Origin: Terrabacter tumescens
GTDB taxonomy: Bacteria > Actinomycetota > Actinomycetes > Actinomycetales > Dermatophilaceae
Length of the DNA: 64,000 nucleotides
NCBI RefSeq assembly: GCF_014646815.1
Contig: NZ_BMNZ01000002.1
Location: 623,469 to 687,468, forward strand
Reading direction: 5' to 3'
In this document: positions 1 through 64,000 of the stretch, piece by piece
Position numbering within the stretch: position 1 is the stretch's first letter
Layout of the letters: the number at the start of each line of letters is the position of its first letter
Made by a program: the position numbers and the translations under genes
Notes under the pieces: model-generated
The model's database searches: none
The model's input: only the letters and a program-made list of their open reading frames with translations
Told to the model about the DNA's origin: nothing

Positions 1-1155
1 GGCGAAGCCGAGCGACGTGCCGCGCAGGGTGGGCGGGTAGTGCGTCGCGACGGCGGCGATGATGAGGCACTGCGTGCCGTGGGTGCCGACCCCGGCGAGG
101 ATGAGCGCGGCATACACCGGCGCGACGTCGCTCGGATAGGTCAGCAGGTAGGCCAGGGCCAGGGCGGCCACGGCCGCGGCGACGACCGAGCTGCGCAGCG
201 GGCCGAACCGCACGCCGGCCCAAGCGGTGACGACCGAGCCGATGACGGCGCCGAGGTTGAGGGCGAGGAGGAAGGCGAGTGGCTTGCCCATGTCGAAGCG
301 CGGGTCGGAGCCCATGAGCTTGGGCAGCCACGTGCCGAGGCCGTACCACGCGAAGAGCGTGGCGACGGTGGCCGCGGCGAACAGGACGGTCGGCCGGAGG
401 AACCGGCCGCGCAGGATGGTGCGGAAGCCGGGAGCGTGCTGCTCGGTGCTGTGGTCGCTCGGGTCGTGGACGAGGCCGAACTTCGCCTCGACCGCCTTGC
501 CCTCGGCCACCCGGCCGTGGGCCCGCAGCCATGTCGGGGACTCCGGGAGCAGCAGGTAGCACAGCGGCAGGAGGACGAGCACGGCCGCGAAGGCGACGGC
601 ATACATCGAGCGCCAGCCGTAGGCGGGGAGCAGCCACAGGCCGAGGAGCGCGGCGACGGACCCGCCGATCGGCACCCCCGACATCATCATCGTGGAGATG
701 GCCGACCTGTGCTTGCGCGAGACGAACTCCGCCGTCAGGGCGTTGGCCGACGGCACGAGGCCGCCGAGGCCGAGGCCCGCGAGGAAGCGGAAGCCGCCGA
801 AGACCTCGGCGCTCGGCGCGAAGGCGCAGAGCGCGGTGAAGGCCGAGAACCACAGGGTGGCCCAGAGGATCGTGCGGCGGCGGCCGAGCCGGTCCGAGAG
901 CAGGCCCGCACCGAGCGCGCCGACGAGCATGCCGGCGAAGGCGAGGCTGCCGATGAAGCCGGCGGTGGTGGGGGTGAGGTCCCAGCCCTTCTCCTTGAGG
1001 AGGCTGGGGAGGGTCGTCCCGTAGACGATGAGGTCGTAGCCGTCGAAGACGACGATGAGCCAGCAGAGGAGCGTCACGAGCCACGCGGGCCGGTTCGCGC
1101 TGCCGGTGGCGCGGTCGGCCAGGGGCCGGTTCTGGGTGGGGGGCGTCGTTGCCAT
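1..1155 (-). CDS. MFS transporter, aromatic acid:H+ symporter (AAHS) type, 3' end off window
   Basis: Partial: 385 codons are present from ATG at 1155 and the frame stays open to base 1, so the C-terminal part (perhaps 40-60 residues) is missing. The protein is very hydrophobic. The first membrane segment carries FDGYDLIVYG (residues 37-46), the signature of AAHS carriers such as PcaK/BenK that import benzoate-type acids with protons, and the loop after the second/third helix has the MFS pattern SDRLGRRR. It is transcribed away from the IclR gene at 1216, a common arrangement for aromatic-acid uptake and its regulator, so IclR is the likely controller. Substrate is inferred from family resemblance only. 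Two GTATGCC heptamers lie inside it. Confidence 0.85.
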   Translation of the reverse strand, partial: MATTPPTQNRPLADRATGSANRPAWLVTLLCWLIVVFDGYDLIVYGTTLPSLLKEKGWDLTPTTAGFIGSLAFAGMLVGALGAGLLSDRLGRRRTILWATLWFSAFTALCAFAPSAEVFGGFRFLAGLGLGGLVPSANALTAEFVSRKHRSAISTMMMSGVPIGGSVAALLGLWLLPAYGWRSMYAVAFAAVLVLLPLCYLLLPESPTWLRAHGRVAEGKAVEAKFGLVHDPSDHSTEQHAPGFRTILRGRFLRPTVLFAAATVATLFAWYGLGTWLPKLMGSDPRFDMGKPLAFLLALNLGAVIGSVVTAWAGVRFGPLRSSVVAAAVAALALAYLLTYPSDVAPVYAALILAGVGTHGTQCLIIAAVATHYPPTLRGTSLGFA

Positions 1156-1187
1156 GGGGACGACTGTGAACTAGGTTCGCCATGACG

Positions 1188-1200
1188 GAATAGAAGATTC
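1188..1200. promoter_or_regulatory. Candidate IclR operator between divergent genes
   Basis: The 60-bp gap between the divergent MFS and IclR genes contains GAAT-N5-ATTC within GGAATAGAAGATTC, an imperfect inverted repeat in unusually A/T-rich sequence for this genome. IclR family operators often have GGAA/TTCC half sites. No footprint evidence; inferred from position and symmetry. Confidence 0.35.
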
Positions 1201-1215
1201 TGCTATGAGGAACCA

Positions 1216-2013
1216 ATGGCCCAGGACCGCGCCCTGAAGAACCGCCCCCAGTACGCCCTGACGAGCGTCGACCACGCCCTGCGCCTTGCCGTGATGCTCC
1301 AGGTCGAGGGCCCGCTCAGCGTCTCCGACGCCGCCGAGCGTCTCGGTGTGGCCCGCTCGACCGCGCACCGGCTGCTGACGATGCTCGTCTACCGCGACTT
1401 CGCGCGGCAGGGCGACGACCGCCGCTACCACGCCGGCCCGGTCATCTCGCTGACCGCGGACGCCCAGTCCCGCACCGCCCTGCTGCGCACCATCGCCATG
1501 CCGCACCTGCACGCCCTCGTCGGGCGGCTCGGCGAGTCGGCCAACCTGCTCGTCCTCGCCGGCGACTACGCCCGCTTCATCGGCTCGGTCGAGAGCACGC
1601 AGGCGCTGCGCGTCGGCAACCGCGAGGGCATGGTCTTCCCGGCGCACCTGACCTCAGGGGGCAAGCTCATGCTCGCGGACCTCACTGTCGACGAGCGGGC
1701 CGAGCTGTATGCCGTGGAGCGCTGGCGAGGTCGGTCGGACGAGCGTCCCGACGTGGGTGCGCTCGAGCGCGAGCTCGACGTCGTGCGCGAGCGCGGCTTC
1801 GCGATCAACAAGGACCGCACCGAGAGCGGCGTGACGGCGGTCGGGCGCGGCGTGCGCGTCGGTGACCGCGTCGGGGCGGCGGTCACCGTCTCGATGCCGA
1901 CGGTGCGCTTCGACGAGTCACGCCTCGTCGACGTCGTCACCGCACTCGCCCTCACGGCCCGCGACATCGAGCACGACCTGCACGCGGCGCTACGCGTCGA
2001 GCTCGGCGTTTAG
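1216..2013 (+). CDS. IclR family transcriptional regulator
   Basis: 265 aa, the usual size for IclR regulators. Residues about 15-75 form the winged helix-turn-helix (recognition region DAAERLGVARSTAHRLL). The C-terminal part from about residue 90 is the IclR effector domain, with the conserved stretch G-x-x-x-Y-x-x-x-F-I-G-S and the late motif INKDRTESGVTAVG typical of the ligand pocket region. Start is ATG with AGG 5 nt upstream. Divergent from the AAHS-type carrier, so probably controls uptake of a small organic acid. The 3' end overlaps the convergent FUSC-like gene by 24 bp. Confidence 0.9.
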   Translation: MAQDRALKNRPQYALTSVDHALRLAVMLQVEGPLSVSDAAERLGVARSTAHRLLTMLVYRDFARQGDDRRYHAGPVISLTADAQSRTALLRTIAMPHLHALVGRLGESANLLVLAGDYARFIGSVESTQALRVGNREGMVFPAHLTSGGKLMLADLTVDERAELYAVERWRGRSDERPDVGALERELDVVRERGFAINKDRTESGVTAVGRGVRVGDRVGAAVTVSMPTVRFDESRLVDVVTALALTARDIEHDLHAALRVELGV

Positions 2014-2766
2014 CTCGGGGTCCAACCGGTCGGGGACCGCGAGCAGCACGACCGCGCCCACGACGGCGCCGAGGACCGTCTCGAGCAGGCGGTCGCGCAG
2101 GAGCGGGCCGATGGGGGCGTCGTGGGCGAGCTGACCCATGAGCAGGGCCAGCGGAGTGATGAAGAGCAGGGCCACGGCGTAGTTGCGGCCGACGAACAGC
2201 TCGGTGAGCACCTGGAGCACGACGATGACCAGGACCGCCGCGACGCCCTGCGGGTGCCACGGCAGGACGAGCGCCGCGACGCCGAGGCCGAGCAGCGTGC
2301 CGACGACGCGCTGCACGCCGCGGGTGAGCCGGGAGAGCAGGTCGGGACCCGACAGCACGACGACCGCGGCGACCATGGCCCAGTACGGGTGCTGCCAGTC
2401 CAGGGCGGTGGCGATCCCGCCCGCGACCGTGAGCGCCAGGACGTGGCGCACGAGGTGGGTCACGGCGCCGCGGGGCGCGAGCGCGTCGCGGAAGCGCGGC
2501 GCCGGGAGCATCGGGGGAGACCACGAGGCGGGCTCGCGCAGCACGCCGACCTGCGCGACGAGCATCGAGAAGAGCGCGCTGGCGGCCGCGATCGCCGCGG
2601 CGACGGGCACGGTGGCCGCGGTGGCCGGCACGACGGCCGACACGGCGAAGCCGAAGACGAGGAAGAGCGGTCCCGGCGGGTGCCAGCCGTACGCATCCGA
2701 CGTCAGCGACCCGCCGGCCGCGAGCAGCGCCCCCACGGGGACGACGACCCAGCGCGAGTCGGGCAC
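1990..2766 (-). CDS. FUSC-like inner membrane protein, probably N-terminally frameshifted
   Basis: 258 aa from the GTG at 2766, with several hydrophobic segments. The second half (residues about 105-230) resembles the FUSC_2 module seen in aromatic-acid exporter-like and YccS-type membrane proteins: WAMVAAVVVLSGPD, then RGVQRVVGTLLGLGVAAL. The GTG start begins inside what looks like the first membrane region. A different frame directly upstream encodes a plausible N terminus from ATG 2855 (MTSDPEPRTPATSFVRRLVALGPHR) that would join this frame near 2780-2790 if one base were restored. The gene is therefore either frameshifted in nature or affected by a 1-bp sequence error. Function of the family is poorly defined; transport of organic compounds is a guess. 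Confidence 0.7.
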   Translation of the reverse strand: MPDSRWVVVPVGALLAAGGSLTSDAYGWHPPGPLFLVFGFAVSAVVPATAATVPVAAAIAAASALFSMLVAQVGVLREPASWSPPMLPAPRFRDALAPRGAVTHLVRHVLALTVAGGIATALDWQHPYWAMVAAVVVLSGPDLLSRLTRGVQRVVGTLLGLGVAALVLPWHPQGVAAVLVIVVLQVLTELFVGRNYAVALLFITPLALLMGQLAHDAPIGPLLRDRLLETVLGAVVGAVVLLAVPDRLDPELNAELDA

Positions 2767-2987
2767 CCCCGGTGCGAACCACGGTGGGGACCGAGGGCGA
2801 CGAGACGCCGCACGAAGGACGTGGCGGGAGTGCGCGGTTCGGGGTCGCTGGTCATCGGTCCGCCGAGTCTATCGACGGCTCGGGTGCCGGCCGTCTCGCG
2901 ATCCGCCGAAGTGGGTAATGCTTCTGTGGCGGCTCCCAGACAGACGTGTTGTCATGGTGCGGTCGCCCAGTCCAGAGAGGTGCAGCG

Positions 2988-5900
2988 GTGGATCCCAAGA
3001 AGACGTTCTTGTCCTGGCCGGTCGTCCGGCAGGTGCGCTCGGGTGACTTCCTCGGTCGCGGGCCGGCGGTCACGTCCGCCCACACGCGCGAGCTCACGCC
3101 CCGCACCGCGACGGCCGACAAGGTCGTCCAGAGCGTGTGCCCCTACTGCGCCGTCGGCTGTGGCCAGCGCGTCTTCGTCAAGGACGGCCGCGTCGTCCAG
3201 ATCGAGGGAGACCCGGACTCACCGGTGTCGCGAGGGCGTCTGTGCCCCAAGGGGTCCGCGAGCGAGCAGCTCGTCAACAACCCGGGTCGGCAGCGCAAGG
3301 CGCTCTACCGCCGACCCGGAGGCACGGACTGGGAGTCCATCGAGCTGTCGACGGCCGTCGAGATGGTGGCGCAGCGCTTCGTCGAGTCGCGCCGCCGCAC
3401 GTGGCAGGACCACGACGAGCACGGGCGCCCGCTGCGGCGCACCATGGGGATCGCCTCGTTGGGCGGAGCGACGCTCGACAACGAGGAGAACTACCTCATC
3501 AAGAAGCTCTTCACCGCCGCCGGTGCCATCCAGATCGAGAACCAAGCTCGTATTTGACACAGCTCCACGGTCCCCAGTCTGGGGTCCTCGTTCGGGCGCG
3601 GCGGCGCCACGCAGTACGTGCAGGACCTGTCCAACGCCGACTGCATCGTCATCCAGGGATCGAACATGGCCGAGTGCCATCCGGTCGCCTACCAGTGGGT
3701 GACGGAGGCTCGGCTCAAGGGTGCCCGGGTCATCCACGTCGACCCGCGCTTCACGCGTACGTCGGCCACGGCTGACAAGCACATCCCGATCCGGGCGGGC
3801 AGCGACGTCGTGCTGCTCGGCGCCCTCATCAAGTACATCCTCGACAACGAGCTGTACTTCAAGGAGTACGTCGTCGCGTACACCAACGCGGCCACGATCG
3901 TCAGCGAGAAGTTCCAGGACACCGAGGACCTCGACGGCCTCTTCTCCGGCTACGACGACGAGAAGGGCAGCTACTCCCAGGAGACGTGGGCCTACGCCAG
4001 CAACGACGGCGCGGACGACGAGACGCCCGGCACCATCGGCGGTCCCGCGGCGGGTCACGAGCACGGTCACACCAAGTCCGAGCGGGCCGCGGGCGACGAG
4101 CACGGGTCGGGTGGTCCCGCCCTCGAGCACGCCAAGGTGCTGAGGGACGAGACGCTCCAGGACCCCAACAGCGTCTTCCAGATCCTCAAGAAGCACTACG
4201 CCCGCTACACCCCGGAGATGGTCGCCGACACCTGCGGCATCGGCGTCGACGACTTCGAGTACCTCGCGCGCTCGGTCACCGAGAACAGCGGGCGCGAGCG
4301 CACCACGGCGTTCGTGTATGCCGTGGGCTGGACCCAGCACACGCTCGGTGCGCAGTTCATCCGCACCGCCGCCATCGTGCAGCTGCTCCTCGGCAACATG
4401 GGCCGTCCGGGCGGCGGCATCATGGCACTGCGCGGCCACGCGAGCATCCAGGGCTCGACCGACATTCCGACCCTCTACAACATCCTCCCCGGCTACCTCG
4501 CGATGCCCGTCGCAGGCCTGCACGACACGTGGGACGACTACCTCGGCGCCATCGGCAACAAGGAGCAGAAGGGCTTCTGGGCCAACGCCGACACGTATGC
4601 CGTGAGCCTGCTCAAGGCGTGGTGGGGCAAGGCCGCGACCGCCGAGAACGACTGGTGCTTCGACTACCTCCCGAGGCTGAGCGGTGCGCACGGCACCTAC
4701 CAGACGACGATGGCGATGCTCGACGACCAGGTCGAGGGCTACTTCCTGCTCGGCCAGAACCCCGCCGTCGGGTCGGCGCACGGCCGCATGCAGCGCCAGG
4801 CCATGTCGCACCTCAAGTGGCTCGTCGTGCGCGACTTCAACATGATCGAGTCCGCGACCTTCTGGAAGGACGGGCCGGAGATCGCCTCCGGTGAGCTGAA
4901 GACGGAGGACATCGGGACCGAGGTCTTCTTCCTCCCCGCGGCCGCGCACACCGAGAAGAGCGGGTCGTTCACCCAGACCCAGCGCATGCTCCAGTGGCAC
5001 CACCAGGCGGTCGAGCCCCCGGGCGACTGCCAGAGCGAGCTGCAGTTCTTCTACGAGCTCGGACGCCGGGTGCGCGAGCTGCTCGCCGACTCGACCGACG
5101 AGCGGGACCGTCCGCTGCTCGACCTGACGTGGGACTACCCCACCGACGAGCACGGTGAGCCCGACGCCGAGGCGGTGCTCGCCGAGGTCAACGGCCGTCA
5201 CCTGACGGGCGACAAGGCGGGAGAGCCTCTTTCGTCCTACACCGAGATGAAGGCCGACGGCTCCACCGACGGCGGCTGCTGGATCTACACGGGTGTCTAC
5301 GCCGACGGCGTCAACCACGCAGCCGCGCGCAAGCCCGGCCGCGAGCAGGACCTCACGGCGCTCGACTGGGGCTGGGCCTGGCCGGCGAACCGCCGCATCC
5401 TCTACAACCGCGCCTCGGCCGACCCCGAGGGCAACCCGTGGAGCGAGCGCAAGCGCTACGTCTGGTGGGACGCCGAGGCCGGCAAGTGGACCGGGCACGA
5501 CGTGCCGGACTTCGTGCCGGACAAGGCGCCGAGCTACCGGCCCGAGCCGGGCACGGGCGGACCCGCAGGTCTCGCCGGTGACGACCCGTTCGTCATGCAG
5601 GCCGACGGCAAGGGCTGGCTCTTCGCGCCCAAAGGCATGCTCGACGGGCCGCTGCCGACCCACTACGAGCCGCAGGAGTCTCCGGTCAGCAACCCGCTCT
5701 ACGCCCAGCAGTCGAACCCGGCCCGCAAGGTGTTCCCGCGCAAGGACAACCTGTGGAGCCCCTCCGGTGACGCGCCGGGTGCCGACGTCTATCCGTACGT
5801 CTTCACCACCTATCGGCTGACCGAGCACCACACGGCCGGCGGCATGAGCCGGTGGCTGCCCTACCTCTCGGAGCTCCAGCCGGAGTTCTTCTGCGAGGTG

Positions 5901-6314
5901 TCGCCGGAGCTCGCGGCCGAGCGCGGCCTCGAGAACGGCGGGTGGGCGACCATCGTGTCGGCCCGAGCCGCCATCGAGGCCCGCGTCATGGTCACCGAGC
6001 GGATGACGCCCCTGGTGGTCCGGGGCCGCACGATCCACCAGATCGGGCTGCCCTACCACTGGGGCGTCGGCAGCAACGCGATCGTGAGCGGCGACGCCGC
6101 CAACGACCTGCTCGGTGTGGCTCTCGACCCCAACGTCCAGATCCAGGAGAGCAAGGCGGGCTCGTGCGACATCGTGCCCGGCCGCCGACCGGCGGGTGAC
6201 GAGCTGCTGCGGCTCGTCGCCGAGTACCAGTCGAGGGCCGGCAGCACCGTCATGACGAGCAACGAGCTGCGCACCGGTCACCCGGAGTCCACCCCCGACA
6301 CGAGAGGAGGCTGA
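2988..6314 (+). CDS. fdhA: Formate dehydrogenase catalytic subunit, selenoprotein (in-frame UGA at 3555-3557)
   Basis: Reading through TGA at codon 190 gives 1108 residues, the size of membrane-complex formate dehydrogenases (E. coli FdnG about 1015). An N-terminal 4Fe-4S motif uses Cys51, Cys54, Cys58 and Cys86 (CPYCAVGC...CPKG). The UGA sits in ENQARI-U-HSSTVPSLG, exactly where Sec or Cys ligates Mo/W in this family, and the frame continues as coding sequence. The rest shows molybdopterin-dinucleotide domains (HVDPRFTRTSA, NMGRPGGG, PYHWG near the end). The enzyme oxidises formate to CO2 and passes electrons to the Fe-S subunit that follows 2 nt later. Start is GTG with GAGAGG upstream. No twin-arginine signal is visible, so the active site is probably cytoplasmic. 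A His/Gly/Glu-rich insertion lies near residues 350-380. Confidence 0.93.
3569..3587 (+). promoter_or_regulatory. SECIS-like hairpin directing UGA to selenocysteine
   Basis: Eleven nucleotides after the UGA the coding strand can fold GGUCCCCA (3569-3576) onto UGGGGUCC (3580-3587), with one U:U mismatch and a GUC loop. The loop lies about 20 nt from the UGA, close to the spacing in E. coli fdhF/fdnG SECIS elements, which bind SelB. The structure is seen directly; binding is inferred from family knowledge and the linked selB gene. Confidence 0.75.
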
Positions 6315-6316
6315 CG

Positions 6317-7420
6317 ATGGGCTTCTGGCGCAACCAGCTCTCCGGCCCCACCGACCCGGCCGCCGATGCCGCGTGGGAGACGAGCGAACCCCGCAAGGGC
6401 TTCTTCACCGACACCTCGATCTGCATCGGGTGCAAGGCCTGCGAGGTGGCCTGCAAGGAGTGGAACGGCGTCCCCGAGGACGGCCTCGACCTGCTGAGCC
6501 AGTCCTACGACAACACGGGCGCCCTCGGGGCCAGCACGTGGCGGCACGTCGCGTTCGTGGAGCAGACGAGCGACCGCATCGAGCAGGCCCGCGAGTCGGG
6601 GCGCAAGCTCGTCTCGCTCGGTATGCCGTCGGTGCGCTCAGGCGACGAGCCCGCCCTCGCCGGTGGCGGGGGCACGGCGACCGCGACGCTCACGGACACG
6701 CTCACGGACAACCCGGTGCCCGACGTGCGTTGGCTGATGGCCTCCGACGTGTGCAAGCACTGCACCCACGCCGCGTGCCTCGACGTGTGTCCGACCGGGG
6801 CCCTCTTCCGCACCGAGTTCGGCACCGTCGTCGTGCAGGACGACGTGTGCAACGGCTGCGGCTACTGCGTGGCCGCCTGCCCGTTCGGCGTCATCGAGCG
6901 CCGGAGCGGCAACGAGGGCCACGAGAAGGGCCCGCAGTCCCACGGCATCAGCATCAAGGGCGCCGGGGGCGCCGGAGACACGGCCAAGGGCTCGCACCAG
7001 AACCAGCCGGCCCACGCCTCGAGCAACGGCGAGGTCAAGAACGTCGGCATCGCCCAGAAGTGCACGCTCTGCTACGACCGCCTCGGCGCGGGACAGACGC
7101 CCGCGTGCGCCCAGGCCTGCCCGACGACCTCCATCAAGTTCGGCGACCTCGACGAGATGCGGGCCACGGCGCGCGCCCGCGTCGCCCAGCTGCACGAGCT
7201 CGGCTATCCCGAGGCCCGCCTCTACGGCGTCGACGAGCACGACGGCGTCGGCGGCACGGGCTCGACGTTCCTGCTGCTCGACGAGCCCGAGGTCTACGGC
7301 CTGCCGCCGGACCCGCGGGTGACGACCGCCGACCTGCCCGACATGTTCCGCAAGGCCGGCTACGCGGGGCTGACGATGCTCGCGATGGCCGCGGCCGCCT
7401 TCGTGGGGAGACGCAAGTGA
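6317..7420 (+). CDS. fdhB: Formate dehydrogenase iron-sulfur subunit
   Basis: 367 aa electron-transfer subunit with four ferredoxin-type cysteine clusters: CIGCKACEVAC near residues 36-47, CKHCTHAACLDVCPTGA near 147-160, CNGCGYCVAACPFG near 179-192, and CTLCYDRL...CAQACPT near 249-275. Each would bind a 4Fe-4S centre, forming the wire from the Sec/Mo site to the membrane. A hydrophobic C-terminal segment (LTMLAMAAAAFVG then RRK) anchors it. Starts 2 nt after the catalytic subunit and its stop overlaps the next start (GTGA). A Gly/His/Ser-rich insertion (residues about 200-240) separates clusters three and four, longer than in the E. coli FdnH-type protein. Confidence 0.92.
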   Translation: MGFWRNQLSGPTDPAADAAWETSEPRKGFFTDTSICIGCKACEVACKEWNGVPEDGLDLLSQSYDNTGALGASTWRHVAFVEQTSDRIEQARESGRKLVSLGMPSVRSGDEPALAGGGGTATATLTDTLTDNPVPDVRWLMASDVCKHCTHAACLDVCPTGALFRTEFGTVVVQDDVCNGCGYCVAACPFGVIERRSGNEGHEKGPQSHGISIKGAGGAGDTAKGSHQNQPAHASSNGEVKNVGIAQKCTLCYDRLGAGQTPACAQACPTTSIKFGDLDEMRATARARVAQLHELGYPEARLYGVDEHDGVGGTGSTFLLLDEPEVYGLPPDPRVTTADLPDMFRKAGYAGLTMLAMAAAAFVGRRK

Positions 7421-8529
7421 CGACCAACCCCTTCGACGCCGACCGCCCGCCGGAGCGGACGCGCCGTCGCGGCAACGGCGGCGGTGGCGGCGGTGGCGGT
7501 CGCAACGGCGGCAAGCGTCGTGACGAGTCGATCATGGTCCCCGACGTCAGCTTCGACAGCTACTACGGGCGCCACATCGTCAAGCCCGCACCGTGGGAGA
7601 AGGAGGTGGCGGCATACCTCTTCCTCGGCGGCATCGCCGCGGGCTCCGCGCTGCTCGGCGCCGGGGGTGCGGCTCGTGGCTACCCGGCCCTGCAGCGCGC
7701 CGGGCGCATCGGTGCCGTCGCCGGTGCCGCGCTCGGTGGTGCCGCGCTGGCCAAGGACCTCGGCAAGCCCAGCCGTGCCCTCAACATGATGCGCACCGTC
7801 AAGCTGACGTCGCCGATGTCGGTCGGCTCGTGGATCCTCACCGCCTTCGGCAGCTTCGCCGGTGCCGCGCTCGTCTCCGAGGTCGCGCGCCCGGTCATCG
7901 AGCGCCGTTCTCGCGGGGCGCGATCCGGCGGCGCGGTCGCCCTGGTCGCCAAGGCGCTCAAGCTCGCCGACGGGCCGGCCACGGTGGGGTCCGCGTTCTT
8001 CGCGCCGCCGCTGGCGGCCTACACCGCGGTGCTCCTCGCCGACACGGCCACCCCGACGTGGCACGAGTCCTACCGCGAGCTGCCGTTCGTCTTCGTCAGC
8101 TCGGCCAACCTCGCGGCCTCGGGGCTCGCCCTCGTCACCGTCCCGACGCGCGAGAACGGCCCGGCCCGCAAGCTCGCCGCCGTCAGCGCGCTCGCCGAGC
8201 TCGTCGCCTTCGAGCGCATGCAGGACAAGCTCGGACCCACGCTCTCGGAGCCGCTGCGCACCGGCAAGGCCGGGCGACTGCTCAAGGCCAGCCGGGCCCT
8301 CACGGTCGGGGGAGCCCTCGGGGCCGTCGCGCTCGGTGGCAACCGGGTCACCGCCGCGCTCAGCGGGGCGGCACTCATGGCCGCCTCGGTGTGCACCCGC
8401 TTCGGCGTCTTCGAGGCCGGCATGGTCTCGGCGATCGACCCGAAGTACACCGTCGAGCCCCAGCGCGAGCGGCTCGAGAAGCGCCGCGCGGCCGGCGTCG
8501 TCGACGACTCGATCACCACGGCGCGATGA
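7417..8529 (+). CDS. nrfD: NrfD/PsrC-like membrane subunit of formate dehydrogenase
   Basis: 370 aa from GTG overlapping the fdhB stop by 4 nt. The first 60 residues are hydrophilic with a run of glycines between basic residues. After about residue 60 come roughly eight to nine hydrophobic helices (first: AAYLFLGGIAAGSALLGAGG), the layout of NrfD polysulfide-reductase membrane subunits, which replace the cytochrome b subunit and deliver electrons to quinone without haem. Its place after the Fe-S subunit makes it the membrane partner. No haem-ligating His pattern of FdnI type was noticed. Exact quinone chemistry is inferred from the family. Confidence 0.85.
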   Translation: MTTNPFDADRPPERTRRRGNGGGGGGGGRNGGKRRDESIMVPDVSFDSYYGRHIVKPAPWEKEVAAYLFLGGIAAGSALLGAGGAARGYPALQRAGRIGAVAGAALGGAALAKDLGKPSRALNMMRTVKLTSPMSVGSWILTAFGSFAGAALVSEVARPVIERRSRGARSGGAVALVAKALKLADGPATVGSAFFAPPLAAYTAVLLADTATPTWHESYRELPFVFVSSANLAASGLALVTVPTRENGPARKLAAVSALAELVAFERMQDKLGPTLSEPLRTGKAGRLLKASRALTVGGALGAVALGGNRVTAALSGAALMAASVCTRFGVFEAGMVSAIDPKYTVEPQRERLEKRRAAGVVDDSITTAR

Positions 8530-8563
8530 CGCGCCGCGCCACCAGGACGAGAAGGGGAGCCTC

Positions 8564-9874
8564 ATGAGCACCAGTGCGGTTCGGAACGACAGCACCGCCT
8601 CGCCCGGCGGCAACCGCTGGGTCATCCTCGTGTGCGCGGTACTCGTGCAGCTCGCCATCGGCTCCGTCTACGCGTGGAGCGTCTTCGCCAAGGCGCTGCA
8701 GAGCGACGCCGCCTTCGGATGGTCGAAGTCGAAGGCCGCGGTGCCCTTCAGCGTCGTCATCGGGATGATCTTCGTCGGCAGCTACGTCGGTGGCCGGCTC
8801 CAGGACGCCCGAGGCCCCCGGGTCGTCGCCATGACGGGCGGGGTCATCTACGCCGTCGGTGTCATCCTCGCGTCCTTCGCCCAGTCGGCCGACTCCTTCT
8901 GGCTGCTCGTCCTCGGCTACGGCGTCATCGGCGGCTTCGGCCTCGGCATGGTCTACATCGTCCCGATCGCCATGCTGCAGAAGTGGTTTCCCGACAAGCC
9001 GGGCCTCATCACCGGCCTCGCCGTGGCCGGCTTCGGGTTCGGCGCGGTGGTCACGGCACCGGTGGGGCAAGCCCTCATCGACCAGTCACCGAGCGTGCCC
9101 ACCAAGGCGTTCCTGTGGCTGGGGATCGGCTACCTCGTCATCCTGCTCGTCTGCACCTCGGTCTTCCGCAACCCCGCGGTCCTGCCCGACGTGACGGGGG
9201 CGACCAGCAAGGACGCACCGAGGGTCGAGAACGGCACGGGCCCGCGCGACTTCACCCCGAGCGAGGCGATGCACACCAAGCAGTGGTACCTCCTCACCGC
9301 CATCCTGACGATGAGTGTCACGGCCGGCATCTCGCTCATCGCCGTCGCCGCTGGCACGGCCACAGATGTGGCCGGCTACTCGACCGCCGCAGCCGCCGCG
9401 CTCGTCGGCGTGCTCGGCCTCTTCAACGGTGCCGGCCGCATCTTCTGGGGCTGGATCTCCGACATGATCGGCAAGATGCCGGCCTTCCTCGGCATCCTCG
9501 GCATCCAGGGCATCTGCCTCCTGCTCATCCCGCACGCGAGCAGCACGGCCCTCTTCGCGGTGCTCGCGGCGCTCGTCTACCTCTGCTACGGCGGGGCGTT
9601 CGGCACGATGCCGTCCACCGCAGGCACGTTCTTCGGGGTGAAGAACGTCGGCGCCATCTACGGGCTGATGCTCATCGGCTGGAGCATCGGCGGTGTCGTG
9701 GGTCCGCTGCTCATCGCGTCGCTCATCGGGAGCGAGAAGGCCTACAACCTCGGCTTCACCGTCATCGGCGTCATCACGCTCGTCGCGCTCGTCCTGCCGC
9801 TCGTGACCAAGAAGCCGCGGCACGAGCCGGCACCGGTCGAGGACCGCCACGGGACTGGCGCGAGCCGCCGGTAG
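8564..9874 (+). CDS. MFS transporter, oxalate/formate antiporter (OFA) family
   Basis: 436 aa with about twelve membrane segments. N-terminal NRWVILVCAVLVQLAIGSVYAWSVF and the later GFGLGMVYIVPIAMLQKWFPDK match the OFA branch of MFS carriers (OxlT-like), which move small carboxylates. ATG start with GAAGGGGAG 5 nt upstream, 34 nt after the NrfD gene on the same strand, so it is probably co-transcribed with the formate dehydrogenase. The context suggests transport of formate or a formate-yielding acid; the substrate is not proven by sequence. Confidence 0.85.
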   Translation: MSTSAVRNDSTASPGGNRWVILVCAVLVQLAIGSVYAWSVFAKALQSDAAFGWSKSKAAVPFSVVIGMIFVGSYVGGRLQDARGPRVVAMTGGVIYAVGVILASFAQSADSFWLLVLGYGVIGGFGLGMVYIVPIAMLQKWFPDKPGLITGLAVAGFGFGAVVTAPVGQALIDQSPSVPTKAFLWLGIGYLVILLVCTSVFRNPAVLPDVTGATSKDAPRVENGTGPRDFTPSEAMHTKQWYLLTAILTMSVTAGISLIAVAAGTATDVAGYSTAAAAALVGVLGLFNGAGRIFWGWISDMIGKMPAFLGILGIQGICLLLIPHASSTALFAVLAALVYLCYGGAFGTMPSTAGTFFGVKNVGAIYGLMLIGWSIGGVVGPLLIASLIGSEKAYNLGFTVIGVITLVALVLPLVTKKPRHEPAPVEDRHGTGASRR

Positions 9875-9882
9875 AACGGCCG

Positions 9883-10281
9883 TCACTCACGCACATCGGC
9901 GGGTCCGGGTGCCAGGGGTAGCCCTGCGGCTGCCCAGGCCTCGACCCCGCCGATGACGTCGGTGGCCCGAGCGAGTCCGACTCCGTGCAGGGAGGCGGCG
10001 GCGAGCGAGCTGCTGTAGCCCTGCCGGCAGATCACGATGACGCGCAGGTCGTCGCGGTCCGCCTCCGGGATCCGGGCCTGGCTCGTGGGGTCGAGCCGCC
10101 ACTCGAGGACCGTGCGGTCGATGACGAGCGCGCCGGGCAGCTCACCCTGTCGGGCGCGCTGCGGTGGCGTGCGCGTGTCGACGAGCAGGGCGCCTGCCCG
10201 GACCTCGCGCCACGCCTGCTCGGGCGACAGCCGCTGCAGGCCTGAGCGGGCCTGCGCCAGCACGTCGTCGACTCGGCTCAT
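9883..10281 (-). CDS. Rhodanese-like sulfurtransferase, coupled to selD
   Basis: 132 aa, a single rhodanese domain. The active-site loop is CRQGYSS near residues 85-91, with catalytic Cys followed by Arg and the Ser-Ser common in small rhodaneses; the N-terminal strand LLVDTRTPPQRARQGELPGA is the usual entry to the fold. ATG 10281 overlaps the TGA of selD (ATGA), so the two are translated together. Single-domain rhodaneses carry persulfide. Coupling to selD suggests it may carry selenium as perselenide for selenophosphate synthesis, an inference from context rather than a motif. An ordinary sulfur role is equally possible. Confidence 0.88.
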   Translation of the reverse strand: MSRVDDVLAQARSGLQRLSPEQAWREVRAGALLVDTRTPPQRARQGELPGALVIDRTVLEWRLDPTSQARIPEADRDDLRVIVICRQGYSSSLAAASLHGVGLARATDVIGGVEAWAAAGLPLAPGPADVRE

Positions 10282-11288
10282 CGCACCTGCAGGACATGCT
10301 CGCCGCGGGGGACGAGCTCGCCGATGACCGTGCCGCCGGGCACCTCGCCGGCGACGAGCAGGCCGCCGCTCGTCTGCGCGTCGGCGAGCAGCAGCAGCTC
10401 GTCGTGGTCGACGGTGGCGTCGAGGTGCGGGCTCACCCAGTCGAGGTTGCGCTGGCTGCCGCCGGGCACGAAGCCGGCTGCAAGCGAGGCCCGCGCCCCG
10501 TCGAGGTAGGGGACCGCGGCCGAGTCGACGACCGCGCTCACGCCCGACGCCCGCGCCAGCTTGTAGAGGTGGCCGAGCAGCCCGAAGCCGGTGACGTCGG
10601 TGGCGGCCCGGATGCCGCGCTCGAGTGCGTCCCGGCACGCGACGTCGTTGAGCGCGGCCATGGAGGCGACGGCCTCGGGGAAGACCTCACCGGTCGCCTT
10701 GTGCCGGTTGTTGAGCACCCCGACGCCCAGCGGCTTGGTCAGGCTGAGCGGCAGCCCCGCCCGGCCGGCGTCGTTGCGCAGCAGGCGATCCGGGTCCGCG
10801 ACGCCCGTGACGGCCATGCCGTACTTCGGCTCGGGGTCGTCGATGCTGTGGCCGCCGGCCACGGGGCACGCGGCGAGCCGAGCGACGTCGAGACCGCCGC
10901 GCAGCACCTCGGCCGCGAGTTCGCGGGGCAGCACGTCACGCGGCCACCCGAGCAGGTTCACGGCGAGCACGGGACGACCGCCCATGGCATAGATGTCGGA
11001 GAGGGCGTTCGCCGCGGCGATGCGCCCCCAGTCGTAGGCGTCGTCGACGACGGGCGTGAAGAAGTCGGCCGTCGCGAGCACCGCCAGGCCGTCGTTGATG
11101 CGTACGGCTGCCGCGTCGTCGCCGTCGTCGAGCCCGACGAGCAGGTTCGCGTCGGCGATCCCGGTCAGCCCGCTCACCATCTCCTCGAGCTCGCCCGGCG
11201 GGATCTTGCACGCGCAGCCGCCGCCGTGGGCGAACTGCGTCAGTCTCACCCGGGTCCCGTCGTGCACCTTGTCCACGCTCGCCGTCAT
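10278..11288 (-). CDS. selD: Selenide, water dikinase (selenophosphate synthase)
   Basis: 336 aa. Makes selenophosphate from selenide and ATP, the selenium donor for SelA. The glycine-rich N-terminal loop GGGCACKIPP carries the catalytic Cys (Cys, not Sec, in this copy) and the Lys two residues after the second Cys; the ATP/Mg-binding region reads GLDDGDDAAAV and TADFFTPVVDD, and ATDVTGFGLLGH is the AIRS-fold signature. ATG 11288 is preferred over GTG 11294 because a TACGGT -10 box ends 6 nt before it, which makes a leaderless start. Divergent from the Sec tRNA, and overlapping the rhodanese gene at its 3' end. Confidence 0.96.
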   Translation of the reverse strand: MTASVDKVHDGTRVRLTQFAHGGGCACKIPPGELEEMVSGLTGIADANLLVGLDDGDDAAAVRINDGLAVLATADFFTPVVDDAYDWGRIAAANALSDIYAMGGRPVLAVNLLGWPRDVLPRELAAEVLRGGLDVARLAACPVAGGHSIDDPEPKYGMAVTGVADPDRLLRNDAGRAGLPLSLTKPLGVGVLNNRHKATGEVFPEAVASMAALNDVACRDALERGIRAATDVTGFGLLGHLYKLARASGVSAVVDSAAVPYLDGARASLAAGFVPGGSQRNLDWVSPHLDATVDHDELLLLADAQTSGGLLVAGEVPGGTVIGELVPRGEHVLQVR

Positions 11289-11294
11289 ACCCAC

Positions 11295-11300
11295 ACCGTA
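11295..11300 (-). promoter_or_regulatory. -10 box for leaderless selD
   Basis: On the minus strand TACGGT is followed by six bases and then ATG of selD, so the predicted transcript starts at or next to the A of the start codon. No convincing -35 hexamer was identified. Confidence 0.5.
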
Positions 11301-11360
11301 GGTCGCCGTATGCCGTGTGCCCCGTCGAGGGGCCGCGCCTCGGGATGGGGACGGGATGGG

Positions 11361-11366
11361 TACGGT
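11361..11366 (+). promoter_or_regulatory. -10 box for selenocysteine tRNA
   Basis: TACGGT ends 7 nt before the first base of the Sec tRNA, so transcription could begin at the mature 5' end. The same hexamer serves the divergent selD, about 60 bp away. Confidence 0.45.
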
Positions 11367-11373
11367 GACCCGT

Positions 11374-11469
11374 GGAGGTGTCTGGGCACCTGGTGGTCCC
11401 CCCGGTCTTCAACACCGGTGAGACCGAGCATCTCGGTCTGGCGGGTTCGATTCCCGTCCACCTCCGCCA
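11374..11469 (+). tRNA. selC: Selenocysteine tRNA, anticodon UCA
   Basis: 96 nt including an encoded CCA end. The acceptor stem pairs GGAGGTG (11374-11380) with CACCTCC (11459-11465), with discriminator G and CCA. The anticodon stem CCGGT/ACCGG holds loop CTTCAAC, giving anticodon TCA at 11409-11411, which reads UGA. A long variable arm (GAGACCGAG with CTCGGTCT, about 11420-11438) and TTCGATT T-loop complete the class II-like tRNA-Sec form. It lies 25 nt before selA. The UCA anticodon plus the extended variable arm makes this secure. Confidence 0.96.
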
Positions 11470-11494
11470 ACGTCCTGCAGGAGAGGAGCCGCGC

Positions 11495-12817
11495 GTGGCG
11501 CAGTCGGACCCGCGTCGGGCGGTCCCACGCACCGACGTGCTGATGGGCCACCCCGACCTCGTCGCCGCCGTGGCCCGGCACGGTGCTGCCACGGTCAAGG
11601 AGGCGGTGCGCTCGGCACAGTCCCTGGCCCGCTCCGGAGAGATCGCGCCGGACGACGTGCTCACGGCGGCGCGCGCGATGCTCCCGTCCCGCAGCACGAC
11701 CCTCCGGCCGCTCCTCAACGCCACCGGCGTCGTCGTGCACACCAACATCGGCCGGGCACCGCTGTCGGACGCCGCCGTCGACGCGGTTGTGGCAGCCGCG
11801 GCCTACCTCGACGTCGAGTACGACACGGCCACCGGAGCGCGCGCCCGTCGCGGGCGCGGGACCCTCGAGGCCCTGCGGGCGGCGGTCCCCGCGGCCGGTG
11901 ACGCGCTCGTCGTCAACAACGGTGCGGCCGCGCTCGTCCTCGCCACCACCGCCCTCGCCGCCGGCCGGGAGGTCCTCGTCAGCCGGGGCGAGATGGTCGA
12001 GATCGGCGACGGCTTCCGCCTGCCCGACCTCATCGCGTCGACGGGCGCGCGGCTCCGCGAGGTCGGCACGACCAACCGCACCCGGCTCGCCGACTACGCC
12101 GACGCCCTCGGACCCGAGACCGGCTGCATCCTCAAGGTGCACCCGAGCAACTTCCGCGTCGAGGGCTTCACGAGCGCCGCGTCGGTGCGCGAGCTCGCGA
12201 CACTGGGCGCGCCGCTCGTCGTCGACATCGGCAGCGGGCTGCTCCACCGCGACGACCTGCTGCCCGACGAGCCCGATGCGACGACGGCGCTCACCGACGG
12301 CGCCACGATCGTCACGGCGAGCGGCGACAAGCTGCTCGGCGGCCCACAGGCCGGTCTCGTCCTCGGCGAGGCCGCCACGGTCGAGCGGCTGCGGCGCCAC
12401 CCCCTCGCGCGGGCGCTGCGCGTCGACAAGCTGACGCTCGCCGCTCTCGAGGCGACCCTGCGCGGACCGGTGCCGCCGGTCACCGACTACCTCCACGTCG
12501 ACCGCGACCGGCTGCGGGCCCGCACCGAGCGGCTGGCCACCGCCGTGTCGGGCGAGGTCGTCGCCGTCGAGGGACGCGTCGGTGGCGGCGGGGCGCCGGG
12601 GCTGCCGCTGCCCGGCTGGGCCGTGGCGCTTCCGGAGGAGTGCGCCGAGCGCCTGAGGCGGGGTCAGCCCGGTGTCGTGGCCCGCGTCGAGCGGGGCCGC
12701 TGCCTCGTCGACCTGCGCTGCGTGCCGCCGGCGCGGGATACCGACGTCGAGCGCGCGATCCTCGCGGTCCGCGCCGTCCTCGACGTCCGTGGCGTCGACC
12801 GGCCGAGCGGCGACTGA
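11495..12817 (+). CDS. selA: L-seryl-tRNA(Sec) selenium transferase
   Basis: 440 aa PLP enzyme that converts Ser-tRNA(Sec) to Sec-tRNA(Sec) using selenophosphate. Visible motifs are LLNATGVVVHTNIGRAPLS near residues 72-90, VNNGAAALVLA in the cofactor domain, and the PLP-lysine region ASGDKLLGGPQAG near residues 272-284. GTG start at 11495 with AGGAG about 10 nt upstream; the open frame extends upstream only through the tRNA, so this start is the sensible one. It is followed after 3 nt by selB. Confidence 0.96.
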   Translation: MAQSDPRRAVPRTDVLMGHPDLVAAVARHGAATVKEAVRSAQSLARSGEIAPDDVLTAARAMLPSRSTTLRPLLNATGVVVHTNIGRAPLSDAAVDAVVAAAAYLDVEYDTATGARARRGRGTLEALRAAVPAAGDALVVNNGAAALVLATTALAAGREVLVSRGEMVEIGDGFRLPDLIASTGARLREVGTTNRTRLADYADALGPETGCILKVHPSNFRVEGFTSAASVRELATLGAPLVVDIGSGLLHRDDLLPDEPDATTALTDGATIVTASGDKLLGGPQAGLVLGEAATVERLRRHPLARALRVDKLTLAALEATLRGPVPPVTDYLHVDRDRLRARTERLATAVSGEVVAVEGRVGGGGAPGLPLPGWAVALPEECAERLRRGQPGVVARVERGRCLVDLRCVPPARDTDVERAILAVRAVLDVRGVDRPSGD

Positions 12818-12820
12818 CCC

Positions 12821-14632
12821 GTGCACGTCATCGCGACCGCCGGCCACGTCGACCACGGCAAGTCCACCTTGGTGCGGGCCCTGACCGGGATCGAACCCGA
12901 CCGGTGGGCCGAGGAGCGCCGCCGGGGCATGACGATCGACCTCGGGTACGCGTGGACGACCCTCGCGTCCGGCGCTGACGTCGCCTTCGTCGACGTGCCC
13001 GGGCACCAACGCTTCATCGGCAACATGCTCGCCGGGCTGGGCCCCGCGCCCGCCGTCATGCTCGTGGTCGCCGCCGACGAGGGCTGGCGCCCCCAGTCGG
13101 CCGAGCACCTCGCGGCCGTCGACGCGCTCGGCATCTCGCGCGGGCTCGTCGTCGTGACACGCAGCGACCTCGCCGATCCCGGTCCCGCGATGGCGGAGGC
13201 GCTCGACCACGTCGGCCGCACCAGCCTCGCCGGCAGTGCCGCGCTCGCGGTTTCGGCGCGCACCGGCGAGGGGCTCGACGCCCTCCGCGGCGCCCTCGAC
13301 GACCTCGTCGGTGCGCTCCCCACCCCCGACCGCGACGGACGCACCCGCCTCTGGGTCGACCGGTCGTTCTCGGTCCGCGGCAGCGGCACCGTCGCCACCG
13401 GCACCCTCGGGGCCGGGACCGTCCGGGTCGGCGACGAGCTCCTCGTGCACCGCGCGAACGGCGCCTCCCACACCGTCACGGTGCGCGGGCTGCAGAGCCT
13501 CGGCCGGACCCACGACGAGGTGCCCGCCGTGGCCCGCGTCGCGGTCAACCTGCGCGGCATCGGGGTCGACGACGTCGCGCGCGGCGACGTGCTGCTGACG
13601 CCACGGGTCTGGCACGTCACGACGTCGCTCGACGTGCGGCTCGTCGGGGCGAAGGCGTCGGGGCCCGGCGGTGTCGCCGCCGAGCGGCTCCCGAACCGCC
13701 TCATGGTCCACGTCGGCACGCTTGCCCTCGAGGCGCGGGTGCGTCCCCTCGGACCGGGCGCGGTGAGGCTGCTCCTGCCGTCGACGCTGCCCCTCGTCGG
13801 CGGCGACCGGGTCGTCCTGCGCGACCCGGGCTCGCGTCACGTCGTCGGCGCGGTCGTCGTCGACGCCGACCCCCCGAGGCTCGACCGGCGGGGCGCCGCA
13901 GCCCGACGGGCAGAGGTCGTCCGGGGCCTCGACGGCGCGCCGGACCTGGCCCGTGAGGTCGCCCGGCGCGGCTGGATGAGGCAGGCCGATGCCGGCTCGC
14001 TCGGCATCACGGTGCCGGCCGGTGAGCGGCCGGCCGAGACCGTCGCGCGCCGGGGTGCCTGGCTCGTCGACGACTCCGCCTGGCAGGACGCAGCCGAGCG
14101 GCTGCGCGCCGCGGTTCAGCGCCGGGCCGACACCACGCCGATCGACCCCGTGCTCGCCCTCGAGGCCGCGCGCGCCGCTGCCGGGGCACCCGATCGTGCC
14201 CTCGTCACCGACCTCGCCGCGGCCGTGGGGCTCGAGGTGCGCGACGGCCGCGTCGGGCTGCCCGGGCGCACCGCAGCCCTCTCGGCCCCCGCCGAGGCCG
14301 CTCTCGGCAGGATCGAGGAACGCCTGCGGCAGCGCCCCTTCACGGCTCCGGAGCAGCACGAGCTCGACGCCGCAGGGCTCGGGCCGCGCGAGCTGGCCGC
14401 CGCCGAGGGCACCGGCCGCATCCTGCGCCTGCCCGGCGACGTGGTCCTGCTCCCCAACGCGCCGGCCCTCGCGATGCGCGAGCTCGCGGCGCTCCCGCAG
14501 CCGTTCACGACGAGCGACGCCCGCCAGGCGCTCGACAGCACGCGCCGCATCGTCATCCCGCTGCTCGAGCACCTCGACCGCCGCGGATGGACGCGACGTC
14601 TCGACGGCTCGCACCGCGAGGTCGCCCGCTGA
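12821..14632 (+). CDS. selB: Selenocysteine-specific elongation factor
   Basis: 603 aa GTPase that carries Sec-tRNA(Sec) to UGA codons flagged by a SECIS. G1 motif GHVDHGKST lies at residues 5-13, the G2/G3 region includes RRGMTIDLGYAW and VDVPGHQRFI, and the EF-Tu-like barrel domains follow. The C-terminal 200 residues contain winged-helix repeats used for SECIS binding (for example PFTTSDARQALDSTRRIVIPLL near the end, typical of SelB domain IV). GTG start 3 nt after selA. Its only visible client here is the formate dehydrogenase. A hairpin terminator follows directly. Confidence 0.96.
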   Translation: MHVIATAGHVDHGKSTLVRALTGIEPDRWAEERRRGMTIDLGYAWTTLASGADVAFVDVPGHQRFIGNMLAGLGPAPAVMLVVAADEGWRPQSAEHLAAVDALGISRGLVVVTRSDLADPGPAMAEALDHVGRTSLAGSAALAVSARTGEGLDALRGALDDLVGALPTPDRDGRTRLWVDRSFSVRGSGTVATGTLGAGTVRVGDELLVHRANGASHTVTVRGLQSLGRTHDEVPAVARVAVNLRGIGVDDVARGDVLLTPRVWHVTTSLDVRLVGAKASGPGGVAAERLPNRLMVHVGTLALEARVRPLGPGAVRLLLPSTLPLVGGDRVVLRDPGSRHVVGAVVVDADPPRLDRRGAAARRAEVVRGLDGAPDLAREVARRGWMRQADAGSLGITVPAGERPAETVARRGAWLVDDSAWQDAAERLRAAVQRRADTTPIDPVLALEAARAAAGAPDRALVTDLAAAVGLEVRDGRVGLPGRTAALSAPAEAALGRIEERLRQRPFTAPEQHELDAAGLGPRELAAAEGTGRILRLPGDVVLLPNAPALAMRELAALPQPFTTSDARQALDSTRRIVIPLLEHLDRRGWTRRLDGSHREVAR

Positions 14633-14635
14633 GCC

Positions 14636-14663
14636 ACACGGCATACGCCCTCGTATGCCGTGT
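14636..14663. terminator. Perfect 12-bp hairpin after selB
   Basis: ACACGGCATACG (14636-14647) and CGTATGCCGTGT (14652-14663) are perfect reverse complements around a 4-nt CCCT loop, starting 3 nt after the selB stop. No U-run follows, which is common in actinobacterial terminators. The stem contains the overrepresented GGCATAC/GTATGCC heptamer on both arms, so it may also be a dispersed extragenic element. Confidence 0.7.
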
Positions 14664-14745
14664 CGCGGACAAGCGGGACCGAAGGCCCTGCCCGTGACGC
14701 CCGCCCCACGACAGGCTGGGGTGACAGAGGGAGAGGTGGAGAGCC

Positions 14746-15194
14746 ATGGGCGAGGTCGCGGGCGAGGAGCGCACGGCACCGGGACGCATCGTCGTGGGGG
14801 TCGACGGCTCCGAGTCGTCGAAGCACGCGCTGCGCTGGGCGGCGCGCCTCGCCGCGGCCGACGGGAGCCGCGTCGAGGCGGTCACGGCGTGGGACCACCG
14901 CAGTCCTTCAACGCGCCGGTGGACGTCGGCTGGCGTCCTGACGTGGACGCCGACACCGTGCTGAGGGAGACGCTGGACGAGGTGTTCGGCGGCCACCGGC
15001 CGGAGGGGCTCCAGCCCGAGGTGGTGCACGGATCCGCCCGGACCGTGCTCATCGAGGCGAGTCGGGGCGCCTCGCTCCTCGTCGTGGGCAGTCGCGGGCA
15101 CGGCGGATTCGCCGGGCTGCTGCTCGGGTCTGTGAGCTCGGCGTGCTCGGAGCACGCGCACTGCCCGGTGCTCGTCTTCCACGACCGCGACTGA
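14746..15194 (+). pseudogene. Universal stress protein (UspA family), frameshifted
   Basis: From ATG 14746 the sequence reads MGEVAGEERTAPG then RIVVGVDGSESSKHALRWA, the UspA N-terminal strand and first helix. After VTAWDH (about 14897) the frame turns to nonsense and stops at 14964. The next frame picks up at PQSFNAPVDVGWRPDVDADT and runs to 15194, ending with the UspA ATP-loop motif VVGSRGHGGFAGLLLGSVS and HCPVLVF. Restoring one C near 14897-14902 would give WDHPQSFN and a continuous protein of about 149 aa. RBS GAGAGGTGGAG is good. Either a recent inactivation or a 1-bp sequence error. Confidence 0.85.
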
Positions 15195-15251
15195 CGCCGT
15201 CCCGGGCAGGGCGGGGAGGGCCTGCCCGGGACGACGCCGGCGGGCCTTGCT

Positions 15252-15287
15252 GGGGACGTCGCCGGGGACGTCGCCGGGGACGTCGCA
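15252..15287. repeat. Three tandem copies of a 12-bp unit upstream of lhr
   Basis: GGGGACGTCGCC is repeated three times in a row (last copy ends in A). Each unit contains the palindrome GACGTC. It lies about 47 bp before the lhr start in the otherwise unremarkable 139-bp gap after the stress-protein gene. Confidence 0.8.
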
Positions 15288-15333
15288 GTGGCCTCACTGG
15301 GGGATGTCGGTGCGGGATGGCAGGCTGACCCCG

Positions 15334-20265
<4,932 letters not shown>

Positions 20266-20454
20266 CTCGTGCCGCCGGTGCCCGTCAAAGCACGAATCAT
20301 GTTGACAAGGTGGGTGATCGGCGCCATCGGAACATGCGTCTGAGCTCACAGCAGCCTCCCATTCGGCGTTCAGGAGCCCGCTCGTGGTGTCACGCTGGCA
20401 GGCAGAGGGCGTGACCGGGGACGCGCCGACGGTCAGTGGTGAAGAGACTGGGTG

Positions 20455-22563
20455 ATGACCATGACCAATGATCGGTGTGGCGTGAGGGGCCGACCGCTGA
20501 GCCGGCGGACCTTCATCAGGGCAGCGGGCGTGGCCGGCGCAGGTTTCGTGCTCTACGCCTGCGCGCCGGGTGGCGCGACGCGGGCCGTGGCCGCCATCCC
20601 GGGCGGCACCCTCGATCCTCTGGCCGTGCCCAAGTTCGTGACGCCGATGCTCGTGCCGCCGGTGATGCCGCGCGCCGGCACCATCAGGCGCAAGGGCGGC
20701 AAGCCGGTCGACTACTACGAGATCTCGGTCCGGCAGCTGTCCCAACAGATCCTGCCCGTGGGGCTGCCTGCCACGACGGTGTGGGGCTACGGCGCCGTAC
20801 GGTCAGCGAACAGGCGTGGGCTGCTGGTCCACCACGCGCCCTCGCTCACGATCGAGGCGAGATGGAAGCGCCCGGTGCAGGTCAAGTGGGTCAACGACCT
20901 GGTGGACAGCGCCGGGAACTACCTGCCGCACCTGCTGCCCGTCGACCCGACGCTGCACTGGGCCAACCCCCCGGGCGGTGACGACGGGCGGGACAGCAGG
21001 CCCACCTTCGCAGCGACTCCGGGCGCCTACACGGGACCCGTGCCTCTGGTGACACACGTGCACGGCGCCGTCGGCGTCGGTGACGAGAGCGACGGCTACG
21101 CCGAGGCGTGGTTCCTCCCGGCGGCCAGGAACGTGCCGGCGGGCTGTGCGACGGAGGGCACGTGGCACTCGTTCTTCAGGGGCAAGGCCTCCAGCGCCCT
21201 CGGCCTCGAGTGGGGTCCTGGTTTCGTCACCTTCGAGTACCCGAACGACCAGCGGGCCTCGACGCTCTGGTACCACGACCACACCCTCGGGATGACCCGC
21301 CTCAACGTGTATGCGGGGCCTGCCGGCTTCTTCCTCGTCAGAGGAGGTCCCCAAGGGGACAGTGCGATCCGTGACAGCCGTTCGGGAGCGATGGCCGTGC
21401 TGCCCGGACCGGCACCCAAGGAGGGCGATAGGGTCCCGTCCCGCAAGACCTACTTCGAGCTCCCGATCGTGATCCAGGACCGCGCCTTCAACGAGGACGG
21501 CTCGCTCTTCTACCCGGACAGCCGTGAGTTCTTCGACGGCGCCACGGCGCAGAACCCGGGCTTCGCCCCGGCCACGGACCTCTCGCCGATCTGGAACCCC
21601 GAGTTCTTCGGCAACGCGATCATGGTGAACGGCAACACGTGGCCCTTCCAGGTGGTCCAGCGGCGCCGGTACCGGCTGCGCCTGCTCAACGGCTGCCAGG
21701 CCCGCTTCCTCGTTCTCGACTTCAGCCGGATCCCGGGAGCGCAGGTCTGGGCGATCGGCAACGAGGGCGGCTTCCTGGCCGCGCCGGTGGACCTCACGGC
21801 GACCAACGGCAGCCGGCTCCTCATGGCTCCTGCCGAGCGCGCAGACCTGGTCGTCGACTTCACGAACGTCCCCGAGGGCAGCTACGTCCTCGGCAACGAG
21901 GGACCCGACGAGCCCTTCGGTGGTGGCGAGCCCGGTTCGGACTTCGACGGCGCCGACCCGCGCACCACCGGGCAGGTGCTGCAGTTCCGCGTCGTCGCTC
22001 CGGTCTCCCCGGACCCCTCGACGCCGCCCCAGTTCCTCGTCCTCCCGCCGGTGCCGAGTCTGCCCGCTCGGACGCGGACCCGACGGCTGGCGCTCATCGA
22101 GATGATGTCGTCGGCCTGGGACGGGCCGGCCGAGGCGATGCTCGGCGAGCTCGATGCGGACGGCCACCCCGTGCACCGGATGTGGATGGACGAGGTCACC
22201 GAGAACCCCTCGGTCGGCGACACGGAGGTGTGGGAGGTCTACAACTTCACTGCCGACGCCCACCCGATCCACATCCACGAGACGACGTTCCAGGTCGCCG
22301 ACCGTCAGGCCCTGGTCACCAACGAGGACGGCGAGGCGGAGGCCCCGGCGCGACTCGTCGGGGAGCCGCGGCCTCCGGAGGGGTGGGAGACCGGGTTCAA
22401 GGACACCGTCATCGCCTATCCCGGCGAAGTCACCAGGGTGCGTGCCCGCTTCACGAGGGCCGGCCAGTACACGTGGCACTGCCACATCGTCGAGCACGAG
22501 GACAACGAGATGATGCGGCCCTACCGGATCGGCCCCGCACAGGCCGGGCAGCCGTCAGGCTGA
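20455..22563 (+). CDS. Multicopper oxidase with Tat-type signal
   Basis: 702 aa. The N terminus has SRRTFIRAAGVAGAGFVLYAC, a twin-arginine motif followed by a hydrophobic segment and a Cys that could be a lipobox. All copper-site signatures are visible: HVHG near residue 201, WYHDHTLG near 271, HPIHIHE near 603, and HCHIVEHEDNEM near 678, which supplies the type 1 Cu Cys-His pair. The family oxidises phenols, bilirubin or metals with O2; the long form and WYHDHT motif resemble CotA/bilirubin-oxidase/phenoxazinone-synthase types. ATG 20455 has GAAGAG 8 nt upstream; GTG 20452 and ATG 20461 are alternatives. The 3' end overlaps the convergent gene by 9 bp. Confidence 0.9.
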   Translation: MTMTNDRCGVRGRPLSRRTFIRAAGVAGAGFVLYACAPGGATRAVAAIPGGTLDPLAVPKFVTPMLVPPVMPRAGTIRRKGGKPVDYYEISVRQLSQQILPVGLPATTVWGYGAVRSANRRGLLVHHAPSLTIEARWKRPVQVKWVNDLVDSAGNYLPHLLPVDPTLHWANPPGGDDGRDSRPTFAATPGAYTGPVPLVTHVHGAVGVGDESDGYAEAWFLPAARNVPAGCATEGTWHSFFRGKASSALGLEWGPGFVTFEYPNDQRASTLWYHDHTLGMTRLNVYAGPAGFFLVRGGPQGDSAIRDSRSGAMAVLPGPAPKEGDRVPSRKTYFELPIVIQDRAFNEDGSLFYPDSREFFDGATAQNPGFAPATDLSPIWNPEFFGNAIMVNGNTWPFQVVQRRRYRLRLLNGCQARFLVLDFSRIPGAQVWAIGNEGGFLAAPVDLTATNGSRLLMAPAERADLVVDFTNVPEGSYVLGNEGPDEPFGGGEPGSDFDGADPRTTGQVLQFRVVAPVSPDPSTPPQFLVLPPVPSLPARTRTRRLALIEMMSSAWDGPAEAMLGELDADGHPVHRMWMDEVTENPSVGDTEVWEVYNFTADAHPIHIHETTFQVADRQALVTNEDGEAEAPARLVGEPRPPEGWETGFKDTVIAYPGEVTRVRARFTRAGQYTWHCHIVEHEDNEMMRPYRIGPAQAGQPSG

Positions 22564-23439
22564 CCCGAACGCGTCGCCGTCGGTCATCGTCACGGCGCTG
22601 GGCGTCGACGGTCCCCACTCGAGGGACGCGCGCGTGCCGAGGTGCTGCCGCAGGGCCGGCTGCACGGCATACCACCCGATGAGGTCCGCGAGCGCGTCCG
22701 GGCGCAGCCAGAGGTAGGCGACGGGCACCGGCACCCGCCCCGGGAGCGGTTGGTCGGTCACGTCGAGCGGCACGTCCACGGGGAAGCTGCGCTCCTCGGA
22801 ACCGCCGGCCAGCCCGTGCGCGAGGTCGTCGGGCCGGGCCTGCACGGCCTCCCACCGCACGCGCGCCGTCCGGACGCCCCGCCGCAGCTCGATGCCCGAC
22901 GGGGTGAGGTAGACGCCTCCGGCTGCGACGCGACCCAGCACGAAGGGTGCGAGCCGCGCGCACGCCACGAGCGCGAGCAGTCCGAAGAGGATGGCGACCC
23001 ACGGCACCGACGCGGTGACCACGACCATGAGGACGCACCAGGCCGGCGCGACGACGGCGAGCGCGAACGGCGTCACGAGCGACGCGCGGGACCGCAGGAC
23101 CGCGGTGGCGGCGACCCCGGACGGCGCGTCGGCGACGACGAGGTGCCCGGGGCGGCGCGTGCTCCACCACCACCGGGTCACCGCCTCGACGACCCACGCG
23201 ACCGCCCCGGCCACGGTCATCCCGAACGTGCCGGCCACGAGTGCCCGCAGCCAGAGCGGCTGGGCCTCGGACACCTGCAGCACGACGACGAGGACCCCGG
23301 CGAACGCCGCGAGCAGGACGACCTCGACGAGCAGGAGGGCGAGGTAGGCGCCCGCCCGCTCCCGGTCGAGCACCCGGCGGATGAGGACCGGACCGTTGCG
23401 GGCGCCCCACGCACCGGCCGAGGCGTAGCCGCCGATCAT
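22555..23439 (-). CDS. Uncharacterised membrane protein
   Basis: 294 aa, not recognised as a named family. After a short N terminus there are two strong hydrophobic segments (AYLALLLVEVVLLAAFAGVLVVV near residues 27-50 and a second near 60-80), then two more around residues 120-165. The last third is soluble and begins with a PH-like strand pattern (GGVYLTPSGIELRRGVRTARVRWEAVQA), so a bacterial PH-type domain is possible. ATG 23439 overlaps the stop of a 9-codon upstream ORF (see separate entry). Convergent with the multicopper oxidase. Confidence 0.75.
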   Translation of the reverse strand: MIGGYASAGAWGARNGPVLIRRVLDRERAGAYLALLLVEVVLLAAFAGVLVVVLQVSEAQPLWLRALVAGTFGMTVAGAVAWVVEAVTRWWWSTRRPGHLVVADAPSGVAATAVLRSRASLVTPFALAVVAPAWCVLMVVVTASVPWVAILFGLLALVACARLAPFVLGRVAAGGVYLTPSGIELRRGVRTARVRWEAVQARPDDLAHGLAGGSEERSFPVDVPLDVTDQPLPGRVPVPVAYLWLRPDALADLIGWYAVQPALRQHLGTRASLEWGPSTPSAVTMTDGDAFGSA

Positions 23440-23465
23440 GGCGCCGGGGCGTGGGCGGTGGGCAT
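23436..23465 (-). CDS. Nine-codon leaderless upstream ORF coupled to the membrane-protein gene
   Basis: A TAGCAT -10 box (23472-23477, minus strand) is followed by 6 nt and an ATG at 23465 that opens MPTAHAPAP and then TGA. That TGA overlaps the ATG of the membrane protein (ATGA). No Shine-Dalgarno is evident for the main gene, so termination-reinitiation from the uORF is a simple way to translate it. Too short to be judged by composition; the evidence is geometry only. Confidence 0.4.
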   Translation of the reverse strand: MPTAHAPAP

Positions 23466-23512
23466 CTGGCGATGCTAGCCGCGCGCACGCCTCGGGCGGG
23501 TGAGTGGCGAGC

Positions 23513-24778
23513 TCAGCACTTCTCCCAGTAGCCGGGCGAGGACTGCTTGAGCGTCGCGGTGTAGAAGGTGTTGTAGAGCCCGAGGTTCTGGTTCGAGCCG
23601 AGGGCGTACGCGTAGCCGCCCGACTGATGGGCACGCCCGGCCACGACATGGTCGTAGTTGCTCGACGTGATGCAGGTCGGAGCCGTGGTGGTGGTCGTCG
23701 TCGGTGACGAGGTCGTCGAGGTCGTCGACGTGGTGGGCGGGGGCGTCGACGTCGTGCTGGTGGTGGGCGGTGTGGCGCCGCCGTCGAGGCCGAAGAACCG
23801 GACGTCGTAGTAGGCCGCGCAGACGGTGTCGATGAAGTAGGCGCCGGCCGTGCCGCACTGGTTCGAGGCCGTGCCCGGGTCGACGGCGGTGCCGTGCCCC
23901 ATGCCCGCGATCTTCGTCAGCCGGACCTGGCCGCCGTAGTCCTCCCACGTGACGCCGGAGCTGATGGTGCCCGTCGAGGTCGGGGTCTGCGAGACGCCGT
24001 CGACGTTCGTGAACTGGTCGCGCAGCTCGACGCCGTTCATCGGCGCGACCGTCGTGTCGGACTGGCCCTGCCAGATGGCCACCTTCGGTCGGGGACCCGA
24101 GTAGCCGGCATACGCTCCCCGCACGAGGTCACCCCACGCCGAGGGGGTCTTGTCGACGCCAGGGTTCATGCACGAGAAGGCGGCGGTGCTCGACGTGGCA
24201 CAGCGGTAGGGCAGGCCCGCGTTGATCGAGCCACCGGCGAACTTGTCGGGGTAGGTGGCGAGCATGACGGCCGTCATGGCCGCGCCGGCGGACAGGCCGC
24301 TGACGTAGACGCGGCGGGCGTCGCTGCCGTAGTTCGTCGTCGCGTAGTCGACCATCTGGGCGATGCTCGCGGCCTCGCCCTGGCCGCGGGCGGTGTCAGC
24401 GGACTCGAACCAGTTGAAGCACTTGCTCGAGTTGTTGCCGCTGCCCTGCTGGGCGAGGACGAGCGCGAAGCCGTGCCGGTCGGCGAACGTCCGCCAGCCC
24501 GAGTTCGTGAAGTACGTCGTCGCGTCCTGCGTGCAGCCGTGCAGCAGGACGACGACCGGTGCGCCAGAAGGCAGCCCGTCGGGACGGTAGCCATACATCG
24601 CCAGCGCGCCGGGGTTGCTGCCGAAGCTCGTGACCTGCTGGAGGGTCGCCGCCTGCGCGGGTGGCGGCGCGGTCACGAGGAACGCGGTCGCCGCGGCGAC
24701 TGCCAGGGCCAGCACCATGCCGACCGCGCGGGCCGCCCTCACGGGCACGGCCAGGGTGAGTGTGCGGGTGGACGTCAT
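23513..24778 (-). CDS. Secreted PHB depolymerase/feruloyl-type esterase with Thr-rich linker
   Basis: 421 aa. A Sec signal peptide (hydrophobic core VGMVLALAVAAATAFLV, cleavage likely after AQA) precedes an alpha/beta hydrolase domain of the esterase PHB family: oxyanion region VVLLHGCTQDATTY, nucleophile GLSAGAAM near residue 160, acid in QGQSDTTV, and His in GMGHGTAVDP. A linker made of Thr, Ser and Pro (residues about 340-370) leads to a C-terminal module of about 50 residues with Cys at both ends (CITSSNYDH...YWEKC), a form common as a small substrate-binding domain on secreted depolymerases. It probably degrades an extracellular polyester or acylated polysaccharide. Same strand as the polysaccharide operon, 141 bp downstream. 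Confidence 0.88.
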   Translation of the reverse strand: MTSTRTLTLAVPVRAARAVGMVLALAVAAATAFLVTAPPPAQAATLQQVTSFGSNPGALAMYGYRPDGLPSGAPVVVLLHGCTQDATTYFTNSGWRTFADRHGFALVLAQQGSGNNSSKCFNWFESADTARGQGEAASIAQMVDYATTNYGSDARRVYVSGLSAGAAMTAVMLATYPDKFAGGSINAGLPYRCATSSTAAFSCMNPGVDKTPSAWGDLVRGAYAGYSGPRPKVAIWQGQSDTTVAPMNGVELRDQFTNVDGVSQTPTSTGTISSGVTWEDYGGQVRLTKIAGMGHGTAVDPGTASNQCGTAGAYFIDTVCAAYYDVRFFGLDGGATPPTTSTTSTPPPTTSTTSTTSSPTTTTTTAPTCITSSNYDHVVAGRAHQSGGYAYALGSNQNLGLYNTFYTATLKQSSPGYWEKC

Positions 24779-24919
24779 CGTCGCCTCCGGTCCTGGGCAA
24801 CGCCGTCGGTGCCCGTTTCGTCACGATTGCACCGGTCGGCCACGCGCGGCGTGGGTGCTCCCGCCAGCGCCTCGGCCCGACGGTGGTGCGCGGGGCCATT
24901 GCGCCGGGGCGCGATCGGG

Positions 24920-26230
24920 TCAGAGGCGCTCGGCGTGGGCGCTCGGCGTCACGGTGCCACGGGTGTCGAGGAAGCGTCGGGAGCGGGCGGCGAGCGCGTC
25001 GACGTCGTAGCCCCGGTGGCGCTGCAGCAGCACGACGACGTCGGCGCCGGCGACGGCGGCATCGAGGTCCGGGACGGCGGTGGCGGCCGGTCCGAGCTCG
25101 TCGGCGAGCTCGTCCCACCGCCCGATGAGGGGGTCGTGGAACGCGAGCTCGGCGCCCTGCTCGAGCAGGCGGCGCGCGACGGGAACGGCGGGGGACTCGC
25201 GCTGGTCGGCGATGTCGGCCTTGTAGGTCACGCCGAGCAGCAGCACCCGGGCGCCGCGCAGGGCCCTGCCGTCCTCGTTGAGCGCGTCCTGCACCCGGCG
25301 CGCGACGTAGGCCGGCATCGCGGCGTTGATCTCCTGCGCCAGCTCGACGAAGCGGAACGGGTAGCCCAGGCGCGTGCGCACGTTGTGCGAGAGATAGTTC
25401 GGGTCGATCGGGATGCAGTGGCCGCCGACACCCGGACCGGGGTAGAAGGCTTGGAAGCCAAAGGGTTTCGTGCTCGCGGCCGCGATGACCTCCCACAGGT
25501 CGATGTCGAGGTCGTGGCAGACGCGCGCCATCTCGTTGACGAGCGCGATGTTGATGTGGCGGTAGGTGTTCTCGAGCAGCTTGGCCGTCTCGGCCTCGCG
25601 CGTGCCGCGCGTCGGCACGACGGTGTCTACGAAGAGCGAGTAGAAGGCCGTCGCCGCCTCCGTGCAGGCGGGCGTGTGCCCGCCGACGACCTTGGGGGTG
25701 TTGCGGATCCCGTATGCCGTGTTGCCCGGGTCGACGCGCTCCGGCGAGAACGCGAGGGGGAAGTCCACCCCGGCGCGCAGCCCGGACGTCTCGAGGATCG
25801 GTCGCACGACCTCGTCGGTGGTGCCGGGGTAGGTCGTCGACTCGAGGACGACGAGGGTCCCGGGCCTCAGGTGGGCTGCGAGCTCCGTCGTCGCCGCGCG
25901 GACGGCCGCGAGGTCGGGACCCCCTTCGGCCCCGAGGGGTGTCGGCACGCAGACGACGACGGCGGCGGTGTCGGCGAGGCACGACGGGTCGGTCGTGGGC
26001 TCGAAGCCGGCGCACACCATCTTGGCGACGTCCTCGTCGGAGAGGTCGTCGACGTGCGAGTGCCCTGCCGCGAGCGAGGCCACGACGCCGGCGCTCGCGT
26101 CGAGACCGCCGACGGACAGCCCCGCGCCGACGGCCGCCTGTGCCAGCGGCAGGCCGACGTAGCCCAGGCCCACGACGACGACGTCGTGACGCGGCCGGTC
26201 GGACACGGAGTCAGACACGGGTTCAGACAC
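24920..26230 (-). CDS. Nucleotide sugar dehydrogenase (UDP-GlcNAc/ManNAc 6-dehydrogenase type)
   Basis: About 436 aa. An N-terminal Rossmann fold (VVVVGLGYVGLPLAQAA), the ST-TYPGTT motif of the middle region, and the catalytic Cys in PGPGVGGHCIPIDPNYLS near residues 265-282 define the UDP-sugar 6-dehydrogenase family; the PNYLS ending is typical of WbpA/TviB-type enzymes acting on UDP-GlcNAc. It makes a uronic-acid sugar donor. Last gene of the seven-gene surface-polysaccharide operon. The GTG at 26230 overlaps the end of wecB; two more in-frame GTGs at 26218 and 26206 are part of a 12-bp repeat, so the exact start is uncertain. Confidence 0.9.
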   Translation of the reverse strand: MSEPVSDSVSDRPRHDVVVVGLGYVGLPLAQAAVGAGLSVGGLDASAGVVASLAAGHSHVDDLSDEDVAKMVCAGFEPTTDPSCLADTAAVVVCVPTPLGAEGGPDLAAVRAATTELAAHLRPGTLVVLESTTYPGTTDEVVRPILETSGLRAGVDFPLAFSPERVDPGNTAYGIRNTPKVVGGHTPACTEAATAFYSLFVDTVVPTRGTREAETAKLLENTYRHINIALVNEMARVCHDLDIDLWEVIAAASTKPFGFQAFYPGPGVGGHCIPIDPNYLSHNVRTRLGYPFRFVELAQEINAAMPAYVARRVQDALNEDGRALRGARVLLLGVTYKADIADQRESPAVPVARRLLEQGAELAFHDPLIGRWDELADELGPAATAVPDLDAAVAGADVVVLLQRHRGYDVDALAARSRRFLDTRGTVTPSAHAERL

Positions 26231-27431
26231 GGAGCAGCTCGGAGGTCTCGGACGAGCCCGTGGGGTCACCCGGGTCGAAGTCGGGTGCGCGGTGGCCGAG
26301 TCCGAGCAGCTCCGCGATGGCGGCGACGGAGCGCTCGGCGGCCCGGCCGTCCCCGTACGGGTTCACGGCTCCGGCCATCGCGGCATACGCCTCGACGTCG
26401 TCGAGCAGCTCCTCGACGGCCGCGCGGATCGTGGCGCCGTCGGTGCCGACGAGCCGGACCGTCCCGGCCTCGACGGCCTCGGGCCGCTCGGTCGTGTCGC
26501 GCATGACCAGCACCGGCTTGCCGAGGCTGGGCGCCTCCTCCTGGACGCCGCCCGAGTCGGTGAGGACGACGGTCGAGCCGGCGAGCGCGTGGGCGAACTG
26601 GTGGTAGTCGAGCGGCTCGGTCAGCAGCACGTTCTCGAGCGACCCGAGGAGCGGCTCGATGACGTCGCGGACGACGGGGTTGCGGTGCATCGGCAGGAGC
26701 ACCTGCAGGTCGGGACGGTCGCGGGCGAGGTCGCGGACGGCGGACATCGTCTCGACCATCCGGGGTCCCCACGACTCGCGCCGGTGCGAGGTGACGAGGA
26801 GCAGGTCGCGGCCGCCGGACGCGTCGCCGACGGCCTCCGCGACGCGCGGGTCGTCGAACTCCACGGGCTGGGCGGTCGTCCACTGCAGGGCGTCGATGAC
26901 GGTGTTGCCGGTGACGGGGATCCTTGCGGCGTCGACGGACTCGCGCACGAGGTTGGCCTTGGACGTCGCGGTCGGGGCGAGGTGCAGGTCGGCGAGCGGG
27001 GCGGTGAGGCGGCGGTTGGCCTCCTCGGGGAAGGGGGATCGGACGTCGCCCGTGCGCAGGCCGGCCTCGAGGTGAACGACGGGGATGTGCTCGTAGAACG
27101 CGGCGAGGCCGGTCGCCAGCACGGTCGTCGTGTCGCCCTGCACGACGACGACGTCGGGGCGGGTCTCGCGCAGGAGCGTCGACGTGGCGAGCACCGTGCG
27201 GGCCGTGAGCTCGGCCAGCGTCGCGCCCGGGGCCATGAGGTCGAGGTCGTGGGCCGGGCGGATGCCGAACAGGGCGTTGACCTGGTCGAGCATCTCGCGG
27301 TGCTGGCCCGTCACGGCGACGACCGGCTCGACCCGCTCGTCGGCCTGCAGGGCTGCGACGAGGGGCGCCATCTTGATGGCCTCGGGGCGGGTGCCGTAGA
27401 CGGTCATGACCCGGGGGACTGATGCGCTCAT
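26223..27431 (-). CDS. wecB: UDP-N-acetylglucosamine 2-epimerase (non-hydrolysing)
   Basis: 402 aa, normal WecB length. N-terminal VYGTRPEAIKMAPLV and VTGQHREMLDQV, then VQGDTTTVLA, HLEAGLRTGD, FPEEANRRL and the C-terminal TDSGGVQEEAPSLGKPVLVMR, all signature stretches of the family. It interconverts UDP-GlcNAc and UDP-ManNAc. It lies between two nucleotide-sugar dehydrogenases, one of which (27444-28703) would turn UDP-ManNAc into UDP-ManNAcA. Begins 12 nt after the wecC-type gene and overlaps the next by 8 nt. Confidence 0.96.
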   Translation of the reverse strand: MSASVPRVMTVYGTRPEAIKMAPLVAALQADERVEPVVAVTGQHREMLDQVNALFGIRPAHDLDLMAPGATLAELTARTVLATSTLLRETRPDVVVVQGDTTTVLATGLAAFYEHIPVVHLEAGLRTGDVRSPFPEEANRRLTAPLADLHLAPTATSKANLVRESVDAARIPVTGNTVIDALQWTTAQPVEFDDPRVAEAVGDASGGRDLLLVTSHRRESWGPRMVETMSAVRDLARDRPDLQVLLPMHRNPVVRDVIEPLLGSLENVLLTEPLDYHQFAHALAGSTVVLTDSGGVQEEAPSLGKPVLVMRDTTERPEAVEAGTVRLVGTDGATIRAAVEELLDDVEAYAAMAGAVNPYGDGRAAERSVAAIAELLGLGHRAPDFDPGDPTGSSETSELLRV

Positions 27432-27443
27432 GTCGGCTCTCCT

Positions 27444-28703
27444 TCAGCGCCAGAGGCCGCGGGTGTCGACGAGCTCGCGGCCGCGCAGATCGGCGAGCGT
27501 GATCGCGCGGAAGGCCGCGTGGTCGACGAGCAGCACCACGACGTCGGCCTCGGCGAGGGCCTGCTCCGTCGCGGCGAGCTCGACGTTCGGCAGCGCCGCC
27601 AGACCACGGGGCAGCGCGTCGATGTGCGGCTCGACCGCGAGGACCCGCGTGCCGGGCCGCTCCTTCGCAAGCGTCTCGGTGATCGACAGGGCCGGCGACT
27701 CGCGCAGGTCGTCGATGTCGGCCTTGAAGGCGAGGCCGAGGCAGGCGACGGTGCCACCTTCGCCGTCCGTGCGACCGGTCAGGGCGAGCGCGTCGGAGAT
27801 CTTCGTCAGCACGGTGCGCGGCCGGGCGTCGTTGGTCTCACGAGCCGCCCGGACGAGCCGCGCCTGCTCGGGTGCGGCCGAGACGATGAACCACGGGTCG
27901 ACGGCGATGCAGTGGCCGCCGACCCCCGGGCCCGGCTGCAGGATGTTGACGCGCGGGTGGTGGTTGGCCATCGAGATGACCTCCCAGACGTCGAGGCCGA
28001 TGTGCTCGCAGATCTCGGCGAGCTCGTTGGCGAAGGCGATGTTGACGTCGCGGAAGGCGTTCTCGGTGAGCTTGGCCATCTCGGCCGACTTCGCGTCGGT
28101 GAGGATGATGTCGCCGGTGACGAAAAGCCGGTAGACCTCGGCGGCCCGCTGCGCGCACTCGGGCGACAGCCCCCCGACGATCCGGTCGTTGGAGAAGATC
28201 TCGACCATGATCCGGCCGGGCAGCACCCGCTCGGGGCAGTGGGCGAGATGCACGTCGGAGATGCCGCCCATGTGCGGCAGCTTGAGGTCGGGCCGCAGGT
28301 CCGAGATCCACTGCGAGATCAGCTCGGTCGTGCCGGGCGGCGACGTCGACTCGAGGATGACGACCTCGCCGCCGCGGAGCATCGGCGCGATGGCCTCGGT
28401 CGCCGAGCGCACGTGGCGCAGGTCCGGCTCGTGGTCGCCCGTGAACGGCGTCGGCACGGCGATGAGGTAGACCGAGGCGTGCGGCATGCTCGTCGTCGCG
28501 GTGAGCAGCCCGTCGGCCATGGCCGAGGCGATGGCCACGTCGAGGTTGGGCTCGACGATGGGCACGCGCCCGGCGTTGATCTCCGAGACGGTGCGCTCGT
28601 TGACGTCGACGCCCGTGACGCGCAGGCCGTGGCGGGTGAGGGCGGCGCAGGTCGGCAGGCCGATGTAGCCGAGGCCGATGACGGCGATTCCGTCGTCGAA
28701 CAT
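27444..28703 (-). CDS. wecC: UDP-N-acetyl-D-mannosamine dehydrogenase
   Basis: 419 aa. FDDGIAVIGLGYIGLPTCAAL at the N terminus, INAGRVPIVEPNLD, ESTSPPGTTE, and the catalytic-Cys motif GPGVGGHCIAVDPWF match WecC-type enzymes that oxidise UDP-ManNAc to the uronic acid with two NAD+. ATG 28703 has GGGAGA about 7 nt upstream; an in-frame start further up exists but would add only a low-complexity stretch. Directly followed by wecB, the enzyme that supplies its substrate. Confidence 0.93.
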   Translation of the reverse strand: MFDDGIAVIGLGYIGLPTCAALTRHGLRVTGVDVNERTVSEINAGRVPIVEPNLDVAIASAMADGLLTATTSMPHASVYLIAVPTPFTGDHEPDLRHVRSATEAIAPMLRGGEVVILESTSPPGTTELISQWISDLRPDLKLPHMGGISDVHLAHCPERVLPGRIMVEIFSNDRIVGGLSPECAQRAAEVYRLFVTGDIILTDAKSAEMAKLTENAFRDVNIAFANELAEICEHIGLDVWEVISMANHHPRVNILQPGPGVGGHCIAVDPWFIVSAAPEQARLVRAARETNDARPRTVLTKISDALALTGRTDGEGGTVACLGLAFKADIDDLRESPALSITETLAKERPGTRVLAVEPHIDALPRGLAALPNVELAATEQALAEADVVVLLVDHAAFRAITLADLRGRELVDTRGLWR

Positions 28704-28788
28704 GTGGGTCTCCCGTGCTGTGAGTGCTGCTGTGAGTCCGGCTGTGGATGCGGTGGTGGTGGAGGGGATGGGCACGTGCTGCTGACTG

Positions 28789-29982
28789 TCAGACGGCCAG
28801 GCCGCGGCGGCTGCGGGCCACCTCGTCGGTCGCGCCGGTTGCGCCGCCGCGGCGTCCCCGCGCGAGGTGGGTGACGTGGCGCACGAAGTCGCGCCCGATG
28901 GCGTTCCAGTCGTGGTGCTCGCGGGCGTACGCGTGGCCGGCGCGTCCCAGCGCCTCCCGTCTCTCCGGGTCGCGGGCGAGCTCGACGAGGGCGGCGGCGG
29001 TGGCCTCCGCGTCGCCGAAGGGCACGACGATGCCGCAGCCCGCCCGTTCGACGAGGTCGGCGGCGAGGGGGAGCGGGGTGGTGATGACGGGCAGGCCGCG
29101 GGCCATGTACTCGATGACCTTGGTCGGCATCGAGTGCCGGTAGTTGGGGCGGTCCTCGAGGAGCGAGAGCCCGGCGAGGGCGCCGTCGAGCATCGGGAGG
29201 GCCCGCGCGCTCGGCACGAAGCCGTGGTGGGTCACGTGTCCGCACTTGACGCCCCAGGCGAGGGTCTCGGCGGTGCGGGTGTCGCGGGCCGCGCCGATGA
29301 TCTCGACGGCCACCTCGCCGCGCGTCGCGCCGGTGAGCAGGCGCCCGGTCTGCAGCAGCGTCGCGGCGCCCCGGGGCATGGTCAGCGAGCCGAGGTAGAC
29401 CGCGCGTCGCGGTCCGGGGACGTGCGCGGTCGCCGGCACCCGGACCGTGTTGGGCACGACGACGTGCTCGCGCTCGAAGCGGTCGGCGTAGGCGTACTCG
29501 GCGAGGATGAGCTCGTGGTGGCGCTCGGCGTGCCGCTCGATGGCCCGGGCCGCGCGGGCCAGGGGGCGGCGCGCCCGCTCGGGCACCCACGGCTTGGCCT
29601 CGATCGCGGCGGCGGTGTCCTCGTGGACGTCCCACACGAGGTTGGGCAGGCGCAGTCCCGCTGCGGCGGCGACGATCTCGGGATCGTGGACGAGCACGAC
29701 GTCGTGGTCGGCCGCCTCGCGGGCGAGCAGCCGGCGGGCGGCGCGGAAGGCCTGCCCGCGCGACCGTCCGGTGGCGTGCGGGAGGTCGACGGGTCGCAGG
29801 CCGGCCACGTCGGGGAGGTCGAGGGCGTGCGCGGAGAAGGGCGCGGCATACGTCACCTGCACCCCGGCGTCGAGGAGCGCACCGATCTCGCGGTGGCGGA
29901 TGCGCGCGTCCTCGGGATGGTGCACGACGGTGACGACGAGGGCCGAGAGCGTCGGGGCGCGACCGACCGGTGCGCGGCTCAC
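28789..29982 (-). CDS. Glycosyltransferase family 4 protein
   Basis: 397 aa GT-B glycosyltransferase. The N-terminal domain includes VVTVVHHPEDARIRHREIGALL and VWDVHED, the C-terminal one YLGSLTMPRG, GFVPSARALPMLDGALAGLSLL and the donor-binding stretch PTKVIEYMARGLPVITT, the usual GT4 nucleotide-sugar loop. It transfers a sugar to the growing surface polymer on the cytoplasmic side. GTG 29982 overlaps the ABC ATPase stop by 4 nt (GTGA), so it is translationally coupled. Acceptor and sugar cannot be told from sequence. Confidence 0.9.
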   Translation of the reverse strand: MSRAPVGRAPTLSALVVTVVHHPEDARIRHREIGALLDAGVQVTYAAPFSAHALDLPDVAGLRPVDLPHATGRSRGQAFRAARRLLAREAADHDVVLVHDPEIVAAAAGLRLPNLVWDVHEDTAAAIEAKPWVPERARRPLARAARAIERHAERHHELILAEYAYADRFEREHVVVPNTVRVPATAHVPGPRRAVYLGSLTMPRGAATLLQTGRLLTGATRGEVAVEIIGAARDTRTAETLAWGVKCGHVTHHGFVPSARALPMLDGALAGLSLLEDRPNYRHSMPTKVIEYMARGLPVITTPLPLAADLVERAGCGIVVPFGDAEATAAALVELARDPERREALGRAGHAYAREHHDWNAIGRDFVRHVTHLARGRRGGATGATDEVARSRRGLAV

Positions 29983-30776
29983 GCCGTGGCCTTCCGGTGA
30001 GACTGCTCGTAGGCGCGCACGACCTCGTCGGTGGGGCCGTCCATGACGAGGCGCCCCTGCTCCATCCACAGCACGCGGTCGCACGACTCGCGGATGGCGG
30101 CGTTGCTGTGGCTGACGAGGAAGACGGTGCTCGCGTCGCGGCGGATCTCGGCGATCCGGTCGCGGCTGCGAGCCTGGAACTCGGCGTCGCCGGTCGCCAG
30201 GGCCTCGTCGATCATGAGGATGTCGGGCGCTGCGGCGGTGGAGATGGCGAAGCGCAGCCGTGCGCCCATGCCCGAGGAGTAGGCGCTCATCGGCAGGTCG
30301 ACGAAGTCGCCGATGCCGCTGAAGTCGACGATGCCGGCGTAGCGATCGCGCACCTGGGCCGGCGTCAGCCCGAGCGCGAGGCCGCCGATCATGACGTTCT
30401 TGGCGCCGGTGAGGCCGGTGAGCAGCACGGCGTTGACCCCGAGGAGCGAGGGCCGACCGGCCGCCCAGACCCGGCCGTTGGTCGGTGGCATGAGCCCCGC
30501 GATCGCGCGCAGCAGCGTGCTCTTGCCAGACCCGTTGCGGCCGATGATGCCGACGGCCTCACCGTGGTTGACGACGAACGAGACGTCCTTGACGGCGTGC
30601 ACCTTGCGCACCGAGCTGACCGGGTTGCGTCTCGCCAGCAGGCGCTCGACCAGCGGCAACTCGCCGCCCGTGTCGGTGCCCTTCTGCTTCGCGCCGAAGA
30701 CGGTGTAGACGATGTCGAGCCCCGAGCACACGACGCTCGGCGTCGTCGCGTCCGGCGCCACGTCAGTTGCTCCCAT
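29979..30776 (-). CDS. Polysaccharide/teichoic acid ABC exporter ATP-binding subunit
   Basis: 265 aa. Walker A GRNGSGKST near residues 80-88, signature YSSGMGARLRFA near 168, Walker B DILMIDEALATGD near 187, and the switch His in VSHSN. This short form with a VKDVSF strand and GVNAVLLTGLTGAKN resembles Wzt/TagH ATPases of ABC-2 polysaccharide exporters. It lacks the C-terminal carbohydrate-recognition domain of some Wzt proteins. Its start overlaps the end of the permease gene by 14 nt. Confidence 0.92.
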   Translation of the reverse strand: MGATDVAPDATTPSVVCSGLDIVYTVFGAKQKGTDTGGELPLVERLLARRNPVSSVRKVHAVKDVSFVVNHGEAVGIIGRNGSGKSTLLRAIAGLMPPTNGRVWAAGRPSLLGVNAVLLTGLTGAKNVMIGGLALGLTPAQVRDRYAGIVDFSGIGDFVDLPMSAYSSGMGARLRFAISTAAAPDILMIDEALATGDAEFQARSRDRIAEIRRDASTVFLVSHSNAAIRESCDRVLWMEQGRLVMDGPTDEVVRAYEQSHRKATA

Positions 30777-31713
30777 AGCGACCCTCCCCGCGCCAGAAGA
30801 AGACGAGTCCGGAGGCGCAGAGCACGACGCCCCACACCGCCGCGGCGACCCAGCTGCCCCACGTCAGGGGGTACTGGTCCATGAGGGCCTCCCGTGCGGT
30901 CGTCATGCTGACGGCGAGCGGCTGGTAGAGCAGCAGCGCGCTGACGAGCCCGTGCCCCGCGTAGTGCGGGATGGAGAAGAAGACCCCCGAGACGTAGCGG
31001 GCCAGGCGCACGCCGACCGGCACGAGGTTGGCCGAGTCCCGGGCCGCGTTGACCAGCCGCGCGAGGAAGAACGCGAGGCCGAGGTTGATGAGGCTCTGGA
31101 GCAGCAGCGCGACGGGGAAGAGCAGCCAGTGCGGCGAGAACGGCTCTCCTGTCAGGGGAATCATCACCATCAGCACCGCGAAGGCCGGCACGTTGACGAG
31201 GAACTGCGTCAGGGTGACCGAGATCGGCAGGACGGCCCGGGGGAAGCGCAACGCGCGCACCAGCCCGATCTGCCCGACGACGGCCCGGGACCCCGCGATG
31301 ATCGCGCTCGCCGAGTAGCCGAAGACGAAGATGCCGATCGTGAGGAAGGCGATGTAGTTCGACGTGCCGCCCCGCGTCTTGAGCAGCAGCCCGAAGATCA
31401 GGTAGTACGAGCCGACGAGCAGCAGCGGGTTGAGCACCGCCCAGAGCTGGCCGAGGTAGTTGTTCTGGTTCGTGGCCCAGGCCTGGGCCGACGACAGGTG
31501 CCACACGAGGTGCCGGTAGCTCCACACCTCGCGGACGTAGCCGCGCAGCCCCGGCCGCACGCCGAGCTCCTCGAGGCCGGCGGCGCGCGCGAGCGCCGCC
31601 GCCTCCTCGGGGCCGAGCGCGACCGGTCGGTTCCGCTCCGCCACGTCCTCGCCGCTCTCGACCTCTTGCACGTCCTGCACGTCCTGCACCACCTGGTCGC
31701 TCCCGATCGTCAT
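30763..31713 (-). CDS. Polysaccharide ABC exporter permease (ABC-2 type)
   Basis: 316 aa. A hydrophilic N terminus with a repeated VQDVQDVQEV stretch (from a 9-bp DNA repeat near 31670-31690) is followed by an amphipathic region and about six membrane helices. NNYLGQLWAVLNPLLLVGSYYLIFG is the conserved ABC-2 polysaccharide permease entry (Wzm/TagG). It pairs with the ATPase just downstream to flip or export a lipid-linked polymer. ATG 31713 overlaps the upstream glycosyltransferase stop (ATGA). Confidence 0.9.
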   Translation of the reverse strand: MTIGSDQVVQDVQDVQEVESGEDVAERNRPVALGPEEAAALARAAGLEELGVRPGLRGYVREVWSYRHLVWHLSSAQAWATNQNNYLGQLWAVLNPLLLVGSYYLIFGLLLKTRGGTSNYIAFLTIGIFVFGYSASAIIAGSRAVVGQIGLVRALRFPRAVLPISVTLTQFLVNVPAFAVLMVMIPLTGEPFSPHWLLFPVALLLQSLINLGLAFFLARLVNAARDSANLVPVGVRLARYVSGVFFSIPHYAGHGLVSALLLYQPLAVSMTTAREALMDQYPLTWGSWVAAAVWGVVLCASGLVFFWRGEGRYGSN

Positions 31714-33581
31714 GCCGCCACCGTCCGCGCCCGGTCGTAGACCTGCTCGTATGCCGTCGCCGCCGCCGACCACGTGCGCCGGCTCGCGACGTGGTCGCGT
31801 CCGTTGGCCCCGAGCCGAGCGCGCAGGCCCGGGTCGGCGACCAGCGGGTGCAGCGCCTCGGCGAGGACGGCTGGGTCGGCCTGCGCCACGACCACGCCCC
31901 GGTCGGCGCCGACGAGCTCGCGCAGCGGCGGCAGGTCGGTGACGACGACGGGTCGGCCCAGGGCCATGGCCTCGACCGGCTTGAGCGGCGGCACGAGGGC
32001 CGTGACCGGGGTGGCCCGGCGCGGCACGCAGAAGACGTCGATGGCCGCGTGGTGCTCGGCGCTCCGGTCGTGCGGCACGCGGCCGGTGAGGACGAACCGG
32101 GTGCGGTTGCCCGACCGGCGCAGCTCGGCCGCGCGGCGCACCATCCGGTCACGGGCCGGCCCGTCCCCGACGACGAGCACGACGAGCCGGGCGTCGTCGA
32201 GCAGCGCGCCGGCCTCGACGAGGACGTCGATGCCCTCGTACGCGTTGAGCGTCGACACGGTGCCGACGACGACGTCGTCGGGCCGGATGTCGAGCGAGGT
32301 GCGCACCGGTCCGCCGTCGACGGGCGCCGTGACGAGGTCGTCGGGCACGCAGTTGCCGATGACGTGCACGCGGGCCGCGTCGACCCCGCGGGCCACGACG
32401 TCGTCCCGCATGCTCTGCGAGAGCGTCACGACGGCGTCGGCGAGGGTGAGGCACCGGGTCTCCGTCTCGCGGGTCCACCGGTAGAAGTCGCTGTGCGGGT
32501 CACCGCCGCGGGTGCGCCAGGTGTCCTCGAGGAAGCCGCGCGCCTCGTAGACGACGGGCACGCCGAGGCGCTCGCCCGCGAGCAGGGCCGCCTGGGCGTT
32601 GACGTGCTTGGAGTGGGCGTGCAGCACGTCGGCACCGACCGCGCTGCCGAGCGAGGCGACGGCTGCGGCATACGCCTGCAGGTGCCGGTCCGGCAGGTCG
32701 ACGCGGCTCCCGACCCGCAGGTCGCGGTGGTAGGGCACGCCGGCGAGCGTCGTGAGGGCAGTGGCGCCGAGGTGGCCCTGCGCGACGGGGAAGCCGGGCG
32801 GGGTGCACACGTGGGCGTCGATCCCGGCGTCGCGCTGGGCTGCGACGAGACCCTGCGTGCGCACGGTGTAGCCCGCCTGCACCTCGGGCAGCGAGTTCGT
32901 GACGACGTGGACGACGGACGTGCGCGAGGCGCTCGCGGGGGACGTGGTCGGGCGCGATCCCTTGCGCTGCAGGTCAGTTCGCGAGTCGTTCCGCGCGCCG
33001 GTCCGAAGACCGTCGAGGGCGCTGCCGGTCAGCACGGCGCGCTCGCCCACGAGCCAGCGCCGGTGCGCCCGGGCCAGCGGATTGCGGGCGCCGTCGAGCG
33101 CGCGCTCGGCGCCGCTCACGTCGCCGGCGGACCAGGCGAGGTAGGCGGCGGACGACCCGGTCGGCGACACGGCGGGCCCGCCAGTCGCGCGGTCGAGCTC
33201 GGTCAGCTGACCGGTGGCCGCGGCGGCAGCGAGCAGGTGCTGCGACCGGCGCGGACCCGCGCCGCGCAGCTCGTCGGTGAGACGGCGTCGGGCCAGCTCG
33301 CGCTGCCCCGAGGCCGCGGCGGCGATGACGGACAGCGGCCCGCGGCTGTGGCGGCTCAGCTCACGCCGGACCGGCGCGGGCAGCACCCGGGCGCCGACCC
33401 AGACGGCCTGCCAGGGGTTGCGGGCGACGTGCGCGCGGGCCACGCAGGCAGCGAGCGGGAGGTTGGCGACGAGCAGCGCCGTGGTGGTCGGGACGTCACC
33501 AACTGTTCGGCTCCGCGTTGCATCGCGTGGACCGGGGGCGCCAAGAGCGGATGCCACACTGGCGCCGAGTCTGGGGGTCAC
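31710..33581 (-). CDS. Glycosyltransferase family 4 with long N-terminal extension
   Basis: 623 aa from GTG 33581. Residues from about 225 form a normal GT4: VVHVVTNSLPEVQAGYTVRT, DVLHAHSKHVNAQAALLA, VGTVSTLNAYEGIDVLVEA, and the donor loop PPLKPVEAMALGRPVVVTDLPPL. The first about 200 residues are Ala/Arg-rich and probably helical, with no recognised domain. First gene of the operon. The start is uncertain: no clear RBS precedes 33581, and TTG 33614 or a downstream start is possible. It faces a divergent glycosyltransferase across an 78-bp gap. Confidence 0.82.
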   Translation of the reverse strand: MTPRLGASVASALGAPGPRDATRSRTVGDVPTTTALLVANLPLAACVARAHVARNPWQAVWVGARVLPAPVRRELSRHSRGPLSVIAAAASGQRELARRRLTDELRGAGPRRSQHLLAAAAATGQLTELDRATGGPAVSPTGSSAAYLAWSAGDVSGAERALDGARNPLARAHRRWLVGERAVLTGSALDGLRTGARNDSRTDLQRKGSRPTTSPASASRTSVVHVVTNSLPEVQAGYTVRTQGLVAAQRDAGIDAHVCTPPGFPVAQGHLGATALTTLAGVPYHRDLRVGSRVDLPDRHLQAYAAAVASLGSAVGADVLHAHSKHVNAQAALLAGERLGVPVVYEARGFLEDTWRTRGGDPHSDFYRWTRETETRCLTLADAVVTLSQSMRDDVVARGVDAARVHVIGNCVPDDLVTAPVDGGPVRTSLDIRPDDVVVGTVSTLNAYEGIDVLVEAGALLDDARLVVLVVGDGPARDRMVRRAAELRRSGNRTRFVLTGRVPHDRSAEHHAAIDVFCVPRRATPVTALVPPLKPVEAMALGRPVVVTDLPPLRELVGADRGVVVAQADPAVLAEALHPLVADPGLRARLGANGRDHVASRRTWSAAATAYEQVYDRARTVAA

Positions 33582-33606
33582 GCAATGAACGTCGCAGCCC
33601 ACCCCC

Positions 33607-33621
33607 AACGGCAAACCCGTT
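33607..33621. promoter_or_regulatory. Inverted repeat between divergent polysaccharide genes
   Basis: AACGG-CAAAC-CCGTT lies in the 78-bp gap between the two divergent halves of the polysaccharide locus. It is short (5-bp arms), so chance is possible, but its position would let one regulator act on both sides. Confidence 0.25.
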
Positions 33622-33659
33622 CAGGCAGAACGAAAGTCGAACAGAGAGAGAAGTTTGTG

Positions 33660-35540
33660 GTGAACACGCGGCACCAGCTGCTGTCGGATCTGGACCGGGC
33701 GCGGACCGCCGCGGTGCGGGCCGTGCGGGACCCCCGGGCGCGCACGGAGCTCCCTCGCAAGGTGCGCAAGGAGGTCGAGCGACGCCTGCCGCGGGTGCGG
33801 TCGGCGAGGCTGCGGGTGGACCTGCCCCGACCCGAGATCCCGACGGGACCCGTCGCCCGTCCGGGTGTCGTGGCGGCTGTCATCCTCGACGACTTCTCGC
33901 AGCTCGCCCTCGGCTACGAGTGGGTCCAGGTCAGCGTCACCCCGCAGGACTGGCGCGACCAGCTGGCTGCCCACCCCGTGGACGTCCTCTTCGTCGAGTC
34001 GGCGTGGAACGGCAACGGGGGCACGTGGCGCCTCGCCATGACGACGGACGAGGGCCCGTCACCGGAGCTGCGGTCGCTCGTCGAGCACTGCCGGTCGGCA
34101 GGGGTCCCGACGGTCTTCTGGAACAAGGAGGACCCACCCAACTACAGCCTCTTCCTCGAGACGGCCCGGCTCTTCGACCACGTCTTCACCGTCGACGCGG
34201 GACGCATCCCGGACTACGAGCGCGACCTCGGGCACACGCGAATCCGGCTGCTGCCCTTCGGCGCCCAGCCGCGCATCCACACGCCGGTCCGTCACGGGGC
34301 GGGCCGCACGCGCGAGGTCGCCTTCGCCGGGAGCTACTTCGCCGACAAGCACGACGAGCGCCGCGCGCAGATGGAGTACGTCCTCGAGCCGGCACTCCCG
34401 CTCGGGCTCGAGGTCTTCTCGCGCCTGGCGGGGCGTGACCCGCGCTACCAGTTCCCGAGGGCGTATGCCGCGTCGCTCGTCGGGAGCCTGCCGTACCGTC
34501 GCATGCTCGGTGCCTACACGGCCTACAAGGTCTTCCTCAACGTCAACTCGGTCACCGGCTCGCCGACGATGTGCGCCCGGCGGCTCTTCGAGCTGTCCGC
34601 CGCGCAGACGCCCGTCCTGTCGGGGCCGGCCGCGTCGATCGAGCCGTTCTTCGGCGACACGGTCCGGGTGACGAGCAGCGCCGAGGAGACGACGCGCGAG
34701 CTGCGGGCCCTGCTGCAGCACGAGGACTACCGCGACCGGCTCGGGCTGCGCGCCCACCGTCGCGTGCTCGACGCGCACACCTACGGCCACCGCATCGACA
34801 CGGTGCTCGACACCGTCGGCCTGCAGGTCCGTCCGCGTGACCGCAGCATCTCGGCGGTCGTGCCGACGATGAGACCCGGTCAGGTCGACCACGTGCTGGG
34901 GTTCCTCGCGGCCCAGGCTCACGAGGACGTCGAGCTCGTGCTCGTGACGCACGGCTTCGAGGTCGGTGGTGACGACGTGCGCCGCCGAGCCGAGGTCGCA
35001 GGGCTCGACCCAGCCCGGGTCGTCGTCGTGGCGCGCCCCTCGAGCGACACGCTCGGTGCGTGCATGAACGCCGGTGTCGACGCGGCGTCCGGTCGCTACG
35101 TCGCCAAGATGGACGACGACAACGTCTACACCGAGCACTACCTCCGCGACCTCGTCCGGGCCTTCGACTACACCGACGCCGTCGTCGTCGGGAAGTGGGC
35201 GCACTACGCGCACCTCACCGCGACCGGGGCCACGCTGCTGCGCTTCCCCGACGCCGAGCACCGCTACGTCGACCTCGTCCAGGGCGGCACGCTGCTGCTC
35301 GGGCGCGACCTCGCCACGCGGCTGCGGTTCGAGGACCTGCCGCGCCGGGTCGACACGACGTTCCTGGACAAGGTGCGCGCCGACGGCGGCCGCGTCTACT
35401 CCACCGACCGCTTCAACTTCGTCTCGGTCCGCGCCTCGACGCCCGACGGGCACACCTGGCCGGTCTCCGACGTCGAGCTGCTCTCCCGCCGTGGGGTGCT
35501 CGCCTTCCACGGCGACCCCACCGACCACGTCACCGTCTGA
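33660..35540 (+). CDS. CgeB-like glycosyltransferase fused to a GT2 domain
   Basis: 626 aa. Residues about 60-390 resemble the CgeB/DUF3880 and glycosyl-transferase-1 pair (VDVLFVESAWNGNGG, PTVFWNKEDPPNYSLF, KVFLNVNSVTGSPTMCARRLFELSA), first described in a spore maturation protein. Residues about 395-620 are a GT2 domain with VPTMRPGQV and the metal motif KMDDDNVYTEHYLRDL. Such double transferases act on surface glycans. GTG 33660 follows AGAGAGAGAAG at a suitable distance; GTG 33657 is an alternative. It is followed by another glycosyltransferase after 13 nt. Confidence 0.85.
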   Translation: MNTRHQLLSDLDRARTAAVRAVRDPRARTELPRKVRKEVERRLPRVRSARLRVDLPRPEIPTGPVARPGVVAAVILDDFSQLALGYEWVQVSVTPQDWRDQLAAHPVDVLFVESAWNGNGGTWRLAMTTDEGPSPELRSLVEHCRSAGVPTVFWNKEDPPNYSLFLETARLFDHVFTVDAGRIPDYERDLGHTRIRLLPFGAQPRIHTPVRHGAGRTREVAFAGSYFADKHDERRAQMEYVLEPALPLGLEVFSRLAGRDPRYQFPRAYAASLVGSLPYRRMLGAYTAYKVFLNVNSVTGSPTMCARRLFELSAAQTPVLSGPAASIEPFFGDTVRVTSSAEETTRELRALLQHEDYRDRLGLRAHRRVLDAHTYGHRIDTVLDTVGLQVRPRDRSISAVVPTMRPGQVDHVLGFLAAQAHEDVELVLVTHGFEVGGDDVRRRAEVAGLDPARVVVVARPSSDTLGACMNAGVDAASGRYVAKMDDDNVYTEHYLRDLVRAFDYTDAVVVGKWAHYAHLTATGATLLRFPDAEHRYVDLVQGGTLLLGRDLATRLRFEDLPRRVDTTFLDKVRADGGRVYSTDRFNFVSVRASTPDGHTWPVSDVELLSRRGVLAFHGDPTDHVTV

Positions 35541-35553
35541 GAGGCGGATCCCC

Positions 35554-36768
35554 GTGTCAGCACCAGCCCGTCGCCTCGTCGCGTCGTACTGCTTCCCGCC
35601 CTACAGCGACACCGCCGCGGTCGTCGCGGCCAAGCGCGTCCACGACCGGGGTGAGCCCGTCGACGTCATCTGCAACGCGATGGACTCGATCCGGCACCAG
35701 GACCCCGACCTCGTCCGGATCTGCGGGGGGCTCGTCCGTCGCTTCGCCGCGGTGCCGTCGCGGACCGCGTTCAGCTCGTGGGGCTCGATCGTCGACTACC
35801 AGCAGCTCGGCCTCGAGACCTTCGTGCGATGGGAGTCGCTGCAGGGGGAGTACGAGTCGCTCTACAGCAGAGCGCAGTTCGCGGCCTCGCACTTCCTCGC
35901 CGCCGCGCTCAAGACGGCCCGCCCCTCCCTCCACTGGGACGCGGAGTTCTCCGACCCGCTGTCGCACGACGTCGTCGGCCAGGTCCGCACGGCCCCGGCG
36001 CACGACGACCGGGCCCTCGGCCGGCTGCGGTCGGCCGTCGAGACCGCCGGGTTCCGCCCGCCGGCCGGTCTCAACGCCTTCGAATGGTGCGAGGTCGCTG
36101 CCTTCGCGCTCGCGGACTCGGTGATGTTCACCAACCCGCGCCAGCGCGACTTCATGCTCGAGCACTGCCACGACGCCGAGCTCGCCGCGCGTGTCGAGTC
36201 CATCTCCGTCGTGTCACCGCACCCGACCCCGCCCGCCGCGCTCTACGACGCGAAACCCTCGACGTACCAGCTCGATCCGGGCCGGCGTCACATCGGCTAC
36301 TTCGGCAACTTCTACGCCAACCGCGGGGTCTCGGGCATGCTCGACGCCCTCGCGCTCCTGCCGAGGGAGGCCCGTGACCGCGTCATGCTCCACGTGTTCA
36401 CCTCCAAGCCGGACGAGCTGCACGAGGTCGTCGTCGCCCGTGGCCTCGCCGACTGCGTGCGCGTCGGGCCCTTCGTCGGCTACCTCGAGTTCCTCGCGCT
36501 GTCGCGGCGGATGGACTGCCTCCTCGTCAACGACGCGGTGAGCCCGCCGGGTGCGCCCAACCCGTTCCTGCCGTCGAAGTGGAGCGACTACCGCGGCAGT
36601 GGCACCCAGGTCTGGGGCGTCGTCGAGGAGGGCAGCGCGCTCGACGAGCAGCCGCTCGACCACCGCTCACCGATCGAGCACGTGAGCGCGGCTGTGCAGG
36701 TGCTCCGCCGGATCAGCTCTCTCCCAGCACGATCCGGCGCAGACGCTCTGCTGAGTCCGTCCCGCTGA
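35554..36768 (+). CDS. Glycosyltransferase, GT-B type
   Basis: 404 aa. RRLVASYCFPPYSDTAAVVAAKRV at the N terminus and IGYFGNFYANRGVSGMLDAL plus VFTSKPDELHEV and VGPFVGYLEFLALSRRMDCLLVND in the second half match GT4-like enzymes, although the donor loop is less typical than in the other GT4 proteins here. GTG start with GAGAGGCGG upstream, 13 nt after the CgeB-like gene. Its last 56 bp overlap the 3' end of the convergent 996-aa protein. Confidence 0.8.
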   Translation: MSAPARRLVASYCFPPYSDTAAVVAAKRVHDRGEPVDVICNAMDSIRHQDPDLVRICGGLVRRFAAVPSRTAFSSWGSIVDYQQLGLETFVRWESLQGEYESLYSRAQFAASHFLAAALKTARPSLHWDAEFSDPLSHDVVGQVRTAPAHDDRALGRLRSAVETAGFRPPAGLNAFEWCEVAAFALADSVMFTNPRQRDFMLEHCHDAELAARVESISVVSPHPTPPAALYDAKPSTYQLDPGRRHIGYFGNFYANRGVSGMLDALALLPREARDRVMLHVFTSKPDELHEVVVARGLADCVRVGPFVGYLEFLALSRRMDCLLVNDAVSPPGAPNPFLPSKWSDYRGSGTQVWGVVEEGSALDEQPLDHRSPIEHVSAAVQVLRRISSLPARSGADALLSPSR

Positions 36769-39703
36769 AGCGGTCGCGCACCGTGTCGACGGTGCGCCCG
36801 CTCGCGTCGTCCCACGTGCCGGAGCCGCTGATGCGCAGGATGCGCTCGGCGGCCTCGGCGGGGGTGGTCGACACCCAGTCGGGAGGGAAGAGGCCCGTGG
36901 CGCCGCCGATCCCGGCATACACCGGCCAGTCGCGCACGACGGGAACCGCGCCGCTCGCGGCCATCTCGACGAGGCCGATGTGGAAGCCCTCGCGGCGGCT
37001 CGAGCTGACGGCCCAGCCGATCTCGCGCAGGTGCTCGGGCAGGCGCGAGGTGTAGCCGACGAAGTCGACCCCGTCGGCGACGTGCGGGTCGGCCATGCGC
37101 TCGTGGAAGGCCTGGGCGGCCTCGCGCTCGACGGGGTTCGCCGCGTCGACGGCGAAGTCGGCGCCGATGAGGCGCAGCCGCCAGCGCGGGTCGTGGCGAC
37201 GCAGCGCGGCGAGCACCTCGAGGGTCCACAGCGGATCCTTGACCTGCTGCGCCCAGCCGACCATGCCCAGCGTCGTGCGCGCCGCCTCGCTCTTGGGCAG
37301 GACGTAGCGCTCGACGTCGACGAGGTTGGCGACGACGTGCTGGCGTATGCCGTCCAGGCGTCCTCCCAGCGCTGCCGCGGCTGCCCGCCGCAGGTGGTCG
37401 CTCGGGAAGACGACGTCGTCGACCTTGTCCCACTCGGCGGTGTGCAGCCAGGCGCTCAGGGTGTCGACGCCGTGCAGGCGCACGACCACGCGGGTGCCCT
37501 CGGGCACGAGCTGCGTGACCCACGTGAGCCCCTTGTCGGCCCAGTCGACGAAGACGACGTCGGCCGAGAGCGCCTCGGCGGTCGCGAGGTCGGGCGTCGG
37601 CGGGTGCCCCGTGGCGGCGAGCAGCCGCTCGCGGACCGTGACGGGGTCGACGCCGGTGTTGGCGAAGCGCTTCTGCCGCGCCGACAGGTCGAGCACCTCG
37701 ACGTCGGCATGGCCCTCGAGCCCCGCGACGACCGCGCCGGCGAACTTCGGGTAGGCGCCCGGGACCACGGTGACCCGGGGCCGGGCACCGGTCAGGGTGC
37801 GTGGCGCTCGGGTGGTCGGGCTCGGGGTGCGCCGGCCGAGGAGCCGCCCGACCTCGCTGTCGCGGAGCGGGGCGAGGAAGGTGTCGGGCTCGGAGACGAG
37901 CGCCGACCGGGTCTCGGCCGTGTGGAGGCGCCGGGCGAAGAGGAGGTCGAGGGCGGTCGTCGTGTGGAACGCGGTCCGCTCGAGGTCGCCGGCGGCGAGG
38001 GCGTCGTCGGCCTCGCGCAGGGTCGCCACCGCCGCGGCGACGACGACGTCGGTCGGCACGTCGGTCCCGGTGAGGAGCCGGCGCAAGGCCCCGAGAGCGG
38101 GGTGCCCGCCGGGGCCGAAGACGGCCGCCCGGTCCTCGACGAGCTGGGTCGCAGCCTCGAGCCGCTGAGACCGCAGGAGCCGGTAGGCGACCATCGTCCA
38201 GAGGTCCGGGTCGACCTCGGCGCGGGTGCGGGCGGCTTCCGCGCGCAGCACCCGGGACGCGCGGCGCACCGCGTGGGCGTCGGCGAGCGACCCCCGCAGC
38301 TGGCTCGCGGCGGTGCGCATGACGAGCGCGGCGACCTCGTGAGCCCCGACGGTGGGGGAGTCGTCGCCCCACGTGCGCAGCAGGGTGGTGCCGGCCCGGT
38401 CGAGGACGACCCGCGTGCCGGGCTCGGCCAGCAGCGCGTCCGCCCGGGTGTCGACGCGGGCGAAGACCGGGGCGCCGAGCCGGGCGGGGAGCAGCTCCGG
38501 GAGCGCGCGGCGTCCGACCCGCAGGCCCTCTTGCGACACGCGCAGCGCCACCCGGCGATGGCGGGGGGCGCCGGCGGCGACGCGCGACTCGATCCACCCG
38601 ATCGACGTCGGCAGCAGCTCGACGCGGTGCGTCTCGGCGAGCGTGCGCAGTTGGTGCTGGAGCCGGCCGCGGTAGTGCAGGACGCGTATGCCGTGTCCGT
38701 TGCGGGCGAGGAAGGCGAGCATGCGTGCGTGCTCGTTCACCGACCCGGCGCTGCCCGCCACGACGACGAGGGCCCGGGGCCCCGACGGCGGGCTGTGGAA
38801 GAGCGCGAACCCCTCCGCAGCCCCGCCGAGCCCCGTCGTGGTCACGGAGGTGACGCCCGCGACGTGGGCCGCGCGCAGCATGGACTCGACGTGGTCGCGT
38901 CCGCGCGGGTGGTGGGTGGCAAGGTGCCTCAGGTCCTCTACCTCCGCGGCCACGAGGGCGTTCGTCACGGCGCTGCGGTCGGCGGGGTCGGCCTGCGTCC
39001 CGACGGTGAGGGCGGTGAGGACGGCGAGGCGGGACCGGACGGCATGGTCACTGTCGGCGTCAGGGTGTCCGGGCTGCGGGAGGTCGTGGCCGTTCGCGAG
39101 CGGGCCGGGCGTCAGGTCCAGCTCGGCGAACTGCAGGTCGAAGCGGCTGAAGAGGTGGCCGTGCAGGACGGTGTCCTCTGCGCCGCAGACCCCCTCGACG
39201 AACGGGGTGTCCACGAGCCACCGGGTCGGGTAGAGCCGGCTGCCCCGCCCCCGCAGGGCCGCGGCGGCCAGGTGCGGGCGCACGTGCGCGGTCGCGGGCG
39301 CGGGCGCTGGGACGGGTGCGGCGCGGGTGTCGGCGGCGGGCGCGGTGGCCACGGCGACGCGCTCGGGGTGGCGGACGGCATACAACGCCTCTAGGTGCTG
39401 GGGCGCAAGGGTCTGCGCCGCGTCGACGAACGTCGTCCACGTGGCCCGGGCGAGCGAGACGCCGACGTTGCGGGCGGCGGCGGACGACGCGGCGACGGCG
39501 TCCACGAGCTCGACCTCGTGGCCGGCCAAGGGGCCGCGGCAGGCCCGCTCGACTGCGTCCCGGGCGGCATCACCCGGCCCGTGGACCACGACGACGACCT
39601 CGAAGCGGTCGGCCGGGAGGGTCTGGGCGGCCAGCGACCCGAGGCACGCGGCCACGCGGTCGCTGGAGCCGGGAACGGACACCACGACAGTCAGGTCACG
39701 CAC
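36713..39703 (-). CDS. Large GT2 plus GT4 double glycosyltransferase
   Basis: 996 aa. Residues 1-220 are a GT2-like domain (TVVVSVPGSSDRVAACLGSL, SSAAARNVGVSLA), though the usual acidic DxD is replaced by FVDAAQ. The middle third is rich in Ala, Arg and Leu and likely helical. Residues about 650-990 are a GT4-type domain (VTVVPGAYPKFAGAVVAGL, MVGWAQQVKDPLWTLEVL, SSSRREGFHIGLVEMAASGAVPVV). GTG 39703 is chosen because TACCTT (39710-39715) ends 6 nt before it, a leaderless arrangement. Could assemble part of the same surface glycan. Confidence 0.8.
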   Translation of the reverse strand: MRDLTVVVSVPGSSDRVAACLGSLAAQTLPADRFEVVVVVHGPGDAARDAVERACRGPLAGHEVELVDAVAASSAAARNVGVSLARATWTTFVDAAQTLAPQHLEALYAVRHPERVAVATAPAADTRAAPVPAPAPATAHVRPHLAAAALRGRGSRLYPTRWLVDTPFVEGVCGAEDTVLHGHLFSRFDLQFAELDLTPGPLANGHDLPQPGHPDADSDHAVRSRLAVLTALTVGTQADPADRSAVTNALVAAEVEDLRHLATHHPRGRDHVESMLRAAHVAGVTSVTTTGLGGAAEGFALFHSPPSGPRALVVVAGSAGSVNEHARMLAFLARNGHGIRVLHYRGRLQHQLRTLAETHRVELLPTSIGWIESRVAAGAPRHRRVALRVSQEGLRVGRRALPELLPARLGAPVFARVDTRADALLAEPGTRVVLDRAGTTLLRTWGDDSPTVGAHEVAALVMRTAASQLRGSLADAHAVRRASRVLRAEAARTRAEVDPDLWTMVAYRLLRSQRLEAATQLVEDRAAVFGPGGHPALGALRRLLTGTDVPTDVVVAAAVATLREADDALAAGDLERTAFHTTTALDLLFARRLHTAETRSALVSEPDTFLAPLRDSEVGRLLGRRTPSPTTRAPRTLTGARPRVTVVPGAYPKFAGAVVAGLEGHADVEVLDLSARQKRFANTGVDPVTVRERLLAATGHPPTPDLATAEALSADVVFVDWADKGLTWVTQLVPEGTRVVVRLHGVDTLSAWLHTAEWDKVDDVVFPSDHLRRAAAAALGGRLDGIRQHVVANLVDVERYVLPKSEAARTTLGMVGWAQQVKDPLWTLEVLAALRRHDPRWRLRLIGADFAVDAANPVEREAAQAFHERMADPHVADGVDFVGYTSRLPEHLREIGWAVSSSRREGFHIGLVEMAASGAVPVVRDWPVYAGIGGATGLFPPDWVSTTPAEAAERILRISGSGTWDDASGRTVDTVRDRFSGTDSAERLRRIVLGES

Positions 39704-39709
39704 CCGGCG

Positions 39710-39715
39710 AAGGTA
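39710..39715 (-). promoter_or_regulatory. -10 box for the 996-aa glycosyltransferase
   Basis: TACCTT on the minus strand, then six bases, then GTG. Supports a leaderless start at 39703. Confidence 0.4.
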
Positions 39716-39785
39716 GCCGGGGCATGTGAATAGGCTGGACGGACGCGCACCCGCGCAGGTGAACGACCGGTGATCAGGAGGTGGC

Positions 39786-40655
39786 GTGCCCGAGGGAGAC
39801 ACCGTGTGGCGCACCGCCGCCCGGCTCAACGAGGCGCTCGCCGGCCGCGAGATCGTCGAGTGCGACCTGCGCTGGCCCGACATCTCGACCGTCGACCTCA
39901 CGGGTCGCACGACGCTCGAGGTCGTGAGCCGGGGCAAGCACGTGCTGCACCGGGTCGAGGGAGGCCTGACGCTGCACTCGCACCTGCGCATGGAGGGCCA
40001 GTGGCGCGTCGAGGCGACGGAGGGTCTGGCGTCGCGCTGGCGTCGCAACCCGCAGCTGCGGGCCCTCGTGGGCGCTCCCGACTGGACGGCGCTCGGGCTG
40101 CGGCTCGGCATGCTCGACCTCGTGCCGACCGCGCGCGAGGCCGACGTCGTGGGACACCTCGGGCCCGACGTGCTCGGCTCCGACTGGGACCTGACCCGCG
40201 CCGTCGACAACGTCGCGGGCAGCCACGTCCCGATCGGGCAGGCCCTGCTCGACCAGCGCAACCTCGCAGGCGTCGGCACGATGTGGTGCGCCGAGACCCT
40301 CTTCCTCGAGCGGGTGCCACCGTGGACGCCCGCGGACAAGCTGGGGCGCGAGCGGGTCGAGCGGGTCGTCGCCCGGGCCCACCGCCTCATCGACAACGGA
40401 CGGCGCAACGCGGTCCAGTCGAGCACCGGCAGCTACCGCCTCGACGAGGCCCACTACGTCCACGCCCGCAGCGGCCGGCCGTGCCGACGCTGCGGCACCA
40501 CGGTGCGGGTGGCGATGATCGGCGAGCCGACGCGCGAGCGCACGATGTTCTACTGCCCGGGCTGCCAGGGCGGGCTCGGACCCACCGACGACGGACGGCC
40601 GCAGGCGCCGCTGGGGTCCAGCCGCGGAGCCGCCCGCTCCAGACGCTCCTACTGA
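39786..40655 (+). CDS. nei: Formamidopyrimidine/endonuclease VIII family DNA glycosylase
   Basis: 289 aa. Mature N terminus PEGDTVWRTA supplies the Pro nucleophile and Glu of Nei-type base-excision enzymes. SRGKHVLH holds the conserved Lys, LLDQRNLAGVGTMWCAETLF is the H2TH region, and the C-terminal zinc finger is CRRCGTTV...CPGC. It removes oxidised bases. Start GTG with AGGAGG 4 nt upstream. Probably actinobacterial Nei2-like. It stands alone, outside the polysaccharide locus. Confidence 0.93.
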   Translation: MPEGDTVWRTAARLNEALAGREIVECDLRWPDISTVDLTGRTTLEVVSRGKHVLHRVEGGLTLHSHLRMEGQWRVEATEGLASRWRRNPQLRALVGAPDWTALGLRLGMLDLVPTAREADVVGHLGPDVLGSDWDLTRAVDNVAGSHVPIGQALLDQRNLAGVGTMWCAETLFLERVPPWTPADKLGRERVERVVARAHRLIDNGRRNAVQSSTGSYRLDEAHYVHARSGRPCRRCGTTVRVAMIGEPTRERTMFYCPGCQGGLGPTDDGRPQAPLGSSRGAARSRRSY

Positions 40656-40722
40656 AAGGGCTGTGCCTGTCGGTGGAGCGTCCTACCGTGAAGGATCCGT
40701 TTCATCCGAGAGGAGCACCGCC

Positions 40723-41148
40723 ATGGCAACCCGGCTCAACCCCTACATCAGCTTCAAGGACGACGCCCGTGCGGCGATGGAGTTCTACCAGTCGGTCTTC
40801 GGCGGGGAGCTCAACGTCTCGACCTTCGGTGAGTACGGCCAGTCCGGCCCGGGCTCCGACGGTGTCATGCACGCGCAGCTCGAGACCCCGAGCGGCTACA
40901 CGATCATGGCCTCCGACACCCCGCCCGGGATGACGCACCAGGAGGGCTCGAGCATCACCGTGAGCCTCAGCGGCGACGACCGCGACGAGCTGCGCCGCTA
41001 CTGGGAGGGTCTCGCCGACGGCGGCACGGTCTCGACGCCCCTCGAGAAGCAGATGTGGGGCGACGAGTTCGGCCAGCTGACCGACCGTTTCGGCATCGGC
41101 TGGCTCGTCAACATCGCCGGCGACCACTCCGCGGACGCCGCCGGCTGA
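40723..41148 (+). CDS. VOC family protein, PhnB-like
   Basis: 141 aa single-domain glyoxalase-fold protein: NPYISFKDDARAAMEFYQSVFGGEL at the start and the later MWGDEFGQLTDRFGIGWLVNI are the PhnB/YjdN pattern. These small dimeric proteins have varied or unknown substrates. ATG with GAGAGGAG about 8 nt upstream. Followed by a second VOC gene. Confidence 0.88.
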   Translation: MATRLNPYISFKDDARAAMEFYQSVFGGELNVSTFGEYGQSGPGSDGVMHAQLETPSGYTIMASDTPPGMTHQEGSSITVSLSGDDRDELRRYWEGLADGGTVSTPLEKQMWGDEFGQLTDRFGIGWLVNIAGDHSADAAG

Positions 41149-41200
41149 CGCCCGTCCGCGTCGTCCACCGCACGGTGTCGCAGCGTGACACGATCGCCGC

Positions 41201-41611
41201 GTGCTGCGACTCACCGACTTCATCATCGACTGTCCGGACACGGTCTCGCTGGCAGCCTTCTACGCCGAGGTGACCGGTCGCCCCGTCAAGGGCGGAAGCA
41301 GCGCCGACTGGGCCGGTGTCCAGTTCGGCGAGATCGAGCTGGCCTTCACGCGGGTCGAGGACTACCGCGCTCCCCAGTGGCCCGACGGCGAGCACCCCAA
41401 GCAGTTCCATCTCGACTTCGAGGTCGACGACATCGAGGCCGAGCAGAACCGCGTCCTGGCTCTCGGTGCGATCCTGCAGCAGGACTCCGTCGGGCCCGAC
41501 GGGTACGGCTGGCGCGTCTACACCGACCCGGTGGGGCATCCGTTCTGCCTCTGCCGCAACAAGGGTGTCACGTGGACCGACCAGGGACCCGTCTGGCCCG
41601 CGAGGGGGTAG
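41201..41611 (+). CDS. VOC family protein (glyoxalase-like domain)
   Basis: 136 aa. LTDFIIDCPDTVSLAAFYAEVTGRPV and the C-terminal DPVGHPFCLCR show the glyoxalase-like fold of the actinobacterial type. The metal-site His in KQFHLDFEVDD is visible. GTG 41201 is preceded by CACGAT and 6 nt, again a leaderless-like layout. Substrate unknown. Confidence 0.88.
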   Translation: MLRLTDFIIDCPDTVSLAAFYAEVTGRPVKGGSSADWAGVQFGEIELAFTRVEDYRAPQWPDGEHPKQFHLDFEVDDIEAEQNRVLALGAILQQDSVGPDGYGWRVYTDPVGHPFCLCRNKGVTWTDQGPVWPARG

Positions 41612-41661
41612 GGCGTTCGCCGAGGGGCCGTCCTGACGGTGGGCGGTGGCACGATGGCCGC

Positions 41662-42255
41662 ATGTCGGACGAGCAGGCACCTGAGGAGGTGGCGGGTCAG
41701 CCGGTCATCTCGTTCGCGAGCGTGTCCGACTGCGAGGCCTGGTTCTCCGAGCACCACGCCGACCACCGCGGCATCTGGCTCAAGATCGGCAGGAAGGGCG
41801 TCGCGCAGACCGTCACCTACCCCGAGGCTCTCGACGTCGCGCTCTGCCACGGCTGGATCGACGGGCAGAAGCGGGGCTGCGACGAGACCCACTGGCTGCA
41901 GCGCTTCACCCCGCGCGGGCCGCGGAGCACGTGGTCCCGGATCAACCGGGACAAGGTCGAGGCGCTGACCGAGGCCGGTCGCATGCGCCCGGCGGGGCAG
42001 GCCCAGGTCGATGCTGCCAAGGCCGACGGCCGCTGGGCGGCGGCCTACGCCGGCCAGAGAAGCGCGACCGTCCCCGACGACTTGGCTGTGGCGCTCGCTG
42101 CCGATCCGCAAGCTCAGGCGTTCTTCGAGACGCTCAGCGGCGCCAACCGCTTCGCCGTCCTCTACCGCGTCCAGGAGGCGAAGAAGCCCGAGACCCGGGC
42201 CGCGCGCATCGCGAAGTACGTCGAGATGTGCCACGACCACGAGACCCTCCACTGA
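41662..42255 (+). CDS. YdeI/OmpD-associated family protein
   Basis: 197 aa. VSDCEAWFSEHHADHRGIWLKIGRKG, the central EALDVALCHGWIDGQKRG and the C-terminal EAKKPETRAARIAKYVEM match the YdeI/OmpD-associated family (bacteriocin-resistance-like). The biochemical role is unknown. ATG 41662 follows CACGAT-GGCCGC, so leaderless initiation is likely. Confidence 0.88.
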   Translation: MSDEQAPEEVAGQPVISFASVSDCEAWFSEHHADHRGIWLKIGRKGVAQTVTYPEALDVALCHGWIDGQKRGCDETHWLQRFTPRGPRSTWSRINRDKVEALTEAGRMRPAGQAQVDAAKADGRWAAAYAGQRSATVPDDLAVALAADPQAQAFFETLSGANRFAVLYRVQEAKKPETRAARIAKYVEMCHDHETLH

Positions 42256-42325
42256 CGGGTGAGCCGCTTCGGCGACCTCGCGGCGGCCTCGCGGTGGGCT
42301 CGTGGAGGGGGCGCGCCGGAGGAGG

Positions 42326-43252
42326 TCAGGACGTGGCTGACCCGGAGGGCCTGTCGAGCTGACGGGCCAGCTCGTCCGCGTCGATCGGGCTCGTGTGCGT
42401 GCCGGCCACCCCGCACGCCCAAGCGCCGGCGACCGCACCGCTCCGTGCGGCTGCGTGGGCGTCGCCACCCGCCAGCCAGGAGTGCAGGAAGCCCGACACG
42501 TAGGCGTCGCCCGCGCCGTTCGAGTCGACGACCGGTCGGTCCGGGATGTCGATGGCCGGCACCGCGAACGACCCGCCGTCGCGCACCGTGACCCGGCTGC
42601 CCCGCGCGCCGTCCATGACGATGACGAGCCGGGCCCGGCCCTGGTCGAGCACGTCGGCGACGACGTCGCCCTCGATCCCCGTCAGGCGCGAGCCCGACAC
42701 GAAGACGAGATCGGCGGCATACGCGAACGGCCGGTGGTGCGGGTTGCGCCCGTCCCAGTCGTGCAGGTCGGTCGAGGTCGTGACCCCGGCCGCGGCGGCG
42801 TCGTCGAGCGCGGCCACGGTCCACGGCATGATCGAGGCGTGCACGTGCCGCGTGTGCGCGAGCGGTCCGCGCCAGAGCGTTGGGTCGGGGGCCAGGTCGT
42901 AGGGGTGGCGCGCGTCGTAGAACGACAGCCGTCGCCCGGTGGCGTCCACGAGGTTCACCGCCCGGCGCGTGCCGCTCTCGTGGACGACGTGGTCGAAGGC
43001 GAGGCCCTCGTCCGCGAAGCGGTCGAGAAGCATCCGGCCCTCGTGGTCGTCGCCGATGACGTCGACGAGACGCGTGGCGAGGCCGAGGCGGTGGCAGCCG
43101 AGCGCGACCCCGCTGCCGGTGTGCCCGACGACCGTGTCGATCGGCGGGACGCCGTACGAGTCCGCCAGGGGAACGGGCAGCGTCTCGACGCGCACGATGG
43201 TGTCGACGCCGGCGCCGCCGACGACGAGGACGTCAGTGGTCTGCGGTGTCAC
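42326..43252 (-). CDS. PfkB family sugar kinase
   Basis: 308 aa. VLVVGGAGVDTIVRVE opens the fold, GHTGSGVALGCHRLGL is the substrate glycine pair, and DSNGAGDAYVSGFLHSWLAG is the PfkB C-terminal signature with the catalytic Asp. Phosphorylates a sugar or nucleoside, using ATP; ribokinase or fructokinase-like activity is possible. GTG 43252 has CAGAAT 6 nt upstream. 17 bp before the copper monooxygenase gene's 3' end, same strand. Confidence 0.88.
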   Translation of the reverse strand: MTPQTTDVLVVGGAGVDTIVRVETLPVPLADSYGVPPIDTVVGHTGSGVALGCHRLGLATRLVDVIGDDHEGRMLLDRFADEGLAFDHVVHESGTRRAVNLVDATGRRLSFYDARHPYDLAPDPTLWRGPLAHTRHVHASIMPWTVAALDDAAAAGVTTSTDLHDWDGRNPHHRPFAYAADLVFVSGSRLTGIEGDVVADVLDQGRARLVIVMDGARGSRVTVRDGGSFAVPAIDIPDRPVVDSNGAGDAYVSGFLHSWLAGGDAHAAARSGAVAGAWACGVAGTHTSPIDADELARQLDRPSGSATS

Positions 43253-43268
43253 CGGGCCATTCTGCACG

Positions 43269-44522
43269 TCAGGGACGGGTGACGCTGAGCAGCCCGAGGC
43301 ACATCTCGTCGGTGGTCCCCTCACCCCACACGACGTAGCGCTCGGGCAGTCCCTTGAGGTCCGGCAGCTTGTCGCGCCAGGCCTGGTCGTGGGTGCAGCT
43401 GACCTTGATCGAGTCCCCCGGGCGGATGGCCGTGGCCGGGATGGGGACCGAGCCCTGGTTGTCGAAGTCCCAGACCTTGATGTCGAGCAGCGTCCTGGCC
43501 TTGGGCGTGCCGGGGTCGAGCTCGATGCGCAGCGACGAGCCGAGCAGGTGCATGTGGCCGGCGACGGCGCGGATCGTGGCCGGCGCCTCGACCTTGCGGG
43601 TGCACGACTGGGTCGGTCCCGGCGTCGGGATGACCGTGCCGTTGCAGACGAGCAGCAGCCCGTTGACGATGGGCCGCGACATCGGGCCGAAGCGCTCGGT
43701 GACGTCGGCGACGGCTGCGGAGCGGTCACACAAGCGCCCGGACTTGCCTGCACGACAAGGCAGCTCGACCGGAGCCGGGTAGAGCATGGTCTCGAGCGGC
43801 TTGAGCTTCGTCGACGACGACAGGCGGAGCTTGACCGACGTGCGGTCGGGCGTCGTGCCGTGTCGGAGGTTGTAGTGCACCTGCATCACGAGCAGGGAGC
43901 CGCGCTGCAGGGGGATGCCGACGTCGGAGGGCAGCACGTTCTCGCGGCCGCCGGGCGCCCACGCGCCGACCCACGGCGCGTCGTCGAGGCTGGCCCCCCG
44001 CGAGCCCAGACCGGTGCCGCCGAAGCAGGTCCAGCCGTTGCCGCCGCTCTCGGCGTCCTTCGCCCGGGCCGCCGCCGCGGCCGACGGAGGCACCCGGAAG
44101 AGGATGACGTGGTGCACCTCCTGCGGCTGCCCCGGAGCGATGTCGAAGCCGGTGACGAAGGCATCGCGCGCGAGCTTCGGGTCGAGGACGAAGCAGCGGT
44201 AGTCGTCGGTGCCGGTCGTCGGCGCCTTGGGGGTGTAGGCGACCGGAGAGGTCACCGTCCGCATCGTCTCGCCGCCGCGCAGCGCCGCAGGCTGGGCCGG
44301 GACGACGGGCTTCGCGCCGTGGCCGGACGCGGTGGCGTCCGTGTGCCCGGCGGACCCGGTGGATGCGGTGGGCCCGGTGGCTCCCGTCGTCGCAGTGTGG
44401 CCGGCCGCATGGCCCTCGAGCCTCGCCTGTACCGTCGGGTTGGGCGTGCCGCAGCCGGCCGCCAGCAGCGCGAACGCTGCCAGCGCGGCGGCGACCGCGG
44501 GCACACCGCGTCGGGTCCTCAT
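43269..44522 (-). CDS. Lipoprotein with PHM/DBH-type copper monooxygenase ligands
   Basis: 417 aa. A lipobox ends the signal peptide (ALLAAGC near residues 18-24), so it is anchored on the outer face of the membrane. After a Thr/Gly/His-rich linker comes a domain with the full ligand set of copper type II ascorbate-dependent monooxygenases: EVHHVILFR near 135 and MQVHYN near 212 for the H site, GHMH near 321 and the Met of DEMC near 404 for the M site. In animals this family hydroxylates peptidylglycine or dopamine. ATG 44522 lies 6 nt after TACACT (44529-44534), a leaderless start. The substrate here is unknown. Confidence 0.85.
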   Translation of the reverse strand: MRTRRGVPAVAAALAAFALLAAGCGTPNPTVQARLEGHAAGHTATTGATGPTASTGSAGHTDATASGHGAKPVVPAQPAALRGGETMRTVTSPVAYTPKAPTTGTDDYRCFVLDPKLARDAFVTGFDIAPGQPQEVHHVILFRVPPSAAAAARAKDAESGGNGWTCFGGTGLGSRGASLDDAPWVGAWAPGGRENVLPSDVGIPLQRGSLLVMQVHYNLRHGTTPDRTSVKLRLSSSTKLKPLETMLYPAPVELPCRAGKSGRLCDRSAAVADVTERFGPMSRPIVNGLLLVCNGTVIPTPGPTQSCTRKVEAPATIRAVAGHMHLLGSSLRIELDPGTPKARTLLDIKVWDFDNQGSVPIPATAIRPGDSIKVSCTHDQAWRDKLPDLKGLPERYVVWGEGTTDEMCLGLLSVTRP

Positions 44523-44528
44523 CCCGTC

Positions 44529-44534
44529 AGTGTA
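44529..44534 (-). promoter_or_regulatory. -10 box for the copper-monooxygenase lipoprotein
   Basis: TACACT on the minus strand, six bases, then ATG 44522. Confidence 0.45.
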
Positions 44535-44598
44535 GGAACGTCGGCGCGAAGAGGAGCCGTTGTCGAGCCTTGGCCTGCAGAGCAGTGGACCTGCGGCG

Positions 44599-45789
44599 TC
44601 AGGACCGGTCGGCGAACGGTCCTGCGGGTGCGAAGGCATGGGCGGCGAAGCGCTCGCCCACGAGCCGGTGCGTGGCGTCGTCGGGGTGCAGCCCGTCCGG
44701 AAGGGGCAGCCGGATCGCGTCGTCGGCGCCATACAACGACAGCCCGTCGAGCAGGTGCAGGTGGGGGTCAGTGGCGGACCGCTGCGCCACGACCCTGGCC
44801 ATCTCCTCGCGGACCACGCCCAGCGTGAGCCGGCCGGCCGCGACGTCGGCCGGGTCGCCGGTGGCCCGGAAGCCCAGCCGACCCTCGGCCAGGGCCTCGA
44901 GGTCGAAGGCCCCGGGGCCCGGAGTGTCCTCGTGGATCGCGCAGTGCAGGGGAGTGACGACGAGCAGGGGGATGTCGGGGTGTCCGTCGCGCACCGTGTC
45001 GAGCAGCCCGTGGAGTGCCGGTCCGAACGCCCGGCGACGCATCAGGTCGGCGTTGACGACGTTGATGCCCATCTTGATGCTGAGCAGGTCCGCCGACGTA
45101 TCGCGCAGCACCCGACCAACGGCAGGGTCGAGGAGCGCGCTCCCGGCCAGTCCGAGGTTGACGAGGTCCACGCCGCCGAGGCGCGCCGCGAGGGCGGGCC
45201 ACGTCGAGGTCGGGCGATCGGCACCGGAGCCCTGGCTGATCGAGCTGCCGTGGTGGACCCACGTGCGGCGGCTCCGGTCGCCGAGGGCCTCGACGCGGGC
45301 GTCGGTCCGCAGGTCGACGAGCTCGGTCGTCTCGAGGTGGGGGAGCCACAGCTCCACGTTCTTGTCGCGGGGGTCCAGCCCCTCGAAGCGCACCGTCGCG
45401 ACCGGTCCGCGGGTGGTCTCGCTCGTGCCGGTCGCGAGGTCGATGGTGATCGTGTCGCCCTCGGTGACGCGGGCCCGGTCGACGAGGCGGCCGTCGACGA
45501 CGAGGTCGAGCACGCCGTCGGGCCGCGGCGGCAGGCCGGGATAGAGGCGCTTGGTGGCCAGGACGTCGAGCTCGATCACCGTCGCGGTGCTGCGGAACGC
45601 GATCCTCGCCCCGGACGGCTGTCCCTCCGCCATGAGGAGCTGGGGGTCGGGGACCTGGGCACGCGCCCACGCAGGCAGCCGGTGCGGGACCAGGCCGCGG
45701 GCGCTGGGCTCGAGCTCGGCGACGCCGCGGACGATCTCGGGCGACAGGGGGACCGACTGCAGTGGCAGCTGTGGCATGGCTTGGGTCAT
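44599..45789 (-). CDS. SGNH/GDSL hydrolase family protein
   Basis: 396 aa. Residues about 1-170 form a beta-rich N-terminal domain; the SGNH domain follows with block I HHGSSISQGSGADRP (Ser nucleophile), block II NLGLAGSALLDP, block III KMGINVVNADLM and block V DGLHPDDATHRLVGE (Asp and His). This combination fits two-domain carbohydrate esterases, which deacylate sugars. The N terminus is not a signal peptide, so it acts inside the cell or is exported otherwise. Its ATG overlaps the TetR gene stop by 4 nt (ATGA), so it is co-expressed with and probably controlled by that regulator. Confidence 0.88.
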   Translation of the reverse strand: MTQAMPQLPLQSVPLSPEIVRGVAELEPSARGLVPHRLPAWARAQVPDPQLLMAEGQPSGARIAFRSTATVIELDVLATKRLYPGLPPRPDGVLDLVVDGRLVDRARVTEGDTITIDLATGTSETTRGPVATVRFEGLDPRDKNVELWLPHLETTELVDLRTDARVEALGDRSRRTWVHHGSSISQGSGADRPTSTWPALAARLGGVDLVNLGLAGSALLDPAVGRVLRDTSADLLSIKMGINVVNADLMRRRAFGPALHGLLDTVRDGHPDIPLLVVTPLHCAIHEDTPGPGAFDLEALAEGRLGFRATGDPADVAAGRLTLGVVREEMARVVAQRSATDPHLHLLDGLSLYGADDAIRLPLPDGLHPDDATHRLVGERFAAHAFAPAGPFADRS

Positions 45790-46355
45790 GGGGTGCTCCA
45801 GTGGTCGAGGAGGTGGTGCAGGCCGTCCAGGATGCGAGCCCAGGAGGCCTGCGAGTCGGGGGTGCTATGGGCGAAGCCACCGCTGAGCTCGAGGGTGGTG
45901 AAGCCGTGGAAGACGGTGCCGAGCAGGCGCACGGCGTGCGTCTCGTCGTCCGCCGAGAGCCGGTAGCCGCGCAGGACGGCGCGGGCGAGCTGGGCGTGAC
46001 GCGGCCCGGCGCTCGCGGCAGCCGTCTGCGCGTCGAGGCGCAGCCGCGTCGCGTCGTACCGCCCGGGATGCTCCGCGGCATACCCCCGGTAGGTGTCGCC
46101 GAGGGCGACAAGGGCCTCGTGCCCGCTGCGTCCCGCCACCGCGTCCGAGCCACGGTCGGCGAGCTCGGCGAGAGCCAGCAGGGCCACTCGCTTCCGCAGG
46201 TCGTCGGTGCCGTCGACGTGCGAGTAGAGGCTCGCCGTGCGGACGCCCAGCCGACGTGCCAGCTCCGACGCGGTCAGCCCGGCGAAGCCGATCTCGTCAG
46301 CCAGATCCGCACCGGCGAGCACGACCTTCTCGGTCGTCAGGCCGGCGCGGGGCAC
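45786..46355 (-). CDS. TetR family transcriptional regulator
   Basis: 189 aa. N-terminal HTH reads LTASELARRLGVRTASLYSHV near residues 27-47, the TetR recognition helix; the C-terminal half HPGRYDATRL and LLGTVFHGFTTLELSGGF match the WHG/TetR_C_33 subtype. GTG 46355. The palindrome at 46400-46414 lies 45 bp upstream, and the SGNH hydrolase is translationally coupled downstream, so autoregulation of a two-gene operon is likely. Confidence 0.92.
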   Translation of the reverse strand: MPRAGLTTEKVVLAGADLADEIGFAGLTASELARRLGVRTASLYSHVDGTDDLRKRVALLALAELADRGSDAVAGRSGHEALVALGDTYRGYAAEHPGRYDATRLRLDAQTAAASAGPRHAQLARAVLRGYRLSADDETHAVRLLGTVFHGFTTLELSGGFAHSTPDSQASWARILDGLHHLLDHWSTP

Positions 46356-46399
46356 GTCTGGCGCTCGCGATGGTTCGTCATGCCCCGAACCATCGCATC

Positions 46400-46414
46400 C
46401 CTAAAGCCTTTAGG
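46400..46414. promoter_or_regulatory. Probable TetR operator
   Basis: CCTAAAG-C-CTTTAGG is a perfect 15-bp palindrome (7-bp arms, central C) in an A/T-rich patch between the divergently placed tetR start (46355) and the 3' end of glpD. Length and symmetry suit a TetR dimer. Confidence 0.7.
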
Positions 46415-46441
46415 CAAATCCCATATGCATGTAGCCGGTGA

Positions 46442-48166
46442 TCACGAGCCCTCGGGCGCCCGGCTCACCGGGATGCGGCGCGCGTCCGGCGCGCTGAGGC
46501 GCTCGGCGTTGGCCTCGGAGTCGGCGAGCTCCTTCTGCGACTCGAGCTCCGCCTCGACCCGCGCGAGGTAGCCCGAGACCTCGGCCTCGATGCGCTCCGC
46601 GTCCCAGCCGAGCACGGGCGCGACGATCTCGGCGACCGCGCGGGCGCTCTCGACCCCGCGGCTCGGGGTCTCGATGGAGATGCGGGTGCGGCGGGCGAGC
46701 ACGTCGTCGAGGTGCAGCGCTCCCTCGTGCGTCGCGGCATACAACGCCTCGACCCGGAGGTACTCCTCGGCGCCCGGGAGCGGCTCGAAGAGGGAGCGGT
46801 CGTCGGCGGCGAGCGCGAAAAGCTCGTGGACGAGGGACCCGTAGCGCTCGAGCAGGTGCGTGATGCGCCAGACGGGCAGCTCTTGGTGCCGGGCGAGCCG
46901 GTCGATCTGGTTGACGAGCGCGACGTAGCCCTCGGCGCCCGAGAGCGGGATGAACTCGGTGACGCTGTCGGAGACGTCGCCGCCGATGTCCTCGCGGGCG
47001 GCGTCGACGGCATCGGCCGCCATGACGCGGTAGGTCGTGTACTTGCCGCCGGCGATGGAGATGAGCCCCGGCTGCGGACGCGCGACGGCGTGCTCGCGCG
47101 AGAGCTGGCTCGTGTCCTCGCTCTCGCCGGACAGCAGGGGTCGCAGGCCGGCGTAGACGCCCTGGATGTCGTCGTGGGTCAGCGGCACCTTGAGCACCGT
47201 GTTGATGTGCTCGAGGATGTAGTCGATGTCGGCGCGGGTCGCCGCCGGGTGCGCGAGGTCGAGCTCCCAGTCGGTGTCGGTCGTGCCGATGATCCAGTGC
47301 GTGCCCCACGGGATGACGAAGAGCACGGACTTCTCGGTGCGCAGGATGAGGCCGGTCTCGGAGTTGATCCGGTCGCGCGCGACGACGATGTGCACGCCCT
47401 TGCTCGCGCGCACGTGGAAGCGGCCGCGGCCGCCCGCCATCGTCTGGATGTCGTCAGTCCACACGCCGGTGCAGTTGATGACGACGGAGGCGCGCACCTC
47501 GGTGCGCTCGCCGGTCTCGACGTCCTCGACGAGCGCGCCCACGACGCGCTCGCCCGCGCGGAGCAGCTCGACGACGCGGGCCGAGGCCACGACCGTGGCG
47601 CCGTATGCCGCGGCGGTGCGGACCGTGGTCAGCGTGTGCCGGGCGTCGTCCGCCTGGGCGTCGTAGTAGAGCAGGCCGCCGGTCAGTGCCTCGCGCTTGA
47701 GCGCGGGGGCGAGCTTGAGCGCGCCGGTGCGGGTCAGCTGCTTGTGCCGAGGGACCGAGCGCGCCCCGCCCATCGAGTCGTAGAGCGTCAGGCCGGCCGT
47801 GACGTAGGGGCGCTCCCAGCCGCGGCTGGTCAGCGGATAGAGGAACGAGACCGGCTTGACCAGGTGCGGGGCGATGCGGCTCAGCATGAGCTCGCGCTCC
47901 TTGAGCGCCTCGCGCACGAGGTCGAAGTTCATCTGCTCGAGGTAGCGCAGGCCGCCGTGGAAGAGCTTCGACGAGCGCGACGACGTGCCGGACGCAAAGT
48001 CCCGCTGCTCGACGAGGGCCGTCGACAGGCCGCGCGTCGCCGCGTCGAGGGCGACGCCGCCGCCGGTCACCCCGCCGCCGATGACGAGCACGTCGAAGTG
48101 CTTGGTGCCGAGGCGCTTCCACGCCTGCTCGCGATAGTCCGTGTCCAGGCGCACTGGGCTCGTCAT
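46442..48166 (-). CDS. glpD: Glycerol-3-phosphate dehydrogenase
   Basis: 574 aa FAD enzyme. FAD-binding VLVIGGGVTGGGVALDAATRG near residues 25-45, GTSSRSSKLFHGGLRYLE, and WIIGTTDTDWELD are family hallmarks. It oxidises sn-glycerol-3-phosphate to DHAP and feeds the quinone pool at the membrane. ATG 48166 has AAGGGA about 7 nt upstream. The glycerol kinase that makes its substrate lies at 48990 on the other strand. A possible -10 TAGAGT at 48199-48204 overlaps the end of the preceding gene. Confidence 0.95.
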   Translation of the reverse strand: MTSPVRLDTDYREQAWKRLGTKHFDVLVIGGGVTGGGVALDAATRGLSTALVEQRDFASGTSSRSSKLFHGGLRYLEQMNFDLVREALKERELMLSRIAPHLVKPVSFLYPLTSRGWERPYVTAGLTLYDSMGGARSVPRHKQLTRTGALKLAPALKREALTGGLLYYDAQADDARHTLTTVRTAAAYGATVVASARVVELLRAGERVVGALVEDVETGERTEVRASVVINCTGVWTDDIQTMAGGRGRFHVRASKGVHIVVARDRINSETGLILRTEKSVLFVIPWGTHWIIGTTDTDWELDLAHPAATRADIDYILEHINTVLKVPLTHDDIQGVYAGLRPLLSGESEDTSQLSREHAVARPQPGLISIAGGKYTTYRVMAADAVDAAREDIGGDVSDSVTEFIPLSGAEGYVALVNQIDRLARHQELPVWRITHLLERYGSLVHELFALAADDRSLFEPLPGAEEYLRVEALYAATHEGALHLDDVLARRTRISIETPSRGVESARAVAEIVAPVLGWDAERIEAEVSGYLARVEAELESQKELADSEANAERLSAPDARRIPVSRAPEGS

Positions 48167-48198
48167 CGGTGTCCCTTCACGTCGCTGCAGAGAGGGCC

Positions 48199-48204
48199 AC
48201 TCTA
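48199..48204 (-). promoter_or_regulatory. Possible -10 box for glpD
   Basis: TAGAGT on the minus strand, placed to give a leader of about 26 nt that includes the AAGGGA ribosome site of glpD. No matching -35 was noticed. Confidence 0.3.
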
Positions 48205-48885
48205 TCGAGCCGCACCCGAAGGCCGTATGCCGTAGTACCGGGTGCGGCGGCGCCGGGATCCTTCCCGGGGCGCGACCGCCACGACGAAGTCCGAGCTCCC
48301 CGTCTGCATGGTCAGCCGGATGTCCCGCGGGACCGGGAGGTGCCGCGCGGCGTCCTCGTCGCGGTAGAGCACGGTCGTCTGGAGCCGGTGGCCCAGCTCC
48401 CTCTCGTCGTCCTTCGACAGGGGCGCGAGCCGCTCCCGGACCGTCGCGGCGGCGCTCCGAAGGCTCTCGGGCGTCACCTGGGGACCTCCGACGAGCACGA
48501 CCGTGTCGACGTGCTCGTCCGCCTCGCCCGAGGTGATCGCGGTGTCGCGCCGCAGCCACGTCGTGGAGTCGCCGGACTCGCGGACGAGACCGCTGGGCAC
48601 CTGCGCGGTGACCCAGCCCCGCTCGAGGTAGGCGGCGTGGATCCATCGCAGGCGCACCCGCTCGTGGAGCAGCCCTGCCGCGATGACGGCCAGACCGACC
48701 AGCCCCCAGGCGACGAGGCTCGGCCACATCGTGGGCAGATCCCGTTGGAAGAGCACCGTCACCGCGATGAGCACGAGGACGAGGAGGATGCCGCCGCCGA
48801 AGTGGCGCAGCCCTCTCGGCGGCACGACCCGGGCGGCGAACCCTCGGCTCGAGGTCAGCTCTGCCTGAAGCTCTTCGATGGTCAC
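48202..48885 (-). CDS. Uncharacterised two-helix membrane protein
   Basis: 227 aa, family not recognised. Two hydrophobic segments near residues 31-47 ([15 protein letters not shown]) and 56-72 ([17 protein letters not shown]) form a hairpin, leaving a soluble C-terminal domain of about 150 residues with a strand-rich start. The C terminus is very basic (RRRRTRYYG). GTG 48885 lies 6 nt after TAGCGT (48892-48897, minus strand), so it is probably leaderless. Adjacent to glpD and divergent from glpK without an obvious functional link. Confidence 0.78.
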
Positions 48886-48891
48886 GGCGCA

Positions 48892-48897
48892 ACGCTA
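48892..48897 (-). promoter_or_regulatory. -10 box for the 48885 gene
   Basis: TAGCGT then TGCGCC then GTG on the minus strand, the leaderless geometry seen elsewhere in the window. Confidence 0.4.
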
Positions 48898-48977
48898 GTC
48901 AGCGAGGGTCGCGACCCGTGGTCGGCCCCCGGGCCGGGGCGTGTGGCGGGACCCGTGACGACCATGCACCCCGACGG

Positions 48978-48983
48978 TACGGT
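48978..48983 (+). promoter_or_regulatory. -10 box for leaderless glpK
   Basis: TACGGT, six bases (CTGGTC), then ATG 48990. Same hexamer as at selD and the Sec tRNA. Confidence 0.45.
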
Positions 48984-48989
48984 CTGGTC

Positions 48990-50516
48990 ATGCCGACGGA
49001 GCAGCGCAGCCATGTCGTGTCGATCGACCAGGGGACCACGAGCACCCGGGCCATGGTCTTCGACCGCCGGGGGCGGGTCGTCGCCGTCGACCAGCAGGAG
49101 CACCGGCAGATCTTCCCGCGGGCCGGCTGGGTCGAGCACGACCCGATGGAGATCTGGGAGAACACCCGCCTCGTCGTCGGCGGCGCCCTCGGCAAGGCCA
49201 ACCTCAACGCCACCCACATCGCCGCGGTCGGCATCACCAACCAGCGCGAGACGACCGTCGTGTGGGACCGCGCGACCGGCCGACCCGTCTACAACGCCAT
49301 CGTCTGGCAGGACACCCGCACGCAGGCGATCTGCGACGAGCTGGCCCGCGACGGTGGCACCGACCGCTTCAAGGCCGTGACGGGCCTGCCGCTCGCGACC
49401 TACTTCGCCGGCCCCAAGGCACGCTGGATCCTCGACCACGTCGACGGCGCCCGAGCGCGGGCCGAGGCGGGGGAGCTGCTCTTCGGCACCATGGACACGT
49501 GGCTGCTGTGGAACCTCACCGGCGGCGCGGACGACGGCGGCATCCACGTCACCGACGTCACCAACGCCTCCCGCACCCTGCTCATGGACCTGCGCACGCT
49601 CGACTGGGACGCCTCGTGCGCCGAGGCGGTCGGCGTCCCGCTCGCGATGCTCCCCGAGATCCGGTCGTCGTCCGAGGTCTACGGCACGTGCAAGCCGGGC
49701 ATCCTCATCGACGTCCCGGTCGCCGGCATCGTCGGCGACCAGCAGGCGGCGACCTTCGGCCAGGCCTGCCTCGACGTCGGCACCGCCAAGAACACCTACG
49801 GCACCGGCAACTTCATGCTCCTCAACACCGGCGAGGAGATCGTCGCCTCGACGCACGGGCTGCTGACGACGGTCTGCTACCAGCTCGGGGACGCCAAGCC
49901 GGTCTACGCCCTCGAGGGCTCGATCGCCGTCACCGGCTCGCTCGTCCAGTGGCTGCGCGACAACCTCGGTCTGATCAAGGACGCCAAGGAGGTCGAGACC
50001 CTCGCCGCCGGCGTCGAGGACAACGGCGGCGCCTACTTCGTGCCGGCCTTCTCCGGCCTCTTCGCACCGCACTGGCGCCCGGATGCGCGCGGTGCTCTCG
50101 TCGGCCTGACGCGCTTCGTCAACAAGGGCCACATCGCACGAGCGGCCTTGGAGGCCACGGCCTTCCAGACGCGCGAGGTGCTCGAGGCGATGAACGCCGA
50201 CTCGGGCGTCCCGCTCACCGAGCTGCGGGTCGACGGAGGCATGGTCGCCAACGAGACCCTCATGCAGTTCCAGGCCGACCTGCTCGGGGTCGACGTCGTG
50301 CGGCCCGTCGTGGCCGAGACCACCGCCCTCGGGGCCGCGTATGCCGCGGGGCTGGCTGTCGGCTACTGGCGCAGCACCGACGAGATCCGGGAGAACTGGG
50401 GCGAGGACCGGCGCTGGTCGCCGCAGCTCGACGTGGCCGAGCGCGAGCGGCTCTTCCGCACGTGGAAGAAGGCCGTCCAGCGCACCCTCGACTGGGTCGA
50501 CGAGGACACCCCCTGA
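48990..50516 (+). CDS. glpK: Glycerol kinase
   Basis: 508 aa, full length. [15 protein letters not shown] near residues 11-25 is the phosphate-binding loop, [14 protein letters not shown] and [11 protein letters not shown] follow, with the second-domain motifs [23 protein letters not shown] and [22 protein letters not shown]. It phosphorylates glycerol to glycerol-3-phosphate for GlpD. The start codon sits 6 nt after a TACGGT box, so the mRNA is probably leaderless. No glycerol facilitator gene is in the window. Confidence 0.97.
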
Positions 50517-50529
50517 AGCGCGGAGCCGC

Positions 50530-51033
50530 TCAGTCGCCCTCGAGGTGCAGCACGACCTTGCGCAGGAGCCCGTTGAGGGTCGCCAGCTCCTTGGCGCTGA
50601 GACCGGAGAGGGCGGCCTTCTCGCGTGCCATGCCCGCCTCGATCCCCTTCTCCCACAGGGTCCTTCCGGACGGCGTGGGTCGGATGAGGATGCGGCGCCG
50701 GTCGATGGGGTCGACCTCGCGCGTCGCGTGACCGCGCTGGACGAGGCGGTCGAGGCGTGAGGTCATCGCGGCCCGGGTGACGCCGCACGCGTCGGCGAGC
50801 TGCGCCGGGGTCGCCTCCTCGGGATACGGCTGGATCATCAGCGCGTGGAGCGTGCGGTAGTCCTCGATCGTGTCGTCGGTGCCGGCATAGCTGGCGTGGT
50901 CGTCGGCCTTGAGCCGCTTCGTGATCGCCTGCATGCGCGTGACGGCGCCCTCGACCTCGGGGTCCATGTCCTCGAGCAGGCCGCTCCAGCGAGCGACGTG
51001 CCGGTCGACCGAGTCCTGCCGCGCTCTCGCCAT
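50530..51033 (-). CDS. MarR family transcriptional regulator
   Basis: 167 aa. The winged HTH includes TPAQLADACGVTRAAMTSRLDRL (residues about 85-107) and the wing RREVDPIDRRRILIRPT-like stretch EVDPIDRRRILIRPTPSG. N-terminal helices contribute to dimerisation. ATG 51033 is used because the sequence upstream of it belongs to the promoter gap. Divergent from the MFS gene whose promoter is enclosed by an inverted repeat, the likely binding site, so it probably represses both. Confidence 0.92.
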   Translation of the reverse strand: MARARQDSVDRHVARWSGLLEDMDPEVEGAVTRMQAITKRLKADDHASYAGTDDTIEDYRTLHALMIQPYPEEATPAQLADACGVTRAAMTSRLDRLVQRGHATREVDPIDRRRILIRPTPSGRTLWEKGIEAGMAREKAALSGLSAKELATLNGLLRKVVLHLEGD

Positions 51034-51073
51034 ACCCCCAGTCTCGCAGAGGACCTGACGTCCTGCGCCACCT

Positions 51074-51114
51074 CTGACTATTCGTTGACAGATAGTCAGA
51101 CGTCTAATTAATAT
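51074..51114 (+). promoter_or_regulatory. Promoter of the MFS gene inside a MarR-type operator
   Basis: TTGACA (51085-51090) and TAATAT (51109-51114) are separated by 18 bp, the best sigma-70-type promoter in the window. The -10 ends 7 nt before ATG 51122, so the transcript is leaderless. CTGACTAT (51074-51081) and ATAGTCAG (51092-51099) are perfect 8-bp inverted arms around the -35, so a bound regulator would block polymerase. Confidence 0.75.
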
Positions 51115-51121
51115 CGAAGGC

Positions 51122-52393
51122 ATGACCTTCCGCGACCTCCTCGGCCTCCGCGACGTCCGGCTCCTCCTCGTCGGTCAGGGGCTGTCGTGGGTCGGCGACG
51201 CCTTCAACCCCATCGCCCTGTCGGTGGCGGTCGTCCTGTCCGGCGGGGGCGCGGCAGAGCTCGGCGTCATCCTGGCCAGCGGCGTCGTCGCGCGGCTGCT
51301 CTGCAGCCTCGTCGGCGGCGTGTGGGCCGACCGGGTGACGCCGCACCGCATCATGGTCGCCGCCGACCTCGCCCGGGCGGCCTCGGTCGGCGGCACGGCG
51401 GTCGCCTTCGCTGCCCTCGGCGAGCCGCCGGTCGCGCTGCTCGCAGCCCTCGCGGCGGTCACCGCCGGGGCGGGTGCCTTCTTCTTCCCCGCCTTCGTCT
51501 CGCTCCGGCCCCTCATCGTGCCGACCGTGGGCCTGCAGACCGCGAACGCCGCCATCAGCTTCCTGCAGTCGGGCGCCCAGCTGGCGGGCCCGGTCCTCGC
51601 GGGGCTCGTCGTCGCAGCCTTCGGCCCGGTGCCGGGCTTCACCGTCAACGCGCTGACCTTCGCGTGGTCAGCCGTCTGCGTCGCGCGGCTGCGGGCCCGC
51701 GCCGGCCACGTCCCGGCCCGCACGAGCCTGCTCTCCGAGGTGCGCGAGGGCCTGGCCGAGATCCGCAGCCGGGACTGGCTCTGGACGAGTCTCGTGTCGG
51801 CGGCGATGTTCCACGTCGCGAGCGGCGTCCTCATCGTCCTCGTCGAGGTGACGACGGTGCGCGACCTCGGCGGCGCGCACGCGCTCGGGCTCGTCACCGC
51901 GGCGCTGGGACTCGGCGGCCTCGTCGGCGGGCTCGTCGCGATGCGACTGCAGCCGCGCCGGATGCTGCTCTGGGCGTTCGTCGCCCTCGGCCTCTTCCCG
52001 CTCTTCCCGCTCGGGTTCGCCTGGCCCGGTGGGCTCCTCGCGATCCTGGCGCTCGCCCTCGTCGCCCAGGCGGGGCTGCTCTACTTCGACGTCGGCTGGC
52101 AGACCGCGATCCAGCAGGGCGTCCCGCACGACCGGTTGGCCCGCGTCGCCTCGTGGGACGTGCTCATCTCGTTCGTCGCCCTGCCCGTCGGCAACGTGCT
52201 CGCGGGACCGCTGAGCGAGCACTTCACGACGGACGCCCTGATGACGGCGATCGCTGTCTGGATGCTGGTCGCGGGGTGCTGTCCGCTCCTCGTGCGGAGC
52301 GTTCGCGGTTTCGTCCGTGACGGCGGCGCTCCGGCCGTCACGGACGAGACCGCAGGGACCGGTCAGGCCAGCGCGGCGATCGCGGCGTCGTAG
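51122..52393 (+). CDS. MFS efflux transporter (EntS/DHA-like)
   Basis: 423 aa, about twelve helices, with [26 protein letters not shown] at the N terminus and the loop [20 protein letters not shown], the MFS_3/EntS pattern of drug or siderophore exporters. Leaderless ATG start. Control by the divergent MarR protein suggests induction by a toxic compound. The 3' end overlaps the convergent tpx gene by 31 bp and contains a strong hairpin. Confidence 0.9.
52312..52346. terminator. Hairpin at the convergent ends of the MFS and tpx genes
   Basis: CGTCCGTGACGG (52312-52323) and CCGTCACGGACG (52335-52346) are perfect 12-bp arms around an 11-nt loop. It lies inside the last codons of the MFS gene and 17 bp beyond the end of tpx, so it would act as a terminator mainly for tpx, and possibly for both. 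Confidence 0.6.
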
Positions 52394-52857
52394 TCCGGCT
52401 CCTGGCCGATGGCCGGGACGAGCTCGGTGTGCACCACGGTGCCGTCGGCCTCGACGACGACGACCGCGCGGGCCAGCAGCCCGGCGAAGCCGCCGTCCTC
52501 CATCCGCACGCCGTAGTCGTAGCCGAAGCCGGACCGGAACGAGGACGCCGCGACGACGTTCTCGATGCCCTCGGCGCCGCAGAAGCGGTTCAGGGCGAAG
52601 GGCAGGTCGGCCGAGACGCAGACGACGGTCGCGTTGTCGAGGCCCGCGGCGATCTCGTTGAAGCGGCGCACGCTCGTCGCGCAGACGCCGGTGTCGACGC
52701 TGGGGAAGATGTTGAGGACCACACGCTTGCCCGAGGGCAGCGTGACGTCGTCGCGCAGGTTCGTGCCGGTCAGCGTGTATGCCGGGGCGGGCGCGCCCAC
52801 GGCCGGCAGCTCGCCGACGGTGTGGACGGGGGTGTCTCCGAGAGAGGTGGTGGCCAT
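52363..52857 (-). CDS. tpx: Thiol peroxidase (atypical 2-Cys peroxiredoxin)
   Basis: 164 aa. The peroxidatic Cys is in [16 protein letters not shown] near residue 59 and the resolving Cys in [13 protein letters not shown] near 93, the two-Cys Tpx arrangement; [14 protein letters not shown] opens the fold. It reduces alkyl hydroperoxides and H2O2 with thioredoxin. ATG 52857. Convergent with the MFS gene. Confidence 0.95.
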
Positions 52858-52898
52858 GGAGGTATCTAACACGGGTGCCCTGCACGGCACCGAGGGCC

Positions 52899-52904
52899 TA
52901 CCGT
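52899..52904 (+). promoter_or_regulatory. -10 box for the ceramidase-like gene
   Basis: TACCGT, six bases, then ATG 52911; leaderless layout, 50 bp from the divergent tpx start. Confidence 0.4.
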
Positions 52905-52910
52905 CGCGGC

Positions 52911-53594
52911 ATGCACGCTGACGGCGCGACCTGCCTGACGACCCGCTGCTTCTGCGAGCTCGTGCGCCCCGAAGGGATCGCGCAGCCCGCGAACGCCTGG
53001 TCGTCGCTGGCCTTCGTCGTGGCGGGCGTGGCTGCACTCGTGCTCCTGCGCCCGGCCACGCGACCCGAGCGCGTGCTCATGCCGCTCCTCGCCGTCGCCC
53101 TGGCCGCGGTCGGCGTCGGCAGCTTCGCCTTCCACGCGACCCTGACGCTGTGGGGCCAGTTCGTCGACGTCCTGCCCATGTATGCCGTGGGCTGCGTCCT
53201 GCTCGCGGGCGCCCTCGTGCGCCTCGGCCGGGTGACACCCCGCCGCGCCGCCGTCGGCGGGGTCGCCCTCCTCGTCGCGCTCGCCGTGCTGCTCTGGGTC
53301 TGGCCCGAGTCGCGCCGCGTCCTCTTCGCCGCCGTCCTGCTGCCCGGCATCGTCCTCGAGCTCGTCCGTGCGGGGCGTGCGGGTCGTGGGCGTGGTGCGG
53401 GAGGAGGCGCACGCTGGCTGCACGTCGGGCTGGGACTGCTCGTCACGGCATACCTGCTGTGGGTGCTCGACCAGGCGGGACTGTGGTGCGACCCGGGGAG
53501 CCCGCTCCAGGGGCACGCGGCGTGGCACGTGCTCGGCGCCCTCGCCGGGTGGTGCCTGGCCCGGCACTGGTCGGGCCGTAGGTTGGTGCCATGA
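52911..53594 (+). CDS. Ceramidase-like membrane protein
   Basis: 227 aa with about seven membrane helices. [20 protein letters not shown], the helix pair [21 protein letters not shown] and the C-terminal HAAWHVL resemble the alkaline ceramidase family (Ser, Asp and His residues placed near the membrane surface). In eukaryotes this family cleaves ceramide; bacterial members have unknown amide substrates. Its end overlaps the ankyrin gene by 4 nt. Confidence 0.85.
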
Positions 53595-53992
53595 CCGAGT
53601 CGCCGCCCACGCCGGAGCAGCTGGAGCAGCACGCGCGGATCGTCTCGGTCGCGATGGACCTGGCGCGCGACGGCAGCACGGCCGAGCTCGCCGAGTTCCT
53701 CGACCACGGCTACCCCGTCGACCTGCCCGACCCGGCGGGCAACACGCTGCTCATGCTCGAGGCCTACCACGGGCACCTCGACACGGTCAGGTCGCTCGTC
53801 GGGCGCGGCGCCGACGTCGACCGGCGCAACGACCGCGACCAGTCTCCCGTCGCGGGCGCCATGTTCAAGGGCGAGGACGAGGTGGTGCGGGCGCTCGTCG
53901 CGGCCGGCGCCGACCTCGATGCCGGCTCGCCCACGGCCCGGGAGACGGCCCGCATGTTCGGGCAGCAGCACCTCATCGACGGACAGGAGTGA
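53591..53992 (+). CDS. Ankyrin repeat protein
   Basis: 133 aa. Three ankyrin-type units can be read: residues about 25-55 (ELAEFLDHGYPVDLPD), 50-85 (AGNTLLMLEAYHGHLDTVRSLVGRGADVDRR) and 80-120 (DQSPVAGAMFKGEDEVVRALVAAGADLD). No signal peptide, so a cytoplasmic protein-binding role is likely. ATG overlaps the previous TGA, and a TAGGTT box lies 6 nt upstream, so it could be coupled or independently leaderless. Confidence 0.9.
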   Translation: MTESPPTPEQLEQHARIVSVAMDLARDGSTAELAEFLDHGYPVDLPDPAGNTLLMLEAYHGHLDTVRSLVGRGADVDRRNDRDQSPVAGAMFKGEDEVVRALVAAGADLDAGSPTARETARMFGQQHLIDGQE

Positions 53993-53994
53993 CC

Positions 53995-54261
53995 ATGGCC
54001 GACTCGCGCCAGCCCCAGCGCCCGCAGGACACCGGAGCGGGATCACGCTTCGTCATCAACCTCGTCGGCGTCATCGGCCTCCTCTTCGGCGTGCTGCCGA
54101 TCGTGCGCTACCTGCTCGACCTGTCGCTCTTCGAGTTCACCGTGGCGCCCTACGAGTGGCTGCGGCTCGAGGGGGCGGCGCGCTTCCTCCCGCCCGCCAT
54201 GGTGCTCGTCGTGTGCATCGTCGTCGCCTACCTCCTCGAGAAGCGCCTCACCCGCGACTGA
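53995..54261 (+). CDS. Small membrane protein
   Basis: 88 aa with two hydrophobic segments near residues 20-41 (INLVGVIGLLFGVLPIVRYLL) and 67-83 (AMVLVVCIVVAYLLEK). Starts 2 nt after the ankyrin gene, so likely in the same operon. Family not recognised. Confidence 0.75.
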   Translation: MADSRQPQRPQDTGAGSRFVINLVGVIGLLFGVLPIVRYLLDLSLFEFTVAPYEWLRLEGAARFLPPAMVLVVCIVVAYLLEKRLTRD

Positions 54262-54334
54262 CCCCGTCCCGCGGCCGGCCCAAGGCTGGACGGACGATGA
54301 CCGTCCGGGGACCAGCCCGTGATGTGATGTGGGC

Positions 54335-57196
54335 ATGTCGGTCCGGGCCTCCCTCCTCGCCGCGCTCGTCGTCGGTTCGAGCCTGACGATGGCGGCCGCC
54401 CCGGCGGCCCACGCAGCCGCGGCCGCGGACCCCGTGACGCCGCAGGCGATCTCGGTGCCGGTCGGCGCCGAGCCCGACGGCACCGCGGTGCGCCTCGACG
54501 TCTCGGTGTGGCCGCAGGCGAGCGGCAAGCACCCGGTCGTCCTGCTGGCCCACGGCTTCGGGGGCACCAAGGACTCGGTCACGAGCCAGGCCAACGACCT
54601 GCACGACCGTGGCTACGTCGTCATCGCCTGGAGCGCCCGCGGTCACGGCCAGTCCGGTGGCCGCATCCACCTCAACGACCCGGCCTACGAGATCGCCGAC
54701 GCCAGAACGCTGCTCGACCTCGCGGCCAAGCGTCCCGACGTCGAGCTCGACGCCCCGGGAGACCCGCGGTCCGGTGTCATGGGGGCCTCCTACGGCGGCG
54801 CGCTCGGCCTCATGCTGGCCGGGTCCGACCGCAGGGTGGACGGCGTCGTCTCGGCCATCACGTGGAACGACCTCGCCGACGCGTTCTTCCCGCAGGCCGC
54901 CGTCACGAGGCCGGCCACGACCGCGGCCGGCCGGTCCCCGATCGACGTCGCCGGGCCGTTCAAGCAGGTCTGGGCAACGAACTTCTTCCTGTCCGCCCTG
55001 CGCGGCGGTGGCCAGGGCGCCCAAGGCGCACAGGGTGCCCAGGCCGGCGGCCAGTCCGGCGGCGCCGCAGCCGGCGCCGCCCGCTGCGGCCGTTTCGACC
55101 CGACGATCTGCCGCCTCTTCGTCCAGGCCTCCGAGACCGGCACCGCCTCGCCCCAGCTGACCGCCCTGCTGCGGGCGCACAGCCCCAAGCCGACGATGAA
55201 CGCCGTCACCGCGCCGACCTTCATCGTCCAGGGCGTCGGCGACTCCCTCTTCGGCCTCGACCAGGCCGACGCCAACGTGTCGGCGCTCGCTGCCAGCAGG
55301 ACGCCGTATGCCGTCCGGTGGAGCGACGGCGGCCACGACGCCGCGAGCACGCACGAGACGGAGGAGCTCGACGCCTCCTACACGTGGCTCGACCACTACG
55401 TCCGCGACAAGGCCTCGGCGAGCCGGAGCGAGTCGGCCCTGCCCACGGCGGCCTTCACCTACGGCACGCCCGCCGGTCGGGCAGGCCAGCCGACGACGCT
55501 CCACACGCTCACGGCATACCCCGGCCTGTCGGGAGCGCCGCTCCAGACGCGTCAGCTGCCGCTGTCGACGACCTCGGGGACGCTGCTGCACCCGCCCGGT
55601 GGGCAGCCCGCGTCGCTCATCGCGGTGCCCGGTCTCGCGGCGCTCGGCGTCAGTCTCTCGACCTACCAGATCGCGGCGCTGCCGGGGCAGTCGACGGCGC
55701 TCGACACCGAGCCCGTCGCCGAGGCCACGACGGTCGTCGGGTCGCCGACGCTGCGCCTGACCGTCACCTCGGACACCCCCGACGTCACGCTCTTCGCCTC
55801 GGTGTGGCGGGTGACTGGTGGGTCGGTGACGCTGACCAACCCTCTCGTTGCCCCCGTGCGCCTCGCCGTGACGCCGGGCCGCCCGACGCCCGTGACGATC
55901 TCGTTGCCGGCGGCAACCTACGACCTGCCCGCCGGCACCCGGTGGCGCGTGCTGCTGACGAGCACCGAGTCGACCTACTCCAACTCGCGCACCCCCGCCG
56001 CCATCCGCATCTCCGACGCCTCCGCCCTGACGCTGCCCGTCGCGACCGGCGCCGCGGTCGGTGGTGCCGTCGCCGGCGGCGTCGACACCGAGACGCTCCT
56101 CGCGTCGGGTGCCCTCGTGCTGCTCCTGCTCCTCGCGCTCGGCGGCTGGCTCGTCCGCCGGCGCCGGCGCCGCCACCTCCCGGCCCGACCGGACCTCGCC
56201 GACATCCCGCTCGTCGTCGAGGGCCTCGTCAAGACGTATGCCGACGGGCACCGCGCCGTCGACGACGTGACGTGGCGCGCCGAGAAGGGCCAGGTCGTCG
56301 GGCTGCTCGGGCCCAACGGCGCCGGCAAGACGACGACGATGCGCATGGTCATGGGCCTCATCTCCTCCGACGCCGGCAGCGTCCACGTGCTCGGCGAGGC
56401 GGTCTCGGCCGGCTCGCGCGTGCTCGGCCGCGTCGGCGCCCTCATCGAGGGGCCGGGCTTCCTGCCGCACCTCACCGGGCGCCAGAACCTCGAGGCCTAC
56501 TGGTCCGCGACGGGCCGGGCGCCCGAGGACGCCCACTTCGACGAGGCGCTCGACGTCGCCGCCCTCGGCGGGGCCGTCGACCGGCCGGTCAAGTCCTACA
56601 GCCAGGGCATGCGCCAGCGCCTCGGCATCGCGCAGGCCATGCTCGGGCTGCCCGAGCTGCTCATCCTCGACGAGCCGACCAACGGTCTCGACCCGCCCCA
56701 GATCGCGGCGATGCGCCCGATCCTGCGCCGCTACGCCGAGACCGGTCGCACCGTCGTCGTCTCGAGCCACCTGCTGGCCGAGGTCGAGATGACGTGCACG
56801 CACGTCGTCGTCATGCACGCCGGGCGGGTCATCACCCAGGGCCCCGTCGCCGAGCTCGTCGACAGCGACGACACGACGATCCTCGACCTGCCCGAGCACG
56901 TGGACCACGACGTCGTCAGTGCCGGGGTGCACGCGCTCGAGGCCGCCGACGGCGTCACCGAGGTGCGCGTCGACACCCCGACCCGGATCGTCGTCGTCGC
57001 CGACCGCGGCCGGGCCGAGGTCGTCGCGGCCGCCGTGACGGCGGGGCTGCCCGTCGTCGGCGTCAGCAGCCGCCGCCACCTCGAGGAGGTCTTCCTCGGG
57101 GTCATCTCGTCGGCCTCCGCCCCTGCGGCGGGCGCCGAGCCCGCCGACGATGGCGAGTCCCTCGTCGAACGACTCAGGCAGGTGAGGGCCCGATGA
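54335..57196 (+). CDS. Secreted S15-like alpha/beta hydrolase fused to an ABC transporter ATPase
   Basis: 953 aa with two opposite-side domains. Residues 1-30 are a Sec signal peptide. Residues about 35-400 are an X-Pro dipeptidyl-peptidase/CocE-like hydrolase: HPVVLLAHGFGGTKDS, nucleophile GASYGG near residue 151, acid and His regions in FIVQGVGDSLFG and WSDGGHDAAS. Residues about 405-570 form the beta-rich X-Pro C-terminal domain. One helix near 588-606 (LLASGALVLLLLLALGGWLV then RRRRRR) crosses the membrane, and residues about 620-930 are an ABC-2 type ATPase (Walker A GPNGAGKTT near 658, KSYSQGMRQRLG, LLILDEPTNGLDPP, SSHLL). The next gene is the permease. ATG 54335. Confidence 0.92.
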   Translation: MSVRASLLAALVVGSSLTMAAAPAAHAAAAADPVTPQAISVPVGAEPDGTAVRLDVSVWPQASGKHPVVLLAHGFGGTKDSVTSQANDLHDRGYVVIAWSARGHGQSGGRIHLNDPAYEIADARTLLDLAAKRPDVELDAPGDPRSGVMGASYGGALGLMLAGSDRRVDGVVSAITWNDLADAFFPQAAVTRPATTAAGRSPIDVAGPFKQVWATNFFLSALRGGGQGAQGAQGAQAGGQSGGAAAGAARCGRFDPTICRLFVQASETGTASPQLTALLRAHSPKPTMNAVTAPTFIVQGVGDSLFGLDQADANVSALAASRTPYAVRWSDGGHDAASTHETEELDASYTWLDHYVRDKASASRSESALPTAAFTYGTPAGRAGQPTTLHTLTAYPGLSGAPLQTRQLPLSTTSGTLLHPPGGQPASLIAVPGLAALGVSLSTYQIAALPGQSTALDTEPVAEATTVVGSPTLRLTVTSDTPDVTLFASVWRVTGGSVTLTNPLVAPVRLAVTPGRPTPVTISLPAATYDLPAGTRWRVLLTSTESTYSNSRTPAAIRISDASALTLPVATGAAVGGAVAGGVDTETLLASGALVLLLLLALGGWLVRRRRRRHLPARPDLADIPLVVEGLVKTYADGHRAVDDVTWRAEKGQVVGLLGPNGAGKTTTMRMVMGLISSDAGSVHVLGEAVSAGSRVLGRVGALIEGPGFLPHLTGRQNLEAYWSATGRAPEDAHFDEALDVAALGGAVDRPVKSYSQGMRQRLGIAQAMLGLPELLILDEPTNGLDPPQIAAMRPILRRYAETGRTVVVSSHLLAEVEMTCTHVVVMHAGRVITQGPVAELVDSDDTTILDLPEHVDHDVVSAGVHALEAADGVTEVRVDTPTRIVVVADRGRAEVVAAAVTAGLPVVGVSSRRHLEEVFLGVISSASAPAAGAEPADDGESLVERLRQVRAR

Positions 57197-58119
57197 GCCA
57201 GACCCCCGACAAGCCCGAGCACGTGGCGGGCGAGGCGCTGCTCGAGGTCATCGAGCCGACGTCGGCCGCCGCGGGCAACGAGATCCACCAGGTGCGCGGC
57301 CCGCTCTCGTGGCGGTCCGAGCTGCGGCGCCAGTGGGGCAGGCGGCGCACGATCTGGGCCTTCGGCCTGCTGCTCGCGCTGCCGCTCGTCCTCGTGGGGT
57401 CGTTCGCCTTCGGGGAGCGGTCGGGCAACAGCGGCCGGGGCAGCGCCTCGAGCCGGATCTTCGACCTCGCCCAGAGCGGCGCCGCCAACTTCAGCCTCGT
57501 GCTCGTCTTCCTCGCCTCCGAGCTGCTTCTCGTGCTGCTCGCGGCGCTCTTCTGCGGTGACGCCGTGCCCTCGGAGGCGTCGTGGTCGTCGCTGCGCTAC
57601 CTCCTCGTCGCCCCGGTCCAGCGGGCCCGGCTGCTCACGAGCAAGCTCGTGATCGGCATCGCCTCGACCCTGCTCGCCACGGTGCTGCTGCCGGCGTGGG
57701 GCCTGCTCGTCGGCGGCATCGCCTACGGCTGGGACCCGCTGACCAACCCGCTCGGCGAGAACCTCACGTGGGGGCAGTTCCTGCCGCGGCTCGCGCTGGC
57801 GATGGCCTACATCTTCGTGACGCTGCTGCCCATCGCGGCCATCGCCTTCTGGCTCGGCACGCGCTCCGACGCGCCGCTCGCCGCCGTCGGCGGAGCGGTG
57901 CTCGTCAGCATCCTGCTCAACATCCTCGACCAGCTCGACGCGCTCGACCCCTACCGCAACGCCTTCCCGGGGCACTACTCCCGGGCCTGGCAGGACGCCC
58001 TCGCCGTGTCGCCGGACTGGACCGACATGCTGCACGGCGCGCTGTGGGCGCTCGTCTGGGCGGTCGGCTTCACGATGCTCGCCTACCGCCGCTTCCGCCG
58101 CAGCGACATCCTCAGCTAG
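57193..58119 (+). CDS. ABC-2 type permease partnering the hydrolase-ATPase fusion
   Basis: 308 aa. After a hydrophilic N terminus (about 50 residues) there are six membrane segments, the first being TIWAFGLLLALPLVLVGSFAFG. LRYLLVAPVQRARLLTSKLVIG is typical of ABC-2 permeases. ATG overlaps the fusion gene's stop (ATGA), so the two are translated together and form one transporter. Substrate unknown. Confidence 0.88.
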   Translation: MSQTPDKPEHVAGEALLEVIEPTSAAAGNEIHQVRGPLSWRSELRRQWGRRRTIWAFGLLLALPLVLVGSFAFGERSGNSGRGSASSRIFDLAQSGAANFSLVLVFLASELLLVLLAALFCGDAVPSEASWSSLRYLLVAPVQRARLLTSKLVIGIASTLLATVLLPAWGLLVGGIAYGWDPLTNPLGENLTWGQFLPRLALAMAYIFVTLLPIAAIAFWLGTRSDAPLAAVGGAVLVSILLNILDQLDALDPYRNAFPGHYSRAWQDALAVSPDWTDMLHGALWALVWAVGFTMLAYRRFRRSDILS

Positions 58120-58291
58120 CCGCCCACCCGGCCGGGACGCACCCGGCCGGGCCACACGCATACGCCCTCGGCTGCGCCGACGAACGACCATTGCTGGTGG
58201 GCGACCCGCGACACGCGTTGCCGACGCGCGGCGACGGCCGCCTCGGTGGACCAATGGTCGTCGGTCGGCGGCCGACCTCCCGCGCGCGGCG
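58120..58291. repeat. Structured intergenic region with long-range inverted repeat
   Basis: The 172-bp gap between convergent genes has no plausible ORF. It contains two copies of CACCCGGCCGGG near its start, the 13-mer GCATACGCCCTCG shared with the hairpin after selB, and a perfect 10-bp inverted repeat ACGACCATTG (58184-58193) / CAATGGTCGT (58252-58261) 58 nt apart. The first copies can act as terminator stems; the rest has no assigned role. Confidence 0.6.
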
Positions 58292-59164
58292 TCAGAGCTT
58301 GGCGGCCTCGGGGATGATCCGCTCACCGATGAGCTCGAGCACCTCGGTGCTCGAGCCGTCGCCGATGCCGAGCTGCACGTGCGTCACGCCGAGCGCGGCG
58401 AGGTCGCGCAGGTGCTCGAGCGTCGCGTCGACCTTCTCGCCGTTCGGGCCCGGGTCGACCGGTCCCATGACGGTCTTCTCGATCTCGTCGTAGTCGCGGC
58501 CGAGGGCCTCGCAGTGCCCGCGGAGCACGTCGAGCTTGTGCGCGAGGTCGGGGCTGTCGAAGAGGTTGCAGGCCTGGGCGTACTGCGCCACGAGCCGCAG
58601 CGTCTTCTTCTCGCCGCCGCCGCCGATGAGGATCGGCGGGTGCGGGCGCTGGACGGACTGCGGCGAGTTGAGGGTGCGGCCGAGCTGGTAGTGCTTGCCG
58701 GCATACGGCCCGTCGTCGTCGCTCCACATCTGCAGGCAGATCTGCAGGGTCTCCTCGAGGCGCTCGAAGCGCTCGGCGGTGCCCGGGAAGGGCAGGCCGA
58801 GCCCGACGGACTCCTCCTCGTTCCAGGCGGCGCCGATGCCGAGCATCGCCCGGCCCTTGGAGAGCACGTCGAGCGTCGTGACCTCCTTGGCGAGCAGGCC
58901 CGGCTCGCGGTAGACGGCGGCCGTGACCCACGCGAGCAGCTGCACGCGCTCGGTGACCGCGGCAAGGTAGCCGAGCGCGGTGTAGGCCTCGAGCATCTCG
59001 TGCTCGGGCGGGCCGATCATCCCGATCTGCCACACGTGGTCCATGACCGAGATCTTCGTGAAGCCGACGTCCTCGGCGGTCCTGGCGGTGCGCCGGAGGT
59101 CGTCGACGAAGGTGGCCGAGCCGCCGCTCCACGTGAAGTTGGCGATGTGCAGTCCGAGGTCCAT
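58292..59164 (-). CDS. LLM class F420-dependent oxidoreductase
   Basis: 290 aa TIM-barrel of the luciferase-like monooxygenase family, F420 subtype. LGLHIANFTWSG opens the barrel, EDVGFTKISVMDHVWQI holds the family His region, and LGIGAAWNEEE and ILIGGGGEKKTLRLVAQYA bind cofactor. It transfers hydride between F420 and an unknown substrate. ATG 59164 follows TAGTGT and 7 nt (leaderless). Next gene upstream, an alpha/beta hydrolase, is on the same strand. Confidence 0.9.
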   Translation of the reverse strand: MDLGLHIANFTWSGGSATFVDDLRRTARTAEDVGFTKISVMDHVWQIGMIGPPEHEMLEAYTALGYLAAVTERVQLLAWVTAAVYREPGLLAKEVTTLDVLSKGRAMLGIGAAWNEEESVGLGLPFPGTAERFERLEETLQICLQMWSDDDGPYAGKHYQLGRTLNSPQSVQRPHPPILIGGGGEKKTLRLVAQYAQACNLFDSPDLAHKLDVLRGHCEALGRDYDEIEKTVMGPVDPGPNGEKVDATLEHLRDLAALGVTHVQLGIGDGSSTEVLELIGERIIPEAAKL

Positions 59165-59171
59165 GCCTTGC

Positions 59172-59177
59172 ACACTA
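59172..59177 (-). promoter_or_regulatory. -10 box for the LLM oxidoreductase
   Basis: TAGTGT, seven bases, then ATG 59164 on the minus strand. Confidence 0.4.
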
Positions 59178-59193
59178 CGACTGCCCGCTGGGA

Positions 59194-60261
59194 TCAGTCC
59201 GTGATGAGCGCCTCGATCTCGCGGGCGAGCACCTCGGGAACCTCGAGGGGTATGCCGTGTGCGATCCCTTCCAGGGCCACCTCCCGGGTGGCGCCCCCGG
59301 CCGCCGCGTAGCGCGTGAGGACGGCCCGCATCTGGGCCACCATCGGCTGCGGGGGCAGCACCTCGGCACCCGGCCAGCCGGGGACGGCGCCGAGCGAGCC
59401 CAGCGTCGCGAGGTCGAAGAGCGAGGTGTCGCTGACGACCTGGTCGGCGGTGCCGTGCACCCACGTGACCGGCGGCTTGCGCTCCAGGTCCACGATCGCC
59501 GTGGCGTCGAAGTGCGTGGGCGCCATGGTGTTGAGCACGCCCCGGTTGCCGGGCGCGAGACCCGGCCAGTTCTCCGACGGTGTCGAGTCGCCGGGGTAGA
59601 AGTCGTCACCGGTCCGCGTCAGGAGCAGCTCGTCGACGAGGAAGTCCTCGTCGACGTTGTCGGCGTTGGCGCCCGGGCCGTAGTAGGTGCGCATGACGAC
59701 GCGCGGGCTGCTCTGCGGGTCCTGGTCGCCGGCGTCCTTCTCGCCGAGGCGCCGCACGAAGTCGGCACTGGCCGCGCCACCACCGGTGCTCGCGCCGTCG
59801 TCGGACGCGGGCGTGCCTGCGGCGTCGACGGTTCCGCCGAAACCGTGCGGTGACAGCGGTGCCACGAGGACGACGCTCGCGAGATCGTCGGGGTGCTCGA
59901 TCATCAGCTGCTCGAGCACACCTGCGCCCATCGACCAGCCGGCCGCGATGACGCGGCACTCGTCGGCCAGGCCCAGTGCCTCGAGGAGGGCATGGACGTC
60001 CTCGACCATGTCGCCGAGTCCGCGGGTCGCGTCGATGGGCAGGGCGTCGGTGCGGCCGAAACCGCGGAGGTCGGGCGCGATGACCCGGACGTCGTCGGCG
60101 AGCTCGCAGAGGGCGTCGGCGACGTAGCGCCAGTAGCCGCCGGTGGACAGGTTGCCGTGCAGGAGCAGGATCGGGACGCCGTCCTCGGGGCCGCTCGACC
60201 ACACGTTGGTGGTCAGCCGCGAGGTCTCGACGAGGCTGCAGGTGAACGACGACTCTGTCAT
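59194..60261 (-). CDS. Alpha/beta fold hydrolase
   Basis: 355 aa. LLLHGNLSTGGYWRYV carries the oxyanion HG, DLRGFGRTD is the usual second loop, nucleophile motif AGWSMGAG near residue 108, acid in VHGTADQV, and His in EGIAHGIPLE. The family covers esterases, epoxide hydrolases and dehalogenases, and the sequence does not settle the substrate. ATG 60261 with GAGAGG 6 nt upstream. Confidence 0.9.
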   Translation of the reverse strand: MTESSFTCSLVETSRLTTNVWSSGPEDGVPILLLHGNLSTGGYWRYVADALCELADDVRVIAPDLRGFGRTDALPIDATRGLGDMVEDVHALLEALGLADECRVIAAGWSMGAGVLEQLMIEHPDDLASVVLVAPLSPHGFGGTVDAAGTPASDDGASTGGGAASADFVRRLGEKDAGDQDPQSSPRVVMRTYYGPGANADNVDEDFLVDELLLTRTGDDFYPGDSTPSENWPGLAPGNRGVLNTMAPTHFDATAIVDLERKPPVTWVHGTADQVVSDTSLFDLATLGSLGAVPGWPGAEVLPPQPMVAQMRAVLTRYAAAGGATREVALEGIAHGIPLEVPEVLAREIEALITD

Positions 60262-60350
60262 GGCGGTCCTCTCGACGGGGGCGACCTGCCCTGTCTATCA
60301 CCGCGGGAGCGCTCGGTCAGTGTGGTCGGACCACGCCTTCCGGCGCCGGC

Positions 60351-60884
60351 TCAGGCGTCGTCGGCCGTGGCCTTGAGCTGCGAGCCGGAAACGGGCGGCT
60401 GGGCGGACCACGGGAAGACGATCCAGCGGTCGGTCTGGCGCCACACGTAGTCCGCGGCCACGATCGAGCGCGGCTTGCCGTAGAGCACCGCGCTGCGACC
60501 CTCGGCGCCGTGCTTCTGGAGCAGCTCGAGCACGAGGGCGAGCGTGCGGCCGGAGTCGGCCACGTCGTCGACCACGAGGATCCGGCGGCCCCTGAGGCTG
60601 TCGGTGTCGAGGTGCGGGGCGAGCAGCACGGGGTCGGGCAGCGTCTCCTCGACGTCGGTGTAGAACTCGACGTTGATGGCGTCGGTGAGCTTGACGCCGA
60701 GGGCGTAGGACAGGCCGCCGCCGGGGATCAGGCCGCCGCGGGCCACGGCCACGAGGATCTCCGGGCGGAAGCTCGAGTCGGCCACGAGCTGGGCCAGCTC
60801 ACGCACGGCGGTGCCGAAGCCGTCCCACGTCAGCACCTCCTTGTCGACGAGGGTCGAGGCGTCTGCGTGGTGGGCGGTCGTCAT
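60351..60884 (-). CDS. Phosphoribosyltransferase (Gpt-like)
   Basis: 177 aa. The PRPP motif is ILVVDDVADSGRTLALV near residues 96-112, with the substrate strand LVAVARGGLIPGGGLSYALG. Resembles xanthine-guanine phosphoribosyltransferases that salvage purine bases. The C-terminal region WIVFPWSAQPPV matches that group. A TAGCCT box lies 7 nt before ATG 60884. Confidence 0.9.
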   Translation of the reverse strand: MTTAHHADASTLVDKEVLTWDGFGTAVRELAQLVADSSFRPEILVAVARGGLIPGGGLSYALGVKLTDAINVEFYTDVEETLPDPVLLAPHLDTDSLRGRRILVVDDVADSGRTLALVLELLQKHGAEGRSAVLYGKPRSIVAADYVWRQTDRWIVFPWSAQPPVSGSQLKATADDA

Positions 60885-60953
60885 GCGGACGAGGCTAGCG
60901 ACGTCGGGGGAGCGCCGTGTCTCGGGAGCCGAGGCTTCGGGCAGACTGAACGG

Positions 60954-62174
60954 GTGACCCCCGAGACCACCCGCCCGGCCAGACCGCTCCAGCCCTCGCG
61001 GCGCTCGCAGGTGGCGCCCTTCCAGGTCATGGACGTGCTCGACCGGGTCGCCGTCCTGCGGGCCGAGGGCCGCGACGTCGTGTCGCTCTGCGCCGGTGAG
61101 CCGTCGGGCGGCGCGCCGAGCCTCGTGTCCGAGGCAGCTGCGCGGATCCACGGGTCCGGCCGCGCCCTGACCTACACCTCGGCCCTCGGCATCCGGGAGC
61201 TGCGCTCCGAGATCGCCGCCCACTACGGCCGCTGGTACGGCCTCGACGTCGACCCGGCGCGCGTCGCCGTGACGACCGGCTCTTCCGGCGGCTTCGTGCT
61301 TGCCTTCCTCGCCGCCTTCGAGGCGGGCGACCGGGTGGCTCTGGCCCGCCCGGGCTACCCGGCCTACCGCAACATCCTCACATCGCTCGGCTGCGAGGTC
61401 GTCGAGATCGACTGCGGCCCCGAGACGCGCTACCAGCCGACGCCGGCGCTGCTCGACGCCGCGCAGGCCGACGGCCGGCTCGCCGGACTCATCGTGGCCT
61501 CGCCCGCCAACCCGACCGGCACGATGGTCGACCGCGCCGAGCTCGCCGCGATCACGGGGTGGTGCGCCGCCCGCGGGGTGCGCCTCGTCAGCGACGAGAT
61601 CTACCACGGCGTCACCTATCCGGAGCCCGGTGCGCCCGACCCGCGCGGCGTCTGCGCGTGGGAGACCGACGACACCTCGATCGTCATCTCCTCGTTCAGC
61701 AAGTACTGGGGCATGACCGGCTGGCGCCTCGGCTGGATGCTGCTGCCCGAGGACCTCGTGCGCCCCGTCGACGCACTCGCCGGCAACGTCGCGCTGTGCC
61801 CTCCCGCGCCGGCGCAGTATGCCGCGGTGTCGGCCTTCGCGGAGGAGTCCTACCGTGAGTGCGACGAGGCCGTCGCCGAGTTCGCCGGCACCCGGAAGCT
61901 GTTGCTGCACAACGCTCCCCGTCTCGGTTGGGGAGAGTCCGCACCACCCGACGGCGCGTTCTACTACTGGGCCGACCTCGGGCCCCAGCTCGGTCGCTGG
62001 GGCGGCTCGGCGGCATACGCCAAGGCCCTGCTCGAGGAGGTGGGCGTGGCGATCACGCCCGGCGGCGACTTCGACGACCGTGCCGGTGCGCACTCGGTCC
62101 GGCTCAGCTTCGCGGCCGGCGCGACGGCGGTCGGTGAGGCGATCGGGCGGATCGAGGCGTTCAACGCGCGTTGA
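60954..62174 (+). CDS. Aminotransferase class I/II
   Basis: 406 aa PLP enzyme. ALGIRELRSEIAAHYGRWYG, VASPANPTGTM (substrate and cofactor loop) and the PLP-lysine motif SSFSKYWGMTGWRLGW near residues 240-256 are characteristic of aspartate-aminotransferase-like enzymes. Amino acid specificity cannot be read from sequence. GTG 60954 is 70 bp from the divergent phosphoribosyltransferase. Confidence 0.9.
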   Translation: MTPETTRPARPLQPSRRSQVAPFQVMDVLDRVAVLRAEGRDVVSLCAGEPSGGAPSLVSEAAARIHGSGRALTYTSALGIRELRSEIAAHYGRWYGLDVDPARVAVTTGSSGGFVLAFLAAFEAGDRVALARPGYPAYRNILTSLGCEVVEIDCGPETRYQPTPALLDAAQADGRLAGLIVASPANPTGTMVDRAELAAITGWCAARGVRLVSDEIYHGVTYPEPGAPDPRGVCAWETDDTSIVISSFSKYWGMTGWRLGWMLLPEDLVRPVDALAGNVALCPPAPAQYAAVSAFAEESYRECDEAVAEFAGTRKLLLHNAPRLGWGESAPPDGAFYYWADLGPQLGRWGGSAAYAKALLEEVGVAITPGGDFDDRAGAHSVRLSFAAGATAVGEAIGRIEAFNAR

Positions 62175-62196
62175 CGTCGGCTCCCGCCCGGCGCGC

Positions 62197-62227
62197 GTCG
62201 GAGCCCCCGGCTGGCGGGGGCTCCGAC
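62197..62227 (+). terminator. Terminator hairpin after the aminotransferase
   Basis: GTCGGAGCCCCCG (62197-62209) and CGGGGGCTCCGAC (62215-62227) are perfect 13-bp arms around a 5-nt loop, followed by a pyrimidine-rich stretch with TTT. It stands between convergent genes and can serve both. Confidence 0.8.
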
Positions 62228-62251
62228 CTCTCGTCACCTCTTTCCCGATGA

Positions 62252-62602
62252 CTAGATGATGAGCAGTACCGCAGCGGTTACCGCTCCGGCGAGGCTCAGC
62301 GTTCCGAGCACGAAGCCCAGGACGGCACCGGTCGTCCAGTGGCCGGCCCGGTCGCGCACGCTGGCACCCAGCAGGGCGAAGCCTGCGGTGAGCAGCACGC
62401 CGCCCGCGATCCAGCTGCTGAGGTACCAGGCCGCACTCAGGCCTGCCAGGATCCACGTCGCCGGCACGAAGAACGTGTACGCGCCGAACGCCGCGACGAG
62501 GGCACCGATGATGATGAGCGTGTAGTCCACCGTGCGGTTGCGGAACAACCGGGGCAGACCCTGCTCAGTCCTCGTGGTCTGACTCTGTAGGAGCTGCGAC
62601 AT
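62252..62602 (-). CDS. Small four-helix membrane protein
   Basis: 116 aa. Hydrophobic segments near residues 27-45 (YTLIIIGALVAAFGAYTFFV), 48-62, 66-82 and 92-115 (VLGFVLGTLSLAGAVTAAVLLII). A hydrophilic N terminus of about 25 residues is Gln/Arg-rich. ATG 62602 follows AGGAGG by 8 nt, the strongest ribosome site in the window, so translation is probably high. Family not recognised. Confidence 0.8.
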   Translation of the reverse strand: MSQLLQSQTTRTEQGLPRLFRNRTVDYTLIIIGALVAAFGAYTFFVPATWILAGLSAAWYLSSWIAGGVLLTAGFALLGASVRDRAGHWTTGAVLGFVLGTLSLAGAVTAAVLLII

Positions 62603-62714
62603 CGTCGTCACCTCCTTTCCATCTCTGACTCCAGCGTGTCTCGCCGTCCGCGCGGGCGTAAGAGGCCTTGGTCCCGAACTTGACGACCTGCCTCGCCGAC
62701 CCTCGGTGAGCCGC

Positions 62715-62720
62715 TAGCGT
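62715..62720 (+). promoter_or_regulatory. -10 box for the DUF5995 gene
   Basis: TAGCGT, six bases, then ATG 62727. Confidence 0.4.
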
Positions 62721-62726
62721 CGGCGC

Positions 62727-63536
62727 ATGGGGTGGTTCACCGACGTGGTGGCGTGGGTCCGGATCCGGACCGGCGCGGGGCCGCGCCCCGATCCGCCGGC
62801 ACCGAGCCCGCCGGCTCCGGGTCAGCCCGGCCAGCCTGCGTCCGTCGACGCCGTCATCGCGCGCATGCGGCAGATCGACGGCTCGCTGACTCCTGACGAC
62901 GGGGTCGGCGACTTCAACCGGATGTACCTCCGCGTCACCGAGCTCGTGCGCGACCGCCTCGTGGCGGGCTACTTCACCGACCCGGCCTTCGTCACGCGCC
63001 TCGACCTCGTCTTCGCCGGGCTCTACCTCGACGCCGTCGACGCGGCCGCACCCGACCCGTCGTGGGCACCGCTCTTCGCGAGCCGGCGCGAGCCCGGACG
63101 GGTGCCGATCCAGTTCGCGCTCGCCGGCATGAACGCCCACATCAACCACGACCTGCCGGTCGCGGTCGTCACGACGTGCCGCCAGCTCGGACTGACACCG
63201 GACAGCCCGGGCGTCGAGGACGACTACCGCCGCGTCAACGAGCTGCTCGCCGCCGTCCAGGAGGAGGTGCGGCGCTCCTTCCTCGACGGGGTGGCGCTCG
63301 CGGTCGACCGGCAGCTCGCAGGGCCGGTCGCCGACCTCGTCAGCGGCTGGAGCATCACCCGGGCGCGCGACGCGGCGTGGACGAACGCCCGGGTGCTGTG
63401 GTCGCTCGACGGCGCCGAGCCGCTGCGCACCGAGTTCCTCGCCACGCTCTCGCGCACCGTCGGCATGGCGGGCCGCTACCTGCTGACGCCGGTCGCGGAC
63501 CTCGCTCCCGAGGCGCCGGGCAGCGGGCCGAGGTGA
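62727..63536 (+). CDS. DUF5995 family protein
   Basis: 269 aa, resembling the actinobacterial DUF5995 proteins. A Pro-rich stretch (residues about 20-37) separates a short N terminus from a helical domain with the conserved VDAVIARMRQIDG, FNRMYLRVTELVRDRL and IQFALAGMNAHINHDLPVAV; the His-Asn-His cluster in that last motif could bind metal. Role unknown. Leaderless start. Confidence 0.75.
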   Translation: MGWFTDVVAWVRIRTGAGPRPDPPAPSPPAPGQPGQPASVDAVIARMRQIDGSLTPDDGVGDFNRMYLRVTELVRDRLVAGYFTDPAFVTRLDLVFAGLYLDAVDAAAPDPSWAPLFASRREPGRVPIQFALAGMNAHINHDLPVAVVTTCRQLGLTPDSPGVEDDYRRVNELLAAVQEEVRRSFLDGVALAVDRQLAGPVADLVSGWSITRARDAAWTNARVLWSLDGAEPLRTEFLATLSRTVGMAGRYLLTPVADLAPEAPGSGPR

Positions 63537-63587
63537 GACCGCGCGCCGGAGCGCGACGGGCCACCTCGACCCGCGGGCCTGGCCCGA

Positions 63588-64000
63588 TCAGGCGTTGACG
63601 GGGACCGGCGTCAGCGTGCCGGTGCTGTCGGCGGTGCTGGTGCTGGTGCTCGTGCCGGCGAGGTCTGCGGCCGGACGGCGCTCCTCGGCGCGGCGGGTGT
63701 GCAGCGCGGCCCGCAGCCGCCACGCGCCGTAGACGGCGACGAGGCTGATCACGAGGTGCAGGGCGAGGAAGCCGTTGGCCAGGCCCATGCCGAGCAGGGC
63801 GCCCGCGACGAGCGGACCGACGGCCGAGAAGGTCGTCTGGATCGCCGTGAAGGTGCCGAGCGTCGTGCCGACGAGCCCGCGCGGCGCCAGGGTCGCGGTC
63901 AGCGGGTTGAGGACGGGCGCGTACATCGTCTCGCCCACGGCGAAGATGCCGAACGTCGTGACGAAGAGGGCCGACGCCACCTCGGGCGTCAGCTGCGCGA
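63588..64000 (-). CDS. MFS transporter, N-terminal part off the window
   Basis: The frame is open to the right edge, so only the last 137 codons are seen. Three to four helices are visible (FVTTFGIFAVGETMYAP, TFSAVGPLVAGALLGMG, GFLALHLVISLVAVYGAW), the C-terminal half of an MFS carrier. The tail is Thr/Ser-rich (TSTSTSTADSTGT). Substrate cannot be inferred. Confidence 0.8.
   Translation of the reverse strand, partial: AQLTPEVASALFVTTFGIFAVGETMYAPVLNPLTATLAPRGLVGTTLGTFTAIQTTFSAVGPLVAGALLGMGLANGFLALHLVISLVAVYGAWRLRAALHTRRAEERRPAADLAGTSTSTSTADSTGTLTPVPVNA

Follow-up and report, generated by a model that had tools for sequence, protein, structure and literature searches.

A putative selenocysteine codon and its candidate SECIS hairpin in the formate dehydrogenase gene fdhA of Terrabacter tumescens, located near a complete set of sel genes

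Formate dehydrogenases (FDH) that contain selenocysteine (Sec) and are encoded beside sel genes represent a well-known phenomenon, already published for actinobacteria. The pathway is outlined as the binding of SelB with the charged Sec-tRNA-Sec to the SECIS element, exclusion of the release factor, and insertion of Sec at UGA (PMC5311926, PMC5029168). FdhA and SelD are described as the most widespread bacterial selenoproteins, where fdhA is often situated beside sel genes and the change from Sec to Cys in FdhA is documented (PMC1794560). In Corynebacterium aurimucosum the fdnG gene is reported to carry an in-frame UGA and to be clustered with selA, selB, selD, and selC (PMC2830990). In A. chiangmaiensis DSM 45062 the membrane-bound FDH1 was detected by proteomics, and the removal of formate was dependent on selenite, an effect that is not tied to FDH1 alone since three Sec-FDHs are described (PMC7176365). 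In the literature on Terrabacter and selenocysteine, as far as titles and the beginnings of abstracts indicate, no paper on this enzyme was found.

The DNA analysed here is a stretch of 64,000 nucleotides of the soil actinobacterium Terrabacter tumescens (contig NZ_BMNZ01000002.1, positions 623,469 to 687,468), referred to below as the window, which belongs to a genome of 4.7 Mb. The gene for the FDH alpha subunit (fdhA, 2988..6314, plus strand) encodes 1108 residues including Sec when it is read through the in-frame TGA, and its predicted start, GTG 2988, is preceded by a Shine-Dalgarno-like GAGAGG at 2976..2981 of the same strand, recognized by reading of the sequence. The TGA at 3555..3557 (plus strand), a putative Sec codon, is codon 190 counted from this GTG and lies in the context ENQARI-U-HSSTVPSLG, as the preliminary description had located it. 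The claim that the same homologous frame continues past the TGA agrees with the 918 open codons that follow it up to TGA 6312-6314, and the GC3 of fdhA is 0.84–1.00 in every whole 150-nt slice on either side. The protein matched the NCBIfam model NF041513 (formate_DH_Act) with 1966 bits over residues 6–1083 (cut-off 1400), a score that indicates no departure of this FdhA from the model, and the FDH-N alpha model TIGR01553 with 939.7 bits (cut-off 814). PDB matches included 1h0h and 1kqf, and in both alignments shown a nonstandard residue X stands at the aligned position. A further FDH-like protein, with no stop in its reading frame, is also encoded in this genome (G000:C4:433423-435477, minus strand; 520.8 bits, below the cut-off of 666).

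This locus resembles that of C. aurimucosum, by description and across genera, in having the UGA in the alpha-subunit gene together with a sel cluster (PMC2830990). By size it can be likened to FDH1 of A. chiangmaiensis, with subunits of 1078, 362, and 366 amino acids versus 1108, 367, and 370 in the window; SelA and SelB are listed there in the FDH1 cluster, SelD is given no cluster in the table of that report, and the permease has 322 amino acids versus 436 here (PMC7176365). The E. coli FDH-N (FdnG, PDB 1kqf) has a homologous alpha subunit with TGA at the same column, located 11 nt before GGU...AGUCU. Both fdnG and fdhF of E. coli share this column and the 11-nt spacing to the hairpin, which begins with GGU followed by a loop with GUCU.

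For comparison 110 loci were collected, namely, L009–L038 from 58 genomes (L009 being the window itself) and L039–L118 from named genomes, the latter being the best 80 of 481 confirmed matches. An intact TGA was found in 106 loci, which are not independent since some genomes occur in both sets and which, at 45 nt, comprise 79 distinct sequences; of the others, two have a Cys codon (TGC in L034 and TGT in L113 of Streptomyces albidus), in L048 the TGA precedes an N and a gap in the sequence, and the FDH of L038, distant at 44% identity, is devoid of the motif. Among those best 80 matches the nearest named FdhA relatives belong to Terrabacter aerolatus (96%), Humibacillus xanthopallidus (92-93%), and a metagenome-assembled genome labelled Cellulomonas (92%). 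Thus the column behaves as the Sec/Cys active-site position that the preliminary description had assumed, and a family lacking Sec and Cys at this column, named there as evidence to the contrary, is not what the 110 loci present. The Cys forms would represent losses from a Sec ancestor. Apparent second in-frame TGAs in L012, L026, and L034 were rejected, as they fall in the terminal stop region, where the matches ran to or past the end of the gene.

Two readings that deny recoding can be weighed against these data. A genuine stop, leaving either a pseudogene or two separate proteins, corresponds to the output of a plain ORF finder, which gives two ORFs (2946-3557 and 3618-6314) exactly as expected from the earlier warning that a standard translator would split the enzyme. 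The TGA is nevertheless common to nearly all loci compared, and the part of the gene behind it is under purifying selection in the four TGA pairs tested (dN/dS 0.095–0.207; higher, 0.416, versus the Cys gene L034); moreover, the downstream ORF alone would be deprived of the N-terminal Fe4S4 domain (residues 45–98), and we regard this reading as extremely improbable. An artefact of sequencing or assembly that altered a Cys codon could be suspected from L048, whose N and missing sequence after the TGA imply that a GC-rich hairpin can disturb assembly; however, the same TGA recurs in 106 loci from mostly separate assemblies, so that the relatives already refute such an error and its probability is practically nil.

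The chance occurrence of such a configuration was estimated by a scan of 1406 stop triplets on both strands of the window, with the criterion of 60 open codons per side and coding-like GC3 and GC2. Five triplets passed, and 3555 alone lies within a single homologous protein. The other four, at 12815, 2011, 27446 (minus strand), and 9378, were rejected as Sec sites: 12815 is the end of selA, 2011 is the end of an IclR-type regulator gene, and 9378 is antisense to a gene of the major facilitator superfamily (MFS). The stop at 27446, considered as the site of a second selenoprotein, separates two same-frame genes and is followed by GGAGAG ahead of an ATG; we take these genes to encode a nucleotide-sugar dehydrogenase and an epimerase.

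The hairpin announced 11 nt downstream of the TGA was found at 3569..3587 (plus strand), and 11 nt separate its first base from the TGA. The sequence GG-U-CCCC-AGUCU-GGGG-U-CC forms a stem of 3569–3575 with 3581–3587, where U3571 is opposite U3585, and a loop AGUCU (3576–3580). Its most variable stem pair, 3572-3584, joins two third codon positions and is formed in all 106 TGA loci (CG 49, UA 46, UG 9, and GU 2); in both Cys genes this position is C-C, so that pairing is broken, and the loop U is replaced by A or G. For the 79 distinct sequences the covariation score was reached by none of 500 shuffles, a control that is inflated by the relatedness of the sequences, and it fell from 0.210 to at most 0.135 when the partner was shifted by 1–3 columns. 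Two of the five shuffle-control measures were unexceptional (both-side changes 137/500 and pair types 80/500), four of the seven stem pairs are invariant, and the basal pair 3569-3587 is formed in 66 of the 106 loci. The loop U3578 is a third-position T (AGT or GGT) in every TGA locus, compared with 8.6% AGT among AGY codons and 10.5% GGT among Gly codons farther along the same genes, and GTT occurs at the pair 3572-3584 in 55/106 loci, yet it makes up only 1.4% of Val codons. Of 20000 random synonymous recodings, 0.84% produced the four-pair stem together with the loop U. At the level of sequence comparison these data show a hairpin that is under selection as RNA.

The case for the hairpin is built on conservation and covariation and not on energy. 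The folding of 3550-3600 proposed in the preliminary description gives an ordinary energy (z −0.30; +1.39 for 3555-3605 and −0.31 in a separate fold); among 4000 synonymous recodings 14.3% reach a fold at least as stable, and both Cys genes also fold stably in different shapes (−13.1 and −11.9 kcal/mol). The fold energy was consequently set aside as evidence. The published model of the bacterial SECIS includes an apical loop of 3–9 nt with an upper stem of 4–16 bp, a G as the first or second base of the loop, a distance of 16–37 nt from UGA to the apical loop, and a free energy of −7.5 kcal/mol or lower (PMC13188914). The hairpin at 3569-3587 fits this model: in the window it has the loop AGUCU with 4 bp or GUC with 5 bp, and the sizes of loop and stem agree in the window and the few relatives folded; G3577 is present in 106/106 TGA loci; the distance is 18 nt to A3576 and 19 nt to G3577; and the energy is −11.4 kcal/mol in the window and −7.5 kcal/mol or lower in all 106. 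In an FDH-specific search with a SECIS model, where 150 candidates were scored in each of five genomes, the genome of the window gave the site at 3555 only, and nothing was obtained in G033, G039, G045, and G062, where other selenoproteins are possible.

The set of genes for Sec decoding is complete and is located 4-8.3 kb downstream of fdhA. It includes selD (selenide, water dikinase in Cys form; 10278..11294, minus strand; TIGR00476 383 bits, cut-off 125), selC for the tRNA-Sec with anticodon UCA (11374..11469, plus strand; detected by ARAGORN and by Rfam RF01852 at 11374-11465 with 73.6 bits, cut-off 47), selA for L-seryl-tRNA(Sec) selenium transferase (11522..12817, plus strand; TIGR00474 390 bits, cut-off 268; start codon uncertain), and selB for the Sec-specific elongation factor with a C-terminal winged helix (12821..14632, plus strand; TIGR00475 264 bits, cut-off 242; SelB-wing_3 at 555–598). 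The start of a gene for a single-domain rhodanese (9883..10281, minus strand; PF00581 42 bits) and the stop of selD share 4 nt. By tblastn (E 1e-8) a homologue of this rhodanese was detected in 5 of 80 related loci, not all of which are complete. One may speculate that the rhodanese hands sulfur or selenium to SelD. Selenouridine use is described as absent in actinobacteria (PMC5322559).

The distribution of this machinery follows that of the gene. SelB was found in 31 of the 58 genomes (E 1e-30, the genome of the window included), and the same 31 genomes have an Rfam tRNA-Sec match above 60 bits, with 55.0 as the next lower value; in 47 genomes the score exceeded 47, the cut-off set for the model, and the matches of 47–55 bits are read as other tRNAs because genomes lacking SelB have them too. 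Orthologs with at least 62% identity are present in 29 of the 58 genomes, 28 with TGA and one, G033, with Cys; all 28 TGA genomes possess SelB and a strong tRNA-Sec, and G033 has neither. In the two Cys genomes, G033 and G062, SelA was not found (it was found in all six other genomes searched), no tRNA-Sec exceeded the cut-off, SelB matches were restricted to the GTPase domain (query residues 3–264, 31–36% identity), and SelD was absent from G033 and represented in G062 by one partial 29-bit match.

Several genomes deserve separate mention. Besides pieces of a related fdhA near its sel genes, G015, with SelB, contains a distant FDH that has one TGA. G039 and G045 have kept SelA, SelB, and tRNA-Sec and have no ortholog of this FdhA, and their matches to the FDH model TIGR01591 contain no in-frame stop. 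In L046–L049 (Pedococcus and Phycicoccus) selA is situated at another genome site, outside the tRNA-Sec/selB cluster; a loss of selA was ruled out there, as SelA was found elsewhere in 4/4 genomes. In Actinomadura (L086, L087, and L090–L096) fdhA lies near selD, selB, or selA, with no fdhB or nrfD detected, in contrast to the window, and several of these loci are short.

These data bear on another explanation, according to which the UGA is read through independently of SelB, by a near-cognate tRNA or general suppression, with insertion of Trp, Cys, or another residue. UGA readthrough is known in general, and nothing specific speaks for the SelB-independent case here. Against it stand the Sec machinery, which is both near fdhA and distributed in the same way, the covariation of the hairpin, and the Cys form, which accompanies the absence of Sec machinery and of hairpin pairing; therefore this explanation is considered very unlikely. 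The reading of the in-frame UGA as Sec, put forward in the preliminary description, thus gains support from the column, the sel genes, and the covariation. With very high confidence, UGA 3555 is predicted to encode Sec, a likely Mo/W ligand, in a membrane-anchored FDH (FdhA-FdhB-NrfD), with the hairpin at 3569-3587 as its SECIS.

The predicted partner subunits follow directly. The gene for the iron-sulfur beta subunit (fdhB, 6317..7420, plus strand) encodes several 4Fe-4S Pfam domains and scored 161 bits with TIGR01582, below the cut-off of 335. The next gene encodes an NrfD-like membrane subunit (7417..8529, plus strand; PF03916 NrfD 54.6 bits, cut-off 25.8), for which no NCBIfam match was obtained; the membrane subunit of E. 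coli FDH-N is instead a cytochrome b. An MFS transporter (8564..9874, plus strand) had its best match in the L-lactate carrier model NF049980 SfMCT (402 bits, cut-off 320) and remained below the cut-off of the oxalate/formate antiporter models (TIGR00890 220 bits, cut-off 375). The FDH accessory gene fdhD is located elsewhere in the genome.

No twin-arginine (RR) motif is present in the FdhA of the window, in contrast to E. coli FdnG. Among 102 testable N-termini from 111 loci a loose twin-arginine pattern was found in two, E. coli FdnG and L028, and the match in L028 falls upstream of the likely start. As the alpha subunit is without this motif, the FDH of the window, a relative of FDH-N, probably faces the cytoplasm.

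A small difference from E. coli concerns U3571. In the E. coli-type SECIS a bulged U that lies beneath the upper stem and has no base opposite it is important, and E. coli fdnG indeed folds with the U after GG unopposed, whereas in the window this U is opposed. Throughout the 106 TGA loci U3571 faces a base (U in 24, the window among them, A in 46, and G in 36), so that it is able to form a UA or UG pair in 82 of them and an unopposed bulged U of E. coli type is never present; when folded singly, L015, L020, and L094 have it paired. The opposite base is part of a codon for Ser, Thr, or Ala, and coding constraint may be the cause of its variation. It is conceivable, though we hold it only tentatively, that the actinobacterial FDH SECIS constitutes a distinct recognition class, in which SelB would rely on the GU of the loop together with the upper stem, with no bulge involved.

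The proposed sequence of events would begin with the synthesis of selenophosphate by SelD and the conversion of Ser-tRNA-Sec to Sec-tRNA-Sec by SelA. SelB carrying Sec-tRNA-Sec would then bind the SECIS, and its complex would keep out the release factor and place Sec at residue 190. In the enzyme Sec 190 would ligate Mo or W, and formate would be oxidised. The binding of SelB, the insertion of selenium, the ligation of the metal, and the oxidation of formate are assigned here by membership in the family.

In summary, the predicted recoding would correct the gene model of this Terrabacter FDH, giving one enzyme instead of two fragments. The two Cys-codon genomes, with hairpin pairing broken and with SelA, SelB, and a strong tRNA-Sec not found, offer a clean natural comparison for the TGA genes. 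The base opposite the bulged-U position, for its part, provides a small testable question on SelB-SECIS recognition in actinobacteria.
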